Source: Dehalococcoides mccartyi CG5
GTDB lineage: Bacteria; Chloroflexota; Dehalococcoidia; Dehalococcoidales; Dehalococcoidaceae
Direction: 5' to 3'
Length of the DNA: 64,000 bases
Assembly (NCBI RefSeq): GCF_000830885.1
Contig: NZ_CP006951.1
Span: 868,001 to 932,000 of the forward strand
Below the pieces are notes generated by a model. That model had not been told where the DNA came from. It did not search any database and saw nothing but the letters and a program-made list of their open reading frames with translations. Made by a program: the position numbers and the translations under genes. Shown piece after piece: positions 1-64,000 of this stretch. Within the stretch, counting starts at the first letter, position 1, and each line of letters starts with the position of its first letter.

Positions 1-596
1 GGCAGGTTGTTGGGCTCCATCTGTTCTTTAAGGAAACCGCGTCGGGCACCAAGTGCCAAAACCAGAGCCATAGCAGAAACACCGGCATTGATATGCACAA
101 CCGTACCACCGGCAAAGTCCAGAACACCCAGATTAAAAAGCCAACCACCATCGCCCCAAACCCAGTGGGCAATAGGTGAATATATAAGGCAAAGCCAGAG
201 TGCTCCAAACATGAGCAAAGCGCTAAAACGGATTCTCTCTACTACTGCACCGGTAATAAGTGCCAGAGAGATAATAGCAAACATACCCTGGAACATCATG
301 AAGGCCAGATGAGGTACTGTGGTGGCATAAGTATCAGACGGATCCTGCCCCACACCACTTAAGCCAAAGAAGTTCAGACCGCCTACCAACCCGTTGATGT
401 CGTTGCCGAAACCAAGGCTGTAACCGATCAAGACCCAGAGTACACCACCCAGAGCCATTGCCCCAAAGCTCATCATAAGAGTGGAAACCAGATTTTTGCG
501 CCGAACCATGCCTCCATAAAACAGAGCCACGCCCGGGGTCATTAGCATGACCAAAGCGGTGGAGACAAGTAACCAAGTCGTATCGCCGCTGTCCAT
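1..596 (-). CDS. amt: Ammonium transporter Amt (3' part outside window)
   Basis: Membrane channel that imports ammonium. The 198 residues visible have Amt/Rh family hallmarks: an N-terminal FYGGMVRRKN segment, several hydrophobic helices, an AHWVWGDGGW stretch around residues 143-152 and DFAGGTVVHI at 160-169, which holds the conserved pore aspartate and the first pore histidine. The ATG at 594-596 follows an AGGAGGG ribosome binding site at about 7 nt, so the start is firm. The C-terminal half lies beyond the left edge. It is downstream of a GlnR-like regulator and a glutamate synthase operon on the same strand, which fits nitrogen assimilation. A -10/-35 pair and a GlnR-box-like element lie upstream. 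Confidence 0.95.
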   Translation of the reverse strand, partial: MDSGDTTWLLVSTALVMLMTPGVALFYGGMVRRKNLVSTLMMSFGAMALGGVLWVLIGYSLGFGNDINGLVGGLNFFGLSGVGQDPSDTYATTVPHLAFMMFQGMFAIISLALITGAVVERIRFSALLMFGALWLCLIYSPIAHWVWGDGGWLFNLGVLDFAGGTVVHINAGVSAMALVLALGARRGFLKEQMEPNNL

Positions 597-622
597 AACT
601 AAACCCTCCTTCTGTATCTTTA

Positions 623-650
623 TATATACAGTTTAGCTATGGCAGGTTAA
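623..650 (-). promoter_or_regulatory. Predicted amt promoter
   Basis: On the minus strand TTAACC (645-650) and TATATA (623-628) are separated by 16 nt, a plausible housekeeping promoter. Transcription would start near 616, giving a short leader with the AGGAGGG site. The GlnR-box-like element at 690-705 would be centred about 80 nt upstream of this start. Confidence 0.5.
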
Positions 651-689
651 AAACAGATTAAGCCTGTATTGCAATCAAATTAATTTTAA

Positions 690-705
690 GTTTCGGGGAT
701 GTTAC
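690..705 (-). promoter_or_regulatory. GlnR-box-like element upstream of amt
   Basis: Read on the minus strand the sequence is GTAAC-ATCCCC-GAAAC, an exact a-site/b-site pair of the actinobacterial GlnR consensus (GTnAC-N6-GAAAC). It lies in the 138-nt gap between a GlnR-like regulator gene and amt, at an activator-type distance from the predicted amt promoter. The consensus comes from knowledge of Streptomyces GlnR; its use here is inferred. Confidence 0.55.
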
Positions 706-734
706 AGCGGAAAGAAAACCGGAATTGAAAAACG

Positions 735-1406
735 CTAAAAACGGCGTTTAAAGCGGTAGCCAATGTTACGTACCGTCTCAACAAATGTATGAGTTGAATC
801 CTCTATTTTGCCACGCAAACGGGTAATGTGGACATCTACAGTGCGGTCACCGCCGTAATAGTCATATCCCCACACCTTGTTAAGCAAAGCCTCGCGTGAA
901 AAAACCCGTCCCCTGTTTTGGGCTAAAAATTTTAAAAGCTCAAATTCACGGAATGTCAGCTCAAGCAATTGCCCTGCCAGAGTAACCTCGCAACCAAGGG
1001 TATCTATTATAAGGTCACCGGCCTTAATAATACCCGGCTCACCCATGCCCCATTTTTCAGCCAAACGCGCCAAGCGGACTTTGAGTTCATTTACCGAACC
1101 GGGCCAGCGGATAAAATCATCCAGCCCCGGTTTAAGGGCTATATCTTCATAATCATCAGCCGGTAATAAACCCATAACCAGAGGGTTTTTGTCCAACTGA
1201 ATATCTTCCGGTATTTCCCATTCGGATTGTTCCGCTTTAAGACTAAGAAAGTCCAGCAGAATAATGTCAGGAGCAAATTCGAACAAAGAGGGATAGGCTA
1301 AAACACAAGAGACCGCCTGTTTTATCTCAAACCGGTCAGCCTCCAGTTCCTTCAGCAAATTACCATTTTTTTTAGCATCAGCAGTGACAATAAACAGTTT
1401 TAACAA
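735..1406 (-). CDS. OmpR-family regulator resembling GlnR
   Basis: A 223-residue response-regulator-like protein: a divergent receiver domain (about 1-115) and an OmpR/PhoB winged helix (about 127-220). The candidate phosphorylation Asp is D52, but the acidic pocket is reduced to D10 and the usual Lys is replaced by Trp (W101), so it may work without phosphorylation, as actinobacterial GlnR does. The DNA-binding domain is very GlnR-like: LTFREFELLKFLAQ, GRVFSREALL, VWGYDYYGGDRTVDVH and VRNIGYRF. The start is a TTG behind AAGGCGGG. It is the last gene of the glutamate synthase operon and sits next to amt, so a nitrogen-regulation role is likely. No sensor kinase is adjacent. Confidence 0.8.
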   Translation of the reverse strand: MLKLFIVTADAKKNGNLLKELEADRFEIKQAVSCVLAYPSLFEFAPDIILLDFLSLKAEQSEWEIPEDIQLDKNPLVMGLLPADDYEDIALKPGLDDFIRWPGSVNELKVRLARLAEKWGMGEPGIIKAGDLIIDTLGCEVTLAGQLLELTFREFELLKFLAQNRGRVFSREALLNKVWGYDYYGGDRTVDVHITRLRGKIEDSTHTFVETVRNIGYRFKRRF

Positions 1407-1427
1407 CTGACCCGCCTTAAGTATTTC

Positions 1428-2198
1428 CTAATAAGCGTACAGCCTGCCATAAGGCCTGAGATACTTAGGATAGAGCTTGTAGAAAGGCCTAGCAGCTATC
1501 TCCTCTGCATTATAACCAAAGTGCAGGGCAAATTCATCAATTAAGGGGCGCAATACTTGCCAGTCCGATTCATCCAACTCGGCCTTAGCCACTTCTTTGC
1601 CCAGCTGGTGGTCTTCTACCTTGCCGCTCATATATATTACACCGCCATGCATGCCTGTGCCTATAAAATTGGCCTTGTGGGTTTCATTTTCTTCAAGACC
1701 CAAACCCAGCACAACCAGCACGCCTCCGGCCATGTACTCACCCAAAAAGTCCTGAGCGGTACTGCCTATAACCAGTGAGGGTTTTTTATCCTGATAGGCT
1801 TTCATATGTATACCGGCCCGGTAACCCACATAATCACGCACAAAGAGTTTGCCGCCGCGGGCAGACATGCCAAATATATCCCCTCCATGCCCGTGCACCA
1901 CTATACGTCCGTTATTTAGAGTATTGCCGCAGCAATCCTGTACATTTCCGTTAACAGTTATGCTTGGGCCATCCATAAAAGCCCCCAGGTCATTACCGGG
2001 TGTGCCATTTATGGTTATTTTCACATCCCCTTTAAGGCTGGTACCTATATACCGTTGACCGCAGGCATTATTGAGCTCCAAGGAACGGGTGCCTTCATTT
2101 ACCAGCTCACACAAACGGGTATTCAGATCACGGTAGTAAACACCGTGTAAATTAACACAGGCATTATCCTGATTTTGTTTTACTTCAATGCTAGTCAT
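1428..2198 (-). CDS. Glutamate synthase GXGXG-domain subunit
   Basis: Stand-alone equivalent of the C-terminal GXGXG (third) domain of the large glutamate synthase subunit, 256 residues. Glycine-rich beta-helix repeats are visible: GNDLGAFMDG, NGNVQDCCGNT, GHGGDIFGMSARGG, YVGYRAGIHM and STAQDFLGEYMAGG. In full-length GltB this domain packs against the FMN domain and has a structural role. The ATG directly follows the stop of the FMN-domain gene, so the two are translationally linked. It belongs to the archaeal-type arrangement in which GltB is split into separate polypeptides. Confidence 0.9.
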   Translation of the reverse strand: MTSIEVKQNQDNACVNLHGVYYRDLNTRLCELVNEGTRSLELNNACGQRYIGTSLKGDVKITINGTPGNDLGAFMDGPSITVNGNVQDCCGNTLNNGRIVVHGHGGDIFGMSARGGKLFVRDYVGYRAGIHMKAYQDKKPSLVIGSTAQDFLGEYMAGGVLVVLGLGLEENETHKANFIGTGMHGGVIYMSGKVEDHQLGKEVAKAELDESDWQVLRPLIDEFALHFGYNAEEIAARPFYKLYPKYLRPYGRLYAY

Positions 2199-3701
2199 TT
2201 ATTCACCTGCCGCCCTTACTCCAAGTATTTTCAGCTCTTCAGCGGATAGACCCACACCCCGCAGATGGAGGCGGTTACCTCTGAGACTTTCAATAGCATT
2301 TACGCCCAAGCCGCCCAGCATATCCTTAATCTCCAAACTCCAACCGCGAAGCAGATTGGAAAGGCGCTTGGCGCCTATTTCAGGGTTGATCCTCTTGGTC
2401 AGAGCCAAATCTGAGGTACAAATACCCCAAGAGCATTTGCCAGTATGGCATTGCTGGCAGAGATGACAGCCTAAAGCTACCAGAGCGGCTGTGCCGATAT
2501 TGACAGCGTCAGCACCCAAAGCAATAGCCTTGAAAACATCACCGCTGTTGCGGATACCGCCTGAAATCACCAGCGAAGCCTGATTGCGGATACCTTCTTC
2601 ACGCAGTCGTGAATCAACCGCCGCCAGAGCCAGTTCAATAGGTATACCCACGTTATCACGGATAACCTTGGGAGCAGCACCGGTAGCACCCCGCATACCG
2701 TCAATGGTCACAATATCCGCACCCGCCCGGACAATACCGCTGGCAATAGCTGCCACGTTATGTACCGCTGCAATTTTTACTGAAATGGGCACGCGATACC
2801 GGGTGGCTTCTTTAAGGCCATATATAAGCTGTGAAAGGTCTTCAATAGAGTAAATATCGTGCTGGGGGGCGGGAGAAATAGCATCTGTCCCCATGGGTAT
2901 CATGCGGGTAAGGGAAACATCTGCACTCACCTTTTCACCGGGCAAATGTCCGCCAATGCCGGGTTTGGCACCCTGGCCTATTTTGATTTCTACTATTCGG
3001 CCGGAGTTCAGGTAATCATTCTGGACACCATAACGGCCGGAAGCTACCTGCACAATGGTATTATCCTTGAATTCCATCAGGCTGGAGTGAAGACCGCCTT
3101 CACCGGTATTCCACATAGTGCCCATGTTTTTGGCGGCCTGAGCCAGAGAACGGTGGACATTCAGGCTGATAGCGCCATATGACATGGCAGAGAACATCAG
3201 CGGTACATCAATCTTTACCTGAGGAGCAACGTTCACTTCTATATTGCCGTATTTATCAAAAGTGGCTTTTTCAGGTTTGCGTCCCAAATAGGTGGTCAGT
3301 TCCATAGGCTCACGCAAAGGGTCTATGGAGGGGTTGGTAACCTGTGAAGCATTTATAAGCAGTTTATCCCAGTAAATGGGCTTGGCCTTGTCCATACCCA
3401 TACCGGTAAGTAGAACACCGCCTGTTTCAGCCTGCTTGAAAATATCTTCTATCATTTCAGGCGTCCAGTTGGCATTCTGGCGGTATTCCAGAGGATTATT
3501 CCGAACTACCAGCGCACCGGTGGGGCAGAAAGTCACACAGCGGTGACAACCCACACAGTTCTGGTTGCGAACCTTTATCTGATCGTCATCCGCGTCATAA
3601 TAGTGGGTATCAAAGCTGCACTGGGTTATGCAGACCTTGCACTTGATACAACGATCTTCAATTCTGTCTACTATAAATTTAGAAGGTAAAAATGTCTTCA
3701 T
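2199..3701 (-). CDS. Glutamate synthase FMN-domain subunit with N-terminal ferredoxin domain
   Basis: Catalytic part of a split glutamate synthase, 500 residues, converting 2-oxoglutarate plus ammonia to glutamate. An N-terminal 2[4Fe-4S] domain has C18, C21, C24, C28 and C49, C52, C55, C59. The FMN (beta/alpha)8 domain follows, with MSYGAIS, EGGLHSS, KIGQGAKPGIGGHLPG and GMRGATGAAP. Near residue 400 CHLCQQCHTGKC corresponds to the 3Fe-4S cysteine motif of GltB. The built-in ferredoxin domain and a separate ferredoxin gene at the head of the operon suggest an iron-sulfur electron path. Two nucleotides separate it from hisF and none from the GXGXG subunit. Confidence 0.92.
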   Translation of the reverse strand: MKTFLPSKFIVDRIEDRCIKCKVCITQCSFDTHYYDADDDQIKVRNQNCVGCHRCVTFCPTGALVVRNNPLEYRQNANWTPEMIEDIFKQAETGGVLLTGMGMDKAKPIYWDKLLINASQVTNPSIDPLREPMELTTYLGRKPEKATFDKYGNIEVNVAPQVKIDVPLMFSAMSYGAISLNVHRSLAQAAKNMGTMWNTGEGGLHSSLMEFKDNTIVQVASGRYGVQNDYLNSGRIVEIKIGQGAKPGIGGHLPGEKVSADVSLTRMIPMGTDAISPAPQHDIYSIEDLSQLIYGLKEATRYRVPISVKIAAVHNVAAIASGIVRAGADIVTIDGMRGATGAAPKVIRDNVGIPIELALAAVDSRLREEGIRNQASLVISGGIRNSGDVFKAIALGADAVNIGTAALVALGCHLCQQCHTGKCSWGICTSDLALTKRINPEIGAKRLSNLLRGWSLEIKDMLGGLGVNAIESLRGNRLHLRGVGLSAEELKILGVRAAGE

Positions 3702-3702
3702 T

Positions 3703-4464
3703 TTAGTTCTCCAGCCTTACCGGCAAACCCTTGCTCTTAAGATACTTTTTTACTTCGGCTATGCTATACCGCCCGTAATGGAAAATGCTAGCCGCCAGCA
3801 CCGCATCTGCCTGCCCCTTATCCAAGGCGTTATACAGGTCTTCCGGGCTACCCGCTCCGCCGGAGGCGATAACAGGTATATTTAAGCGGGAACCTACTTC
3901 CCGATTAAGTTCGTTGTCATATCCGGTATTTTTACCGTCGGCATCAATACTGGTCAGGAGTATTTCCCCCGCACCCAACTGCTCTGCTTTCATCGCCCAC
4001 TCCACCGCATCCAGACCGGTGGGTTTCTTTCCGCTATGGGTATAAACCTGCCAACTATTGCCTTCCCTTTTGGCATCAATGGCTACCACGATACACTGGC
4101 GGCCAAATTTTTCAGCCCCACGGCTTATCAGATCAGGGTCAGATACTGCTGCCGAATTTACAGAAACTTTGTCAGCACCTGCCCTGAGCAGCGTAGTCAT
4201 ATCAGCAATGCTCCGCAGACCGCCCCCCACACACAGTGGTATAAAAACCTCTTTGGATACTTTTTCCACCACCTCAGCCATAGTCTTGCGTTCTTCGGTA
4301 GTGGCGGAAATATCCAGAAATACCAGCTCGTCAGCACCTTCACGGTAGTAACGGGCCGCCAGTTCCACCGGGTCACCGGCATCACGCAGATTTACAAAAC
4401 TGGTGCCTTTGACTACCCGTCCGTTATTCACATCTAAACATGGAATAACCCGCTTATTCAGCAT
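3703..4464 (-). CDS. hisF: Imidazole glycerol phosphate synthase subunit HisF
   Basis: Cyclase subunit of IGP synthase: uses ammonia from HisH to turn PRFAR into imidazole glycerol phosphate and AICAR in histidine biosynthesis. The 253-residue length is typical, and both catalytic aspartates are present at family positions, D11 (IPCLDVNNG) and D130 (VVAID), with phosphate loops CVGGGLR and ASGGAG. Its start overlaps the end of the glutamate synthase amidotransferase gene by 7 nt. Its partner HisH is two genes upstream in the same operon, separated from it by two glutamate synthase genes, which is unusual. Confidence 0.96.
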
Positions 4465-5588
4465 GTAGTAGCTTCCTTCTGAGCTTTAATGGGATTCTTC
4501 AAACTGCCAATCACCGGCACGCCCCCAACGGGCAACCAGACCTTATCCAGTTCAGGTTGTACCAGCCTGATAGCAGACTCTTCAGATGAAATAAACAGTT
4601 TGGATCGGTATTCACCAACTACCATAGGACGCAGGCGGATACGGTCAGTCATACCTATCATTTCGCCGGTATGAGCTATGATAACGGTAAATGGTCCGTT
4701 CAAGAGCAAACCGCCATAAATCTGACGAAGAGTAATCATAATCTTCCGTTCGGCTTCCGGCATACGGGCAATCTGGCTCCAAAGAGGGGCGGAGAATACC
4801 TTGGCAGCCATCTCAACAGACAGGCCGTGCTTGCGCATCAGCAGGTCTACTCCATAAGCTATTACCTCAGTATCGGTTTCCATAGTACACTGGTAGCCGT
4901 ATTGCTCCAGAAAACGCTTGTTTATACCATAGGAAGAAATTTCACCGTTATGCACCACCGTCCAATCCAGCAAGCTGAAAGGGTGAGCACCGCCCCACCA
5001 TCCCTTGGTATTGGTAGGAAAGCGGCCGTGGGAAGTCCACAGATAGCCTTCGTATTCCTCCAGACGGAAGAACCGGCCGATATCCTCAGGATAACCCACA
5101 CCTTTGAAAACACCCATGTTTTTGCCGCTGGAAAAGACGAAAGCATCATCTATACAGGTGTTTATATACATTACCCGGTCTACCACATAATCTTCTTCGC
5201 TAAACTGCCCGCGCTTTTCAGCACTGATAGAAACAAAGTATCTCCAGACAATGGGAGGGTTAACAATCCCCTTCTGGTCACGGGTAGGAACTTCTTCTTT
5301 GTGTTTAACATTCAGGAATTTTTCCAGAAAACACTCCGTCTCGGTTTTAGCTTTCTGGCTAAGGAACATGATATGAAAAGCATAATCATCTGCAAAATCA
5401 GGGTAGATGCCATAAGCGGCAAAACCGCCGCCCAGTCCGTTTCCGCGATCATGCATACTGCCGATAGCAATAATCAAATCTTCCCCGGAAAAACGCCCTC
5501 CGGAGGTATCCATCACCCCAAAAAGCGAACAGGCATCTATAACCTTGCTGTCCGAATGGCTATTGCTTACTCTAGTTAAGTCTCTCAT
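4458..5588 (-). CDS. Glutamate synthase class II amidotransferase subunit
   Basis: Stand-alone version of the N-terminal glutaminase domain of GltB (Ntn-type GATase II), 376 residues, which releases ammonia from glutamine. The likely nucleophile is C20 in [11 protein letters not shown], which aligns with the DAC-G start of mature GltB and implies removal of a 19-residue propeptide. Other family signatures are [27 protein letters not shown] and [11 protein letters not shown]. It lies between the oxidoreductase and hisF on the minus strand. Despite hisF next door, this is a class II enzyme and not a HisH homologue; HisH is encoded separately. Confidence 0.88.
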
Positions 5589-5600
5589 GGAAATCTCCTG

Positions 5601-6908
5601 CTAATGCTTGAAATCTGCCGGGGCTACCCTGCCCGAAGTGTTGCCATGAAGATGTTCTTCACGGCTGTCAGCCGACAGATAGGCCAGACCAAAATTTTCA
5701 TTAAGTATATTATCTTTAATGGGGCGTACATCACTCCGGTCACGCATGAGGCCGAAGATAATGCCGGCAGTATCTGTTTCACCCAGAGTCAACATGCCCA
5801 CAATCTTGCCTTCGGCATTTAAAACCAGCTTCTTGTAGCCGTTGGCAGTCAGAGTTGAAAGAACCTCAAGACCGCTGGCGTCCGGCGGCAATACTGACAT
5901 ACCGGCAGTGGCAATATCCATGCCAAAGTAGTTTAGCGAGTTCATTACTGTACCGCCGTGATAGGTGGTATCCATGCCGGCCATATTGTAACCGGCTATC
6001 CGCCCGCCTATATAGGCATTCGGCCAAATAGGGGTAACCCTTCGGCTGTTATAAATAAAGTCAAAAGATTCGCAGGCATCGCCGCAGGCATATACGTCAG
6101 GGTTGCTGGTGCGCATATTATCATTTACCACCACCCCGCGGTTTACTTCCAATCCGGCGGCTTTAAAAAGCTCTGTCCGGGGAATAACACCAATAGCTAT
6201 TACCAGCATCTGGCTTTCTATCTGGTGGCCGTTATCCAGCTCAACTCCGGCAACTTTGTGCAGACCCAGCACTTTACTGACGGTCCGCCCGGTATTTAAT
6301 TTCACACCGTAAGAAGTGACTGTCTGAGCGGCTATCTTACCGGCTGCTTCATCCAGAATAGTATTCAGGATATGACCTTTAAGCTCAATTATGTCTACTT
6401 CTATACCCAGCTTGGTCAAGGCATCTGCGGCACTCATGCCTATAAGCCCGCCGCCGATAATCACCGCTTTCTTTACATTCTCGGCCTTTACATAGCCGTC
6501 TATCAAAACAGCGTCTTTCATATTAATAAAGTTAAAAACACCCGCCTTGTTTGACCCGTCAATAGGCGGAACAATGGGTTTGCCGCCGGGGGCAAGCAGG
6601 AGTTTGCCGTAACTAATCTTTTCTCCGTTTGAAAGGCTGACTTCATGGGTGGCTGTATTCACTGCTTCCACTTTGGTATCAGTCAGACAGGTAATGTTGT
6701 TGTTAGCATAAAACTCCGGGCGGCGGAAAAGTATTTTTTCCACGGTTTTCTGTCCGGAAAGATACTTGGCTATCATGGGGCGTGAATATGCCAGATAAGG
6801 CTCTTCCCCCACTATGACAATAGAACCGTCACGGTCTACTTCACGAATAGCCTCTGCCGCGCCTATACCGCCGGCAGAACATCCTACAATTAAATAATCG
6901 GCTTTCAT
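5601..6908 (-). CDS. FAD/NAD(P)-dependent oxidoreductase, probable reductase of glutamate synthase
   Basis: A 435-residue pyridine nucleotide-disulfide oxidoreductase-fold flavoprotein. FAD-binding GCSAGGIGAAEAI is near the N-terminus, the NAD(P)-binding IGGGLIGMSAADAL is around residue 150, and VYACGDA is the second FAD motif. No redox-active CxxxxC is seen in the FAD domain, so it resembles NADH oxidase, nitrite reductase or ferredoxin reductase-like enzymes rather than glutathione reductase. It overlaps hisH by 4 nt (ATGA). Its place between split gltB genes suggests it passes electrons from NAD(P)H to the FMN subunit; this is inferred from context. Confidence 0.82.
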   Translation of the reverse strand: MKADYLIVGCSAGGIGAAEAIREVDRDGSIVIVGEEPYLAYSRPMIAKYLSGQKTVEKILFRRPEFYANNNITCLTDTKVEAVNTATHEVSLSNGEKISYGKLLLAPGGKPIVPPIDGSNKAGVFNFINMKDAVLIDGYVKAENVKKAVIIGGGLIGMSAADALTKLGIEVDIIELKGHILNTILDEAAGKIAAQTVTSYGVKLNTGRTVSKVLGLHKVAGVELDNGHQIESQMLVIAIGVIPRTELFKAAGLEVNRGVVVNDNMRTSNPDVYACGDACESFDFIYNSRRVTPIWPNAYIGGRIAGYNMAGMDTTYHGGTVMNSLNYFGMDIATAGMSVLPPDASGLEVLSTLTANGYKKLVLNAEGKIVGMLTLGETDTAGIIFGLMRDRSDVRPIKDNILNENFGLAYLSADSREEHLHGNTSGRVAPADFKH

Positions 6909-7522
6909 TTTTTATCTCCCAGAGCCATCTTAAAAAAGTTTTGATATAACTTTAAGCCGTAGCTACCGCTCTTTTCCGGATGGAACTGGGTAGCGATTAG
7001 GCGTTTATTGATAACCAGACTGCAAAAATCCACTCCATAGTCTGTGGTTGCCCCTATAATATTCCGGTCTGCAGGGCTGGCATAATAACTGTGAACAAAA
7101 TAAAAATCTGTCCCGTCAGGAATACCTTCAAATAAAGGGTGGGAAACCCTTTGCTTCAGCTGATTCCAGCCCATTTGGGGTATCTTTACCCCGTCAGGCA
7201 GGCGTTTTACTTCACCCGCCAAAATACCAAGGCACTTAGTCTGACCGCCCTCTTCAGTGGAGTCAAAAAGCACCTGCATACCCACACATATAGCCAGCAG
7301 GGGAATATCCCTCTTTACCAGCTCTTTTATAGCCTCATCCAACCCTTTTGCCCGCAGACCGGCTACCGTGTCAGCGGCTGCACCTACTCCGGGCAGGATA
7401 ACCGCCTGGGCTGAAAGAATCTCTTTCGGGTCTGAAGTCAGGGTAAACTCATATCCCAAAGCGTGTATGGCATTCGCCACACTCTTCAGGTTACCCCCTC
7501 CGTAATCAACAAGCGCAATCAT
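6905..7522 (-). CDS. hisH: Imidazole glycerol phosphate synthase glutaminase HisH
   Basis: Class I glutamine amidotransferase that supplies ammonia to HisF. The 205-residue length is typical. The nucleophile C79 lies in LLAICVGMQ, the oxyanion strand is PGVG, and the His/Glu of the triad are in TQFHPEKS. It precedes the oxidoreductase gene with a 4-nt overlap. hisH and hisF are in one transcript but are not neighbours, being separated by two split glutamate synthase genes. Confidence 0.96.
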   Translation of the reverse strand: MIALVDYGGGNLKSVANAIHALGYEFTLTSDPKEILSAQAVILPGVGAAADTVAGLRAKGLDEAIKELVKRDIPLLAICVGMQVLFDSTEEGGQTKCLGILAGEVKRLPDGVKIPQMGWNQLKQRVSHPLFEGIPDGTDFYFVHSYYASPADRNIIGATTDYGVDFCSLVINKRLIATQFHPEKSGSYGLKLYQNFFKMALGDKK

Positions 7523-7537
7523 CGTTTAACTAACTCT

Positions 7538-7969
7538 TTAGCCGTCAATCAGTTCCAAGGCTTCATTCGGGCAGTTAGCCACGCAGGCAGGTATTTCTTT
7601 ACCGCCGCACAGATCGCACTTGAGAATCACATGGTTTGCCTTGTCTTTTATAAGGGCGCTGTTCGGGCAGGCCACAATGCATGTCCAACAGCCGATACAT
7701 CTTTCAGGATCACTGGAAACAATTCCAGTTATGGGGTCACGGGTCATAGCACCGCTGATACAGGAATAAGCGCACCATGGTTCGTCACAGTGGCGGCAGG
7801 GTACAGAGAAACTTATCTCTCCCTTGCGTTCCACCCGTATTCTGGGCTTCTGATTTTCCTTTTTGACGGCCTTAATAACGTCATGAGAGACCGAGTGTTC
7901 GGTCTGGCAGGCTACGCGACACAGGCCGCAGCCCATACACAGTTCTTCTTTAATCTGTACCCTTTTCAT
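7538..7969 (-). CDS. Polyferredoxin (HycB/DMSO reductase beta-like 4Fe-4S protein)
   Basis: Electron-transfer protein of 143 residues with four cysteine groups: CMGCGLCRVAC, CRHCDEPWCAYSC, CIGCWTCIVACP and CDLCGGKEIPAC followed by CPNEAL. This is the pattern of HycB/NrfC-type four-cluster ferredoxins. An upstream in-frame start at 8038 exists, but the ATG at 7967-7969 is preferred because it follows AGGGG and begins MKRVQIKEELC. It is the first gene of the split glutamate synthase operon, so it may deliver electrons to the FMN subunit; dedication to this enzyme is inferred. Confidence 0.85.
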   Translation of the reverse strand: MKRVQIKEELCMGCGLCRVACQTEHSVSHDVIKAVKKENQKPRIRVERKGEISFSVPCRHCDEPWCAYSCISGAMTRDPITGIVSSDPERCIGCWTCIVACPNSALIKDKANHVILKCDLCGGKEIPACVANCPNEALELIDG

Positions 7970-8077
7970 ACTTACCCCTACATACGGTATATAACTTCCG
8001 TATTTATATAAATTAGCACTTAGATAATCGCTTGTCAAATACTGCGCAAGCTAAATCAGACAAAATAAACCATTATT

Positions 8078-8104
8078 ATTTCGCAATCATTTCGCCTGCA
8101 TTAC
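8078..8104 (-). promoter_or_regulatory. Degenerate three-part GlnR-like repeat before the glutamate synthase operon
   Basis: On the minus strand: GTAAT-N6-GAAAT-N6-GAAAT. The first two elements each differ by one base from the GTAAC-N6-GAAAC pair found before amt, with the same 11-bp spacing. It ends about 110 nt upstream of the ferredoxin start and overlaps the 3' tip of mntP. Low complexity makes chance occurrence possible. Confidence 0.35.
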
Positions 8105-8682
8105 AGTAATATGTCCCAACCCAGGGTATGTTCTGCCAGTATTTTTAGACCTATAAAAACCAGTACCAGCCCGCCTGCTACACCAACCCAACGGCTAGCC
8201 ATAAAGCTAATGCGATTGCCCAGTTTAAAACCCAGAAAACTTACAGTCAGTGAAACCAAACCTATCAGCAAAGCTGCAAGCCCGATATTGGTTTCTTCCA
8301 CCGCAAACGCCAAGCCAACTGCCAATGCATCTATAGAAGTAGCTACCGCTACTCCCAGTAAACCAAGCCCCCGGGTAAGGTCAAGTTTTACCAGCTCCTG
8401 GTCATCTTCTCCTTGCAGAGCTTCGTATATCATGCGAACACCGATAAATAACAGCAGGCCAAAAGCAATCCAGTGGTCAAAAGCAGAAATAATATCTATG
8501 ACACTCAGGCCGGCAAAAAAACCGATAACAACCATACCCGCTTGAAATAAACCGAAAGTACCGGCCACCCGCCATATAACTCGGCTTTTAATGCTTGCAT
8601 GGGTACATGCTATGCCGATTGATACGGCAAAACAGTCTGCCGAAAGTCCCAGAGCGATAAATATTACCGACAATAAACTCAT
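8101..8682 (-). CDS. mntP: MntP-type manganese efflux pump
   Basis: Small integral membrane exporter of the MntP (DUF204) family, about 193 residues from the ATG at 8682, with six predicted helices in two homologous halves. The duplicated motifs with membrane aspartates are visible: ALGLSADCFAVSIG near the N-terminus and ATSIDALAVGLAF near the middle. An upstream GTG at 8703 is less likely. No ribosome binding site is visible; TATACT (8694-8699, minus strand) ends 11 nt before the ATG, so the mRNA leader may be almost absent. No yybP-ykoY manganese riboswitch was seen upstream. Confidence 0.85.
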   Translation of the reverse strand: MSLLSVIFIALGLSADCFAVSIGIACTHASIKSRVIWRVAGTFGLFQAGMVVIGFFAGLSVIDIISAFDHWIAFGLLLFIGVRMIYEALQGEDDQELVKLDLTRGLGLLGVAVATSIDALAVGLAFAVEETNIGLAALLIGLVSLTVSFLGFKLGNRISFMASRWVGVAGGLVLVFIGLKILAEHTLGWDILL

Positions 8683-8738
8683 AATAAAATAGTAGTATAA
8701 CACGCATTATGCTATTTTTAAAACATTCTTGACAAACC

Positions 8739-8767
8739 CGCGGCCATGCCCGACAATCCTATTTATA
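8739..8767 (+). promoter_or_regulatory. Predicted cysK promoter
   Basis: A consensus -35 TTGACA (8739-8744) lies 17 nt before GACAAT (8762-8767), two mismatches from TATAAT. A start near 8774 would give a leader of about 30 nt containing GAAGGGA before the cysK ATG. Confidence 0.45.
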
Positions 8768-8803
8768 CCGAGTTTTCGAATATCAAGCTGAAGGGATTCT
8801 GGT

Positions 8804-9766
8804 ATGGAAAATAGAACATCTAAATATAATATCCATAATGGACGCGGCATTGCGTCAAACATTACAGAACTTATAGGCAATACTCCGCTGGTACGTTTAA
8901 ATAAGATAGGCAGCGGGCTAAAGGCAGAAATTATACTCAAACTGGAATCGTTTAACCCCACCCACAGTGCCAAAGACCGTCCGGCTCTGTATATGATAAA
9001 AAAGGCCGAGCAGGAAGGCAAGCTTATACCCGGCAGTATCGTAATAGAGTCAACCAGCGGCAATACCGGCATAGCTCTGGCTGCCGTTTGCGCTGCCAAA
9101 GGTTACCGGTTGATGCTCACCATGCCTGAAAACTTTTCGGTGGAACGCAGGCGTTTACTCCGTCTGCTGGGAGCAGAGCTGGTGCTCACCCCGGCAGAAC
9201 TGGGCATGCAGGGGGCTATAGAAAAGGCGGCCGAACTTAAGGCTAAACTGCCCCAAGCCTTTATACCGAACCAGTTTGAAAATCCGGCTAATCCTGAAAG
9301 CCATTATAAAACTACTGCCGAAGAAATCTGGCGGGATACAGACGGCAAAGTGGATATACTGGTGGCAGGCGTAGGCACCGGTGGCACCATAAGTGGTATC
9401 GCCAGAGGGCTAAAGGCAGCCAAACCATCTATACGGATAATAGCGGTAGAGCCGGCTGAGTCACCCGTAATTTCTGGTGGCGAACCTCAGCCTCACCTTA
9501 TTCAAGGCATAGGGGCAGGCTTTATACCCCGCATACTCTCTCTGGAACTGATAGATAAAGTTATCAGGGTACCCGGAAAAGAAGCCGTCAACATGGCTCT
9601 CCGGTTGGCACGCGAAGAAGGGATTATGGCTGGTATTTCTTCCGGAGCGGCACTTTGGGCGGCACTGGAAACAGCCAAACAAGCAGAAAACTCAGGCAAG
9701 CTTATCGTCGCCATCATGCCGGACAGCGGCGAACGGTATCTGTCCAGCCTGCCTCTGGGTGACTAG
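8804..9766 (+). CDS. cysK: Cysteine synthase (O-acetylserine sulfhydrylase)
   Basis: PLP enzyme making cysteine from O-acetylserine and sulfide; 320 residues. The PLP lysine is K57 in HSAKDRP, the substrate loop is STSGNTG (83-89), and the phosphate-binding GTGGTISG lies in the middle. GNTPLVRL and SSGAALWAA are also family signatures. It has its own predicted promoter and no operon partner: the next gene is convergent and separated by a hairpin. CysM or cystathionine beta-synthase-type relatives share these motifs, so substrate preference is not proven. Confidence 0.93.
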
Positions 9767-9811
9767 GAGCATCTTTACCTATATAAATATGTGTTATATA
9801 TTGCTAGACAA

Positions 9812-9838
9812 TTGAAGGGGGCTTTAATCCCCCTTCAA
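9812..9838. terminator. Bidirectional hairpin between cysK and a convergent gene
   Basis: A perfect 10-bp stem (TTGAAGGGGG / CCCCCTTCAA) with a 7-nt loop. Neither side has a long T-run, so it may be a weak terminator or an mRNA-stabilising hairpin for both converging genes. Confidence 0.6.
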
Positions 9839-9866
9839 CGCATTAAACCGGTTTGGATAGATAACG

Positions 9867-10373
9867 TTAACCCAGACCAAAAATCCCCTTCTTTACATCC
9901 AGCCTATCTCCCAGTACAGCTTCAAACAAACCTATCATTTCCTTGCTGCTGCCATCAATAAAGTATTCCTGCTTGCCGCTTACAGCCTCTATCTTTATCT
10001 CGGTAGTATCCGCCTGATTCTCATCACCGGTCTTCTTCCTGATAGTTACCCGTGAAATATTGGCAATAAGCAACTGAAAGTTGTCTTTATTCTCATCCAG
10101 TATAGCTTCGGCGGGCATGTTATAATACTTTTTATAAAGAATAAATCCGCTTTTTATCTGGTCACCCCAGCGGGCAAAAAAACCCTTGCCGGACTCCTTG
10201 CCGCTTTTCTGGGCTTCCGCCGCTGCATCTTTCACCATCTGGCTGGTCATCATAGCAAATATAAAGCTCTGGTCAGTAACCACCAGAGAGTATGTATCCC
10301 ACCTGCCCCATGACTTGGACTTCTTGAAATTAGGCACTACACCCAGGATTTTTTCTTCCACCGGACACCTCAT
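9867..10373 (-). CDS. Hypothetical soluble protein
   Basis: 168 residues, not recognised. No signal peptide or membrane segment is evident. It has a basic N-terminal part (NFKKSKSWGRWDTY), an alternating strand pattern (YSLVVTDQSFIFAMM), a polar helix (MVKDAAAEAQKSGKESGKG) and a C-terminal beta-rich part (ISRVTIRKKTG, TEIKIEAVSGKQEYFIDG). The layout is loosely like bacterial PH-domain proteins, but this is a weak structural impression. The ATG at 10373 is used; a GTG four codons later follows AGGTG and is also possible. It is convergent with cysK and divergent from the radical SAM gene. Confidence 0.6.
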   Translation of the reverse strand: MRCPVEEKILGVVPNFKKSKSWGRWDTYSLVVTDQSFIFAMMTSQMVKDAAAEAQKSGKESGKGFFARWGDQIKSGFILYKKYYNMPAEAILDENKDNFQLLIANISRVTIRKKTGDENQADTTEIKIEAVSGKQEYFIDGSSKEMIGLFEAVLGDRLDVKKGIFGLG

Positions 10374-10540
10374 CTATATATTATTCATTCATAATAACAA
10401 CCCCTTGCCTTTTTGCCAATACTTCAGCACTACAAGCCTGAAAAAACATTTTTAAATTAAGCAAATCCAAAATTTCTAAACCGTTTCGGGGAAATATTGT
10501 GTTATAATGTTAGATAATTTTTTATAGGAATATTACATTT

Positions 10541-11362
10541 ATGACTGCAAATTCTCATACCCCGCGTATTATGCCTGACCGTCAAACCAACCCGGATATG
10601 ACCAACGTCTATCATATAGCCTATGCACCGGGCATCAAAAAAGCCTACCTGTTCCACTGGAACTGCAACCTGAAGTGCCGCGGTTGCCTTTGCAAAAAAG
10701 AAATCAACTGTCTGGCTCTGGAAGAAAATCTGGACGTGGTTGCCCGTGACCCTCATTTAGCTCCGCCCCGTGGTCCTGAATCGTTCCTGAGTCTGAATGG
10801 CATTATGGAAACCCTGCGTAAAGTAGAGCTCAAAGAGGTCCTGTTTGAAGGGCAGGAAGCCACCATCGACCCCCATTTTGAGGAGATATGCCGCCGCCTC
10901 AAATCAGAGTTTGGCGTCTATATCACCCTGAATACCAACGGACTGAAATTGCCTGACCTTGCCAATGTGGACGAGGTGGTTTTCAGCCTGAAAGCAGTTA
11001 CTCCGGAACTTTATCTGGATTACACTGAAGTACCCAATACCAAAATGCTGAAAAACTTTGAGACTATTTTCCGTTCGGGTAAAAAGCTAAGGGCCGAAAT
11101 GGTATTCATACCCGGTTATATAGACATGGCTGAAACAGAAGCCATTGCCAGGCATATTGCCCGACTCAGCCCGAATATCCCACTCAGGATAGATGCCTAT
11201 TTTGAATGCGGTGACAATACATGGCGAAGAGCCACCCCGGAAGAAATGAGCCAGGCAGTGGCTCTGGCTAAAAAACACCTCAATACCGTTACCTGCACCC
11301 AGCAAACCACTGACAATCTGGATAAAAAAGACCTCTTCTTTGAGGTAAAACGGCTATTCTAA
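10541..11362 (+). CDS. Radical SAM protein
   Basis: 273 residues with the radical SAM cluster motif C42-NLK-C46-RG-C49 in WNCNLKCRGCLCKK, followed by a TIM-barrel-like pattern (LKEVLFEGQEATIDP, YITLNTNGLKLP, EVVFSLKAVTPELY). The LEGQEAT and TNG segments match the activase-like subgroup, as in pyruvate formate-lyase activating enzymes, but no partner glycyl radical enzyme is nearby. TATAAT at 10503-10508 is a likely -10 box. It is followed 50 nt later by cbiB and cobA, so a link to cobamide metabolism is possible, but the substrate cannot be named from sequence. Confidence 0.8.
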   Translation: MTANSHTPRIMPDRQTNPDMTNVYHIAYAPGIKKAYLFHWNCNLKCRGCLCKKEINCLALEENLDVVARDPHLAPPRGPESFLSLNGIMETLRKVELKEVLFEGQEATIDPHFEEICRRLKSEFGVYITLNTNGLKLPDLANVDEVVFSLKAVTPELYLDYTEVPNTKMLKNFETIFRSGKKLRAEMVFIPGYIDMAETEAIARHIARLSPNIPLRIDAYFECGDNTWRRATPEEMSQAVALAKKHLNTVTCTQQTTDNLDKKDLFFEVKRLF

Positions 11363-11412
11363 GCAAACAACCCATCTTTAAAATGTTAATCAGGTATAGA
11401 TTTTAGATAACT

Positions 11413-12336
11413 GTGGAAACTGTATATATAATTGTGCTTGCACTTGCCTTAGACCTTGTAATGGGTGAATACCCTGCGCCCCTTCATCCGGTAGTTTGGC
11501 TTGGCAAATTTATCTCGTTACTGGACCGCTTCAGCCCGTCCCGTAACCCTAAAATCCAGTTCATTTACGGGGCATTTTTGAGCATACTAACCGTGAGTGT
11601 AGCTTTTACCGCTGTATTTTTTATTCTGGGTTACCTCAAAGAATTTAACACCGCACTCTATGTACTTGCGGGAGGACTGATACTTAAACCCGCCTTTTGC
11701 CTGCGTGAGCAGTGGGTAATAGCTTTGAAAATAAAGAAACTGCTGGAAAAAAACCGCAGCGGCGCACCCCCTAAAGAACTGGAAACCCTGCTAGGCACAG
11801 TACCCCACGCCGAAGACGGGCCCAGCCGTGAAGATGTTATTTCAGCTTCCATACGCTCTATCTCGGAAAATGCCAGCGATTTTTTTGTTGCACCTCTGTT
11901 TTACTTTATATTCCTAGGGGTACCGGGAGCATTTGCCTACCGGGCTATAAATACGCTGGATAGCATGATAGGTTATCATGGAAAGTACGAATATCTGGGC
12001 AAATTTGCCGCCAGGCTGGATGATGTGGCAAATTTTGTTCCAGCCCGCCTGACCGCCCTGCTTTTTGTAATCGGGGCGTTTATTCTTCATCAAAACTACA
12101 AACAGGCACTTCGGTCTGCTATCTCGGACCACGCCAATACCACCTCCCCCAATGCAGGCTGGCCAATGGCCGCCATGGCAGGGGCTCTGGATGTTTCGCT
12201 GGAAAAGTCCAGATGCTACACTATGGGTAAATCTCTCCGCCCGCTCAGCACCTTATGCCTGACTGGAGCGGCCAGGCTATATAAAACCGGTATGTTTATC
12301 TGGGCAGGCATATGCATAGCCATTGTCTGGATGTAA
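11413..12336 (+). CDS. cbiB: Adenosylcobinamide-phosphate synthase CbiB/CobD
   Basis: Membrane enzyme that attaches aminopropanol (phosphate) to adenosylcobyric acid, forming the nucleotide-loop linker of cobamides. 307 residues with a GTG start. Family signs are the N-terminal DLVMGEYPAPLHPVVWLGK, SISENASDFFVAPLFYF, AYRAINTLDSMIGYH and SPNAGWPMAAMAGAL, plus several hydrophobic helices. Clustering with cobA fits corrinoid salvage; de novo ring-synthesis genes are not seen in the window. Confidence 0.93.
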   Translation: METVYIIVLALALDLVMGEYPAPLHPVVWLGKFISLLDRFSPSRNPKIQFIYGAFLSILTVSVAFTAVFFILGYLKEFNTALYVLAGGLILKPAFCLREQWVIALKIKKLLEKNRSGAPPKELETLLGTVPHAEDGPSREDVISASIRSISENASDFFVAPLFYFIFLGVPGAFAYRAINTLDSMIGYHGKYEYLGKFAARLDDVANFVPARLTALLFVIGAFILHQNYKQALRSAISDHANTTSPNAGWPMAAMAGALDVSLEKSRCYTMGKSLRPLSTLCLTGAARLYKTGMFIWAGICIAIVWM

Positions 12337-12371
12337 ATAATACCCACCCGAATATTTGCAGGAGTTAAAAA

Positions 12372-12920
12372 GTGAACAGTACCCAACAGATCAATAAATA
12401 TAATACCGGGCTTGTCCAGATATTTACCGGAGACGGCCGCGGCAAAACTTCGGCGGCACTGGGTACAGTCATGCGGGCATCCGGATATGGGCTAAAGTCT
12501 TATATAGTCTTTTTTCTGAAGGGTATTCACGAAGGCGGCGAATATAACTCACTCAAGCGTCTGCCGGGTATAGATTACGCTATTTTCGGCCGCAGTGATT
12601 TTATGGGCCCCCAGTATACCACTCAGGCAGATTTGGATTACGCCCAACAAGCCCTTACCGAGGCAAAACGGGTAATTTCCAGTGGTGAATACGATGTGGT
12701 CATGCTGGACGAAATAAACACCGCCTCCGCCTGGAAACTTATAGATATTGAAGATGTGGTCGAACTGGTAAAATCCAAACCCCAAAAAGTGGAGCTGATA
12801 CTGACCGGACGCCATGCGGATACCCGTCTGGTAGTGCTGGCGGATCAGGTAACCGAACTGGTTAACCGCAAACATCCTTTTGAAAAAGGGGTGGATGCAA
12901 GACAAGGAATAGACTACTAA
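12372..12920 (+). CDS. cobA: Cob(I)alamin adenosyltransferase (CobA/BtuR type)
   Basis: Transfers the adenosyl group of ATP to cobalt of reduced corrinoids. 182 residues with the P-loop GDGRGKTSAALG (20-31), VVMLDEIN as the Walker B-like strand and LTGRHAD near the end. The GTG start at 12372 follows GGAG with suitable spacing. It lies 35 nt after cbiB and overlaps the nitrilase gene by 1 nt, so all three are probably cotranscribed. Adenosylated corrinoids are also the ligand of the riboswitch found at 33737. Confidence 0.94.
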   Translation: MNSTQQINKYNTGLVQIFTGDGRGKTSAALGTVMRASGYGLKSYIVFFLKGIHEGGEYNSLKRLPGIDYAIFGRSDFMGPQYTTQADLDYAQQALTEAKRVISSGEYDVVMLDEINTASAWKLIDIEDVVELVKSKPQKVELILTGRHADTRLVVLADQVTELVNRKHPFEKGVDARQGIDY

Positions 12921-13702
12921 TGGCGAGCATTTTCAAAGTAGCCATGCTGCATATTGAACCAAAAACCGCAGATATTGAAGCCAATCGTATCTTAATCTCA
13001 CGTTCCCTCCGCAAAGCCGCTCAGGCTGGGGCAAAGTGGGTGCTGACTCCGGAAATGGCCGTTTCGGGCTATTTTTTTGAAGAAACCATAGGTACAAAAT
13101 GGATATCCCCTCAACCTGACCGGTGGCTTAAAGAGATAATGGAGTTATGTAAAACCTTAGACATAGGATTATTCCTTTCCTACCCTGAAAAAGACCTGTC
13201 AAGCGGCAAATGTTATAACTGCCTGTTTGCTGTAAACCGAAAGGGTGAACTGGCCGGCAAACACTGCAAAATAGAAATACACCCCGGTGCCGAAGAAGGT
13301 TGGTCAAGCCCCGGCAGCAGTCTTTCAGTCTTTGAAATGGACGGGTGCAAACTGGGTATGCTTATCTGTGCAGATACCTATGACAGTGAACATACTAAAG
13401 TGCTGGCCGAACAAGGTGCCGAACTTCTTATTGCGGCCGCCGCCTGGGGAAATAAATACCCGCCGGAAGAACGCTGGAAGAAACGTTCCACCGAAACAGG
13501 ACTGCCGCTCTGGGTCTGCAACCGCACCGGCCGGGAACAGCAGGTGGATTTCACTCAGGCCAGAAGCGTGGTAGTTGAAGACGGGCATGAAAAACTGGTT
13601 TACTTCGGGGAAAAACCCGCCATTCTCATTTTTGATTTTAATACTGCCACCCGAAAGACCGCGAGCCAGTCTTTTACAATTCTTGACATCCCTCAGCTAT
13701 GA
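12920..13702 (+). CDS. Nitrilase-superfamily carbon-nitrogen hydrolase
   Basis: 260-residue amidohydrolase with the Glu-Lys-Cys triad: E45 in LTPEMAVSG, K117 in KHCKIEIHPG and C150 in MLICADTYD. The branch (amidase, carbamoylase or omega-amidase) cannot be settled. It starts on the last base of the cobA stop codon (TAATG), indicating translational coupling with a cobamide gene, although no known corrinoid step uses a nitrilase. The promoter of the next gene lies across its stop codon. Confidence 0.85.
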   Translation: MASIFKVAMLHIEPKTADIEANRILISRSLRKAAQAGAKWVLTPEMAVSGYFFEETIGTKWISPQPDRWLKEIMELCKTLDIGLFLSYPEKDLSSGKCYNCLFAVNRKGELAGKHCKIEIHPGAEEGWSSPGSSLSVFEMDGCKLGMLICADTYDSEHTKVLAEQGAELLIAAAAWGNKYPPEERWKKRSTETGLPLWVCNRTGREQQVDFTQARSVVVEDGHEKLVYFGEKPAILIFDFNTATRKTASQSFTILDIPQL

Positions 13703-13727
13703 CATATTTTGACATATAGGCTATAAT
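13699..13727 (+). promoter_or_regulatory. Promoter placed 8 nt before a start codon
   Basis: ATGACA (13699-13704), 17 nt spacer, TATAAT (13722-13727). The next gene's ATG is at 13736, only 8 nt after the -10 box. Transcription would begin at or within a few bases of the ATG, so the mRNA is predicted to be leaderless. Confidence 0.6.
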
Positions 13728-13735
13728 AACACCGT

Positions 13736-15175
13736 ATGATCAGCGTTGTATTGCCTGCTTGCAATGAGGAGAAGTTTCTTCCCCGTTGTCTCGACAGTAT
13801 CTGCCGACAGGACTTTGACAGCTATGAAATCATCGTAGTAGTCAACGGCAGCATAGACAAAACCGCACTGGTTGCCCGCAAATACCCCGTAAAAATACTG
13901 CACTGCGAAAAGCACAGCGCCTTTTATGCCCGGCAGATAGGTGCGGCAGCCGCCTCAGGCGAAATAATCGTTCAGGCAGACGCCGATACCATTTACCCCC
14001 CGGACTGGCTCTCCCGCATATATGCAGATTTTAAACATCAACCTTCTGCAGTAGCAGTGGCCGGTATTTACCGTTATGCAGACCCTCCATGGTGGGCATT
14101 TCTGGAATATTTACTGCGTCTGGTATGTAATGCTTATACCTGCCTGTTCCATGGCCGCCCCATGCTTATCTCAGGGGCTAACTTTGCCTTTAAACGCCAT
14201 GTATTTGAAAGAATCGGCGGCTACCATGTCACTACCTTTTCGGCAGACCAATATGATATATCCACCCGCCTGAGTAGACAAGGCAAAGTACTTCTTGACC
14301 GCCGTCTTATAGCCGTCACCTCTGCCCGAAGAGTAAAAAAACCATTCCTCAGGATACTGCGTGACGTATTTAAAAATATAGCCATGGTAACCGGCTGGGT
14401 ATTACAGTATATAAACCGGTTTTTCCGCCGTTTATACCGCAGTCCCCTGTTCTTCCGTTCAGTCAAAAATACTTTGCCGATATTCGGTTTAGTGGGCATA
14501 CTGTTCTGGGGATACGCCAGCCCATCTTCGCAACTGTTCGGCAAGGTTTATTTTGAAGGGGAAGGTGAGAGCAAAACTATCTCCCTGACCTTTGATGACG
14601 GCCCCAATCCCGAGTACACCCCCGAAATACTGGCTATACTGGATAAATATGGTATAAAAGCCACCTTTTTTGTGGTGGGCAAAAACGTAGAGACTTACCC
14701 TGAGCTAACCCGGGAAATACTTGAGCGTGGGCATATACTGGGCAATCATTCGTACAGCCATGACGCCAACCATGCCCTGTCTGATTTCGGGGCAAAAGAT
14801 ATGCTAAGGTGTGCCGAAACTATCTGTAAATATACCGGTGTTACCCCCTGTCTTTACCGCCCGCCATACGGAAAACGGTCTCCCTGGGAACTAGCGGCCG
14901 CCAATGAAATGAATGTAACAACTGTCAGCTGGGGATATGCAGTGGAGGGCAAAAGCCTGGCCGAAACTGACAATGCCATCTCCAAAATACTTGATAAAAG
15001 CGGCCCCAGCTGCATACTATTATTCCATGATGGTTACGGTATAGACGCCAATAGCCTCCAATCTGACTGCCAGCTGACTATCAAAGTCCTGGACAGCCTG
15101 ATATCAAACCTGCTCCAGCAGGGCTACAAATTTGTAACTGTACCCGAATTGCTTGGGCTGGATGCTTACTCTTAG
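13736..15175 (+). CDS. Glycosyltransferase family 2 / polysaccharide deacetylase fusion
   Basis: 479 residues in two enzymatic halves. Residues 1-200 are a GT-A glycosyltransferase: VVLPACNEEKFL, the DAD motif at 82-84, and SGANFAFKR. A short hydrophobic stretch near 247-262 suggests a membrane segment. Residues 280-475 are a NodB deacetylase with TFDDGP (285-290), HSYSH (338-342), RPPYG (375-379) and LLFHDG. No ribosome binding site precedes the ATG. The fusion could make and deacetylate an N-acetylhexosamine surface polymer. Since Dehalococcoidia lack peptidoglycan, the target is likely a glycan other than murein; this is inference. Confidence 0.88.
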   Translation: MISVVLPACNEEKFLPRCLDSICRQDFDSYEIIVVVNGSIDKTALVARKYPVKILHCEKHSAFYARQIGAAAASGEIIVQADADTIYPPDWLSRIYADFKHQPSAVAVAGIYRYADPPWWAFLEYLLRLVCNAYTCLFHGRPMLISGANFAFKRHVFERIGGYHVTTFSADQYDISTRLSRQGKVLLDRRLIAVTSARRVKKPFLRILRDVFKNIAMVTGWVLQYINRFFRRLYRSPLFFRSVKNTLPIFGLVGILFWGYASPSSQLFGKVYFEGEGESKTISLTFDDGPNPEYTPEILAILDKYGIKATFFVVGKNVETYPELTREILERGHILGNHSYSHDANHALSDFGAKDMLRCAETICKYTGVTPCLYRPPYGKRSPWELAAANEMNVTTVSWGYAVEGKSLAETDNAISKILDKSGPSCILLFHDGYGIDANSLQSDCQLTIKVLDSLISNLLQQGYKFVTVPELLGLDAYS

Positions 15176-15184
15176 GGATTATTG

Positions 15185-15847
15185 ATGGATTTTGAAGCGC
15201 TAATTACCCAGGGTGTTGCCATGCTCTCCGAATTCAATCTGTTGGTTTTGCTGATTCTTTTTGGCATTTGTTTTATCAGTGAAACAGTGGGCCTCACTGT
15301 GCCATATCTTTTAGAAACAGTCTGGCTGATGGGCGGCTATCAGGTAGCCAATGGAGAACTTTCCATATGGCTTCTTATCCTGCTGATACTGGTGGCTCAG
15401 GCTGGCCGCCAAATAGGAGCTTTGGCTCTGTCACGTTTGGGGAGGGTGGGCAGCGGCCCTATTGAAAGATTCATTACCTTCCTTCGTACCCGAACCCCTC
15501 TTAAGAAAATGTCTGAATCACCGGCTCTGCAGAAGGTAAACCTGTATTCACCCTTTGCAATAGCTGTAGGCAGATTTATGTGGCTCCGAATACCGCTGAC
15601 CCTGCTTATGGGAGCCAAACGCAAAACCAAGGTACTTATGTTGGGGGTATTGATATCCGGTATTTTTTACGATGCCCTGTATGTTATCTTCGGGGCAGTT
15701 GTAGGCAAGGTATTCACCCTGAATTCAGTCCAAATGGTAATTATTTTCACGGGCGGATTAACAGTTCTTTATATAGGTACATTCGTTGTCCAGCAAATCG
15801 TAAGCCGCCTGAAAAATAAAAGGAAGAAAACACCGCCACCAGTTTAA
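15185..15847 (+). CDS. DedA-family membrane protein
   Basis: About 220 residues, four or more hydrophobic helices and a basic C-terminal tail (RLKNKRKKTPPP). It shows the DedA/SNARE-associated layout (LFGICFISETVGLTVPYLLE, FAIAVGRFMWLRIPLTLLMGA, GIFYDALYVIFGAVVG), with glycine, arginine and proline at the re-entrant-loop regions. DedA proteins help move polyprenyl-phosphate or lipid carriers. The ATG at 15185 is preferred over the TTG 3 nt earlier because of AGGGA spacing. It follows the glycosyltransferase/deacetylase by 9 nt, consistent with a shared envelope-glycan function. Its stop overlaps the convergent prsW-like gene by 4 nt. Confidence 0.75.
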   Translation: MDFEALITQGVAMLSEFNLLVLLILFGICFISETVGLTVPYLLETVWLMGGYQVANGELSIWLLILLILVAQAGRQIGALALSRLGRVGSGPIERFITFLRTRTPLKKMSESPALQKVNLYSPFAIAVGRFMWLRIPLTLLMGAKRKTKVLMLGVLISGIFYDALYVIFGAVVGKVFTLNSVQMVIIFTGGLTVLYIGTFVVQQIVSRLKNKRKKTPPPV

Positions 15848-16665
15848 ACAGTTGAATTACCCCTTCGCAACTGGTATCGGGCATGACGTATAGCCCGAAT
15901 GAGTAAAAGCAAACTTAAAACGGCCACCGTTAATAATACGATTACCGCCCAGACAACGGGCAGATTCAATCCACTGGCTATATCCCAGACAATATGCAGA
16001 CCCACTGCCAATATAAAAGCCCCTATAACCGCCATATTTACAGGCCCTCTGCCATATTCGGCGCGCTGTCTCCACAGGATAGCACAGACTATGCCAGTCC
16101 AGGCGGCATGCCCGGCAGGAGATAACAGCCCTCTGAAAAGAAGCACCTGTTCCAACAGGTTTATATCCCCCTGACTCTGGATAAGGCTGACCACCCCGTA
16201 ACCCATAGTTTCCAACGCTGCAAAACCCATGCCGGCTGCTACTCCAAACAGAACCCCGTTCGCCTCAGCCCTGAAACCGCCGCCCCAAAAAAGCAGCAAA
16301 GGGAATATCAGCTTGGCAGCTTCTTCTATAACTCCTACCCGGAGTAGTCCGGCTGGGCTCAGGCTGGAGCCAGTGGCATATTCCAGCATACCTGCCATTA
16401 AAAGCCCAATCATACCGCCGACAAAAAAACTGGCCAGCACCCAACGAATAGTTATGTTAGCCAGAGGTAAACGTTCATAAATAAACACCACAAAAGTCAC
16501 CGGCATGATGAATGCACCCAGAACTACCAGCAACGGCAAAAAATTAGTCCCATGCGTCAGTTTTATAAGCTGTTCCGCACCCAGAAACAAACCCAGCCCG
16601 CCTATCAGTACCCAAGTCCAGCGGTAGGTTGTCAGGTATGTTTTAATATTCTTCAGATAACTCAT
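15844..16665 (-). CDS. PrsW-family intramembrane metalloprotease
   Basis: About 273 residues with eight or so hydrophobic helices and the PrsW motifs: VIEEAAKL (glutamates), FAALETMGYG, SPAGHAAWTG and GLHIVWD (histidines), which form the metal site. PrsW-like proteases cleave membrane substrates, including anti-sigma factors; the substrate here is unknown. The ATG at 16665 is preferred over an upstream TTG at 16707. TATACT (16673-16678, minus strand) is only 7 nt before this ATG and no ribosome binding site is seen, so the transcript may be leaderless. Confidence 0.85.
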   Translation of the reverse strand: MSYLKNIKTYLTTYRWTWVLIGGLGLFLGAEQLIKLTHGTNFLPLLVVLGAFIMPVTFVVFIYERLPLANITIRWVLASFFVGGMIGLLMAGMLEYATGSSLSPAGLLRVGVIEEAAKLIFPLLLFWGGGFRAEANGVLFGVAAGMGFAALETMGYGVVSLIQSQGDINLLEQVLLFRGLLSPAGHAAWTGIVCAILWRQRAEYGRGPVNMAVIGAFILAVGLHIVWDIASGLNLPVVWAVIVLLTVAVLSLLLLIRAIRHARYQLRRGNSTV

Positions 16666-16817
16666 ATCCGTCAGTATAAGCCTAACATCAAAAAGCCGCG
16701 CCTTCAATCACCCGTGTGGCTAAAATATAAATATCCGCTCTGCCTATTGAATAACTAAACGGGAACACGTATAATCCCTTCGTCTTTAAAGATTATAACG
16801 AACAGGGGGGTTAACAG

Positions 16818-17549
16818 ATGGTAAAAGGTATTATCACTGCTGTTATAACATTTATAGTACTTTTACTTGTCGCCGCAGTACTGGTTATGGGTTATCTGGG
16901 TATAATGCCGGGTGTTTCCAGCCTGATGGGTTCCGACAAACCGCGTGATCTGGGCATAACCGCCACCAGCCAGGACTATCAAACCATGGTTACCAAAAGC
17001 GGCGTCACCGTGAGTGCTTTGCCGTCTGACACCCTTCCGGCAGACAGCCTTACTTTTTCGGGTTCCCGCGTAGTTAATACCTTTTACACTTCAGAGGAAT
17101 TAACCGCTTTCGTTAACCAAACAGATTACAAATACAAACCGGTAAAGAACTTTCAGGTAAGAATAAACAGTGACGGGACTGTAGAATGTTCAGGCATTTT
17201 TGATATAAAAGTAATCCAAGATTTTATTACCGCCAGCAGCGGCAACTCTGAAATTTCCCAATATTGGGATAAATATAGCCGTTACTTCTTGTCTAATCCG
17301 GCTTTTTATGTCAAATGCACACCCTCCATGACCAATAATCACCTGTCTTTACAGGTGGAAAAGTTTGAACTGGGCAGGTTTTCTATACCCCAGGCAGCTT
17401 TGGATGAACTTACCAGCAAACTTATCACCCTGACCGATGGTATCCTTAACCATATACCCGGACTTTCGGTAAACTCCATTACTATGGTAAATGGCAAAGC
17501 AGTATTCAATATGGTCGGTCACAAATATATCTCTATAGCCACTCCATAA
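16818..17549 (+). CDS. Hypothetical membrane-anchored extracytoplasmic protein
   Basis: 243 residues, family not recognised. One N-terminal hydrophobic helix (about 5-30, ITAVITFIVLLLVAAVLVMGYLG) with a single Lys before it would anchor the protein with its C-terminal body outside. The body is beta-rich, with strand-like segments around KNFQVRINSDGTVECSG, HLSLQVEKFELGRF and SITMVNGKAVFNM. The start is supported by an upstream GGGGGG stretch 10 nt away. It is single, ended by a strong terminator shared with the convergent regulator gene. Confidence 0.65.
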   Translation: MVKGIITAVITFIVLLLVAAVLVMGYLGIMPGVSSLMGSDKPRDLGITATSQDYQTMVTKSGVTVSALPSDTLPADSLTFSGSRVVNTFYTSEELTAFVNQTDYKYKPVKNFQVRINSDGTVECSGIFDIKVIQDFITASSGNSEISQYWDKYSRYFLSNPAFYVKCTPSMTNNHLSLQVEKFELGRFSIPQAALDELTSKLITLTDGILNHIPGLSVNSITMVNGKAVFNMVGHKYISIATP

Positions 17550-17571
17550 CCACCATTTGAACTTATATACC

Positions 17572-17602
17572 AAGGGGGAAGCAAATTTGCTTCCCCCTTT
17601 TA
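17572..17602. terminator. Bidirectional rho-independent terminator
   Basis: A perfect inverted repeat AAGGGGGAAGCAAA / TTTGCTTCCCCCTT at 17572-17599 flanked by A and T residues. It lies between the convergent gene ends at 17549 and 17642 and should serve both strands. Confidence 0.85.
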
Positions 17603-17641
17603 CTGATAAACCTAAACTTTCAATTACCCAGATAAAAACAG

Positions 17642-18385
17642 CTAAACAAGACCAAATTTGGCAGCCGCAATGCCTGCCAGAGTCCGGTTAGAGACATTAA
17701 GCTTGGTCATAATACCTTTTACATATTTCTTGATTGTAATTTCAGCATAATCCAAATTAACGCTGATTTCCTTATTGGTATAACCGCGTGCCACCATAAT
17801 AAGTATCTCAAGTTCACGCGGAGAAAGTACATCCTGAGGTATAACATTGATAGTAGCTGACGAATATTCACCGGCAGGACTTCGGCCCTCAGCCTTGGCA
17901 TTTACAAATTTGACAAAATTTTTAGAGGCACTTTCAAGCAAATCCCCCTGCCAGACGCTGCCACCGCAAGCTACTACCCTAATAGCATTGGATAGAAGTT
18001 CAAGCGGACAGTCCTTGGTCAAAAAGCCATTTATGCCGTTATACAAAGCTTCAGTCACATATGGTTCCGCTTCGTAGCCGGTCAGGAATACAACCTTGAC
18101 CGGAGGATATACCCCTTTTAGCTTATGGCTCAGCTCACAACTGTCAAGGCCGGATATTTTGATATCCGTTAACACAACTTGCGGTTTTAGTTCTTCTACT
18201 AGCCTAAGTACATCTGAAGCGTTATCAGCCTCCCCCACTATTTCAATATCTGCTTCGGAACAGAGTACCTTTCGCAGCCCTTCTCTGGCAACTTGGTGGT
18301 CATCCGCCAAAAATATCCTGACTGGAGAAGTGCAATGCCCTATCTTGGGAGAGGATTTGTTGGGTTTCATGATTATTTTGTCCAT
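17642..18385 (-). CDS. NarL/FixJ-type response regulator
   Basis: About 247 residues: receiver domain (VRIFLADDHQVAREGL acid pocket, phospho-Asp in VVLTDIKISG, Lys in FLTKDCP) and a C-terminal LuxR-type helix-turn-helix (LSPRELEILIMVARGYTNKEIS). The helix-turn-helix is unusual after this point (LDYAEITIKKYVKGIMTKL, where the family normally has S.-TVK.H...I..KL). No sensor kinase is adjacent, so it is an orphan regulator here. The ATG at 18385 sits 6 nt after AAGGG; another ATG lies two codons upstream. Confidence 0.88.
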   Translation of the reverse strand: MDKIIMKPNKSSPKIGHCTSPVRIFLADDHQVAREGLRKVLCSEADIEIVGEADNASDVLRLVEELKPQVVLTDIKISGLDSCELSHKLKGVYPPVKVVFLTGYEAEPYVTEALYNGINGFLTKDCPLELLSNAIRVVACGGSVWQGDLLESASKNFVKFVNAKAEGRSPAGEYSSATINVIPQDVLSPRELEILIMVARGYTNKEISVNLDYAEITIKKYVKGIMTKLNVSNRTLAGIAAAKFGLV

Positions 18386-18538
18386 GGCCATCCCTTACGT
18401 TTTCAGATATATGCAAAGATAAAAATACAATCTGTATCCATGCAACCCAAGTATTTTACATCATACTACGCATAGGTTCAGAATAAAAGACCTGACTTTA
18501 TCTAAAACAGCTATTCCTCTATTACCAAATGAAACCAA

Positions 18539-18569
18539 GAAGGCGGCTCCGGATACCGGAGCCGCCTTC
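18539..18569. terminator. Terminator hairpin after the acyl-CoA synthetase gene
   Basis: A perfect 14-bp stem (GAAGGCGGCTCCGG / CCGGAGCCGCCTTC) with a 3-nt loop, 25 nt beyond the minus-strand gene end. The 13-base core CCGGAGCCGCCTT also occurs in the hairpin at 39781. Confidence 0.75.
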
Positions 18570-18593
18570 AAGCAATAATGTCTGGTTTTGGTC

Positions 18594-21269
18594 TTAGAGT
18601 TCCAGATTAACCTTGTACTCGGTGGATTTATCTTTCTTAACGTTAAAACCGAAATCCTTGCACAGGTTCAGCATAACCACGTTTTCAGCCAGTACCACAC
18701 CGTAGAAATTCTTCAAACCCTTTTCGCGGGCAATGCCAATCAGCATATCCAGCAGTTTAGCCCCCAGTTCATGGTGCTGGAAATCATCAGCCACCAGTAT
18801 TGAGAATTCACCGCTCAGACCGTTGTTGTCTATAATCAGACGGCCTACACCCACGTTGCGTTTTTTGCCCTTGTCGTTATATTCGGCAATAATGGCCATT
18901 TCACGGTCATAGTCTATATTGCAGAAACGCACCAGCAAGGCATGGTTGATATCCTTGAGTATATGGAAGAAGCGCATACGGGAAGATTCTTCTGACAGAC
19001 CTTCCAGCAGGGCTTTTTCCATAGGCTCATCTTCAGGGCGGATAGGCCGCAGGATAACATCACGCCCGTCCTTGGTATGCCAGGGCTTGATATATTTGGC
19101 CGGATACGGGGTAATGATAAGGTGGTTATGGTCACCCGTCGGGTTCTTTATATATTCTTCATCTATTATTATACGGGCATCCAGAGCAATGGCCTCTGAA
19201 CCAAGCAGTGCCAGCGGGTTAATATCAATTTCCATAATTTCAGGGAAATCCACCAGCAAATTGGAGAACTTCACCAGAGTTTCTTCAAGCAAACGCAGGT
19301 TTGCCGGGGGTTTGGTGCGGAAGCCCTTGTAAAGCATCTCGTATATTTTGGTGCCTTCCATTACCCGTCTGGCAAGCACCTGATTGAGGGGCGGCAGGCC
19401 TACCGCCACATCCTTCTGGAATTCGGCTTCAATACCGCCGGAACCAAATAGGATAACCGGCCCGAACACAGGGTCTTTCTTTGAGCCGATAATCAGCTCG
19501 TAGTCATATTTGTCTACCATGCGCTGCAGGGTTACACCCTCAATATTGGCCGCAGGACAGGCAGCTTTCACGTTTTCCATCATGGTGGCAAAGGCTTTTT
19601 CCACCTCGGCCTCGGTTTTAAGACCAAGGATAACCCCGCCCACATCTGACTTATGGGAAATATCCGGCGAGGCAATCTTCATAACCACCGGGAAACGCAG
19701 GGCGGAAGCAATCTGGGCAGCATCTTTGGCATCACGTGCCAAGAACGGCACCGTAGCATCAATGCCATAAGCCTGAAGAAACTTTTTAGACTCGGTTTCG
19801 GAAAGAAGGGTGCGACCTTCGCTGGCTACCTTCTTGAGAATGGTTCGTATATATTCCTTGGACGGGTCTACATCCACCGCCAGTTCTTCGGGGGTTTCAT
19901 ACAGATTTTCAAGGCCGCGGGCATAGCGGTACATGAAGATATAGCCCTTAACCGCCTCTTCGGGAAATTCAAAACTGGGTATATTGTGCTGATAAAACAG
20001 CTTTCTGGCTTCGGCCACGTTGGCATCACCCATCCATGAGGTAAGCACCGGTTTTTTGCTCTTCTTGGCAATTTTGACAATAGTCTTGGCAATATCCAGA
20101 GGATTAGCCGCACCCTGAGGAGTATAAATAACCACTACACCATCCACACCGGGGTCTTTGATGGCAGCTTCAAGGGTGACTGCATACCTTTCAGGATCGG
20201 CATCTCCCAGAATATCCATGGGGTTGCCTTTGCTCCACGAAGGAGGCAGGACCGGATTCAAGGCGGTAACAGTCTCGTCAGATATGTGAGCCAATTTGCC
20301 TTTTTGTTCCATCAGCGAGTCCGTAGCCAATACGGCAGGACCGCCGGCGTTGGTTACAATAGCCAGATTTGCCCCCCTGGGCAGATTTGAGGTATTTAAT
20401 ATAGCGGCACAGCTGAAAAGGTCACCGATATTGTCCACCCGAACCACGCCTGCACGCTGGAAAATAGCGTCTACAAACATGGCATTCCCCACCATTGAGC
20501 CGGTGTGGGATTTGGCGGCCTGAGCACTCTCTTCAAAACGGCCGGGCTTGATAACGATAATGGGTTTGGTGCGGGCAAAACCGCGGGCGGCACTCATGAA
20601 TTTCTTGGCTTCGCCCATGGTTTCCAGATATACAATAATACTCTTGGTATTTTCGTCAGTACCGAAGTAGTCAATAAGGTCACCGAAGTTCACATCCATC
20701 ATAGAGCCGATGGAAGCAAATCCGGAAAAACCTACATTTCGGGCAATAGCCCAGTCAAGCACAGCTGAACCCAAAGCGCCGCTCTGTGACAGGAAGGCCA
20801 CATTGCCGGTTTTGGGCATTTCCATGCGGGCGAAAGTGGCATTGAAACCGCTTGCGGGGCTCATGGTACCCATACAGTTGGGGCCAATAATGCGGATACC
20901 GTACTGCTTGGCAATCTCGGCTATCTTTTCTTCAAGGGCTTTGCCCTCAGACCCAACCTCTTTGAAGCCAGCCGAAATAATGATAACAGACTTGGTACCC
21001 ACTTTGCCGGCGTCTTCAATAACCTGGGGTACAAACTTGGCAGGGACCACCACCAGCACCAAATCAGGTACTTCGGGCAAGTCTTTCAGAGTAGGATAGC
21101 ACTTCTGTTCCAGTACAGATTCACGGTTCGGGTTTACCGGATAAACAGCCCTTCGGTCTTTACCTTTTATAAGATTCTGAAGGATGATTTTGCCGGTAGA
21201 ACCTTCCTTGTCTGTTGCGCCTACCAGAGCTACACTCTTAGGGTTGAAAAATAGCTTGATTTTGTCCAC
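18594..21269 (-). CDS. ADP-forming acyl-CoA synthetase / GNAT acetyltransferase fusion (Pat/PatZ-like)
   Basis: 891 residues: CoA-binding Rossmann domain (VALVGATDKEGSTG), succinyl-CoA ligase-like domain, ATP-grasp domain in the middle, and a C-terminal GNAT domain from about 735 (ILRPIRPEDEPM, MAIIAEY, FSILVADDFQHHELGAKLLDML). This is the PatZ protein lysine acetyltransferase architecture, but the phospho-acceptor His of active ADP-forming acetyl-CoA synthetases is retained (H255 in SHTGSMVG), whereas E. coli PatZ has lost it as far as I recall. It could therefore both interconvert acyl-CoA and ADP/ATP and acetylate proteins. The GTG start follows AGAGGAG. Confidence 0.88.
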   Translation of the reverse strand: MDKIKLFFNPKSVALVGATDKEGSTGKIILQNLIKGKDRRAVYPVNPNRESVLEQKCYPTLKDLPEVPDLVLVVVPAKFVPQVIEDAGKVGTKSVIIISAGFKEVGSEGKALEEKIAEIAKQYGIRIIGPNCMGTMSPASGFNATFARMEMPKTGNVAFLSQSGALGSAVLDWAIARNVGFSGFASIGSMMDVNFGDLIDYFGTDENTKSIIVYLETMGEAKKFMSAARGFARTKPIIVIKPGRFEESAQAAKSHTGSMVGNAMFVDAIFQRAGVVRVDNIGDLFSCAAILNTSNLPRGANLAIVTNAGGPAVLATDSLMEQKGKLAHISDETVTALNPVLPPSWSKGNPMDILGDADPERYAVTLEAAIKDPGVDGVVVIYTPQGAANPLDIAKTIVKIAKKSKKPVLTSWMGDANVAEARKLFYQHNIPSFEFPEEAVKGYIFMYRYARGLENLYETPEELAVDVDPSKEYIRTILKKVASEGRTLLSETESKKFLQAYGIDATVPFLARDAKDAAQIASALRFPVVMKIASPDISHKSDVGGVILGLKTEAEVEKAFATMMENVKAACPAANIEGVTLQRMVDKYDYELIIGSKKDPVFGPVILFGSGGIEAEFQKDVAVGLPPLNQVLARRVMEGTKIYEMLYKGFRTKPPANLRLLEETLVKFSNLLVDFPEIMEIDINPLALLGSEAIALDARIIIDEEYIKNPTGDHNHLIITPYPAKYIKPWHTKDGRDVILRPIRPEDEPMEKALLEGLSEESSRMRFFHILKDINHALLVRFCNIDYDREMAIIAEYNDKGKKRNVGVGRLIIDNNGLSGEFSILVADDFQHHELGAKLLDMLIGIAREKGLKNFYGVVLAENVVMLNLCKDFGFNVKKDKSTEYKVNLEL

Positions 21270-21747
21270 GTTTCTCCTCTAGTAAATTACTTGTGGGCAA
21301 AGAGGCTGATAAGTCCGCTCAGGGAAGATTGTCACGGGAAAAATAGAAAAACTTCCCCCACGGTATTTTTCTGCCCAGCGCCAATGTGCAATAGAATACC
21401 ATGACCCAGACTCACTTTTCAAAGTTTGCAGGCAGTTATTTAAATATTCTAAGTCATTTTTCAAATTTTATACCTGAATGTCAGAGTTATCTGCCGCAAA
21501 TTTGAGAAAATAATCCCCGCCGCAGGGGAATTGCACCCTTGACCAACCCGTATACCTTTCAAGCACCTTAACGGGAAATGATACCGGATTTTTTCTGCTT
21601 CAAACATATTGGCTATATCTTTACCTTGCCTCTGGCAATACAATGAAGATAGCCATATAATGGAAATATGTTTAAACAAGTCTATTTGTGACTACTGTTA
21701 ATTTAAAAGTAAATATTTCAGCCTAACCATGATAAGGAGTATGAGCT
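21270..21747. other. Intergenic region between divergent genes
   Basis: 478 nt without a convincing gene. A possible promoter for the secreted protein is TGGCAA (21633-21638), 17 nt, TATAAT (21656-21661), giving a leader of roughly 80 nt. The rest is AT-rich, and short ORFs in it show no recognisable protein. Confidence 0.5.
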
Positions 21748-22188
21748 ATGATTTTGAAGCAAGGCCTGAAACTATTTAGCCGTTTAGCGCTCACTTTTGC
21801 CCTGTTATTCCCCACCCTGTTGGTTATTTCTCCCGTCAGTACACTCTCCGCCAATACCTTCGCCGCATCAAGCCAGCTCTCGGTAACAGACGGGGTCTAC
21901 ACTGATTGGGGAAGTATGGCAACTCCCAGCCAAGGGGTACATGTCTGCACTGACTATTCTAATAACAGCGCCGGTGACGGGTCAGGCTTCACTAATACCA
22001 GCAGCGATATTACCAATATCTGGGTAGCCCTTTCCAGCAGTTCAAACGGGCTGCTTCCGGCCAGCCCCTCCAACCTTATAGAAAATATTTACTACCGCAT
22101 AGACACCCGTGGTACTTCCATGAACCCCGGCCAGAGCTATTTTATCCAGCTAAATCTGGGTATAGCCCCGCCAGCCAGGGGATGGTAA
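21748..22188 (+). CDS. Small secreted protein, possibly truncated
   Basis: 146 residues with a clear Sec signal peptide (KLFSRLALTFALLFPTLLVISP, cleavage probably around ANTFAAS). The mature part is Ser/Thr/Asn/Gly-rich and beta-like (TDGVYTDWGSM, HVCTDYSNNSAGDGSGF, NIYYRIDTRGTS, SYFIQLNLGIAPPARGW). It ends abruptly after what looks like the first strands of a beta-sandwich, so it may be a shortened form of a longer surface protein; no continuation was found in the other frames downstream. AAGGAG lies 9 nt before the ATG. A strong terminator follows. Confidence 0.6.
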   Translation: MILKQGLKLFSRLALTFALLFPTLLVISPVSTLSANTFAASSQLSVTDGVYTDWGSMATPSQGVHVCTDYSNNSAGDGSGFTNTSSDITNIWVALSSSSNGLLPASPSNLIENIYYRIDTRGTSMNPGQSYFIQLNLGIAPPARGW

Positions 22189-22271
22189 AAACAGGTAAAT
22201 TAAAACGCATTCACCATGACCTTACGCTGGTAATACCCAAAGAATAACCTTTAGCAAAATCAAATAAATTA

Positions 22272-22301
22272 AAGGGGCGGAAAACAAGCTTTCCGCCCCT
22301 T
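22272..22301 (+). terminator. Rho-independent terminator
   Basis: A 12-bp stem (AAGGGGCGGAAA / TTTCCGCCCCTT) with a 6-nt loop, followed by CTTTATC, 84 nt after the secreted protein gene. Confidence 0.8.
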
Positions 22302-22363
22302 CTTTATCAAGCTTAAAAATATATCCCTGCGAATCTAAATGGATATGTCAGTCCAGTCAGAGT

Positions 22364-22771
22364 TTATTTGCAGCAATCAGCGCAAATACCGTTTATAACC
22401 ATGTGGCTAAGGTTCGGGGAAAAACTGTATTTGGCCTGAATATCCCTGCGGAGTTTAGCCAACATATCGTCACTGCATTCTATCCGCTGCCCACACCGGC
22501 TGCATATCAGGTGATGATGATGTCCTTCATCAGAATGGTGATAGATAGTTTGGTCGTCTATCTTGCTTTTAACCACACAACCAATACTCTCCAGCAAATC
22601 CAGAGTGCGGTAGACTGTTGAGCGGTTAATATCCGGAAATTTTTCCTGAACCTTGTTTATTATCTCTTCGGCAGTCAAATGGGCAGAAACGGAATGGATA
22701 ACATCAACCACCAGCTTGCGCTGGAGAGTAAGTTTGTAGCCGGATTGCTTTATGGTATTTAGACAACTCAT
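22364..22771 (-). CDS. Fur-family metal-responsive repressor
   Basis: About 135 residues: N-terminal winged helix (KLTLQRKLVVDVI, HLTAEEIINKVQ, INRSTVYRTLDLLE) and C-terminal metal domain with the histidine run EGHHHHLIC, CSRC and a terminal CADCC, i.e. two CxxC-type zinc sites. Whether it senses iron, zinc, manganese or peroxide cannot be read. The ATG at 22771 begins MSCLNTIKQSG; upstream in-frame starts are less family-like. A promoter (TTGACT, 16 nt, TATAAT on the minus strand) lies directly upstream at 22791-22818. Confidence 0.9.
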   Translation of the reverse strand: MSCLNTIKQSGYKLTLQRKLVVDVIHSVSAHLTAEEIINKVQEKFPDINRSTVYRTLDLLESIGCVVKSKIDDQTIYHHSDEGHHHHLICSRCGQRIECSDDMLAKLRRDIQAKYSFSPNLSHMVINGICADCCK

Positions 22772-22790
22772 CTTAGTTCTACCTAGTTGC

Positions 22791-22818
22791 ATTATAACAA
22801 GCATCAGGCATAAGTCAA
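22791..22818 (-). promoter_or_regulatory. Promoter of the Fur-family gene
   Basis: Minus strand TTGACT (22813-22818), 16-nt spacer, perfect TATAAT (22791-22796). Predicted start near 22784, only about 13 nt before the ATG at 22771. No clean inverted repeat of the Fur/Zur/PerR type was identified. Confidence 0.6.
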
Positions 22819-22913
22819 GAATAACCCGGCAGTTATTCTGCCATATTTTTAAAGGTCTTTCCCTAGCACAAACCCATCAGATTAACCGTCAATTTACAGC
22901 ATTCGCAATCATA

Positions 22914-23708
22914 TCAGATCTCTTTTTGGAGACAAGCTATAAATTCTTCCCGTGCATATTTCTCCTGCCATGGGCAATGCCCGCAACGCTTAAGCAAAAC
23001 TGCCGAAAATCTTTCCAGATGGTTTGCCAAATAATCTAAAACAGGCCGGGCCGGATGAGGGTCGTAATCCCCATGTATGGCAACTACCGGGCATTTCACC
23101 GCAGACAGATATTCTTCAAACTTGTTTTCCAGCCTTAATTTGAGTGCTTCCTGCCAGATGGATTTATAAGTTTTGTAACTGCACTCTAAAAACGCATCAG
23201 GCAAGTATAAGGGTGAGTATGCATCCACCTGTAAAACAAGTTTGCCTATTTCGGCCAAAGACTCATCAGCCATAGCATCATTTTCAGCTTCAGCCAGAAA
23301 CCGGGTTAATGTTGCCAATTTATTTTTCTGACCTTCATCCATCCGCCTCAGGCGTGTATCCATAATGTTCTTTGCCTCTGCCGATTGAAACAGCGGGCAG
23401 GACACCAATATCAATTTTGAAATAAGCTGAGGGTAAGTACCGGCCAGCATAATACCCAGCCACGCCCCCCAAGAATAACCCGCTAAAACTACTTTTTGGT
23501 CTCCAAACCGAGTAATAATGCCAGAGAGATATTCCAGCTGTTCCTTGATGCCAAGACTGTAAAGGCGAGGCTCAATAACCCCCTTGGCGGAGCTTATGTC
23601 CTCTGCCAAACCGGCCAGTTCACCGCCTGCTCCCGGTCCGCCATGTAAAAATACCAAATTGTATGGCGGCTTACCGTGAAGAACAAATCGGTTAGTCAAA
23701 ACACTCAT
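22914..23708 (-). CDS. Alpha/beta hydrolase (proline iminopeptidase-like)
   Basis: About 264 residues with the alpha/beta hydrolase fold: oxyanion HGGPGAGG near the N-terminus, nucleophile elbow GYSWGAW with the catalytic Ser, IHGDYDPHP supplying the acid, and a late RCGHCPW supplying the His. HGGPG is characteristic of proline iminopeptidases and related hydrolases; the substrate is unknown. Start uncertain: the ATG at 23708 (MSVLTNRF) is chosen because the upstream segment from 23741 is not conserved-looking. It is divergent from padR. Confidence 0.82.
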   Translation of the reverse strand: MSVLTNRFVLHGKPPYNLVFLHGGPGAGGELAGLAEDISSAKGVIEPRLYSLGIKEQLEYLSGIITRFGDQKVVLAGYSWGAWLGIMLAGTYPQLISKLILVSCPLFQSAEAKNIMDTRLRRMDEGQKNKLATLTRFLAEAENDAMADESLAEIGKLVLQVDAYSPLYLPDAFLECSYKTYKSIWQEALKLRLENKFEEYLSAVKCPVVAIHGDYDPHPARPVLDYLANHLERFSAVLLKRCGHCPWQEKYAREEFIACLQKEI

Positions 23709-23784
23709 ACAAAATATTAACATTATCGGGACTAAAACCAAATAACCCTGTCAATTTCGCTTCAATAATATTTAACTTCTTCTG

Positions 23785-23813
23785 TTGACAACGAAAATAT
23801 TGAGGAGTATAAC
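23785..23813 (+). promoter_or_regulatory. Consensus promoter of padR
   Basis: TTGACA (23785-23790), 17-nt spacer, TATAAC (23808-23813): an almost perfect housekeeping promoter. A palindrome starting at 23811 overlaps its -10 box and the transcription start. Confidence 0.75.
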
Positions 23814-23834
23814 TATATATAACGATATATAGTT
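23811..23834 (+). promoter_or_regulatory. PadR operator palindrome
   Basis: A perfect 10-bp inverted repeat AACTATATAT-AACG-ATATATAGTT that overlaps the -10 element. PadR-family autoregulators commonly bind AT-rich inverted repeats at their own promoter, so this is the likely autorepression site. Confidence 0.7.
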
Positions 23835-23860
23835 ATAGCTTATTATAGAGGTGAATAAAT

Positions 23861-24409
23861 ATGTTTGGCTCACCATTTCATAACTTTGAAAGGCATTCTC
23901 ATCCTTTTGACAGATTCTCTCATTCATTTGAAAAACGCTCCCGCATGTTTAAAAGGGGCGATATGAAATTTGTTATTTTAGACTTGCTGAAAGATAAGCC
24001 AGCTCACGGCTACGAGGTAACTCAGTCTCTAGAGGAACGTTTTCACGGCCTTTATTCCCCCAGCACCGGCAGCGTCTACCCGGTATTACAGTTACTGGAG
24101 GACATGGAGTACGTAACGTCAAGTGAAGTCGAGGGGAAAAAAATATATACGATTACCGATGGCGGTAAAAAGTTTCTGCATGAACAGGAAGAAACCACCC
24201 AAAAAATCAAGGAGCGGCTATGGGGCTGGGGAAACGCCAAGAATCAGGAGTACCTGCAAAACATTCGTACAACCATGAACTATCTGGATGAAATCAGGGA
24301 ACTTATGGGGCACATAGCCGTTCACAATGACCCTGCCAAAATTATCAGGGTCAACAATATTTTGGATAAAACCCTGGAGGAAATGGAAATAGTATATCGG
24401 GAAAAATAA
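23861..24409 (+). CDS. PadR-family transcriptional regulator
   Basis: 182 residues. A His/Phe-rich N-terminal extension (about 1-30, FHNFERHSHPFDRFSHSFE) precedes the PadR winged helix (KFVILDLLKDKPAHGYEV, YSPSTGSVYPVLQLLE, KKIYTITDGGKKFL), followed by a C-terminal helical dimerisation region. The histidine-rich extension could bind metal or be unstructured. AGAGGTG precedes the ATG. A consensus promoter overlapped by a perfect palindrome is directly upstream, so autorepression is likely. No obvious target gene is in the same operon; the ABC exporter downstream has its own MarR gene. Confidence 0.9.
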   Translation: MFGSPFHNFERHSHPFDRFSHSFEKRSRMFKRGDMKFVILDLLKDKPAHGYEVTQSLEERFHGLYSPSTGSVYPVLQLLEDMEYVTSSEVEGKKIYTITDGGKKFLHEQEETTQKIKERLWGWGNAKNQEYLQNIRTTMNYLDEIRELMGHIAVHNDPAKIIRVNNILDKTLEEMEIVYREK

Positions 24410-24530
24410 ACCGTTTTCCCCAAAGCCAAATATAAAAGGCCCTGAACAATCTTTAGAATACACACAAAGTTGACCTGCTACGCGAGATTATCCTTGATAA
24501 TAAACTTGCTTAAGGCAACCAGTCATTCAT

Positions 24531-24559
24531 TTGACAAATATCTGTTAAGCTACTAAATT
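24531..24559 (+). promoter_or_regulatory. Promoter of the MarR-ABC exporter operon
   Basis: TTGACA (24531-24536), 17-nt spacer, TAAATT (24554-24559). The start lies some 35 nt before the MarR ATG. Repeated TAGCAACTA/AACTA sequences just downstream may be part of an operator but do not form a perfect palindrome. Confidence 0.5.
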
Positions 24560-24599
24560 ATATAGCAACTAAACTATTGTGGACAGGTTATAAAGGCAG

Positions 24600-25079
24600 A
24601 TGGCAAAGCAACAATTTCAGAATGAAGCAGACACAGGGAGAGACGAACTGTTACAGCAGCTTCTTGAACGTATGTTTTCTTTGATGAGGCATGTTCAGCG
24701 GGATGTTTCGGTTATAAAGCCCTCTCTCAGCCACCCCCAAGCCAGGCTGGTTTTTATAATTAACAAATATGATGATTCGGGAATATCCGTCAAGGAATTA
24801 GCCCGCCTAACATCGGTTACACCGGGCGCAATCACCCAGTTAATAGATGCCCTGATTGACAAAAAACTGATAACGCGGGAAACAGACACGGCTGACAGGC
24901 GCAGCATAAAGTTGAAACTGACCTCTGCGGCCAGAAAAGAAATACATCAGTTCAGAAAAGATTTCTTCAGCTCCATAGCCGAAAAATTTAATGTCCTGAG
25001 TACTGATGAGCTGAAAGAGCTAGTCAGCCTGATCACCAAGGTCAGTCCTGAACCCATTACCAAAGAAGATATGCCGTAG
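24600..25079 (+). CDS. MarR-family regulator of the exporter operon
   Basis: 159 residues with MarR winged helix: ISVKELARLTSVTPGAITQLIDALIDKKLI and wing RETDTADRRSIKLKLTSAARKEI (the DxR signature). It is cotranscribed with two ABC exporter genes 43 nt downstream, the typical arrangement of a ligand-responsive repressor of a multidrug exporter. The effector is unknown. Confidence 0.9.
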   Translation: MAKQQFQNEADTGRDELLQQLLERMFSLMRHVQRDVSVIKPSLSHPQARLVFIINKYDDSGISVKELARLTSVTPGAITQLIDALIDKKLITRETDTADRRSIKLKLTSAARKEIHQFRKDFFSSIAEKFNVLSTDELKELVSLITKVSPEPITKEDMP

Positions 25080-25122
25080 CCAAATACCGGATAGATTACG
25101 CTTATTCAGGAGGAGATATCCC

Positions 25123-27348
25123 TTGTGGAAACTAATTAAGTCTCTCAAACCATTTACTTGGTCTATCATCCTTATTTTTACCCTACTGCTTGGGCAGGCT
25201 ATGAGTGACTTGTCTTTGCCGGACCTGATGTCACGGATAATAAACGTAGGCATACAACAGCAGGGCATTGAAAATGCAACCCCTACCGCCATACGTTCCA
25301 GTGAAATGAACCGGATACTCCTGTTTGTGGATAGTGATGACAAGGCATCGGTAACCGGATACTACACACTACTGGATAAAGATTTGCTATCTCCAGCTGA
25401 TTATAACCAATACATAGAATCCTATCCTGGGTTGGCAAATGAATCAATATACAAGCTAAACACTGACGATGAAAATGCCGCAAACCGCCTAAACTCCATC
25501 CTGTCTGTTCCCATACTAATGGTATCGTATATCGAAAGCGGAGCGGCTACTGATATTTTGGGCAGCCAGTTTGACCTGCCTGATGGAGCAGATATATTTT
25601 CCGTACTGGCAAGTTTGCCTCAGGAACAGCTTGATGCCATTATTCAAAGTGCCGCAAGCCACCTGTCCGCCATACCCGAAAGTATGGTTGCCCAGTCAGA
25701 TGTAAGCTACCTGGCTACAGAATACCAAGCTATCGGCATTGATCTCAACCAGATGCAGATGAATTACATGGTCAAAATCGGCGGGTTGATGCTGCTGCTG
25801 ACACTGGTCAGTGTTACTTTTTCGGTTGCCGTAGGTTTTCTGGCCGCCCGGGTGGCTGCCGGATTCGGACGGGATACCCGCCGTAAGGTTTTTACCAAGG
25901 TAGAGAGCTATTCCAACAGTGAATTTGATAAATTTTCTACGGCTTCGCTTATAACCCGCTCTACCAATGATATCCAGCAAATACAGATGATACTGGTAAT
26001 GCTGCTGCGGATTGTGTTCTACGCCCCCATTATGGGTGTAGGCGGCATAATCAAGGCTCTGGGGCAAGATGTCTCCATGTCATGGATTATTGCCTCAGCC
26101 GTAATGGCAATACTGGCCATGATAGGTGTGATTTTCGTAGTGGCAATCCCCAAATTCAGGATAATCCAGAAGTTTGTTGATAAATTAAACCTGGTTACCC
26201 GCGAAATGCTGAGCGGCCTAATGGTAGTCAGGGCATTCAACAAGCAGCAACTGGAAGAAAATAAATTTGAAAAAGCCAATATAGACCTGACCAAAACCAC
26301 TCTGTTTATCAACCGGGTTATGGTCTTTATGATGCCGGCCATGATGCTGATAATGAACGGGGTCGGGGTGCTGATTATCTGGGTGGGTGCACATCAGATA
26401 GATGCGGGTGCCATGCAGGTAGGCAATATGATGGCTTTCATGCAATACTCCATGCAGATTATTATGGCCTTCCTTATGGTCTCCATGGTATTCGTCATGA
26501 TGCCCAGGGCTACAGTCTCTGCCCAACGCATTGCCGAAGTACTGGAAACTGAACCCGGTATTGAAGACCCAAAGAAACCTGTCAGCTTTGATACAAATAT
26601 CAGGGGCAAAGTAGAATTCCAGAATGTGGGCTTCAAATACCCCGGTGCAGATGACTATGTTCTGAAAGATATTTCGTTTGCTACCAAGCTCGGGCAAACC
26701 ACCGCTATTGTAGGCGGTACCGGAAGCGGTAAATCAACTCTGGTCAACCTTATTCCCCGTTTTTACGATATAACAGAAGGCCAGATTTTGATAGACAATA
26801 CCAATATCCGTAATGTCACCCAGCATGACCTGCGGGATAAAATCGGGTATATTCCCCAGAAAACCAACTTGTTCTCCGGCACTATAGAGAGCAATATCGC
26901 TTATGGAAACGAAAATGCCGATGCAGACACATTAAAGAAAGCCGCCCGGATTGCCCAGCTGACAGAATATATTGACACCACCGAAAACGGTTTCAATACA
27001 CCCATATCCCAGGGAGGGGCAAATATCTCCGGCGGGCAGAAACAAAGAATGGCTATTGCCAGAGCAGTAGCCAAGCAACCTGAAATATATATCTTTGATG
27101 ACAGCTTTTCCGCCATTGACTTCAAGACCGATGCCACTCTGAGAAAAGCCCTGAAGAAAGAGACTCACAATGCTACGGTATTGATTGTAGCTCAAAGGAT
27201 AAATACGGTTATGAATGCCGAGCAGATTATCGTGCTGGAAAATGGAATGATTGTCGGGAAAGGCACCCACAAAGAGCTGATGGAAAACTGCACAGTATAC
27301 CGCGAATTGGCCCTGTCACAGCTGTCCATGGAGGAGTTATCAGCATGA
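25123..27348 (+). CDS. ABC exporter half-transporter with degenerate ATPase site and large extracellular insert
   Basis: 741 residues. TM1 is around 12-32, then an insert of about 180 residues (about 35-215) before TM2, predicted to be outside the membrane; the remaining five helices and an ATPase domain follow. Walker A GGTGSGKST, signature ISGGQKQR, Walker B IYIFDDSFSAID. Asp in place of the catalytic Glu after Walker B marks it as the non-canonical partner of a heterodimeric exporter (TM287/288, BmrCD, LmrCD type). The TTG start is 8 nt after AGGAGGA. It overlaps the next gene by 4 nt. Confidence 0.9.
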   Translation: MWKLIKSLKPFTWSIILIFTLLLGQAMSDLSLPDLMSRIINVGIQQQGIENATPTAIRSSEMNRILLFVDSDDKASVTGYYTLLDKDLLSPADYNQYIESYPGLANESIYKLNTDDENAANRLNSILSVPILMVSYIESGAATDILGSQFDLPDGADIFSVLASLPQEQLDAIIQSAASHLSAIPESMVAQSDVSYLATEYQAIGIDLNQMQMNYMVKIGGLMLLLTLVSVTFSVAVGFLAARVAAGFGRDTRRKVFTKVESYSNSEFDKFSTASLITRSTNDIQQIQMILVMLLRIVFYAPIMGVGGIIKALGQDVSMSWIIASAVMAILAMIGVIFVVAIPKFRIIQKFVDKLNLVTREMLSGLMVVRAFNKQQLEENKFEKANIDLTKTTLFINRVMVFMMPAMMLIMNGVGVLIIWVGAHQIDAGAMQVGNMMAFMQYSMQIIMAFLMVSMVFVMMPRATVSAQRIAEVLETEPGIEDPKKPVSFDTNIRGKVEFQNVGFKYPGADDYVLKDISFATKLGQTTAIVGGTGSGKSTLVNLIPRFYDITEGQILIDNTNIRNVTQHDLRDKIGYIPQKTNLFSGTIESNIAYGNENADADTLKKAARIAQLTEYIDTTENGFNTPISQGGANISGGQKQRMAIARAVAKQPEIYIFDDSFSAIDFKTDATLRKALKKETHNATVLIVAQRINTVMNAEQIIVLENGMIVGKGTHKELMENCTVYRELALSQLSMEELSA

Positions 27349-29255
27349 GCCAGAACAGAAATAACCCCCAATCCCGGATGCCGGTGAGCGGCGGCCCTAT
27401 GGGTGGCGGCATGCACATGGGCGGCGGCCCAATGGGCGGAATGCGTATGGCACACTCAGGTGAAAAGGCCAGAAATTTTAAGGACACCATGACCAGCCTT
27501 TTAAAATACCTGACACCTTATCGCTTTACGCTTATCATTGCACTGGTATTAGCCATTTTCGGTACGGTCTTTACCATCATCGGGCCGAAGCTTCTGGGTA
27601 ATGCAACCACCAAACTTTTTGAAGGTCTGGTAAGTAAAGTCATGAACGCTCCGGGGGCCGGAATTGACTTTACTTATATAGGTAATATAGTACTGATTCT
27701 GGTCGGGCTGTATGCAGTCAGTGCCATATGCAGCTATATTATGGGCTATATAATGACCGGCGTATCCATCAAGGTTACTTATGACCTTCGCAAGCAGATA
27801 GCAGAAAAAATAAACCGACTGCCAATGAAATTCTTTGACAACAAGACCTATGGCGAAGTTTTAAGCCATGTTACCAACGATGTTGATTTAATATCCAATA
27901 CCCTAACCCAAAGCATGTCCCAGATGGTTACCTCTGTAGTTACCATACTGGGTGTGCTGGTGATGATGTTCACTATCAACTGGATTATGGCACTTGCTTC
28001 GCTGATAATAGTCCCCGTTTCTATAGGCCTGATTTCCCTGATAGTCGGCCGGTCACAAAAATATTTCCGCAAACAACAGGACTATCTGGGGCATATAAAC
28101 GGTCACGTTGAAGAAATGTATTCCGCCCACAATGTTATGAAAGCTTTCAACGGCGAGGAAAAATCCATAACCAAATTTGAAGGGTTGAACGAAGAGCTGT
28201 ACGGCGCATCATGGAAATCCCAGTTCCTCTCCAGCATTATGATGCCCATGATGAACTTCATAGGCAACCTGAGCTATGTGGTTGTATGTATTCTGGGCGG
28301 CTTTCTGGCCATACAGAAAACCATTCAGGTAGGCGACATACTGGCTTTCGTCCAGTATGTCAGGTCATTCACTCAGCCGCTGGCCCAAACCGCTAACATT
28401 GTAAATATACTCCAGTCTACCGCTGCGGCAGCCGAGCGTATTTTTGAATTTCTGGGAGAAGGCGAAGAAGTCCCCGAACCGGCTAATCCTGTCAGCCTGA
28501 AGGATATTTCAGGGGCTGTCAGCTTTAAAGATGTGTCTTTTGGTTATAGCCCGACCAAAGTTATAATCAAAAATTTCAACGCAGACATAAAGCCCGGCCA
28601 GCGGGTAGCCATTGTCGGACCTACGGGTGCCGGAAAAACCACTATGGTTAAGCTACTGATGCGCTTTTATGACGTAAACAGCGGGGCTATTCTGGTAGAC
28701 GGGGTAAATATACAGGATATCAAGAGACAGGAGTACCGCAGTGCCTTCGGTATGGTACTTCAGGATACCTGGCTGTTTAACGGCAGCATTATGGATAATA
28801 TCCGCTTTGGCAAGCTGGATGCAACCGATGATGAGGTTTACACAGCGGCCAAGACGGCCTACATAGACCATTTTATACATACCCTGCCAAATGGTTATGA
28901 AATGGTAATGAACGAGGAATCCAGCAACATCTCACAGGGTCAAAAACAGTTGCTGACCATTGCCAGAGCCGTTTTGGCCAACCCCAAGATTTTGATTTTA
29001 GACGAGGCTACAAGCTCGGTGGATACCAGAACCGAAATGCTGATACAGCAGGCTATGGAAAACCTGATGCAAGGCCGCACGGCATTTATAATTGCCCACC
29101 GTTTATCCACCATCCGTAATGCAGATATCATACTGGTGATGAAAGACGGAGCGATTGTAGAACAGGGCAACCATAAAGAACTGCTGGAGGCTAACGGTTT
29201 TTACGCTTCGCTATATAACAGCCAATTTGAATCAGGACTGATAGAAAATAACTAA
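27345..29255 (+). CDS. ABC exporter half-transporter, canonical partner
   Basis: 636 residues: N-terminal Met/Gly/His-rich leader (about 1-40, repeats of GGPMGG and GGGMHMGG), six transmembrane helices, ATPase domain with Walker A GPTGAGKTT, altered signature ISQGQKQ and canonical Walker B ILILDEATSSVD with the catalytic Glu. Together with the preceding gene it makes a heterodimeric exporter with one active and one degenerate ATP site. The substrate is unknown; drug, lipid or peptide export are options. The Met/His leader could bind a metal, though glycine-rich leaders also occur in relatives. Confidence 0.92.
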   Translation: MSQNRNNPQSRMPVSGGPMGGGMHMGGGPMGGMRMAHSGEKARNFKDTMTSLLKYLTPYRFTLIIALVLAIFGTVFTIIGPKLLGNATTKLFEGLVSKVMNAPGAGIDFTYIGNIVLILVGLYAVSAICSYIMGYIMTGVSIKVTYDLRKQIAEKINRLPMKFFDNKTYGEVLSHVTNDVDLISNTLTQSMSQMVTSVVTILGVLVMMFTINWIMALASLIIVPVSIGLISLIVGRSQKYFRKQQDYLGHINGHVEEMYSAHNVMKAFNGEEKSITKFEGLNEELYGASWKSQFLSSIMMPMMNFIGNLSYVVVCILGGFLAIQKTIQVGDILAFVQYVRSFTQPLAQTANIVNILQSTAAAAERIFEFLGEGEEVPEPANPVSLKDISGAVSFKDVSFGYSPTKVIIKNFNADIKPGQRVAIVGPTGAGKTTMVKLLMRFYDVNSGAILVDGVNIQDIKRQEYRSAFGMVLQDTWLFNGSIMDNIRFGKLDATDDEVYTAAKTAYIDHFIHTLPNGYEMVMNEESSNISQGQKQLLTIARAVLANPKILILDEATSSVDTRTEMLIQQAMENLMQGRTAFIIAHRLSTIRNADIILVMKDGAIVEQGNHKELLEANGFYASLYNSQFESGLIENN

Positions 29256-29351
29256 TGCTTGATGCTTTCTTGATATATAACAAATATCTGCAGTTATGTA
29301 GTAAGGCTAATGATATTTATATGAATCTATTTTAATTTAAAAAGGTAGAAC

Positions 29352-29660
29352 ATGAAGTCAAATAACCAGCAAGAACAAGCCCATAAACACACTCCCGGTG
29401 ATTTTGTACCGGTAATAAACACGTCAAAATGTGAGGGGGATGGAGAATGCGTCTTGGTTTGCCCCAAAGGCGTATTTGAGATATACCAATTATCCGCCCT
29501 TGAGAAAAACCAGCTGCCCTTTATATCCAGACTTAAGGTATCTGCTCATGGCAGCAAACAAGCCAGATTAATACACCCGGAACGCTGTGAAGGTTGCGGT
29601 AATTGTGTAAGCGCCTGTCATGAAAAAGCAATAAAACTTAAAAAAAATCTTCAAGGTTGA
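29352..29660 (+). CDS. Two-cluster ferredoxin with an Asp-type first motif
   Basis: 102 residues. The first cluster motif is C-EG-D-GE-C-VLV-CP, with Asp where the second Cys is expected, as in Pyrococcus furiosus ferredoxin. The second is C-EG-C-GN-C-VSA-CH. About 35 residues separate the motifs. A soluble electron carrier is likely. It lies between the ABC exporter and the rdhA region. The reading frame continues past the TGA directly into the histidine kinase remnant described next. Confidence 0.8.
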   Translation: MKSNNQQEQAHKHTPGDFVPVINTSKCEGDGECVLVCPKGVFEIYQLSALEKNQLPFISRLKVSAHGSKQARLIHPERCEGCGNCVSACHEKAIKLKKNLQG

Positions 29661-29672
29661 TACTATACGAAT

Positions 29673-29807
29673 AAATCAGATGGCCTTGGGTTGGGTTTAT
29701 ACTTTAGCAAATTGATAATAACTTTTGATGGCAGGAATATCCGGGTTGATGCGACTAATCACCCGGGAGAAACTGTAAAATTTACTCTGCCCATAATCTC
29801 TGAGTGA
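29673..29807 (+). pseudogene. Histidine kinase C-terminal fragment
   Basis: Without a start codon, 44 codons end at a TGA (29805-29807). The translation carries the G2 box and last strand of a HATPase domain: DGLGLGLYFSKLII followed by DGRNIRVDA and GETVKFTLPI. The dimerisation helix, N box and G1 box are absent upstream, where the ferredoxin gene sits instead. This is the tail of a decayed sensor kinase. Two-component systems commonly flank rdh genes in Dehalococcoides, so it may be the former regulator of this locus. Confidence 0.75.
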
Positions 29808-29810
29808 TAT

Positions 29811-29903
29811 TTGAAAATACTATTATTGAAGACGATAACTATATGTGAAAACCGCTAAGCTTATTTGCATGTACACTGGCCAGCGGCACAAATATTCTGT
29901 TCC
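29811..29903 (+). pseudogene. Response regulator N-terminal fragment, frameshifted
   Basis: Three nucleotides after the kinase remnant, LKILL is read in one frame, IEDDNY (the acidic receiver motif) in the next, and ICEN then, after an internal TAA, AYLHVHWPAAQIF in the first frame again. Joined, this resembles the first 35 residues of an OmpR-type receiver. Order and spacing (kinase then regulator) match a normal two-component operon, supporting the reading even though the piece is short. Confidence 0.5.
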
Positions 29904-30183
29904 TAAAGCAGATGATTATCGGGATAAACCATTCTGAAGATTAGAATTAATCACCGGAATCTAGGGCGTATTTCAAAAGAAGATGGATTTTGACTTTACC
30001 AGAACATGTCCGTATCGCGGCTTAAAACTATTTTCTCATAATAACGCACTGAATTTTGAGGAAATAGGACCGACTTGATTTGAAGATTATGGATATACAC
30101 CCGCAGAAGAGAAATTTAGATTAGCCGGGGAAGTTGTTGCTGTTTCATTGTTCCAGTTATATACAATCCGCCGCCAAATTATC
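29904..30183. other. Decayed intergenic sequence
   Basis: 280 nt with no intact gene. One plus-strand frame from the ATG at 29983 runs to 30201 with a single in-frame TGA at 30076-30078; its translation (MDFDFTRTCPYRGLKLF, then after the stop FEDYGYTPAEEKFRLAGEVV) looks protein-like but was not recognised. Consistent with remnants of a lost gene. Confidence 0.4.
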
Positions 30184-30645
30184 CTATCCTTTTTTATCTA
30201 AGCGTTTCAGGGTAGCATCCAGTATTTTCTTCAGAAGCTTCTCCAGTTGCCCGCGTTCATCATCTGTCAAAACCGCCGTAGATTTAACCATAGTTTTGCG
30301 GATATCCAGCATTTGCCGGTAAGTATTATAGCCTTTTTCGGTCAGGGATATAGTTATCATGCTATGGTTATCCGGGTCTTTTTCTTTATAAATCAGGCCA
30401 TTGGCTTCCATCCTGTTGATAAGTCCGAGAATGGTATGAGGTTCTCTCAGTAAACGCCTGGTGATGTCATTTATGGTAGCCTTGCCTTTAGTAGCAATCT
30501 GGTCAAAAACTCCCGCCTGTTCAGGGGAAATACCGATTTGGTAATAAGCCCTTTCCAGTTCTTTATATATAGCCCGGCAGGTGCGCATTAGTAACAGTCC
30601 TGCTGCATCATTTGGATCCCATTTATAAAAGTCGCTAAATTCCAT
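30184..30645 (-). CDS. MarR-family regulator divergent from rdhA
   Basis: About 153 residues with the MarR fold: ISPEQAGVFDQI, ATINDITRRLLREPHTILGLINRME and wing KEKDPDNHSMITISLTEKG. The ATG at 30645 (MEFSDFYKWDP) follows GGGAAGAG; the TTG start at 30687 is unlikely because it overlaps the promoter. It is divergent from rdhA across 288 nt containing four palindromes. In D. mccartyi CBDB1 the MarR regulator Rdh2R is known to repress a neighbouring rdh gene, so this one is likely the regulator of the rdhA next door. Confidence 0.88.
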   Translation of the reverse strand: MEFSDFYKWDPNDAAGLLLMRTCRAIYKELERAYYQIGISPEQAGVFDQIATKGKATINDITRRLLREPHTILGLINRMEANGLIYKEKDPDNHSMITISLTEKGYNTYRQMLDIRKTMVKSTAVLTDDERGQLEKLLKKILDATLKRLDKKG

Positions 30646-30677
30646 AGTCTCTTCCCGATACTTCTTTAATACCTCAA

Positions 30678-30706
30678 ATAATATCAACTTGTAGTTGAAT
30701 CGTCAA
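30678..30706 (-). promoter_or_regulatory. MarR gene promoter with operator filling the spacer
   Basis: Minus strand TTGACG (30701-30706), 17-nt spacer, TATTAT (30678-30683). The spacer contains the perfect palindrome TCAACT-ACA-AGTTGA (30684-30698). A repressor bound here would occlude RNA polymerase, so autoregulation is expected. Its sequence differs from the rdhA-side palindromes. Confidence 0.7.
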
Positions 30707-30763
30707 AAAAATCAGCATAAAGTACTACGCCATTTGGACGATGTATTTACAGATAGTTTAGTG

Positions 30764-30809
30764 TATCGTACATGATAAGTATCGTATACGATGTATTTCG
30801 TATACGATA
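30764..30809. repeat. Three tandem 14-bp palindromic operators with 16-bp phasing
   Basis: TATCGTACATGATA (30764-30777), TATCGTATACGATG (30780-30793) and TTTCGTATACGATA (30796-30809): variants of the palindrome TATCGTATACGATA whose centres are exactly 16 bp apart. The middle copy has a perfect 12-bp palindromic core. They lie between the MarR gene and rdhA, immediately upstream of a possible rdhA -10 box (TATAAC, 30826-30831). Confidence 0.75.
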
Positions 30810-30933
30810 TAGGGATACTAAAGTATATAACGGCTGTTCATTCCCAAAGAGAGGTGGAAATGAAACGTTGACACTCGGGAAAGACTGAGTGGTATTTGGG
30901 AAGACAAATGATTAACAAAAAGTGAGAGGAATC

Positions 30934-32532
30934 ATGGCAGAAGTAAATCGTAGAGATTTCCTCAAGGCCGCAGGAGTAGGGGCGGCCGGGTTATCAGTGG
31001 CTGCCGCCGGCAGTTACTGGAATTCTTATCATGAGGGCCAATCTGCATTCTCCATGCAGGGCCAGGAACACCGTCAGGGTCATGAATATTTTAACCGCGA
31101 ACCATTCAGAGTAGACAAAGTTACTCCTTTCAGCTGGGAAGTAATTGGGCCTGATTTACCGGATAACCACTCTGTGGGCGGCATACATCGTATTGATATG
31201 CGTTGGTACTATGGCGAAAGGTTCAAGAGTGCCGGACACGCAGTGGCCGGTAGTAACCCGGCAGTCGGCTATGATTTAACCAAAGGCGACCTGGACTGCA
31301 TGCCCAATACTTGGCCATCCAATGGTTTGGCTGGTTTGTCCACTTTCTATCAAAAATATTATGATCTGTATCCAATGATGGTAGATGTAGACAAAGAGTA
31401 CAAGTATGATTGGCTTCCTCAGCTTGTAGAACGCTTTAAATCAAGCATAGACAGCCGTGCCAGTTTCAATGCCAATGAGGGGCTTATTGCTATGGCCAGG
31501 TCTGAAGCTCAGCGGGCTGTGCCTGTTTCAAGCATAACTACCCCGCCAGAGGAAAACGACTGGTCGGGTGTTTCGGCCCGCCGGGCTGTTTTTGAATCCC
31601 CCGAACTGGCCAGCCAGTTAATCAAACGCATGGCGGCTGATTTGGGTGCAACCTTCGTAGGTGTAACACCCCTAAACAAGGGCTGGGTAGCCTATAGCCA
31701 TGCCCCCTTGGGCGGTCTTGGCGGTGGCACCGGCGGCCGTGGTTTTGGCCTGAATACCCCTATTAAAATACCTGAATGGTGGGACAATGCCATCTTGGTA
31801 ACCGGTACAATGAGCTGGGATGTAAATGCCGGAGACCCCAACTATGGTGACTCATGGACGGGCTACAATATTTCATCCCAGATAGCCCAGCAGATGGTTA
31901 AATTCCTTAAATACCTTGGTTATCCCGCCCGCTGGCATTCCCCGTTTGGCGGTTACGATTTCCCTGTTCCAGGTATCGCTGCTGAATGCGGTATGGGTGA
32001 AATCGGGCGCACTTCAAACTGTCTTGCCCCGGACTTTGGCGGCAACGTACGTCCGGCAGTTATCACTACCAGCCTGCCTTTGGCGGCTGATAAACCGGTA
32101 GATTTTAACCTGGCTGAGTTCTGCAGCCGCTGCAAACTGTGCGCTCAGGTCTGTCCTACCCAGGCTATCAGCTATGCTGACCAGCCGGACTTTGAGATTT
32201 ATGGTCTGCGCCGCTTCTGCACCAATCTGGCTAAATGCCGCGACGGTTGGAACCTTGGAGCCGGACCTATGGGTTGCCGTGCCTGTATCTCGGTATGCCC
32301 GTGGACCAAGAAGAATACCTGGGTACATCGCTTTGTACGCGAAGTTCTGTCTCATGACGCTACCGGTACATCCCAGAATGTGGCTATTTGGGCTGAGCGG
32401 ACACTCTATCCCAAAAATTATGCAGACGATCTCAATCCTCCTAACTATAAAGGTGTCTACGAACCTCCGAAATGGATAACTACCAATGAATATGTCAGTA
32501 GTTTCGTTAATACTCCGATGGGGGTGAAGTAA
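30934..32532 (+). CDS. rdhA: Reductive dehalogenase catalytic subunit
   Basis: 532 residues. Corrinoid- and iron-sulfur-dependent terminal reductase removing halogen from organohalides on the outer face of the membrane. Twin-arginine signal R6-R7 (NRRDFLKAAGVGAAGLS). Two 4Fe-4S motifs: C397, C400, C403, C407-P, and C448, C451, C455-P with C435 or C429 as the remaining ligand. RdhA signatures include AECGMGEIGR and VITTSLPL. The usual corrinoid DxHxxG motif is not obvious, as in most RdhA. The ATG follows GAGAGGA; the GTG four codons earlier is less likely. It is followed by rdhB after 1 nt. Substrate cannot be predicted. Confidence 0.97.
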   Translation: MAEVNRRDFLKAAGVGAAGLSVAAAGSYWNSYHEGQSAFSMQGQEHRQGHEYFNREPFRVDKVTPFSWEVIGPDLPDNHSVGGIHRIDMRWYYGERFKSAGHAVAGSNPAVGYDLTKGDLDCMPNTWPSNGLAGLSTFYQKYYDLYPMMVDVDKEYKYDWLPQLVERFKSSIDSRASFNANEGLIAMARSEAQRAVPVSSITTPPEENDWSGVSARRAVFESPELASQLIKRMAADLGATFVGVTPLNKGWVAYSHAPLGGLGGGTGGRGFGLNTPIKIPEWWDNAILVTGTMSWDVNAGDPNYGDSWTGYNISSQIAQQMVKFLKYLGYPARWHSPFGGYDFPVPGIAAECGMGEIGRTSNCLAPDFGGNVRPAVITTSLPLAADKPVDFNLAEFCSRCKLCAQVCPTQAISYADQPDFEIYGLRRFCTNLAKCRDGWNLGAGPMGCRACISVCPWTKKNTWVHRFVREVLSHDATGTSQNVAIWAERTLYPKNYADDLNPPNYKGVYEPPKWITTNEYVSSFVNTPMGVK

Positions 32533-32533
32533 T

Positions 32534-32830
32534 ATGTGGATGATGCTTTTAAATGTACTAATGGGACTGGGTCTGGCCGCCGCAGCCTGGGCAGTATATT
32601 CCGTAGCCAAAGGGTACGGGAAAGCTGTTAAATGGTGGCACTGGGCCATGCTGCTTGTGGCCGGCGTTTTATGGATTGTCGGTTTTTCATGGCTTGGAGC
32701 CCAGATGGGCGAAGAATTGGGAGGTATGGTATTTGTTCAGGGTGCCCTCTTCGGTTGGGGTGTTTTGTTCATACTAAGTATTGTTCTTACCCTTATTACC
32801 TTCCAGCTAATCAGACGCCAGGCAAAATAA
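32534..32830 (+). CDS. rdhB: Reductive dehalogenase membrane anchor
   Basis: 98 residues with three hydrophobic helices (about 3-22, 36-58 and 68-90) separated by short polar loops, including AKGYGKAVKWWHW and GAQMGEELGG. RdhB proteins hold RdhA at the outer face of the cytoplasmic membrane. Its ATG lies one nucleotide after the rdhA stop, so the pair is translationally coupled. A GC-rich hairpin follows. Confidence 0.92.
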   Translation: MWMMLLNVLMGLGLAAAAWAVYSVAKGYGKAVKWWHWAMLLVAGVLWIVGFSWLGAQMGEELGGMVFVQGALFGWGVLFILSIVLTLITFQLIRRQAK

Positions 32831-32841
32831 ATCAAAGTATT

Positions 32842-32870
32842 CAGCGGTGCGGTTAAACACCGCGCCGCTG
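32842..32870 (+). terminator. Intercistronic hairpin after rdhB
   Basis: A 12-bp stem (CAGCGGTGCGGT / ACCGCGCCGCTG, one T-G pair) with a 5-nt loop. No T-run follows, so partial termination or protection of the rdhAB message is more likely than full termination. Confidence 0.55.
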
Positions 32871-32886
32871 ACATAAGTGAGGGAAA

Positions 32887-33189
32887 ATGCCTTTATATGA
32901 ATTCAGATGCCAGTTTTGCCAGAGCACCTATGAGAAAATAGGCAAACCGGATGATAGCCCGGTTGACTGCTGTCCCGGTTGCGGCGGCAGAGCTCAGCGG
33001 GTGGTGTCCGGCTTTTCGTGGAAAAACCAAACATCTAACCTGGTTAAATTTAAGGACAGCGCTGATGAAAAGATGCATTATGCCGAGAGGCGCTTAAACG
33101 AAGATAAAAGTCTTGATCCCAATGCATGGCTATTAAAGGTAGCCCAAGATAAACTGGCTGAAAGAGCTGCGAAATCAGCCCAAGCCTGA
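32887..33189 (+). CDS. FmdB-type zinc ribbon protein
   Basis: 100 residues. It begins MPLYEFRCQFCQSTYEKI, with a second pair CCPGCGG, the CxxC...CxxC zinc ribbon typical of FmdB-family regulators, followed by a charged helical tail rich in Lys/Ala. FmdB-like proteins are small putative regulators whose partners are mostly unknown. It lies 56 nt after rdhB, beyond a hairpin, and 2 nt before the next gene, so it may be a low-level member of the rdh transcript. Confidence 0.8.
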   Translation: MPLYEFRCQFCQSTYEKIGKPDDSPVDCCPGCGGRAQRVVSGFSWKNQTSNLVKFKDSADEKMHYAERRLNEDKSLDPNAWLLKVAQDKLAERAAKSAQA

Positions 33190-33191
33190 AT

Positions 33192-33662
33192 ATGATACTT
33201 AACTTTTTGCTGAACCGGTTTGTAAAAATGAAATCTGCCTTGCTTGCACTATGTATCTTGCTGGCTATCACCTGCTGCGGTTGCGGTGAACCTAAAACGG
33301 AAAAGGTGATACCGGATGCCTGCCCTGACCTAGGGCTACTAGTCACCCAAGCCGATGTCACTGATACACTGGACCCATATGCCCGACCGATTGTTACGGG
33401 TAATATATTCCCGTCATCTGCTAAGGCAATATATTTGGTCTTCTCTCTGTCAGATGATATGTGCTGCAAGACCCTGAACGTACGCTGGTTTCGAGACAGC
33501 CAATTGGATCCTATACAGATAGAGGATAATCTGCATGCCCAGTTTCCCATCAAACTAACGTTACAAACACCTTCAGGAGGATTTATACCAGGTGAATATC
33601 ACGTGAACATATATATAGATTTTTGGGAGAGACTAAGCCTGACTTTTGTAATAAGTGAGTGA
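33192..33662 (+). CDS. Hypothetical exported protein, possible lipoprotein
   Basis: 156 residues, family not recognised. The hydrophobic N-terminus (MKSALLALCILLAITCCGCGE) resembles a signal peptide ending in cysteines; a lipobox-like reading is possible but not canonical. The mature part is beta-rich (IVTGNIFPSSAKAIYLVFSL, LKLTLQTPSGGFIPGEYHVNIYI) and resembles an immunoglobulin-like fold. Start uncertain: an internal ATG at 33228 would give a more typical signal peptide. It has no clear ribosome binding site and may depend on coupling with the FmdB-like gene 2 nt upstream. Confidence 0.6.
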   Translation: MILNFLLNRFVKMKSALLALCILLAITCCGCGEPKTEKVIPDACPDLGLLVTQADVTDTLDPYARPIVTGNIFPSSAKAIYLVFSLSDDMCCKTLNVRWFRDSQLDPIQIEDNLHAQFPIKLTLQTPSGGFIPGEYHVNIYIDFWERLSLTFVISE

Positions 33663-33736
33663 GAAACCGAATATACCTGAAAGCACAAACAGACATCATA
33701 AAGCAGTTTTTGATTAATAAACGAATAGAAGTACTT

Positions 33737-33872
33737 ACCTGAAGCTCCCCTTTTGATAGGGTTAAAGGGAACAGAAATCCGGTGCAAAACCGGAGCAGTA
33801 CCGCCTACTGTGAGTGGGAAACCACCAGCCAGTAAAGCGCCCTGTTTCAGGTATCTGCCATTCCGGTGGTTA
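33737..33872 (+). ncRNA. Cobalamin (B12) riboswitch
   Basis: The aptamer signature is clear: AAAGGGAAC, then AATCCGGTGC-AAAACCGG hairpin, GCAGTACCGCC, TACTGTGAGTGG, AGCCAG and a final TCTGCC. Closing stem P1 is ACCTGAA (33737-33743) with TTCAGGT (33846-33852). CGGTGG near 33864-33869 may form part of the downstream expression platform. It is followed by a terminator and then cbiZ, so high adenosyl-corrinoid should stop transcription of this salvage gene. Confidence 0.9.
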
Positions 33873-33902
33873 CGGAAGACAGGTGCGGAGTTAAAGAGAT
33901 TT

Positions 33903-33938
33903 AGCCCCCTCCTGTTTTTGGGAGGGGGCTGTTTTTTA
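33903..33938 (+). terminator. Riboswitch-controlled terminator before cbiZ
   Basis: A 10-bp stem AGCCCCCTCC / GGAGGGGGCT with an 8-nt loop followed by GTTTTTTAT. It lies between the cobalamin aptamer and the cbiZ ribosome binding site, so it is the expected OFF-state terminator. Confidence 0.88.
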
Positions 33939-33975
33939 TAGGGCTGGGGAAACAAGCATAATTTGGAGGAACAAG

Positions 33976-34740
33976 GTGTTACAAGAACTTAAGACAGATA
34001 CTTATAAAGAGCTGGGCTGCTTCCACGGGGTAAGAGCAGGTATTGCCTATCATAAAGCTCTGGGAGTATCCACCAATACTCTGGTTATAGAACTGCCGGA
34101 AGAAAGGAATATACTCTCCACCCGCACAGGACTGGGTAAGGCCAAATATATACTCAATACCCATATCCCCCCCGAACTCTGGGACTTTATGCATGACAAC
34201 TCGGCAGACTGGCAGACAGCCTACTCGGTAGTACTGGAAGAAGTCCTTAAAAGATACGATACAGACCTGGATAATGTCTCATTCCTGTCCACCGGGGTAG
34301 ACCAGGATAATATAGCCTGGGCGGAAGAAACCTATGAAGAATTCTGGGTGCTGGCCTTTGCCACCGCCGGAGTTAAGACCAATGCCATGCGGATAGGCTG
34401 TGACGAAGCCAGCGGCATAGAGCGTAACGGCAAGTTTGAGAAGATAGGCACGATTAATGTTATCCTGCTGACCGGCTCAAGCCTTGAGACACCCACCCTT
34501 GCATCTTCATATATAACCCTGACCGAGGCCAAGAACGTAGCCCTGCAGGAACTTGATATACGGAGTGCAGCCCACCCTGACTGGCAGGCAACCGGTACGG
34601 GTACAGACCAGATAATTACTGTATCAGGTACAGGGGGCAAATACACTTATGTAGGAGGACACACCAAACTGGGTGAGATGATGGCCAGAGCAACCACCAG
34701 AGCCGTCAAACAGGCTATCAGGAACTGCCGGGGGTACTAG
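33976..34740 (+). CDS. cbiZ: Adenosylcobinamide amidohydrolase CbiZ
   Basis: 254 residues. Hydrolyses the aminopropanol side chain of imported adenosylcobinamide or of unsuitable cobamides to adenosylcobyric acid, so the lower ligand can be replaced. Family features seen are the central STGVDQDNIAWA, ATAGVKTNAMRIG, TINVILLTGSSLE and the late TGTGTDQIITVSG. The GTG start is 5 nt after GGAGGA. It sits behind a B12 riboswitch and, with cbiB and cobA elsewhere in the window, forms a corrinoid salvage/remodelling route that supplies the cofactor for reductive dehalogenases. Confidence 0.94.
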   Translation: MLQELKTDTYKELGCFHGVRAGIAYHKALGVSTNTLVIELPEERNILSTRTGLGKAKYILNTHIPPELWDFMHDNSADWQTAYSVVLEEVLKRYDTDLDNVSFLSTGVDQDNIAWAEETYEEFWVLAFATAGVKTNAMRIGCDEASGIERNGKFEKIGTINVILLTGSSLETPTLASSYITLTEAKNVALQELDIRSAAHPDWQATGTGTDQIITVSGTGGKYTYVGGHTKLGEMMARATTRAVKQAIRNCRGY

Positions 34741-34774
34741 GGAATAGCTGTTGCTTTTAGTCTATTGTACAAGA

Positions 34775-34851
34775 TGGTGGGCGGTATTGGGGTCGAACCA
34801 ATGACCTCAGCGATGTCAACGCTGCGCTCTAACCAACTGAGCTAACCGCCC
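34775..34851 (-). tRNA. tRNA-Val (anticodon GAC)
   Basis: 77 nt including an encoded CCA end. Acceptor GGGCGG...CCGCCC, D-arm AGCTCAGTTGGTTAGAGC, anticodon stem CAGCG/CGCTG with loop TTGACAT (anticodon GAC, codon GTC), T-loop GGTTCGACCCC. It lies between the convergent cbiZ and bioY. Confidence 0.95.
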
Positions 34852-34898
34852 AAGAGAAACATATTTTACTAGCTTAGCATCTTAGCGTCAAATAAGAC

Positions 34899-35546
34899 CT
34901 AGAAGATATTCCAGCCCGCCATTTTGTGGGCATCCAGTTCAGTGCCAAGAGCTTTCTTAGGGGTAACACCTTTAACAATAAGGGCAGCAACACCTATTTT
35001 GATTATATCCCCTACAACAAAGGGCACAAGCCCCATGGAAAGCAAAGCGACAAAGCTGACCGGTTGCCCTAAAACAGAGACTAACCAATAGTTGAGCCAG
35101 ACAAGACCGGGGATATATACCAAAGCAAAGTTCGCAAATAACATCAGGCCAAACATAGTGGTAAAACTGCGTGCCCGAATATATCTGTCAGAAAAATAGC
35201 CAAGGAAAAGGGACAGGATGACAAACCCCGCCAGATAACCGGCAGTAGCGGTTATACCGGCGCCCCAACCATTAAAAACAGGCATACCTGCCCAACCTGC
35301 CACTGCATATATGGCAACAGCCGCACCCCCCCACCATCGTCCCAGCAAAACAGCTGTGAGCAAAATGGCAAAGGTATGCAGAGTAACAGGTATAGGAGTC
35401 CATGGCAGAGGCAATTTAATCTGGGCAGACAGGGCAATCAGCCCGGCAGCAGCCAGAGTAAGACCTATTTTAGCCCATATATTCAAGGCATTGCGCCGTT
35501 TAAACACATCATAACGGAACTGGCTGAGTGCGCCTACCATTTGCAT
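34899..35546 (-). CDS. bioY: Biotin transporter substrate-binding subunit BioY
   Basis: About 215 residues with six hydrophobic helices. It shows the BioY pattern: IKLPLPWTPIPVTLHTFAILL, LLGRWWGGAAVAIYAVAGWAGMPVF and GYLAGFVILSLFLGY. BioY is the S-component of an ECF biotin importer and may act alone; no EcfA or EcfT genes are adjacent. The ATG at 35546 follows GGGAGG; an upstream ATG at 35588 would add an unlikely 14-residue tail. Biotin scavenging fits an organism with limited cofactor synthesis. Confidence 0.9.
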   Translation of the reverse strand: MQMVGALSQFRYDVFKRRNALNIWAKIGLTLAAAGLIALSAQIKLPLPWTPIPVTLHTFAILLTAVLLGRWWGGAAVAIYAVAGWAGMPVFNGWGAGITATAGYLAGFVILSLFLGYFSDRYIRARSFTTMFGLMLFANFALVYIPGLVWLNYWLVSVLGQPVSFVALLSMGLVPFVVGDIIKIGVAALIVKGVTPKKALGTELDAHKMAGWNIF

Positions 35547-35598
35547 ATATACATACCTCCCATAAAGTACACAGGGGAAATGATACACAAAAGTTTTT

Positions 35599-35835
35599 CT
35601 ACTTGGATACAGTGGGTCTGCGGTTGCCTACCAGAGCAATATCCAGATTCTTGCCGCAGTGAGGGCAAGTAGTGGATATAGTTATCGGCTGGCTCATCAC
35701 CCGTTCAACCACTGCCGACACTACCGAATCAATATTATCCAGACGCTGATCAAAAAGCTCCAGACGATTATTCATATCGTCAAGGCTCATATCATCACTG
35801 TTTCTTTTCATGGAGGGCTTGTCTTTATTTGCCAA
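35599..35835 (-). CDS. Small hypothetical protein with CxxC knuckle
   Basis: 78 residues. Acidic/charged N-terminal half that could form a coiled coil (LDDMNNRLELFDQRLDNIDSVVSAVVERV), then a CPHCGKN zinc-knuckle-like motif. Function unknown. The TTG start at 35835 is supported by GGAGG 6 nt upstream. It is 52 nt ahead of bioY on the same strand. Confidence 0.6.
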   Translation of the reverse strand: MANKDKPSMKRNSDDMSLDDMNNRLELFDQRLDNIDSVVSAVVERVMSQPITISTTCPHCGKNLDIALVGNRRPTVSK

Positions 35836-35978
35836 GTGAAACCTCCGTTTAGATTTAACCCATTATAAGTAAGAAAGCAGAACATGTCAAAACATTTATC
35901 AGTCTTTTTGGAAAGGGTATTGCCTACTATCAATAGTGGTTTTATACTGGAAGCGAGAGGGCGGAAACGGAGAAGGAA

Positions 35979-36230
35979 ATGCCTGAACTGCTGGTAGGTA
36001 CGGTTTCCGATTATTTTGCCCATCCCGGAGTGGCCGGTATAGACCTGATAGACCAGCTCAAAGTAGGGGATACAATACGCATAGAAGGCCATACCACTGA
36101 TTTTGAGCAGGAAGTGGACTCTATCCAAATAAATCATGCCAACCTTACCGAGGCTAAAGCCGGCGATAGTGTTGGCGTAAGAGTCTGCGACCGGGTACGG
36201 CAGGGAGACATGGTTTATAAAGTTACCTAG
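35979..36230 (+). CDS. EF-Tu domain II-like small protein
   Basis: 83 residues. The sequence ([45 protein letters not shown] cut into its strands, then GDSVGVRV) looks like a single translation-factor beta-barrel, as in the proteins annotated as translation elongation factor-like. No GTPase domain is attached. GGAGAAGG precedes the ATG. It is convergent with ribH, sharing 4 nt at the 3' ends. Role unknown; the same fold also occurs in U32 peptidase-linked proteins. Confidence 0.7.
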
Positions 36231-36694
36231 GTCAGGTTTTTCATCAGATTGGCCACCTCAATAGCCTGAGTAGCGGCATCAAAACCCTTGTTGCCCATCT
36301 TGGTGCCTGCCCGCTCAATAGCTTGTTCAATGCTATCTGCGGTTATAACTCCAAATATCACCGGCAAACCGGCATCAAGCCCTACTCTGGCGATACCCTT
36401 TGAAACTTCGCTGGATACATATTCAAAATGGGGGGTACTGCCCCGAATAACCGCTCCCAGACAAACAACGGCGTCGTAGCGGCCACTCTTAGCCAGTTTC
36501 TGGGCAACCAGAGGGATTTCAAATGCGCCCGGCACCCAAGCTACGTCAGTATTGTCAGCGCTTACCCCGTGTCGTTCCAGACTGTCTTTTGCCCCTGATA
36601 ACAGCTTTGAGGTAATAAATTCGTTAAAGCGGGAAACCACCAGAGCAATCTTCAGCCCCTGCCCGTTTAAAACACCCGAAAACTCTTTACCCAT
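36227..36694 (-). CDS. ribH: 6,7-Dimethyl-8-ribityllumazine synthase
   Basis: 155 residues, typical length. Condenses 5-amino-6-ribitylaminouracil with 3,4-dihydroxybutanone phosphate in riboflavin synthesis. Signatures: [37 protein letters not shown] (catalytic His) and [20 protein letters not shown]. Last gene of the minus-strand ribD-ribE-ribBA-ribH operon. Confidence 0.97.
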
Positions 36695-36722
36695 TTTGCA
36701 TACTCCTTAAGATATATCTCGC

Positions 36723-37934
36723 TTAGTTTACCTTATCTACGTTTAGTATATGACCCATTTTTCTCTGCTTGGTTTCCAGATAATGGCGGTTAAAACTGTT
36801 AGGTTCAACTATAATCGGCACAGTTTCAACTACCTTAATGCCGTAACCTTCCAGACCAACCACCTTTTTGGGATTATTAGTCAGCATACGGATTTGACTT
36901 AAACCCAAATCCACCAGTATTTGGGCACCAATGCCGTATTCACGCAGGTCAGGTGCAAAACCGAGTTCCAGATTAGCCTCAACTGTATCCAAACCCTTGT
37001 CCTGCAGGGCATATGCACACAGCTTATTGTGCAAACCTATGCCACGGCCTTCCTGCCGCATGTACAGCAACACACCCCGCCCTGCCTGTGCTATTTGATT
37101 AAGAGCCATATCCAGCTGTTCACCACAGTCACAGCGCTTGCTGCCGAAAACATCCCCGGTAATGCATTCACTGTGAACCCTTACCAGTACCGGCTCAGGG
37201 CCGGAGATATCTCCCATTACCAGAGCAATATGTTCGTCAGCATCAAACTGACTCTTATAGGCTACCGCTTTAAACTGGCCGTGAGAGGTAGGCAGTTCTG
37301 CTTCCGTTACCTTTTTAACCATTTTTTCAGTACGGCGGCGATAGGAAATGATATCCTTGATACTGATTATCTTGATACCCCATTCAGCCGCTTTTTGTTC
37401 AAGCTGGGGCAGACGGGCCATAGTGCCGTCATCATTCATAATTTCACAAAGCACGCCTGACGGATACAACCCGCTCATTCGGGCTAAATCCATAGAGGCT
37501 TCGGTATGACCTGCCCTTACCAGAACCCCGCCTTCTCGGGCACGCAGGGGAAACATATGGCCGGGCATAGCGATATCTTCACGGGTAGCGGCCGGGTCTA
37601 TCAGAACCTGCACTGTAGCCGCCCGGTCAGCCGCCGAAATACCGGTAGTAACCTTTTTGCGGGCTTCTACCGTAACTGTAAAACCGGTGCTGTAAGGCGA
37701 GGTATTTTCAGTTACCATCATGGGTATTTTAAGCTGTTCAAGCCTTTCGGCAATAAGTGAAACACAAATAAGGCCGCGGGCATTTTTTGCCATAAAATTT
37801 ATGGCATCAGGTGTTACCTTTTCAGACGCCATCACCAGATCGCCTTCGTTTTCACGATCGTAATCATCGACTACAATAACAAACCGGCCTGCTTTTATAT
37901 CGGCAATGGCTTCTTCAACACGGGCATTAGGCAT
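36723..37934 (-). CDS. ribBA: Bifunctional DHBP synthase / GTP cyclohydrolase II
   Basis: 403 residues. The N-terminal RibB half (about 1-200) makes 3,4-dihydroxybutanone 4-phosphate: [30 protein letters not shown]. The C-terminal RibA half opens [24 protein letters not shown] zinc cysteines (in pieces), RQEGRGIGL and the late LTNNPKKV. Start ATG at 37934. Third in the riboflavin operon. It provides both branch precursors of lumazine. Confidence 0.97.
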
Positions 37935-37966
37935 AAACTATATTCCCCCTGAAAAGCTCAAATGGT

Positions 37967-38584
37967 TTAAAAACCGTTTTCGGCTAAAAACTCCGGGCTG
38001 ATGCCACGTTCCGGCCGAAACAGTTTCTCCACGTATTTACCTATTATATCAGTTTCTATGTTTACCGTATCCCCCGTCTTAATCAGCCCCAGATTGGTTG
38101 ATTTACGGCTCAGCGCAACCAGAGAAACGGAAAAACGGGTTTCCTGCAAGGCGGTAATAGTTAAACTGACCCCGTTTACTGCCACAAAACCCTTGTGTAC
38201 CATATAACGGGTCAGGTTTTTGTCTGTTTCAAAAGTAAGCACATGGGCATTGCCCTCAGGTACAGAAGAAACCAAGCGGGCAGTACCGTCTATATGTCCC
38301 TGCACCAAATGCCCCCCCATTCTCCCATTTAGAGTGATGGCACGTTCCAGATTTAAGGGAGAATTGAAGGGAAGTTTGCCCAGATTTGAAAGGCGAAGGG
38401 TTTCGGGCATGATATCTGCATGAAATGAAGAACTGTCAAAACGGGTGACTGTCAGGCAGACGCCATTAACCGCGATGCTGTCCCCTACTTTTAATGATTC
38501 CAGCACCAGCTTTGCCCCGATGTGTAGCCCTGCGGGGTTTTGGGTTTTGAAAAACCCAAGTTCCTCTACTATGCCTGTAAACAC
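37967..38584 (-). CDS. ribE: Riboflavin synthase alpha chain
   Basis: 205 residues made of two homologous lumazine-binding beta-barrels, each starting with a TGIVEE- or HLVQGHIDG-type segment: MFTGIVEELG, VGDSIAVNGVCLTV and the second-repeat GFVAVNGVSLTI. Dismutates 6,7-dimethyl-8-ribityllumazine to riboflavin. It begins 2 nt after ribD and precedes ribBA by 32 nt. Confidence 0.96.
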   Translation of the reverse strand: MFTGIVEELGFFKTQNPAGLHIGAKLVLESLKVGDSIAVNGVCLTVTRFDSSSFHADIMPETLRLSNLGKLPFNSPLNLERAITLNGRMGGHLVQGHIDGTARLVSSVPEGNAHVLTFETDKNLTRYMVHKGFVAVNGVSLTITALQETRFSVSLVALSRKSTNLGLIKTGDTVNIETDIIGKYVEKLFRPERGISPEFLAENGF

Positions 38585-38586
38585 GG

Positions 38587-39684
38587 TTACTCCTTAATAA
38601 CGTAACCGGAAATCAACACGTCCTGCCCGAATATGGTAGTGGTAATATCCTTGAACTTGGCTGAATCTGTAATAAGTTCTGCCCCGACACCGGCAACCGG
38701 AATCTTGGCGTCTTTGCCGCCTATAATGATAGGAGCTACAAATACCAGCACTTTATCCACCAGTTTCAGGTCAAAAAGCGAACCGAGTACAATGCCGCCG
38801 CCTTCCACCAGCACACTGGTTACCCCGTTTTGCCCCAGATAACGAAGCAGGGCTTTGAGGTCTACCAGTCCCCGTTCATCCGGCAGCTCCACCACTTTAG
38901 CCCCAACCTCATCATACGCCTGTTTTTCTTCAGGGGTAAGACCTTTGGCTACAGCCACAATAGTATTACCGGGAACATGAAAAACATTGGAACTTAACGG
39001 CGCTCGGCCATTATCGTCAATAATTACCCTAGTGGGCTGACTGTGTGATGTACCGCCCCGTCCGCAGTTAACTCTGGCAGTCAGGTGGGGGTCATCTTTA
39101 AGTATGGTATTAAGTCCGGCCATAATGACATCTGATATATGGCGGATATAATGGGCAAAATGGCGCGATTCTTCGTTGGAAATCCATTTGGAATCACCGG
39201 TACGGGTACCCGTTTTACCGTCAAGGCTCATGGCATATTTGGCGGTTACGAAGGGCATTCCGGTGGTAACATGCTTGAAATAAGCTTCGTTCATCTGGCG
39301 GGCTTCACGCTCCATCATACCCAGATGAACCTTTATACCGGCATCTTCCAGCTCTTTTTTGCCTTTGCCGGAAACCAGAGGATTATCATCCAGCGTAGCA
39401 ATATAAACTTCTTTGATGCCTGATGCTATGACAGAACCGGTGCAGGGCGGGGTTCTCCCCTGATGACAGCACGGCTCTAAAGTTACGTATAAAGTAGCCC
39501 CTTTGGCTTTTTCGGCAGCCTGTTTCAAGGCCACTATCTCAGCATGGTCACCGCCGGGCGGCTGGGTAAAACCCTGCCCGACTACTTCGCCGTTTTTAAC
39601 AATAACAGCCCCTACCGACGGGTTAGGGCTAACCTGACCTATGGCCAGTTTGGCAAGCGACAAAGCCTGAGACATATATTTCAT
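38587..39684 (-). CDS. ribD: Bifunctional riboflavin deaminase/reductase
   Basis: 365 residues. N-terminal deaminase with zinc motif HAEIVAL and PCCHQGRTPPC, C-terminal reductase domain (VTAKYAMSLDGKTGT, ILVEGGG-like VLVEGGGIVLGSLF). First gene of the riboflavin operon. No FMN riboswitch was seen upstream. The predicted promoter's -10 ends 9 nt before the ATG and no ribosome binding site is visible, so the message may be leaderless. Confidence 0.96.
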   Translation of the reverse strand: MKYMSQALSLAKLAIGQVSPNPSVGAVIVKNGEVVGQGFTQPPGGDHAEIVALKQAAEKAKGATLYVTLEPCCHQGRTPPCTGSVIASGIKEVYIATLDDNPLVSGKGKKELEDAGIKVHLGMMEREARQMNEAYFKHVTTGMPFVTAKYAMSLDGKTGTRTGDSKWISNEESRHFAHYIRHISDVIMAGLNTILKDDPHLTARVNCGRGGTSHSQPTRVIIDDNGRAPLSSNVFHVPGNTIVAVAKGLTPEEKQAYDEVGAKVVELPDERGLVDLKALLRYLGQNGVTSVLVEGGGIVLGSLFDLKLVDKVLVFVAPIIIGGKDAKIPVAGVGAELITDSAKFKDITTTIFGQDVLISGYVIKE

Positions 39685-39693
39685 AGTGCTGGC

Positions 39694-39723
39694 ATTCTAG
39701 CATCAAATCTTTATTTTTTGCAA
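39694..39723 (-). promoter_or_regulatory. Riboflavin operon promoter, close to the start codon
   Basis: Minus strand TTGCAA (39718-39723), 18-nt spacer, TAGAAT (39694-39699). The ribD ATG (39682-39684) follows the -10 box by 9 nt, leaving a leader of only about 1-3 nt. Confidence 0.5.
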
Positions 39724-39780
39724 ACCCGCACTTGTTCTAATGATTTGACGGATATTAGTATATTCTGAACCTATAAACCC

Positions 39781-39804
39781 GGAGCCGCCTTTTCAGGCGG
39801 CTCC
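39781..39804. terminator. Terminator hairpin after the SIMPL protein gene
   Basis: A 9-bp stem GGAGCCGCC / GGCGGCTCC with a 6-nt loop. It lies beyond the stop of the minus-strand gene ending at 39830. It shares the core CCGGAGCCGCCTT with the hairpin at 18539. Confidence 0.7.
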
Positions 39805-39829
39805 GAATCAGCTAGTTGGATATTCCGGG

Positions 39830-40594
39830 CTATTTTATACTGTAAACAGCCTGAACTGATACCGTCACCGTGGTTTCCCCTGAACTTATGGGGGTAACTT
39901 CGGGGACAGAGCTTGCCATGCCGGCATCTTTGGCGTAATCCCAGCGGGGTATATAGTTGCTGGTCTCAGATATGTAGATAAGTTTTCCTAAGCCTACACC
40001 TGCCACTGAGGCCATCTGTTCGGCCTTAGCCTTGGCATCCTGAATGGCAAGGGCGCGAGCCTGTTCATAAGCGGCAGCAGGGTCATCTATTGAGAAATAC
40101 AACCCGTTTACCCGGCTGTCATCTCCGCCAGCCCTGACTGCAGCATCAAGAATACTGCCTGTCTGGGCAATCTGCCGGATTTTCACTTCAGCCTGATTGC
40201 TTACCCGGTAACCTACAATAGTAGACCTATTATCAGTCCACTCGGTAACAGGGTAGATATAATAGCTGCTGGTCTTGATATCCTTGTCCAGCACTCCGTT
40301 TGCTTTGAGGGAGTTTATAATGGCATTCATAGCCTGAGCAGCCTGAGTCTGGGCTGCATCTATGCTCACACCCATGCTTTCTACCCCAAGGGTCAAAATG
40401 GCTACATCGGGGCTTACGGTTACTTCACCGCTGCCATTTACCCAGATACCGGTATTTTGCTGACTCCAGATAACTCCGGGGCTGTCAGTATTATCTGTTT
40501 CGTCAGTGGTACCGGAAGCACAACCTGCTATACCTCCAGCCAGTGAAACTACCAGTAAACCGCTTACTATGGGCAATAATATTTTTTTGTTCAT
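39830..40594 (-). CDS. SIMPL-domain (DUF541) lipoprotein
   Basis: 254 residues. Signal peptide with lipobox (LLVVSLAGGIAGC), then a Thr/Asp linker and a SIMPL domain: VNGSGEVTVSPDVAILTLGVE, DIKTSSYYIYPVTEW and ALAIQDAKAKAEQMASVAGVGLGKL. This extracytoplasmic family (for example E. coli YggE) has no firm biochemical role, though oxidative-stress links are reported. The ATG at 40594 follows AAGGAGG; longer upstream in-frame sequence is non-coding. It is divergent from lepB. Confidence 0.9.
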   Translation of the reverse strand: MNKKILLPIVSGLLVVSLAGGIAGCASGTTDETDNTDSPGVIWSQQNTGIWVNGSGEVTVSPDVAILTLGVESMGVSIDAAQTQAAQAMNAIINSLKANGVLDKDIKTSSYYIYPVTEWTDNRSTIVGYRVSNQAEVKIRQIAQTGSILDAAVRAGGDDSRVNGLYFSIDDPAAAYEQARALAIQDAKAKAEQMASVAGVGLGKLIYISETSNYIPRWDYAKDAGMASSVPEVTPISSGETTVTVSVQAVYSIK

Positions 40595-40715
40595 CTTTAC
40601 CTCCTTGATATTCAAATAATATAACGCCCCAATCAAAAAGAAGTTAGTAGCATTATAAAAATTGGATATATTTTTTGTAGAATGAATAAGCGAAAGGTTG
40701 TATAATTTGCCCCAG

Positions 40716-41276
40716 ATGAATGTTACTAACGTGAAAAGCCTTCTGTTGGAACTTGCCGGTATAATCTTGGTAGCCCTGGTTATAGTCGGAATATCCAAAG
40801 TTACCCTGTCTTACTCTATAGTAGACGGCACCAGCATGGACCCCACTCTTCAAAATGAACAACGCCTGCTGGTAAACAAGGTTTCTTACATGTTTGGGGA
40901 ACCCCAGCGGGGAGATATTATCGTTTTCCCCCCTCCCGCCCAATATTCCTACGAAAATGATTTCATCAAACGGATTGTAGGGTTGCCGGGTGAATCTGTA
41001 GAGGTAAAAGCAGACGGCACAGTATATATAAATGACCAGCCTCTTTCAGAACCGTATGTTGTTTACCCCAAAGCCTTCCCCGTGGCCAAGGTTTATGTGC
41101 CGGAAGGTCAGTACTATGTAATGGGAGACAACCGGGTAGTCAGCCTTGACTCACGTTACGGTTTTTTTGTTGCCCGGGAGGATATTGTCGGCGAAGCATG
41201 GCTATCAATCTGGCCTCTGGGTGAATTTCACTTTTTGGCCGTTTTACCTATTTTATTAATAATGAAACGGGATTAG
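40716..41276 (+). CDS. lepB: Signal peptidase I
   Basis: About 186 residues with one N-terminal membrane helix. Catalytic Ser in VDGTSMDPTL and Lys in FIKRIVGLPGE, with the family boxes RGDIIVF and YVMGDNR..SLDSRYGF. It removes Sec signal peptides. A TTG six codons upstream (40698) is an alternative start, but TATAAT at 40701-40706 lies inside that region; with the ATG at 40716 the -10 box ends 9 nt earlier and no ribosome binding site is seen. It is followed by pyrE with stop/start overlap. Confidence 0.9.
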   Translation: MNVTNVKSLLLELAGIILVALVIVGISKVTLSYSIVDGTSMDPTLQNEQRLLVNKVSYMFGEPQRGDIIVFPPPAQYSYENDFIKRIVGLPGESVEVKADGTVYINDQPLSEPYVVYPKAFPVAKVYVPEGQYYVMGDNRVVSLDSRYGFFVAREDIVGEAWLSIWPLGEFHFLAVLPILLIMKRD

Positions 41277-41278
41277 TG

Positions 41279-41842
41279 ATGGAAGACGTAGAAACACTCT
41301 TTGAAAAAACCGGAGCAATACTAAAGGGACATTTCCTGCTGACATCGGGACTCCACTCCCCCATTTACTGGGAAAAATTCAGAATCATTGAAAACCCTGA
41401 ATACAACCAGCAACTCTGCAGCATGATAGCTGACCACTACAAGGATAAAGGTATAGAACTGGTAGCCGGCCCTACTACCGGCGGTATAGTACTGGCCCAC
41501 GAAATAGCCCGTCAGATGGGGCTGAAATGTGTCTTTGCCGAAAAAATTGCCGATAGTGAGCGCGGTTTCCGCCGTGGGTTTGTAATAAAACCCGGTGCAA
41601 AAATACTGGTGGTAGATGATATTCTGACCACCGGCAAATCTATCCGCGAGGTACTGGCGGCGGTTAAAAAGGCCGGCGGCGAAGTGGCAGGCATAGGCGT
41701 GCTGGTAGACCGTTCTGATACCGCTCTGGAGTTTAATGCACCTGTTTTCAGCTGTCTGCGTTCAGCCACCACTACCTATAAACCGGATGACTGCCCGCTT
41801 TGCCAAGAGGGTCTGCCCTTAACCAAACACGGCAGCAGTTAA
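41279..41842 (+). CDS. pyrE: Orotate phosphoribosyltransferase
   Basis: About 187 residues. Makes orotidine monophosphate from orotate and PRPP. PRPP motif ILVVDDILTTGKS; early GHFLLTSGLHSPIYW and GPTTGGIVLAHEIA. The ATG at 41279 is used; a GTG 3 nt earlier overlaps the lepB stop. It is away from the main pyr operon (46678-54733) and lies in a lepB-pyrE-COG4741 cluster. Confidence 0.95.
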   Translation: MEDVETLFEKTGAILKGHFLLTSGLHSPIYWEKFRIIENPEYNQQLCSMIADHYKDKGIELVAGPTTGGIVLAHEIARQMGLKCVFAEKIADSERGFRRGFVIKPGAKILVVDDILTTGKSIREVLAAVKKAGGEVAGIGVLVDRSDTALEFNAPVFSCLRSATTTYKPDDCPLCQEGLPLTKHGSS

Positions 41843-41870
41843 ACCTCACCCAGAAAGGTTTTAAAGAAGT

Positions 41871-42398
41871 ATGGATACCCCCTTAATAGTAGCTCTGATT
41901 GTGGTTATTACTGCCATACTTTCCCTCTTTGCGGTTTATTATTATATGCGCTGGTCTTTTGAAAAGCGTTTCAAACGCTGGCAGGATGCGGCGGTAATCC
42001 TTTGGCAAAAAGACATGGAACGGGTACAAAAACAGTCGGTTGCCCAAAGCCGTGCCACTCTGGGCGGCCGCTTTGCCGAACAGTTAACCCCTTACCTGCC
42101 TGAATTTAAATACGACCCCACCGAAGCCCGCTTTCTGGGAAGCCCCATAGACCTGATTGTTTTTCCGGGACTGGCTCAGGGCAACCCCCGTGAAATAGTT
42201 ATTGTGGAAGTCAAAACCGGCAAACATTGCCAACTTACAGAGTCCGAAAAGAAAATCCGCCAGCTGATAGAAGACGGCATGGTACGCTGGGAGCTTATCC
42301 AGCCGGGAGTACTTTTGGAAAGACCCCTGCAGGAATTGCTTGACCGCAACACCCCTGAGGCAAGTTGTCTGGAAGAGCCGCTGGCAGATACTGATTAA
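41871..42398 (+). CDS. Membrane-anchored Holliday junction resolvase-related endonuclease (COG4741-like)
   Basis: 175 residues. N-terminal hydrophobic helix (about 5-28), then a charged coiled segment and a PD-(D/E)XK-like core: GRFAEQLTPYLPEF, FLGSPIDLIVFPG and IVIVEVKTGK, which contain the Asp and the E-x-K of the nuclease fold. Described families are called secreted endonucleases distantly related to archaeal Holliday junction resolvases; activity is not demonstrated. Its last 4 nt overlap the end of the convergent mutL. Confidence 0.75.
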   Translation: MDTPLIVALIVVITAILSLFAVYYYMRWSFEKRFKRWQDAAVILWQKDMERVQKQSVAQSRATLGGRFAEQLTPYLPEFKYDPTEARFLGSPIDLIVFPGLAQGNPREIVIVEVKTGKHCQLTESEKKIRQLIEDGMVRWELIQPGVLLERPLQELLDRNTPEASCLEEPLADTD

Positions 42399-44095
42399 GT
42401 ACGCTTGAAGTCTTTTTCCAGCTGGCTGAAGTCAATCTTTACAATAGTTGGGCGCCCATGCGGACAGTGACCGGGTATACCAGTTTTCTCCAGCTTTAAC
42501 AGCAGTTCACGCATTTCCACCTCGGTAAGCACCTGTCCTGCCCGAACCGCAGTATGGCAAGCCATAAGCCGTATTAAACGTTCTTTTATTTCAGCAGGAG
42601 CATCTTTCGGGTTGTCCGCAAGCTCAGCCAGCAGTGCTTTTGCCTGATGGGCTTTCAAACCGGCCGGTATGGACTTTACCCTGTATACCCTCCTGCCAAA
42701 TTCTTCCATTTCAAAACCCATTAACTCCAGTTCGGATTTGCATTTCTCAATCATGGCTTCCTGTACCGGGTTCAGTTCCAGAATAAAAGGCTCAAGAAGG
42801 CTCTGGCAGGCCCTTGCAGAACAGGTTTCTGCCGCAATCTCTTCATAGCGAATACGTTCGTGGGCAGCATGCTGATCTATTATGTAAAGCTCGTCCGGTC
42901 CTTCTGCCAACAGGTACAAACCGCCTACCTGCCCCACCAGCCTGAGGAGCGGCAAAGAAGATGTTTTGGCACTCTGGATAACAGGTGAAATATAAGAGGT
43001 ATTGGCGTTTGGTAGTTTTTGTACCTCAGCCCAGATATGCTCCTGCCTTCCAGCTTCCGGCTGGTAAACAGGCCGGGCTTCTTCTACATGCAGAAGAGGC
43101 GGTTTCTCTACCAGTACCGAACGGACTGCCCTCTGTACAGATGTAAAAACAGCACTTTCATCTGAAAATTTGACCTCCGCCTTGGTGGGGTGAATATTTA
43201 CATCCACCAGTGCCCCGCTAAGCCGGATATTTATCACCCCCATAGGGTAACGCCCTGCCGTAAGTAACCCGCTGTAAGCCTGCTCCACTGCCCTTTGCAA
43301 AGCCCGGCTCTGGATAAGACGGCGGTTAACAAAGAAATGGAGAGAGTTCCGGTTGGAACGGCTGACTTCAGGCGGGCTTACCAGCCCGCTGATATTTATG
43401 GCAGATGAACGGTAAGTGTCATTTTCCAAATCCAGCATTTTGCTTGCGGCATCACTTCCGTACACTTCCAGCACAGCATCACGCAATTTGCCGTTACCGG
43501 GGGTGTTTAAAGTGTTGCGTCCATCAACATTAAGGCTGAACTTTACCTCAGGGTAGGCCAGAGCATAGCTGACCACGACTTCCGTCACTTTGCTAGCTTC
43601 GTGCTGGGGGGTTTTAAGAAATTTGAGACGGGCGGGTACGCGGCTGAACAGGCGGCTCAGCTTTATGCTGGTACCTGCAGCACGTGCCATGCGGGTATGC
43701 TTGAGCATTTCGCCGCCGGACAGAGAGAGATATGTGCCGCTTTCTTCGGTTCGGACAGCCGTCAGCATTTCCAAATCTGCCACCGCCGCAATACTGGGCA
43801 GGGCTTCGCCCCTGAAACCCAGACTGGCTATAGCATATATACCTTCAAAGCTGGAAAGCTTGCTGGTGGCATGCCGCTCAAAGGCCAGCAATACTTCAGA
43901 AGAGGTTATACCGCACCCGTCATCACTCACCTCTATATAGCCGATACCACCCTCGCGGATAACAATATCCACCCGCTTGGCTTCCGCATCAAGAGAGTTT
44001 TCCAGCAGTTCTTTGACCACTGAAGCAGGCCTTTCAATGACTTCGCCAGCGGCTATTCGGGCAATAGTAGCCTTGTCCAACAATTTTATAGGCAT
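42395..44095 (-). CDS. mutL: DNA mismatch repair protein MutL
   Basis: 566 residues. GHKL ATPase N-terminus (IAAGEVIERPASVVKELLENSLDA, VSDDGCGI, ATSKL, SLGFRGEALPSIAAV) and a C-terminal domain with the endonuclease motif DQHAAHERIRYEE plus CPHGRP near the end, so it should be a nicking MutL of the MutH-less type. No mutS is in the window. It lies 98 nt after the UvrD/PcrA-type helicase gene on the same strand, so the two may be cotranscribed. Confidence 0.96.
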   Translation of the reverse strand: MPIKLLDKATIARIAAGEVIERPASVVKELLENSLDAEAKRVDIVIREGGIGYIEVSDDGCGITSSEVLLAFERHATSKLSSFEGIYAIASLGFRGEALPSIAAVADLEMLTAVRTEESGTYLSLSGGEMLKHTRMARAAGTSIKLSRLFSRVPARLKFLKTPQHEASKVTEVVVSYALAYPEVKFSLNVDGRNTLNTPGNGKLRDAVLEVYGSDAASKMLDLENDTYRSSAINISGLVSPPEVSRSNRNSLHFFVNRRLIQSRALQRAVEQAYSGLLTAGRYPMGVINIRLSGALVDVNIHPTKAEVKFSDESAVFTSVQRAVRSVLVEKPPLLHVEEARPVYQPEAGRQEHIWAEVQKLPNANTSYISPVIQSAKTSSLPLLRLVGQVGGLYLLAEGPDELYIIDQHAAHERIRYEEIAAETCSARACQSLLEPFILELNPVQEAMIEKCKSELELMGFEMEEFGRRVYRVKSIPAGLKAHQAKALLAELADNPKDAPAEIKERLIRLMACHTAVRAGQVLTEVEMRELLLKLEKTGIPGHCPHGRPTIVKIDFSQLEKDFKRT

Positions 44096-44193
44096 AAATA
44101 CTTTCCCTTTTAGAAAATATATTTCATTCTAAACTCTAAGGGGGATTTGGTAAATAGGCAGCGGGGAAAAACGGCTAATTAAAACAGCCCCGA

Positions 44194-46410
44194 TTAGTTT
44201 TCCAGTTTGGTCAGGCGGGCAAAACTGAGCAGCAGGCGCTTCATGCCGACAGAATGGAAAGATATCATAACCTCGGCATCATTTTTCATCCGGTTGATAC
44301 TGGTCACAATCCCTTCGCCAAACTGGGGGTGCAGCACTCTGTCACCCGCTTCCAATTCCAGTAATTTGGGGGCAGGAGACGGGGCAGACTTAACGGGCAT
44401 GCCCGCACTTTGCACATGCTGTTTTATAACAGGCAAAACCGCCTGTCCGGGGGTTTGCTGCCCAAGCAGAGGCTGTTTTTCACGGCCTTTGGTAATGCTT
44501 TGAGGTATGTCTTTAAGATAACGGGAAGGTTCATTTACGTTGCTCTGCCCCATAAGTGAGCGGCGGAAAGCCCGCACCAGATAAAGGCGTTTCTTGGCAC
44601 GGGTTACACCCACATAGCACAGACGGCGTTCTTCCTGCATCTGGGCAGGGTCATCAAACGAACGGTTGTGGGGCAAGACACCCTCTTCCATACCCACCAT
44701 AAAAACCACCGGATACTCCAGCCCTTTAGCCTGATGCAAGGTGATAAGGGTAACTGCCGAAACACCTTCTTCAAGGCTATCCAAATCCGAGACCAGTGCC
44801 ACACTTTCCAGAAAGGCCGAAAGCCCTTCGGGCGGGAGTATTTCCTGATACTGCTGGGCAACAGTCCGCAACTCAAGTATATTATCCCAGCGTTCCTCTC
44901 CGTCTTCGGATGCAAACAGAAATTCACGGTAGCTTATACCCTCAAGCAGCCTGTCCAGCAGGTTTAAAAGGGGCAGGGTTTGAGCATCAATGATGAGTGA
45001 TTTCAGCAAAGCCCCAAAATCAATCAGGGGTTTCAAACCGCGGCTGGGTATTGGCGGTTTGGGGGCATTTTCATCTGACAAATTTATAAGTGACTGGTAG
45101 AGACTTATATCCTGCTCTCTGGCAAACTGGGCAAGGTCTGAAAGGGTTTTAGCCCCTATTCCGCGGGTGGGTATATTTATAACCCTTTGGAGGCTGACGC
45201 TATCTTGCGGGTTTTGAAGTAAACGCAGATAGGCCACAATATCTTTAACCTCGCGCCGCTGGTAGAACCGAGTGCCGGAAACCAGACGGTAAGGCATGCC
45301 GTAACGGATAAAAGCTTCCTCCAAAGCCCGCGACTGGGCGTTGGTGCGGTAGAGAATAGCTATATCTCCGGGGCTGAACTTTTCATAGCGGGTGAGCTTC
45401 TCAATTTCAGAAACCACAAACTGGGCTTCTTCCTGTTCGTTAAAGGTTTCCACCACAGCTATAGGCTGGCCGGATTCGTTTTCGGTCCACAAACTGATAG
45501 GCTTGCGTCCGCTGTTCGGGGCAATAACACATGAAGCTGCTTCCAGAATATTTTTAGTGGAGCGATAGTTCTGCTCAAGCAAAACCACTTTCGCACCCGG
45601 ATTATCAGTCTCAAAGTTAAAAACATTTCTAAGGTCTGCAGAACGCCATGAATAAATAGACTGGTCAGGGTCACCCACCACACAGATATTTCGGTACTTG
45701 GCTGAAAGCATCTTGACCAGTTCGTACTGAACCAGATTGGTATCTTGAAACTCATCTACCATTACATGCAGATAGCGTTCCTGGTATCCGGCCAGCACCT
45801 CAGGGTATTGCTTAAAAAGCTGGACAACCTTTAACAAAAGGTCATCAAAATCCAAAGCCTTGTTCTGCTTGAGGCGTTTCTCATAGAGTTCATAAACCCT
45901 GCCTACCATCTCTTCAAAATAGCTTCTGCCCTTTTCAAAGTAATAGGCCGGAAGCACCAGCTGGCTTTTGGCTTGGCTGATAGCATTTTTTATGGAAGCG
46001 GGCGGATAACGTTTCGGGTCAAGCTCAAGCTCAGCCATGGCCTGCTTTATAAGGCTCTGCTGGTCGTCATCATCGTATATCACAAAGTCAGACGGCACAC
46101 CCAAAGGAAGACCGTCCTGCCTTAGTATGCGGGCACAAATAGCGTGGAAAGTACCCATGGTCAGGCGTCCCACCGCTGAAGGAACCAGCTGGTTCAAGCG
46201 GGTTTCCATTTCGCGGGCGGCTTTGTTGGTAAAAGTAACAGCCATAATGCGGTGGGGAGTTATACCTACTACTTTTATCAGGTAGGCAATCCGGTGGGTA
46301 ATAACTCTAGTTTTACCACTGCCCGGACCGGCCAGTATAAGCACCGGCCCTTCCACGGCTTCAACGGCCTTTTTTTGAGCGGGGTTTAGCCCTGTTAGTA
46401 TGTCTTGCAT
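44194..46410 (-). CDS. UvrD/PcrA-family DNA helicase
   Basis: 738 residues, superfamily 1A helicase. Walker A AGPGSGKT, motif II VDEFQDTN, motif III GDPDQSIYSWR, motif IV EQNYRST, motif V TLHQAKGLE(Y) and motif VI VGVTRAKKRLYL. The C-terminal tail (GDRVLHPQFGEGIV) is the PcrA-type RNA polymerase-binding Tudor-like segment. It probably acts in repair and removal of stalled complexes. UvrD versus PcrA naming is a matter of convention; Rep is less likely because of the tail. Confidence 0.94.
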   Translation of the reverse strand: MQDILTGLNPAQKKAVEAVEGPVLILAGPGSGKTRVITHRIAYLIKVVGITPHRIMAVTFTNKAAREMETRLNQLVPSAVGRLTMGTFHAICARILRQDGLPLGVPSDFVIYDDDDQQSLIKQAMAELELDPKRYPPASIKNAISQAKSQLVLPAYYFEKGRSYFEEMVGRVYELYEKRLKQNKALDFDDLLLKVVQLFKQYPEVLAGYQERYLHVMVDEFQDTNLVQYELVKMLSAKYRNICVVGDPDQSIYSWRSADLRNVFNFETDNPGAKVVLLEQNYRSTKNILEAASCVIAPNSGRKPISLWTENESGQPIAVVETFNEQEEAQFVVSEIEKLTRYEKFSPGDIAILYRTNAQSRALEEAFIRYGMPYRLVSGTRFYQRREVKDIVAYLRLLQNPQDSVSLQRVINIPTRGIGAKTLSDLAQFAREQDISLYQSLINLSDENAPKPPIPSRGLKPLIDFGALLKSLIIDAQTLPLLNLLDRLLEGISYREFLFASEDGEERWDNILELRTVAQQYQEILPPEGLSAFLESVALVSDLDSLEEGVSAVTLITLHQAKGLEYPVVFMVGMEEGVLPHNRSFDDPAQMQEERRLCYVGVTRAKKRLYLVRAFRRSLMGQSNVNEPSRYLKDIPQSITKGREKQPLLGQQTPGQAVLPVIKQHVQSAGMPVKSAPSPAPKLLELEAGDRVLHPQFGEGIVTSINRMKNDAEVMISFHSVGMKRLLLSFARLTKLEN

Positions 46411-46528
46411 GAAACAGGGGTATTATAACATTATTAGCCGCCAAGGTCATTTCAGTTAAAGTCAGGAATAAACCCGAATAAACGCCTGTTTTGCCCTTTA
46501 AATATTTTTAAATATGCTGAAAATAAAT

Positions 46529-46557
46529 TTGCCCGGCTTGACCACTGGTGATATAAT
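46529..46557 (+). promoter_or_regulatory. pyr operon promoter
   Basis: TTGCCC (46529-46534), 17-nt spacer, perfect TATAAT (46552-46557) with an extended -10 TGA directly before it. A start near 46564 leaves a leader of about 114 nt before pyrR. Confidence 0.75.
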
Positions 46558-46594
46558 AGCTGAAGTAAATTGAATACAGGTTTACCTTTAAGCT

Positions 46595-46677
46595 GGTCCT
46601 GAGAGGCCGGTAAGGGATTTTAGACAAAGAAGCGTCTTTTGACCTCTTGCCGGCAAATGTTGGTAAGAGGTTTTTTT
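46595..46677 (+). promoter_or_regulatory. PyrR-dependent attenuator in the pyr leader
   Basis: GGTCCTGAGAGGCC (46595-46608) fits the PyrR-binding loop consensus RUCCNGNGAGGY. GCCGGTAAGGG (46606-46616) can pair with the region CCTCTTGCCGGC (46643-46654) as antiterminator. Alternatively CCTCTTGCC (46643-46651) pairs with GGTAAGAGG (46662-46670), followed by seven T's, as terminator. The 3' arm of this terminator is also the pyrR ribosome binding site (AAGAGG), and the ATG follows the T-run. PyrR with UMP should favour the terminator. Confidence 0.85.
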
Positions 46678-47226
46678 ATGGCACAAAAAGTAATACTGGG
46701 CGCCGAAGATATCCGCCGGACTTTAGCCCGCATTGCCCATGAAATACTGGAAAGAAACCAGTCCAGCCGGGATTTGGTGATTATCGGCATGTATACCCGG
46801 GGCGTACCGCTGGCAAACCGCTTGGCCGAAAATATTCTCCGCTTTGAAGGGCTTGAAATCCCGGTGGGGACACTGGATTTTTCTCTCTACCGTGATGACC
46901 TTGATTCCCAGCGTTTCCATCCCACTATCAAAAACACGGATATACCTTTCAGCATAAATAACAAGATAGTGGTGCTGGTAGATGACGTTCTCTTCACAGG
47001 GCGTTCCACCCGGGCGGCTATGGATGCACTGATAGATTACGGACGCCCCAAAGCCATCCAGCTGGCAGTACTGGTAGACAGGGGTCACCGCGAACTGCCG
47101 GTAAGGGCAGATTACATAGGTAAAAATATACCCAGCGCACGGGACGAGAAGATAAAAGTCCGCCTGACTGAAACTGACGGACAGGACGAGGTACTGATAC
47201 TGGATGACGAAGCAGGTGAGGTATAA
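46678..47226 (+). CDS. pyrR: Pyrimidine operon attenuation protein / uracil phosphoribosyltransferase PyrR
   Basis: 182 residues. RNA-binding regulator that senses UMP, with a PRTase fold: PRPP loop [14 protein letters not shown] and [13 protein letters not shown], plus [19 protein letters not shown] typical of PyrR. The ATG at 46678 comes directly after the attenuator T-run; the in-frame TTG at 46639 would put the start inside the attenuator and is rejected. First gene of the pyr operon, 2 nt before pyrB. Confidence 0.96.
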
Positions 47227-47228
47227 AT

Positions 47229-48224
47229 ATGACACACATACCCAAGACACCCGCAGACACAGAAACCCTGCTTTCAGAAGTACAAGGCTGGAAACACCGC
47301 CATGTACTTGATCTGGATAACTTCAGCCGTGAAGAACTGGATATGGTTATGCAGACAGCCGGCGTTATGCTGGATATCCTGTCCCGCCCGGTAAAGAAAG
47401 TGCCGGCACTTAAGGGGAAAACCATAGCTACCCTTTTTTACGAACCTTCCACCCGTACCCGTTCATCATTTGAGCTGGCAGCCAAAAGCCTTTCAGCCGA
47501 TGTGTTAAACCTGAATGTTTCCCAGAGCAGTATCTCCAAGGGGGAAAGCCTGCTGGATACGCTGGATACGCTGGAATCACTGGGGGCGGATATGGTAGTC
47601 ATGCGCCACCCCCTGTCAGGAGCGCCTTATCTGGCGGCAAACAACTGCCATGCAAACATTATAAACGCCGGTGACGGCTGGCATGCCCACCCCAGTCAGG
47701 CACTGCTGGATATATTTACCATACTAAGGCACAAATCCAGCTTGGAAGGGCTGAAAATAACCCTGATAGGGGATATAAAACACAGCCGGGTAGCCCACTC
47801 CAACATCTGGGGGCTAAGCAAAATGGGAGCCAAAATCACCCTGTGCGCCCCGTATACACTGCTACCTGAAGGACTTAATACCAATAGCAAAATCTTCCCT
47901 GAAGTCACACTGGAAACAGATATAAAGCAAGCAGTCAGCGGAGCTGACGTGGTAATGGGGCTGCGCCTGCAGCGTGAACGCCAGCAAAGCGGGCTTCTGC
48001 CCGGAATACGGGAATATGCCCGCTATTTCCAACTGAACGAAGAAATACTGAAACTGGCAAAACCAAACTCCCTTGTCATGCACCCCGGCCCGGTAAATGA
48101 AGATATAGAACTTTCACAGTCTGTAGTGCACGGAGAACAGTCTGTCATAAACGAACAGGTAAAAAACGGGGTAGCGGTACGCATGGCACTCTTCTACCTG
48201 TGCAGCGGAAGCAAGGAAATATAA
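47229..48224 (+). CDS. pyrB: Aspartate carbamoyltransferase catalytic chain
   Basis: 331 residues. Condenses carbamoyl phosphate with aspartate. Carbamoyl phosphate site [13 protein letters not shown] and the loop around SISKGESL; later [12 protein letters not shown] and [10 protein letters not shown]. No pyrI regulatory subunit is present, consistent with control by PyrR. Cotranscribed between pyrR and pyrC. Confidence 0.96.
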
Positions 48225-48226
48225 AC

Positions 48227-49513
48227 ATGAAAATACTGATAAAAAACGGACGCATCATAGACCCCGCCAGCGGCACGGATAACGTGGCTGATTTGCTGAT
48301 TGAGAATGGACTGGTTACCGGAATAAGCAAGGATATCTCTCCCGAAAAAACCGAAAAAGTAATAGACGCCACCGGCAAAGTGGTTTGTCCCGGCTTTATA
48401 GACCTGCACGTACACCTGCGTGAACCGGGGTTTGAGGGCAAAGAGACTATTGAAAGCGGGTGCAAAGCAGCCGCAGCCGGCGGTTTTACCTCCATCTGCC
48501 CCATGCCCAACACCAATCCCGCAGCAGACTGTTTGCCGGTCATAGATTTTATTAAAAACACTGCCACAAAGGTCTCACTCATACGGGTACTGCCCATTGC
48601 CGCCATCACCAAAGGACGCAAAGGACAGGAACTTTCCCCCATGGGAGAACTGGCCGAAGCGGGAGTGGTGGGATTCTCGGATGATGGTGACTATGTATCC
48701 GGCAGTTCCCTGCTCTTAAACGCCCTGCTTTACAGCCGAACCTTTGACCTGCCCATTATGGAACACTGTGAAGATGCCTGTCTGGCAGAAGGCGGACTGA
48801 TGAACGAAGGGCTTCTGGCCTGCCGTCTGGGCTTAAAGGGTATAACCAACGCCACTGAAGAAATTGCCGTAAACAGGGATATTGCCCTTGCCAAAGAAAG
48901 CGGCGGGCGGCTGCACCTTTGCCATATCAGCACCGCCGGTTCGGTGGAACTGGTACGCCAAGCCAAAGCCGCAGGCATACGGGTAAGTGCGGAGGTTACT
49001 CCCCACCACCTGACCCTGACCGAAGCCGAAGTAAACGGCTACAACACCAGTGCCAAGGTCAACCCGCCGCTTCGCACCCAAACGGATATTGAAGCACTTA
49101 TAGCTGGGCTTAAGGACGGTACTATAGATGCCATAGCCACAGACCATGCCCCACACACCAGAAATGACAAACTGTGTGAGTTTGGTCTAGCCGCCAACGG
49201 CATTTCAGGGCTGGAAACCGCACTTGCCAGCCTGATGGGTCTGGTGCACTCAGGCAAGCTTAGTTTAAGCCTGCTTATAGAGAAGCTGACCCTTGGACCT
49301 CAGCAGGTACTGGGTGAAAAATACCAAAATATCGGCAACCTGAAAGCGGGCTCATGCGCAGACGTGGTTATATTTGACCCTGATGAAGAATGGACGGTAG
49401 ATACCGCCAAATTCTTCTCAAAGGGTAAAAATACACCCCTTGAGGGACGCAAGCTTAAAGGCAGGGTAAATACCACCATTGCCTGCGGCCAGATAGTTTA
49501 CCAACAAGCATAG
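48227..49513 (+). CDS. pyrC: Dihydroorotase
   Basis: 428 residues from the ATG at 48227. Zinc amidohydrolase cyclising carbamoyl aspartate. Metal motif DLHVHLREPG, MEHCED, LCHISTAGSV, VTPHHLTL and ATDHAPH give the usual metal ligands. It is of the long, PyrC-type I class found in pyr operons of Gram-positives. Two nucleotides separate it from pyrB. Confidence 0.96.
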   Translation: MKILIKNGRIIDPASGTDNVADLLIENGLVTGISKDISPEKTEKVIDATGKVVCPGFIDLHVHLREPGFEGKETIESGCKAAAAGGFTSICPMPNTNPAADCLPVIDFIKNTATKVSLIRVLPIAAITKGRKGQELSPMGELAEAGVVGFSDDGDYVSGSSLLLNALLYSRTFDLPIMEHCEDACLAEGGLMNEGLLACRLGLKGITNATEEIAVNRDIALAKESGGRLHLCHISTAGSVELVRQAKAAGIRVSAEVTPHHLTLTEAEVNGYNTSAKVNPPLRTQTDIEALIAGLKDGTIDAIATDHAPHTRNDKLCEFGLAANGISGLETALASLMGLVHSGKLSLSLLIEKLTLGPQQVLGEKYQNIGNLKAGSCADVVIFDPDEEWTVDTAKFFSKGKNTPLEGRKLKGRVNTTIACGQIVYQQA

Positions 49514-49548
49514 AACAGCCAGTTTAGAAAGTGATAAGGACAGAGTAA

Positions 49549-50643
49549 ATGACGAATACAGCATACATGGTACTGGAGGACGGAACAGTATTTACCGGCA
49601 AAAGCTTCGGAGCGGAAACTGAAGCTATAGGCGAAGTAGTCTTCAATACCAGCATGAACGGATATCAGGAAATGCTGACCGACCCTTCGTATACCGGCCA
49701 GATTATCGTCCCCACTTACCCCCTTATAGGTAATTACGGGATAAACCCCTTTGATAATGAATCTGCCTGCATCAGAGCAACTGCCTTTGCAGTCCATCAG
49801 GAATGCCGCCAGCCCAGCCACTACCAAAGCACCCAAACGGTTCATTCCTTTCTGGAAAAAGCTGGCATACCCGGCATAAGCGGTCTTGATACCCGTGCCA
49901 TTACCCGCAAACTGCGCTTAGCCGGGGTAATGAGGGGCATGGTAACCAGTACCAAAACACCTGAAGAAGCCCTGAAAATTATCCGCAATACGCCTGACTA
50001 CGGACAGATTGATTTTGTACGCAAAATAAGCACACCCTCACCATATGAATGGCAGAAAGAAAAGCCCTCTTTTGCCGGCTTCCATGTAGCAGTACTGGAC
50101 TGCGGGCTTAAGTATTCCATACTTAACCAGCTTAAATCCCACGGCTGCAAGGTAACCGTGTTGCCCTGCACCACCAGCCCCAAAGAAATTGACACACTTA
50201 ATCCTGACGGCATAGTTCTTTCGCCCGGCCCCGGCAACCCCGAACTGCTGGACTATCTGATAACCACCGTCAGACATGTGTGCGAAAAATACCCCGTCAT
50301 GGGCATCTGTCTTGGCAACCAGCTGATTGGCAGAGCCTTCGGTGCCAAAACATTTAAACTGAAATTCGGACACCGGGGTGGAAACCACCCGGTCAAAGAC
50401 CTTGAGAGCGGACGGGTGTATATAACCTCGCAAAACCACGGCTACTCCATTGACCCTGTCACCCTGAAAAATGACCTGAAAGTCAGTCACCTTAACCTGA
50501 ATGACGGTACTGTGGAGGGGCTTCGCCACCGTGAACTGCCCGTATTCTCTATCCAGTATCACTCTGAGGCCTCACCCGGCCCGATGGATTCCACTTATCT
50601 GTTTAAGCAGTTTGTGGAAATGATAAAGCAAACCAAAAAGTAA
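49549..50643 (+). CDS. carA: Carbamoyl-phosphate synthase small subunit
   Basis: 364 residues. Glutaminase that feeds ammonia to CarB. N-terminal CPSase domain (TSMNGYQEMLTDPSYTGQI in pieces) and class I GATase domain with the nucleophile in MGICLGNQLIG. The His region reads QYHSEASPGP; Ser replaces the more usual Pro after His, while the catalytic His and Glu remain. Confidence 0.96.
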   Translation: MTNTAYMVLEDGTVFTGKSFGAETEAIGEVVFNTSMNGYQEMLTDPSYTGQIIVPTYPLIGNYGINPFDNESACIRATAFAVHQECRQPSHYQSTQTVHSFLEKAGIPGISGLDTRAITRKLRLAGVMRGMVTSTKTPEEALKIIRNTPDYGQIDFVRKISTPSPYEWQKEKPSFAGFHVAVLDCGLKYSILNQLKSHGCKVTVLPCTTSPKEIDTLNPDGIVLSPGPGNPELLDYLITTVRHVCEKYPVMGICLGNQLIGRAFGAKTFKLKFGHRGGNHPVKDLESGRVYITSQNHGYSIDPVTLKNDLKVSHLNLNDGTVEGLRHRELPVFSIQYHSEASPGPMDSTYLFKQFVEMIKQTKK

Positions 50644-50698
50644 ATAACTAAACCCATAACTGGATTATTTGAGAAAGCAAAAAGGAATATGCGAAGTG

Positions 50699-53600
50699 AT
50701 GAATAAACCCAAGAAAGTTCTTATTATCGGCTCCGGCCCCATTATCATCGGACAGGCAGCCGAATTTGATTACGCCGGTACCCAGGCCTGCAAAGCCATG
50801 CGTGAAGAAGGGGTGGAATCCATACTGGTAAACTCCAACCCGGCTACTATTATGACTGACGAAAATGTTGCGGACAGGGTATATATTGAACCCTTGACCG
50901 TTGAATCTATAACCAAAATCATTGAAAAAGAACGGCCGGACGGTTTGCTGCCTACTCTGGGCGGACAAACCGGACTTAATCTGGCGGTAGATCTGGCAGA
51001 CGCAGGCGTGCTTGCCAAGTACAACGTGCGTTCACTGGGTACACCCATAAATACCATCCGCACCGCCGAAGACCGCGAACTTTTTAAAGAATTGCTGACT
51101 AAAATAGGCGAACCTGTTCCTCCTTCGGAAACTGTGACTACAGCCGAAGACGCACTCCGTGTTGCCCATATGATAGGCCTGCCGGTGGTAATACGCCCGG
51201 CCTATACCCTTGGCGGCACCGGCGGCGGGTTCGCCCATAACTGGGATGAAGTTGAGGAAGTGGCTCAAACAGGCTTGAATGCCTCACCCATCCACCAGAT
51301 ACTGGTGGAAAAGTCGGTTGCCGGCTGGAAAGAAATTGAATACGAAGTAATGCGTGACGGGGCAGACAACTGCATAACTATCTGCAATATGGAAAACTTT
51401 GACCCGATGGGGGTGCATACCGGAGACAGCATTGTAGTTGTGCCCGTCCAGACCCTTACCAACAAAGAGTCCCAGATGCTCCGCACCGCTTCCATCAAGA
51501 TAATACGGGCATTGGGTATTGAAGGCGGCTGTAACGTACAACTTTCTCTAAACCCGAATGGCAACGAATATTATGTAATTGAGGTTAATCCCAGAGTATC
51601 CCGTTCATCAGCCCTAGCCAGCAAGGCCACCGGTTACCCCATTGCCCGGGTGGCTTCCAAGATAGCCATTGGCAAACGGCTGGATGAGATACCAAACACC
51701 GTTACCGGCAAAACTCTGGCCTGTTTTGAGCCTGCCGTAGACTATATTGTAGCTAAAATCCCCCGCTTCCCCTTTGACAAATTTGCACTTGGAGACCGGG
51801 GCTTAGGCACGCAGATGAAAGCCACCGGGGAAGTCATGGCCATTGACCGCAGTTTTGAAGCGGCTATCCACAAATCCATCCGCTCTCTGGAGTTCGGCAA
51901 GAAAACCGTACTCTGGGAAGACCGCAGCTGGATAATGGGAGATGACCTTTCCACCTATCCCCTTCATGCCCATGATACCCGCTTGTGGACAATACTGGCC
52001 GCTCTCCGCCGCGGGCATACACCCGAAGCTATCCATGAAAAAACAATGGTAGATAACTGGTTTTTATACAAACTGAAAAATATTACCGACATGGAAAAAC
52101 GCCTGCTTAAGGAAAATCTGACCCCCCTGCTTATGCTTGAAGCCAAACAAATGGGTTTTTCAGATGAAGAAATAGCCACCCTGTCAGGCAAACTGGCCGA
52201 ACAGGTCAGGCAGACAAGGCTGGAATGGAATATAAAACCGGTATTCAAAATGGTGGACACCTGTGCCGCCGAATTTGATGCCGCCACTCCATATTTCTAC
52301 TCCACCTATGAAGATGAAAATGAAGCTATCCCCCAGAATGTTAAAAAAGCAGTGGTTATAGGTTCGGGCCCTATCCGTATAGGACAGGGAATAGAGTTTG
52401 ACTACTGCTCGGTGCATGCCGCTTGGGCTTTAGAAAAGGCCGGTTTGCAGAGCATTATGATAAACTCCAACCCCGAAACGGTCTCAACAGATTTTGATAC
52501 CTCAAACCGTCTGTATTTTGAAGCTCTGGACGAAGAAAGTGTTCGGGATATTCTGGAAAATGAAAACATATCCGCACCCGAATCCACTCCCAGCATTGTC
52601 CAGTTCGGCGGGCAGACGGCTATAAACTTGGCTGCTCCCCTTACCCGAAGCAGCAATCCCATCATCGGTTCATCAGCCGAGGCTATAGATCTGGCCGAAG
52701 ACCGCCGCCGTTTTGAACGCCTGCTATCCGAGATGGGCATTCCTCAAGCACCGGGGGCCGGCATAACCAGTCTGGACGAGGCTCTCAGCATAGCCGACAG
52801 TATTGGCTACCCGGTGGTAGTCCGCCCAAGTTACGTACTAGGTGGACGGGCTATGGAAATAGTCAGTGATGCATCCGACCTTGTACGCTACATGAGCGCC
52901 GCCATAGAGCTGAATACCGGACACCCCATACTGATAGATAAATATCTGGTGGGCAAGGAAGTGGAAGTAGACGCCATTGCAGACGGGGAAACCGTGTTTA
53001 TCCCCGGCGTTATGGAGCATATTGAACGGGCAGGCGTCCATAGCGGAGACTCCATGGCAGTTTACCCCACCCAAAACCTGAATGAACATGATTTGGCGAC
53101 CATTACAGACTATACTATTCGCATCGGCAAAGCCCTGAACGTACGCGGGCTTATGAATATCCAGTTTGTAGTCTCCAAAGACCCCGAAGGGGGAGATAAT
53201 ATAGTATATGTACTGGAGGTAAATCCCAGAGGCTCACGAACTGTCCCTTTCCTCTCAAAAGTAACTGGTGTACCCATGGTGGACATAGCTGTAAATGTTA
53301 TGCTGGGTAAAACTATAAACGAACAGGGCTATCAAAACGGTATTATGCCTAATACGGATTTGGTAGCCATAAAAGCCCCTGTCTTCTCCATGGCAAAGCT
53401 GGTGGGGGTGGATACATACCTTGGGCCGGAAATGAAATCCACCGGCGAAGTAATGGGAGTAGACCACACCTTCAATAAAGCTCTGGTAAAAACCTTGCAG
53501 GCGGCATCTATAATGCTGCCCGAAACAGGCACTCTCCTATTCAGCATAGCTGACCGTGACAAGGCCGAAGCCCTGCCCCTTATCCGTACCCTGCATGGGC

Positions 53601-53938
53601 TGGGATATAATTTCTATGCTACCGAAGGCACTGCCGCCATGATAACCGCCGCCGGTATAACAGTTAAGCAGATAAGCAAGAAACTGGACGAGGGTCACCC
53701 CAATATTGTGGATATTATCCGTAACGGCACAGTCTGCGGAGTGATAAATACCATGACCGGTGGCAGAGTACCCCTGCGGGACGGTTTTTATATCCGCCGG
53801 GCAGCCGCCGAACGCAAAGTGCCTTGCTTTACCTCTATGGATACCGCCAAAGCCGCTGTGGAAGCTCTGGCAAACGGCAACCGCCAGATAACAGTCTTGC
53901 CCTTAAATGAATACCGCCAGGGCAAAAGCGGCAGTTAG
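50699..53938 (+). CDS. carB: Carbamoyl-phosphate synthase large subunit
   Basis: 1079 residues from the ATG at 50699, which begins MNKPKKVLIIGSGPIIIGQA; a TTG at 50669 would add ten unconserved residues. Two homologous ATP-grasp halves (VIRPAYTLGGTGGGF in the first, VVRPSYVLGGRAMEI in the second), an oligomerisation linker and a C-terminal MGS allosteric domain. Forms carbamoyl phosphate for pyrimidine (and possibly arginine) synthesis with CarA. Confidence 0.97.
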   Translation: MNKPKKVLIIGSGPIIIGQAAEFDYAGTQACKAMREEGVESILVNSNPATIMTDENVADRVYIEPLTVESITKIIEKERPDGLLPTLGGQTGLNLAVDLADAGVLAKYNVRSLGTPINTIRTAEDRELFKELLTKIGEPVPPSETVTTAEDALRVAHMIGLPVVIRPAYTLGGTGGGFAHNWDEVEEVAQTGLNASPIHQILVEKSVAGWKEIEYEVMRDGADNCITICNMENFDPMGVHTGDSIVVVPVQTLTNKESQMLRTASIKIIRALGIEGGCNVQLSLNPNGNEYYVIEVNPRVSRSSALASKATGYPIARVASKIAIGKRLDEIPNTVTGKTLACFEPAVDYIVAKIPRFPFDKFALGDRGLGTQMKATGEVMAIDRSFEAAIHKSIRSLEFGKKTVLWEDRSWIMGDDLSTYPLHAHDTRLWTILAALRRGHTPEAIHEKTMVDNWFLYKLKNITDMEKRLLKENLTPLLMLEAKQMGFSDEEIATLSGKLAEQVRQTRLEWNIKPVFKMVDTCAAEFDAATPYFYSTYEDENEAIPQNVKKAVVIGSGPIRIGQGIEFDYCSVHAAWALEKAGLQSIMINSNPETVSTDFDTSNRLYFEALDEESVRDILENENISAPESTPSIVQFGGQTAINLAAPLTRSSNPIIGSSAEAIDLAEDRRRFERLLSEMGIPQAPGAGITSLDEALSIADSIGYPVVVRPSYVLGGRAMEIVSDASDLVRYMSAAIELNTGHPILIDKYLVGKEVEVDAIADGETVFIPGVMEHIERAGVHSGDSMAVYPTQNLNEHDLATITDYTIRIGKALNVRGLMNIQFVVSKDPEGGDNIVYVLEVNPRGSRTVPFLSKVTGVPMVDIAVNVMLGKTINEQGYQNGIMPNTDLVAIKAPVFSMAKLVGVDTYLGPEMKSTGEVMGVDHTFNKALVKTLQAASIMLPETGTLLFSIADRDKAEALPLIRTLHGLGYNFYATEGTAAMITAAGITVKQISKKLDEGHPNIVDIIRNGTVCGVINTMTGGRVPLRDGFYIRRAAAERKVPCFTSMDTAKAAVEALANGNRQITVLPLNEYRQGKSGS

Positions 53939-53947
53939 GAAAATATA

Positions 53948-54733
53948 GTGACGACTACCCAGCTAAACCAGCTTTCAGCCGGTGTAATTGAAAATGAAGA
54001 GGTCATGCCCGGCATCTGCCTGATGTGGCTTGAAGCACCCGAAATAGCCGCCGTTGCCAGCCCGGGGCAGTTTGTAATGCTATCCTGCGGCGGTGAAAAC
54101 CTGCTCAGGCGGCCTATTTCCATCTACCAGTGCCTCAGGGAAACAGGGCTTATCGCCCTGATGTATGCAGTGGTAGGCAGCGGCACAAACTGGCTCAGCA
54201 AACTCCAAACCGGAGACAGCCTTTCGGTACTGGGGCCTTTGGGCAACGGGTTCAGGATAAGCGAACAAAGCCGACACCTGCTTCTGCTGGGAGGAGGACT
54301 GGGTATAGCCCCTCTCCGTTTTCTGGCAGACGAAGCCTTGAAGCAGGGCAAACGGGTCAGCCTGATACAGGGGGCCAAAACCGAGCTTCAGGTTTGCCCC
54401 GCCCACCTGCTTCCGGAAGAAGCCAGTTGCCATATTACCACTGAAAACGGGGCTATGGGCAGAAAAGGGCTTATCACCCGCCATCTGGCGGAGTTTCTGG
54501 CGGATGCAGACCAGATAATAGCCTGCGGACCTATGCCCATGCTGAAAGCCCTTTCCAAGGAAAGCGGACTTACCCAAAAAGACGTGCAGGTTTCACTGGA
54601 AGTACGTATGGCCTGCGGTCTGGGTATCTGCTACGGCTGTGCTGTAAAAACCACCAAAGGTATGAAAACTGTCTGTCACGACGGGCCGGTATTTGATATA
54701 CAGGATATCTATTGGGACGAAGTCAAGATATAA
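53948..54733 (+). CDS. pyrK: Dihydroorotate dehydrogenase electron transfer subunit PyrK
   Basis: 261 residues. FAD- and NAD-binding domains of the ferredoxin reductase type (RRPISIYQ, VGSGTNWLS, LLLGGGLGIAPLRFLA) and a C-terminal 2Fe-2S cysteine cluster (CGLGICYGCAVKT...CHDGPVF). Passes electrons from dihydroorotate dehydrogenase PyrD to NAD. The GTG start is 9 nt after carB. The partner pyrD, as well as pyrF, is not in this window, so the operon is split. Confidence 0.93.
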   Translation: MTTTQLNQLSAGVIENEEVMPGICLMWLEAPEIAAVASPGQFVMLSCGGENLLRRPISIYQCLRETGLIALMYAVVGSGTNWLSKLQTGDSLSVLGPLGNGFRISEQSRHLLLLGGGLGIAPLRFLADEALKQGKRVSLIQGAKTELQVCPAHLLPEEASCHITTENGAMGRKGLITRHLAEFLADADQIIACGPMPMLKALSKESGLTQKDVQVSLEVRMACGLGICYGCAVKTTKGMKTVCHDGPVFDIQDIYWDEVKI

Positions 54734-54761
54734 AACTGCTCTTCCAGTAAATGTACAACCG

Positions 54762-54785
54762 AAAAGGGGCTTTAAAGCCCCTTTT
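54762..54785. terminator. Bidirectional terminator between pyrK and folE
   Basis: A perfect palindrome AAAAGGGGCTTT / AAAGCCCCTTTT, with A- and T-runs on opposite sides, between convergent operons ending at 54733 and 54815. Confidence 0.9.
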
Positions 54786-54814
54786 ATCATTTCACATATA
54801 TTTTAAACTTTTAA

Positions 54815-55384
54815 TTAGCCCTTGTGCTGGATAAGCGAAAGAAACTCTGCTCTGGCAGCGGGTGACTTATGGAAACTACCGCGAAGTGCCGAGGTTATCA
54901 CCCGGCTGCCGGGCTTTTTGATGCCCCGCATCACCATGCACATGTGTTCGGCCTCTATCACTACGGCCACTCCGTCACATTTAAGCCCGTCCATAATAGC
55001 GTCCGCAATCTGGGTGGCCATGCGTTCCTGTATCTGGGGGCGTTTGGCATAAATTTCAACCACTCTGGCAAGCTTGCTTATTCCTACTACCCGCCCGTCA
55101 ATGTTGGGGATATAACCTATATGGACTACCCCCGAAAAGGGCAGAAGGTGATGCTCGCACATAGAGTAAAAAGGTATATCTTTTACAATAACCATCTCGC
55201 GGTGGCCAAGTTCGTATCCAACCCGCAAAACTTCTGCCGGGTCTTGGTTCATACCTGAAAACAGCTCAGTATACATCTGGGCTACCCGTCTGGGAGTTTC
55301 TTTGAGCCCCTCCCTATCCGGGTCTTCGCCAATAGCTACCAGAATATTTTGTACCGACTGTTTTATTGCCTGTTCATCAAACAT
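54815..55384 (-). CDS. folE: GTP cyclohydrolase I
   Basis: 189 residues. First step of folate (dihydroneopterin) synthesis. Zinc ligands in [10 protein letters not shown] and the later HMCMVMRG; substrate motif [13 protein letters not shown]. Last gene of the ppiC-hom-thrC-folE transcript. Confidence 0.96.
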
Positions 55385-55418
55385 TTTACCAATTCTCCAG
55401 AATTATTGAGCCGACAGC

Positions 55419-56465
55419 CTACCAGCCCAGTACTTTTTCCACTGCCCCAAGGCTGGCTTCGGTTTCGGAAAAACCTCCCGCCCCTTTTATAGCAATATCA
55501 CTGTCCTTCAGGCCGTTTCCGGTAACTACACAGACTATCTGGCTTGCGGAAAAATCCTGACCGCCCTTTATCCGTTTTATCAGCCCGGCCAAGGGTGCGG
55601 CGGAAGCAGGTTCGCCAAAAATACCGGCAGAAGCCATTTTATGATAAGCGGCCATTATTTCAGCATCTGAAACCATATCTATCAGCCCGACTGATTCATC
55701 TCTGGCTTCTTCGGCCTTTTTCCAAGAAGCAGGGTTGCCGATGCGGATAGCAGTGGCCAGTGTTTCAGGCTCGGCAATGGCGTGACCGCGTACAATGGGA
55801 GCAGCCCCTTCAGCCTGAAAGCCCATCATTTTGGGAAGTGAAGCTGCTTTGCCCAACTGGTGGTATTCTTTAAAACCCTTCCAGTAGGCAGTAATATTGC
55901 CGGCGTTGCCCACCGGTATAAAGAGATAGTCAGGTGCTTTGCCCAAAGCGTCTACAATCTCAAAAGCGGCGGTTTTCTGGCCTTCTATACGGTATGGATT
56001 AACCGAGTTAACCAGAGCCACCTTGTGCTTTTCAGTAAGTTTGAAGACTATCTGCAGGGCTTGGTCAAAGTTGCCTTTTATCTGGATGATTTTTGCCCCA
56101 TAAACAATAGCCTGAGCCAGTTTGCCAAGGGCTATTTTGCCGGACGGTATGATTATTATAGACTCAAGACCGCTTGCGGCCGCATATGCGGTAGCCGAAG
56201 CACTGGTATTGCCGGTGGAAGCACACACAACCGCTTTAAACCCATCTTCAATAGCCTTGGCAACCGCCATTACCATACCCCTGTCTTTGAAAGAACCAGT
56301 AGGATTGCAGCCCTCCAGCTTGAAATACAGCTCACCTACCCCCAGTTCTTTTTCCAGTTTTAGGCAACGTACCAACGGGGTATCGCCCTCACCCAGAGTA
56401 AGTGACGGGGTTTTATCTGTAACCGGCAGATATTTCCGGTAATGTTCAATGACACCCTGTTTCAT
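55419..56465 (-). CDS. thrC: Threonine synthase
   Basis: 348 residues, PLP enzyme converting phosphohomoserine to threonine. PLP lysine in TGSFKDRGM, substrate loop [18 protein letters not shown], glycine loop [12 protein letters not shown]. It is 8 nt after hom. No thrB was seen in the window. Confidence 0.95.
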
Positions 56466-56473
56466 ATATTCTC

Positions 56474-57775
56474 CTAAATACCCACCCGAACAAAATTATT
56501 GATTTCCTTAACCTTATCCAGTCCGCCCAACTTCACCAGCGCCTGCTGAACAAAAGCTTCTTTGGCGGGATGAGTCATGATAACTATCTCGGCAGTCAGG
56601 TTTTTCTCGTCTGTTTCTTTCTGGATTACAGACGAAATACTGATACTATGGTCACCCAGTACCTTGGCGATAAGAGCCAGCACACCCGGCGAATCAGTAA
56701 CAGTCATCCGCAGGTAGTAACGGGTGAGAATATCACTCATGGGTTTTATGCCAAGCGGTTTGTCCATATTCCAGCGCATGCGGTTGCCCACCCCAAGGTG
56801 GATATCCTGAGCGGCGGCCAATACATCGGCCACTACTGCACTGGAAGTGGCCAAAGCCCCCGCCCCCTGCCCCTGAAAGAGAACCGGCCCAACCAAATCT
56901 CCCTCTACCAGAACAGCATTGAAAACCCCGTCCACCTTTGCCAGCCAATCATCTTTGGGTAAAAACACAGGGTGAACTCTGGCTTCTATCTGCCCGTTGC
57001 CGGGTTTGGTAATAGCCAGCAATTTTATGTTAAACCCAAGTTCGTCTGCATAGCAGAAATCACGGCTGGTCAGGCGGGAAATGCCTTCGCGGTAAATATC
57101 TTCCGGCTTTACCACGCACTGGAAGTTTATGGAAGCCATAATGGCCAGTTTATACACGGCATCTGTGCCCTCTATGTCATTAGAGGGGTTAGCTTCGGCA
57201 TAACCCAGAGATTGGGCTTGTTTAAGAGCAGTTGCAAAGTCCAGCCCTTCTTTGGCCATACGGGTCAGAATATAGTTGGTAGTCCCGTTGATAATGGCGT
57301 AAATGCCCTTTATATGGTTAGCCGCCAGATCATACTGGAAAGGTGAAATAAGGGGTATGCCACCGCCCACGCTGGCTTCACAGCGAAGACCAACGTTATT
57401 GTCTTTGGCCAGTTTGACCAGTTCCGGGGCATGCTTGGCTATAACCTCTTTATTAGAGGTAACTACGCACTTGCCCATTTTCAGCCCGCGTGAAAGCAGG
57501 TTGAAGGCCGGGTATTCCCCGCCGATAGCCTCTACCACTATATCCAGACCGGGGGTATTAAAAAAGTCATCTTCATCAGTAGTCAGCACGCCTTCCGGCA
57601 AAGACTTTGCCAAAGGGCGGGTCATATCCTGAGGGAGAACCTTAACTTTTTTCAGTTTCAGGGGAAATCCCAGCTGGGCAGAAAGGAACTCTTCCCTTTC
57701 GCAAAGCACTTTGGACACCTGTCCGGCTACTACTCCCAGACCGATAACTCCTACCCCTATATACTTTTTTTCCAT
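56474..57775 (-). CDS. hom: Homoserine dehydrogenase
   Basis: 433 residues. NAD(P)-binding [13 protein letters not shown], catalytic region with TSNKEVIA and [22 protein letters not shown], and a C-terminal ACT domain (about 350-430) that usually confers threonine feedback. It leads to threonine, methionine and isoleucine. Immediately upstream of thrC. Confidence 0.95.
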
Positions 57776-57792
57776 TGGAATTGTCCCCTATC

Positions 57793-59061
57793 CTATTTGT
57801 CTAGCTGGGTTATAGCAAAGGTAATAAGTTCGTCACTAAAAGTATTGGTCAGCTTGTCCAGATTGGCAGCCTTCAGGTCAGCAGTCCATTGGTCCAGTTT
57901 GTCACTTATAAGAAGTTTCCGGTCATCTTCGCTGAGCTGGCGGTTTTCATCAATACTTTTTAACCTTACTATCCAGCAACCGCCGCGAGTATAATTGGTA
58001 TCGTCCTGAATGGGGTCAAGAACGGTATTCAGCTCTACATCAGTGGCAAAGATAATATCAGCCACGTTCTCAGGTACGCTTGAGAAGGTTATCCAGTCCA
58101 TATCGCCCTGGTTTTCCTCTACATTGGCCAGTTGTGAAAACTCAACCGCCAAATCCCCCCAGCTTTCACCGGCTGCCAATCGGGCTTTTACCTCAAGTGC
58201 CACCTGTTCCGAGGGCAACAGCATACCCAAAGTATGAATCTGCTCGGAATCAGTCTTGCGTTCCAGCACTTCCATCAGCCAGTAAGCCCTCTGTTTGCTT
58301 ACGTCAGCATCCTGTACCAAAGCATAGTCATACCCTTCGGTTGAGAAAATATACTTTTCCAATATCTCTGAACCGTAAAGGGAAGTTATGGTACCGGCAG
58401 GTTTGAAACCTATACTGCCGCTGTCAGTTTTGGTATTTGATTCCAGAGACAGTTCGGCAGCTTTAGCGGCAAATTCTTCATCAGTGGTTATACCGGCTAG
58501 TACATCACTGGCGGCGTTTTCACTCTCAAGGAGCATAGCCAGAGCCTCACGCTGTTCAGCGGTCTGGGGCACCTGAGGATCAAAATATTCGGTCTTCAGT
58601 TTATCAGTCAGCAAGCTTGCCCGTACAATATCCCGTACGGCGGGCACATCTGTCAGGCTGTTTTCCTCTATAGCGGCATCTATTTCGTCATCAGATATGG
58701 TGTAACCCATTTCAGATGCTTTTTCTACCATAAGCTGGTTTAGCTGGATTCGCTCAGATACTGCATCTATAAAATAATAGGCATACTGGGAATCACCGCC
58801 AGTAAAATGCCTGAGGGCGTCTACGAAATAAGCAACGTTGTATTTGGTATCTCCAACGGTAAGTACAGTAGTATGCATGGGTTTGTACTGATCTACATAC
58901 CAGCCCTTGTATACACCGATACCCACCAGAGCCAAAACAATGCCTATCACCGAAAGCCCGGTGGCAAAGATTATCCTCTGGCGTTTCCTTTGGGCTTCAA
59001 ATTTTGCTACCTGATGTTTGCTGTAATGGCGTTTTACGGGTTGCTGCGGTTTTTTAGCCAA
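57793..59061 (-). CDS. Membrane-anchored SurA/PpiC-like peptidyl-prolyl isomerase
   Basis: 422 residues. Basic cytoplasmic N-terminus (KKPQQPVKRHYSKHQVAKFEAQRKRQR), one membrane helix (about 31-51), a SurA-N-like helical chaperone segment (residues 65-200) and parvulin-like repeats: a weak one near 200-270 and another around 275-385 (HTLGMLLPSEQVALEVKARLAAGESWGDLAVEFSQ). Probably assists folding of exported proteins. Leads the operon with hom, thrC and folE, with 17 nt to hom. Activity as isomerase versus chaperone is unresolved. Confidence 0.8.
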   Translation of the reverse strand: MAKKPQQPVKRHYSKHQVAKFEAQRKRQRIIFATGLSVIGIVLALVGIGVYKGWYVDQYKPMHTTVLTVGDTKYNVAYFVDALRHFTGGDSQYAYYFIDAVSERIQLNQLMVEKASEMGYTISDDEIDAAIEENSLTDVPAVRDIVRASLLTDKLKTEYFDPQVPQTAEQREALAMLLESENAASDVLAGITTDEEFAAKAAELSLESNTKTDSGSIGFKPAGTITSLYGSEILEKYIFSTEGYDYALVQDADVSKQRAYWLMEVLERKTDSEQIHTLGMLLPSEQVALEVKARLAAGESWGDLAVEFSQLANVEENQGDMDWITFSSVPENVADIIFATDVELNTVLDPIQDDTNYTRGGCWIVRLKSIDENRQLSEDDRKLLISDKLDQWTADLKAANLDKLTNTFSDELITFAITQLDK

Positions 59062-59364
59062 TTTTGTCTATCCCCCTAATATTATCCTGGTACTTAAAAC
59101 AACCCCCATTCCAGAAAGGGCAGTTTGTTGTCCATAAATCCCTTCTCCGCAAATGTCTTAACCTCTTTGCGGAAAGAAAGTCACATAATTATAGATTCTA
59201 CCAATATATAACGCAACGCATCAGTTTTGGTTAAACTTGATTTAACCGCCCCGAATATATTAAGATAAGTTCTCATTGCAATATACACTTATCCATCTGT
59301 TATCCTTTTCCTGTACCCTATCCCTCTTAGCTTATAGAATTTGCTTAGAAGAGAACAAGAACCG
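59062..59364. other. Intergenic region between divergent operons
   Basis: 303 nt with no gene. It holds an 8-bp inverted repeat TCCGCAAA (59146-59153) / TTTGCGGA (59166-59173), which would be a stem-loop in the ppiC leader or an operator. No strong promoter pair was picked out with confidence. Confidence 0.45.
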
Positions 59365-60450
59365 ATGAAAGCTATTATTCTGGTCGGTGGACAGGGCACA
59401 AGGCTTCGGCCACTGAGCATAAACACGCCTAAATCCATGGTCCCGGTACTTAATGTACCTTTCCTCAGCCATGTTCTGCGTCACCTGTCTTCTTATGGCA
59501 TCAAAGATATTATCCTTACCCAAGGGCATCTGGCTGCCCCCATTGAACAGTATTTCGGCAACGGGCAGAGCCTTGGAGTTAATTTGGTTTATTCGGTTGA
59601 ACATGAGGCTCTGGGCACAGCCGGAGCAATAAAAAATGCCGAGCGGTTTTTGGATGATACTTTTTTCACTCTGAACGGGGATATTTTTACCCATCTGGAT
59701 TTAGACGCTATGCTGCAATCACACCGAGACAGAAAAGCACTGGTCAGCATAGCCCTGACACCGGTAGATGACCCTACCAAATACGGTTTGGTGGAAACAA
59801 CACCTGACGGAAGGGTAAGCCGCTTTTTGGAAAAACCGTCACCCTCCCAGATAACAACCAATATGATAAATGCCGGTACATATTTAATTGAACCCGAAGT
59901 ACTCAAATATATACCTGAGGATGAGAACCACAGCTTTGAAAGGCAACTTTTCCCCCGCCTGCTGAATGAGTGCCAGGCGGTTTATGCCTATCCTTCCAGT
60001 GCATACTGGATAGACATTGGCAGCCCCGAAAAATACTCCCAGCTAAACAGGGATTTACTCTGCGGCGAGGGCGGAGATTTTGGTTTCAGCCGAGGTAATG
60101 AAATAATCATTGGCCGCGGTTGCCAGCTTCACCCCACAGCCCAAATCAGCGGGCCGGTACTGGTGGGAGAAAATTGTGTTATAGGCGCAAATGCCCGTAT
60201 CACAGGGCCAGTAGTTATCGGCGCGGAATGCCGGATTGAAGATGAGGCTACCCTTACCGAATCTGTTATCTGGCGGAATGTGACCATAGGAACCGAATGT
60301 AAAGTTGTTTCGTCCATCATTGCCAATCATTGCCACCTGAAAGCCGGCGGCAAATATGAAAACGTGGTGTTGGGAGACAATGTGACCGCCGAATGCGGTT
60401 GCGCGCCGGAACCCGGCAGCAAAGTCTGCCCGGGTATCCTTATGATCTAA
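59365..60450 (+). CDS. Sugar-phosphate nucleotidyltransferase
   Basis: 361 residues. N-terminal nucleotidyltransferase domain (ILVGGQGTRLRPLSINTPKSMVP, FFTLNGDIFTHLDLD, EKPSPSQITTNMINAGTYL in pieces) and a C-terminal left-handed beta-helix of hexapeptide repeats (IGRGCQLHPTAQISG, VLVGENCVIGANARITG). Most like mannose-1-phosphate guanylyltransferase or glucose-1-phosphate thymidylyl/uridylyltransferase; the sugar is not certain. The ATG at 59365 begins MKAIILV; a TTG at 59341 is rejected. Likely supplies an activated sugar for surface glycans. Confidence 0.88.
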   Translation: MKAIILVGGQGTRLRPLSINTPKSMVPVLNVPFLSHVLRHLSSYGIKDIILTQGHLAAPIEQYFGNGQSLGVNLVYSVEHEALGTAGAIKNAERFLDDTFFTLNGDIFTHLDLDAMLQSHRDRKALVSIALTPVDDPTKYGLVETTPDGRVSRFLEKPSPSQITTNMINAGTYLIEPEVLKYIPEDENHSFERQLFPRLLNECQAVYAYPSSAYWIDIGSPEKYSQLNRDLLCGEGGDFGFSRGNEIIIGRGCQLHPTAQISGPVLVGENCVIGANARITGPVVIGAECRIEDEATLTESVIWRNVTIGTECKVVSSIIANHCHLKAGGKYENVVLGDNVTAECGCAPEPGSKVCPGILMI

Positions 60451-60474
60451 TCAGAGACAAGAGGAGGAAAAGAC

Positions 60475-62433
60475 ATGAGTACCGAAGAAAAGAAGTTTGA
60501 CACGCAAAATCTGCCTACCAAGACCTATTTCTGGCCACTTAAAAGATACCAGGATCTATACAACAGCTCGCTATCTGACCCTGAGGCTTTCTGGGCAAAA
60601 CACTCAGATGTGCTTTCATGGGAAAAGCCATGGGAAAGAGTACTGGACTGGAATCCGCCTTATGCCCGCTGGTTTGTAGGCGGCAAGCTGAATATGTCTT
60701 ACCAATGCGTAGACCGCCATGCCAAAAGCTGGCGTAAAAGCAAGGTAGCTATCTACTGGGAGGGTGAAAACGGGGATACCCAAACTATCAGCTATTCGGA
60801 CCTTTACGAAAACGTAAACCGCTATGCCTCTGTACTGAAAAAGCTGGGCATAGGCAAGGGAGACAAAGTAACCGTCTACCTGCCCATGATACCTGAAATG
60901 GTCTATATCCTGCTGGCCTGCAACCGGGTTGGGGCCGTCCACAACGTAATATTTTCAGGTTTTTCTTCCCAGTCTATTGCAGACAGGGTGAATGACTCCG
61001 GTTCAAAAATGATTGTAACCGCCAGCGGCGGCCACCGCCGCGGTAAAATACTGCCGCTCAAGGAAATAGTAGATGAGGCAGTCAAATCCACCCCTACTAT
61101 TGAACATGTACTGGTTATTAAATATACCGGCCATGAAGTGGTTATGGACCCCACCAAAGATGTGTGGGCACATGATTTGCTTAAAGATGCCGATAAATAT
61201 GTAGCTCCTGAAGCCATGGAATCTACCGACCCGCTCTTTATCCTGTACACTTCAGGTACTACCGGCAAACCAAAGGGCATTCTGCATGGTACGGGCGGTT
61301 ACGGTGTCTGGGCATGCAATACCTTAAAATGGGCTTTCAAACCCACTGATGAATCAGTCTTCTGGTGCACAGCAGACGTAGGCTGGATTACCGGGCACAC
61401 TTACGTAGTATATGCCCCGCTGGCTCTGGGTCTGACTCAGGTTATCTACGAAGGTGCACCGGACTATCCTTCGGTTGACCGCTGGTGGGAGATTATTGAT
61501 AAATACGGGGTAAGCATATTCTATACCTCACCTACCGCCATACGCATGTTTATGCGCCACGGCGAGGAACTGCCTGCCAAACATGACCTTAGCACCCTTG
61601 AGATGCTGGGAAGCGTAGGCGAACCCATCAACCCTGAGGCATGGGAATGGTACTACAAGAATATAGGCCATGAGAACTGCCCTATTTCTGATACATGGTG
61701 GCAGACCGAAACAGGCGGTTTTATGATTACCCCCTGTCCGGGTATCCAGTCCTTCCCGTTAAAACCGGGCTCGGCCACTTTGCCTCTGCCGGGTGTTGAT
61801 CCTGTAGTGGTAGATGCTGAAGGTAAAATACTGCCGGCTAATGAGACCGGTTTTATTGCTATCCGCAAACCATGGCCGGGCATAATGCTGGGCGTATATA
61901 ACGGAGATGAACTTTACAAAAAGACCTACTGGAGCCGTTTCCCCGGCTGGTATTGTCCGGGTGACTTCTCCATGAAAGATTCAGACGGCTATCTCTGGCT
62001 TTTGGGACGGGCTGACGAAGTTATCAAAGTAGCCGGACACCGCATAAGCACCGCCGAACTGGAGCATGCACTGGTAGGCCACAGTTCAGTTGCCGAAGCG
62101 GCAGTAGCTTCACGCCCTGACGAAGTAAAGGGCGAGGCCATTGTGGTTTTCGTCACCCTGAAGAAAAACGTGGAAGCCTCTGCAGAGGTAAAAAGAGAAC
62201 TCACCCACCATCTCCGCTCGGCTATCGGCACTATTGCCACTCCGGAGGAGATTATCTTCGTAGAGAAACTGCCCAAAACCCGTTCGGGCAAGATTATGCG
62301 CCGCCTGCTGAAGGCTGTTGCCAACGAAGTACCTATCGGTGATACCACTACCCTTGACGATGAAACTTCGGTCAATGAAGCCAGAGCGGCTTTCGACGAA
62401 CTGCTGGCGGCACGCAAACACCACAAACACTAG
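60475..62433 (+). CDS. acs: Acetyl-CoA synthetase (AMP-forming)
   Basis: 652 residues, typical length. Activates acetate to acetyl-CoA. Adenylation motif YTSGTTGKPKG, the SDTWWQTETGG segment, YLWLLGRADEVIKVAGHR and the C-terminal PKTRSGKIMRRLL with the catalytic lysine that is acetylated by Pat/PatZ-type enzymes in other bacteria. GAGGAGG precedes the ATG. Acetate is the carbon source of Dehalococcoides, so this is a central enzyme. Single-gene unit with its own terminator. Confidence 0.96.
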   Translation: MSTEEKKFDTQNLPTKTYFWPLKRYQDLYNSSLSDPEAFWAKHSDVLSWEKPWERVLDWNPPYARWFVGGKLNMSYQCVDRHAKSWRKSKVAIYWEGENGDTQTISYSDLYENVNRYASVLKKLGIGKGDKVTVYLPMIPEMVYILLACNRVGAVHNVIFSGFSSQSIADRVNDSGSKMIVTASGGHRRGKILPLKEIVDEAVKSTPTIEHVLVIKYTGHEVVMDPTKDVWAHDLLKDADKYVAPEAMESTDPLFILYTSGTTGKPKGILHGTGGYGVWACNTLKWAFKPTDESVFWCTADVGWITGHTYVVYAPLALGLTQVIYEGAPDYPSVDRWWEIIDKYGVSIFYTSPTAIRMFMRHGEELPAKHDLSTLEMLGSVGEPINPEAWEWYYKNIGHENCPISDTWWQTETGGFMITPCPGIQSFPLKPGSATLPLPGVDPVVVDAEGKILPANETGFIAIRKPWPGIMLGVYNGDELYKKTYWSRFPGWYCPGDFSMKDSDGYLWLLGRADEVIKVAGHRISTAELEHALVGHSSVAEAAVASRPDEVKGEAIVVFVTLKKNVEASAEVKRELTHHLRSAIGTIATPEEIIFVEKLPKTRSGKIMRRLLKAVANEVPIGDTTTLDDETSVNEARAAFDELLAARKHHKH

Positions 62434-62455
62434 CTCAGGTTTTAAAGGTTATGCG

Positions 62456-62481
62456 GCGGGTACAGTTTCGGCTGTACCCGC
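62456..62481 (+). terminator. Rho-independent terminator after acs
   Basis: A 10-bp stem GCGGGTACAG / CTGTACCCGC with a 6-nt loop, followed by TCTCTTTTG. Confidence 0.85.
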
Positions 62482-62551
62482 TCTCTTTTGTAAAATTTTT
62501 GACTATAAGATAATATTTTAACTGTCATCAAAGAAATAAAGGTTTAGGCCA

Positions 62552-63619
62552 ATGCTTGAAAGATTAGAAAACTGCGAAAAACGCTTCATAGAAATTGAAG
62601 AGGAAATAAGCAAACCGGAAGTCATAAACGATGCCCGGCTGGTGCGTACACTTGCCCAAGAGCGGGCTGATCTGCAGGATAAAGTGGAAATGTACCGCCG
62701 TTACAAGACAATGGCCAAAGAGCTTGAGGAAGCCAAAAACCTGCTTGAGAGTGAAAAGGACGAAGACATGCGGGGAATGGTTCGCGGAGAGATTGAAAAC
62801 CTCGAAAAATCCCTGACAGACCTTTACGAACAGATGACCTTTGAACTTCTGCCTAAAGACCCCAACGATGACAAGAGTATTATTATGGAGATACGGGCAG
62901 GCACAGGCGGTGACGAGGCAGGTTTGTTTGCCTCTGACCTTTACAAAATGTATATACGCTATGCCCTGCTCAAAAACTGGAAGACTGAAGTCATTGATAT
63001 AAACGGTAACGTAGCCGGCATTATAAAAGAAGTAGTTTTTGAGGTAAATGGCAAAGGGGCTTTCAGCCGCCTGAAATACGAACGGGGTGTCCACCGGGTA
63101 CAGCGCGTCCCCCAGACAGAAGCATCCGGCCGTATCCATACTTCTACCGCCACCGTAGCCGTGCTCCCTCAGGTAGAGGAAGTAGACATAGATATAAATA
63201 TGGATGAAGTACGGGTGGATATTTTCCACTCCAGCGGTGCCGGCGGACAGAACGTTCAAAAAGTGGCTACCGCTATCCGCCTTACCCATATGCCCACAGG
63301 TCTGGTAGTCTGCTGTCAGGACGAACGCTCCCAGTTAAAAAACAAGAATAAAGCCTTTGCCGTACTTCGGGCCAGACTGATGGAACTGGAACAAAGCAAG
63401 GTTGATGAGGAACGGACCGAGAGCCGCCGTGCCCAAGTGGGACAGGCAGACCGCAGTGAAAAGATACGCACTTACAACTTCCCGCAGGACCGCCTGACTG
63501 ACCACCGTATAGGCCTTACCGCCCATAACCTGCCCCACATACTGGAAGGCTATCTGGACGAAATTATTGACACCTTAGCCACCCATGAGCAAACTGAACT
63601 CCTCAAAGGCGAGGACTAA
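62552..63619 (+). CDS. prfA: Peptide chain release factor 1
   Basis: 355 residues. Decodes UAA and UAG stop codons. The GGQ catalytic loop lies in [11 protein letters not shown], and the coiled-coil N-terminal domain and stop-codon-recognition domain have normal length. The PrmC methyltransferase gene that modifies the GGQ glutamine overlaps the stop codon by 1 nt. Confidence 0.97.
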
Positions 63620-64000
63620 TGAAATACCGGGAGGCGTGGCAAAAAGCCGCCGGTCTCCTTCAGGATAACGGGCTTGAGGAAGCCCGCCTTGAATCTGAAA
63701 TACTCCTGCGGCATACTTTGGGTATCAGCCGGGTACAGCTCCATCTGGAACTTGAACGGGAACTTAAGCCCGAAAAAGAAACTGTTTATTTTGAAACACT
63801 CCAACACCGCCTTGAGGGTGAACCAAGTGCTTATATAACTGGTGAAAAAGAGTTTTACGGCCGCACTTTTCTGGTAGACAAACGGGTGCTTATACCCAGA
63901 CCGGAAACCGAACACCTTATAGAAAAAGCCCTCCAGATTGCCCGGCATTACGAGTGCCCATATATTGCAGACATCGGCACAGGCAGCGGAGTTATTGCCA
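63619..64000 (+). CDS. prmC: Release factor glutamine methyltransferase PrmC (5' part)
   Basis: 127 residues are visible before the window edge. The N-terminal helical domain and the interdomain motif FYGRTFLVDKRVLIPRPETEHL match PrmC/HemK, followed by the SAM-binding start ADIGTGSGVIA. The catalytic NPPY motif lies beyond the edge. The ATG overlaps the prfA stop (TAATG), so RF1 and its methylase are translationally coupled. Confidence 0.93.
   Translation, partial: MKYREAWQKAAGLLQDNGLEEARLESEILLRHTLGISRVQLHLELERELKPEKETVYFETLQHRLEGEPSAYITGEKEFYGRTFLVDKRVLIPRPETEHLIEKALQIARHYECPYIADIGTGSGVIA

Follow-up and report, generated by a model that had tools for sequence, protein, structure and literature searches.

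Organization of the regulator locus

The window (the whole 64,000-nt stretch of Dehalococcoides mccartyi CG5 DNA that was analysed) opens on a gene cluster in which genes for a split glutamate synthase are followed by a regulator gene, amt, glnB and glnA (Table 1). The regulator reading frame begins with TTG, encodes a protein ending in KRRF and is separated by 138 nt from amt, whose ATG lies at 596. The protein encoded at 4458-5588 is probably the third component of this split enzyme. Apparent hisF and hisH genes (3703-4464 and 6905-7522, minus strand) lie in between those for the glutamate synthase parts. The regulator is an orphan, in that its neighbours are the GXGXG protein gene and amt and no sensor kinase gene adjoins it. 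A search for plasmid-borne copies of the locus gave no match.

Table 1. Positions of genes and sequence elements at the regulator locus and at nif genes of relatives (window coordinates unless a genome or locus is given)
Feature	Position	Strand	Remarks
amt, ammonium transporter (5′ part)	1-596; whole gene genome 867370-868596	-	PF00909, 432 bits
glnB			PF00543; after amt, overlapping it by 4 nt
glnA			PF00120; after glnB
Predicted -10 element TAAACT	630-635	-	10 nt past last half-site; pattern match genome 868630-868661
Six half-sites, 11-bp period	646-705	-	includes box 690-705
GlnR-like OmpR-family regulator	735-1406	-	ORF, 223 aa; degenerate receiver and winged helix
GXGXG (GltB domain 3-like) protein	1428-2198	-	PF01493; directly upstream of regulator
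FMN glutamate synthase domain protein with ferredoxin	2199-3701	-	PF01645, 449 bits
Class-II glutamine amidotransferase domain protein	4458-5588	-	PF00310
Weak candidate array GACAT-ATTACT-GTAAT-GCAGGC-GAAAT-GATTGC-GAAAT	8078-8115	-	head of operon ending with regulator
Second GlnR-like gene, genus-mate G001	L303:16642-17361 (L303 = G001:C1:1047000-1066900)	-	head of mod and nif genes
11-bp arrays before second GlnR-like gene, modA, nifH, nifB	L303:17410, 16626-16593, 13728-13695, 4985	-
nifH four-half-site arrays	L307:2465; L308:1109	-; +

Relationship of the regulator to GlnR

GlnR is a nitrogen master regulator that, in the literature consulted, is described from actinomycetes only. The initial annotation had proposed a GlnR-type regulator outside Actinomycetota, with an atypical receiver carrying Trp where Lys is expected and a GlnR-like winged helix. 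The winged helix indeed matches PF00486 (97.5 bits, Pfam), and the motif VWGYDYYGGDRTVDVH is found in the protein. The receiver matches no receiver family in Pfam at E 0.001, and the Trp (within IRWPG) stands at the position of Lys in many orthologs, a feature of the genus Dehalococcoides that sets it apart from actinobacterial GlnR.

Among all PDB chains, the best matches to the regulator are 8hig (115 bits) and 8hih (104 bits), followed by RegX3 at 87 bits; with a profile of orthologs, the GlnR chains score 175 and 165 versus 161 for RegX3. We take 8hig, 8hml and 8hih to be GlnR, their names in the PDB being generic. No GlnR model of NCBIfam matched the regulator, every match lying far under the cut-offs.

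Phylogenetic trees were built with GlnR of named actinobacteria, the OmpR-type regulators of one Mycolicibacterium and one Streptomyces, and paralogs from the window genome. This is a modest set of outgroups, for which the PDB ranking provides a broader check. In the full-length tree, 34 GlnR-like sequences form one clade with support of 100/99. A tree of the DNA-binding domain only, a safeguard against degenerate receivers attracting one another, likewise joins the Dehalococcoidales regulators to GlnR (100/97), and the RegX3, MtrA and PhoP types fall outside the GlnR clade in both. The regulator thus groups with GlnR and not with the PhoP/RegX3 types. When more distant members of the class are added, support for the GlnR clade is 100 and GlnR appears either as sister to the Dehalococcoidia group or inside it, so that an old common origin with GlnR and an old transfer are both possible.

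The likeness to actinobacterial GlnR (Streptomyces, Amycolatopsis, mycobacteria) comprises membership of the clade, a GG(T/D)RTVDVH winged helix and an orphan gene, whereas the Dehalococcoidia regulators form a group of their own and have a more degenerate receiver. They also differ in adjoining amt and glutamate synthase genes and in having, in one genus-mate, a second copy at nif. The GlnR of Bacillus and Paenibacillus is a MerR-type protein that controls nitrogen metabolism, including nif in Paenibacillus; it shares the name and the nitrogen role, but its protein and site are unrelated.

The atypical receiver of GlnR contains a conserved, unphosphorylated Asp-50 that contacts Thr-9 and Arg-52 (PMC10704036). 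The Asp and Thr of this network are present in the window regulator and Arg-52 is absent. The Asp is kept within the genus and is often Glu or lost in orthologs; Arg-52 is not conserved. Because there is no Pfam receiver match, Trp replaces Lys, the Asp is missing from many orthologs and Arg-52 is absent, control by phosphorylation seems unlikely, and the receiver would presumably work independently of it. The P-II protein, whose gene adjoins amt, may provide a link.

Tandem half-sites at the amt and glnA promoters

The exact GlnR box previously reported before amt, GTAACATCCCCGAAAC, does occupy 690-705 (minus strand), within the gap that separates the regulator gene from amt and 93 nt upstream of the first base of the amt ATG. 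As a bare word it is at chance level: the 1.36-Mb genome holds 9 copies of the exact 16-mer compared with 19 of its reversed control, and the window contains 13 boxes with at most one mismatch, where 10.3 ± 3.6 would be expected. Counts of the exact 16-mer were accordingly rejected as proof of a box.

The exact box is, however, the far end of an array of six half-sites at a strict 11-bp spacing (705-646). With the ten bases and the -10 element that follow, the sequence reads GTAAC-ATCCCC-GAAAC-TTAAAA-TTAAT-TTGATT-GCAAT-ACAGGC-TTAAT-CTGTTT-TTAAC-CTGCCATAGC-TAAACT. Arrays of only four sites at 11 bp are expected 0.04 times per 64 kb. Moreover, another of the nine exact boxes lies 1.7 kb from the amt box, just before glnA, where a promoter just outside the window carries four half-sites (GTAAC-ATATCG-GAAAC-AATTGC-GAAAT-AAAAGC-GAAAC-AAATAAATGG-TAAACT). 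That the box before amt is a random match is a reading favoured by the exact 16-mers being no commoner than the reversed control; it holds for the bare 16-mer only. For the array it is refuted by the counts at amt in relatives given below and seems to us next to impossible, since the six-site 11-bp register, the N10-TAAACT spacing, the second array at glnA and the order-wide conservation described below exceed chance.

These site numbers equal those of Streptomyces coelicolor GlnR, which has three boxes (six sites) at amtB and two at glnA (PMC5826061). Four GlnR DNA-binding domains have been seen head to tail on promoter DNA (reviewed in PMC10704036). In our own count, an actinobacterial half-site-N10-NANNNT arrangement occurs in 9 of 11 amt regions from six genomes, where 1.15 would be expected per spacing. 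The two systems resemble each other in half-site consensus, in the 11-bp head-to-tail array and in the distance to the -10 element, and differ in that Dehalococcoidia half-sites often end in T.

A third, weak candidate array (8078-8115) consists of three to four half-sites with 11-bp spacing and is conserved in two genus-mates only; for scale, about 0.4 three-site arrays are expected per 64 kb. A TTGACA-N17-TAATTT promoter lies downstream of it. The circuit envisaged in the initial annotation joined ammonium uptake to glutamate synthesis. Its first half finds support in the amt array, and its second half, because it depends on this weak array, is weakly supported.

Further matches to the site pattern in the window genome lie at 549589, 601198, 647527, 983613 and 1227115; the neighbourhoods of those at 601198, 647527 and 983613 contain no nitrogen gene beside the match. 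The site at 601198-601229 (plus strand), TTAAT-N6-TTAAT-N10-TATAAT, precedes an ABC transporter ATPase gene and has like sites in both genus-mates.

Conservation in Dehalococcoidia

Forty relatives were searched for the regulator, glnA and amt, and the upstream regions were then read. For telling orthologs apart, 215 bits is a safer cut-off than 195, which was abandoned since one genus-mate (G001) has a second GlnR-like protein that scores 204. Among 400 Chloroflexota genomes, matches above paralog level are confined to the class Dehalococcoidia.

The sequences upstream of amt were compared in about 24 Dehalococcoidales genomes (32 regions). Half-site pairs of the form G(T/A/C)AA(C/T) at a distance of 11 bp number 58 in them, compared with 0.4 in shuffled sequences; additional peaks stand at 22, 33 and 44 bp, and intermediate distances hold few pairs. 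A half-site followed by N10-TANRNT is present in 25 of these regions (0.6 expected), and by eye the remainder have a T-type last half-site or a slightly different -10 element at the same distance. Most amt arrays consist of two, four or six half-sites. The box before amt is thus conserved in register and not in its letters: in two genus-mates it is inexact (GTAAT...GAAAT and GTAAT...GAAAC) with the register unchanged. Second amt copies in several relatives (L051, L103, L104 and L106) each have their own array of two to four sites.

The glnA array is found in the three Dehalococcoides and some other genomes, apparently those in which glnA has its own promoter, and is absent elsewhere. A strict four-site pattern applied to eight genomes matched before amt in all eight, before glnA in three, before nifB and nifH in one each and at four other places, whereas the reversed pattern gave two matches in the same genomes.

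The regulator is adjacent to arrays in many genomes. Even in distant families of the class (L286, L289) it remains beside amt, with the array between them. Genomes that carry the regulator mostly have amt (26 of 30), while none of 11 regulator-less genomes does (Fisher p 4e-7, uncorrected for kinship or genome incompleteness). In the regulator-less genomes that were read, no array precedes glnA. Together, the trees and the conserved arrays favour the existence of a GlnR-type regulator beyond Actinomycetota.

Arrays at nitrogen fixation genes of relatives

A pattern built from the amt and glnA sites was scanned in relatives. In G001, five of nine matches precede amt, glnA, nifB, nifH and modA, so the nif promoters match a pattern that they did not help build. 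The second GlnR-like gene of this genome heads a modA-nifH-nifDK cluster. Four-site arrays also precede nifH in two other Dehalococcoidia genera (G003 and G472). No such array was found at the good nifH match of G434 or at more distant NifH-like genes, and the window genome itself has no nifH match.

Proposed mode of action

We consider it very likely that the locus encodes an orphan activator of the GlnR family that would act on 11-bp-spaced half-sites and switch on ammonium uptake and glutamine synthesis. Dimers would bind head to tail, one per pair of G(T/A)AA(C/T) half-sites, and cover the -35 regions of two promoters, that of amt-glnB with six half-sites and that of glnA with four. The proximal dimer would most likely touch RNA polymerase and recruit it to promoters that lack a TTGACA -35 element. 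Most likely, ammonium uptake and glutamine synthesis would be turned on when nitrogen is short, a condition suggested by analogy with GlnR.

The same sites could serve a regulator that binds and represses, or acts both ways, as Streptomyces GlnR does in repressing some targets such as gdhA (PMC5826061). We judge this improbable, given that 10 nt separate the last half-site from the -10 element, as in actinobacterial amtB, where GlnR is an activator (PMC5826061), and that the amt promoter, like that of glnA, has a -10 element with no evident TTGACA -35.

In a different reading, the arrays would be the target of some other OmpR/PhoB-type regulator, such as a RegX3/PhoB-like paralog, and the neighbouring gene would have another role. 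Regulators of the OmpR type generally recognize 11-bp repeats, 13 such proteins score above the Pfam cut-off in the window genome, and the proximal half-sites of its amt promoter (TTAAT/TTAAC) could be read by other regulators of this type. In a relative, G005, TTAAC repeats at an identical N10 distance stand before rdhA-like genes. Nevertheless, the arrays track the regulator gene, genomes devoid of the regulator have no amt, the second GlnR-like gene adjoins the nif arrays, and the half-sites fit the published GlnR consensus gTnAc-n6-GaAAc (PMC10704036), which together leave this reading with little probability. The phosphate regulators RegX3, PhoP and PhoB share the OmpR-type fold and 11-bp direct repeats, but they lie outside the GlnR clade, and no sensor kinase gene adjoins the window regulator.

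A probable GlnR-type switch in Dehalococcoidia

The GlnR relative beside ammonium-uptake genes and the tandem sites before amt, glnA and nif genes of relatives suggest that a GlnR-type switch is probably used across a whole class of Chloroflexota. A much-studied type of regulator would thereby be extended beyond one phylum. In a wider reading, which we hold to be evenly balanced, GlnR would not be an actinobacterial invention; it would be an old, class-wide system of Dehalococcoidia that acts as the nitrogen master switch of these organohalide respirers and whose second GlnR paralog would control nif and molybdate uptake. Literature searches combining GlnR with Chloroflexi, Chloroflexota or Dehalococcoid- returned nothing on the topic by title or abstract, and no named regulator of nitrogen control in Dehalococcoidia was found in the literature. 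Dehalococcoidia are used in the clean-up of chlorinated solvents, and some studies have cultivated them with limiting ammonium. What the analysis offers for direct testing is a protein, its exact predicted sites and a predicted regulon to which nif belongs.

Sites with the geometry of the amt array and another half-site occur at L344:2237 and 6381 (minus strand), where TTAAC-N6-TTAAC-N10-TATACAAT precedes genes resembling those of reductive dehalogenases, next to a two-component pair. These are perhaps a box for the rdh regulator.
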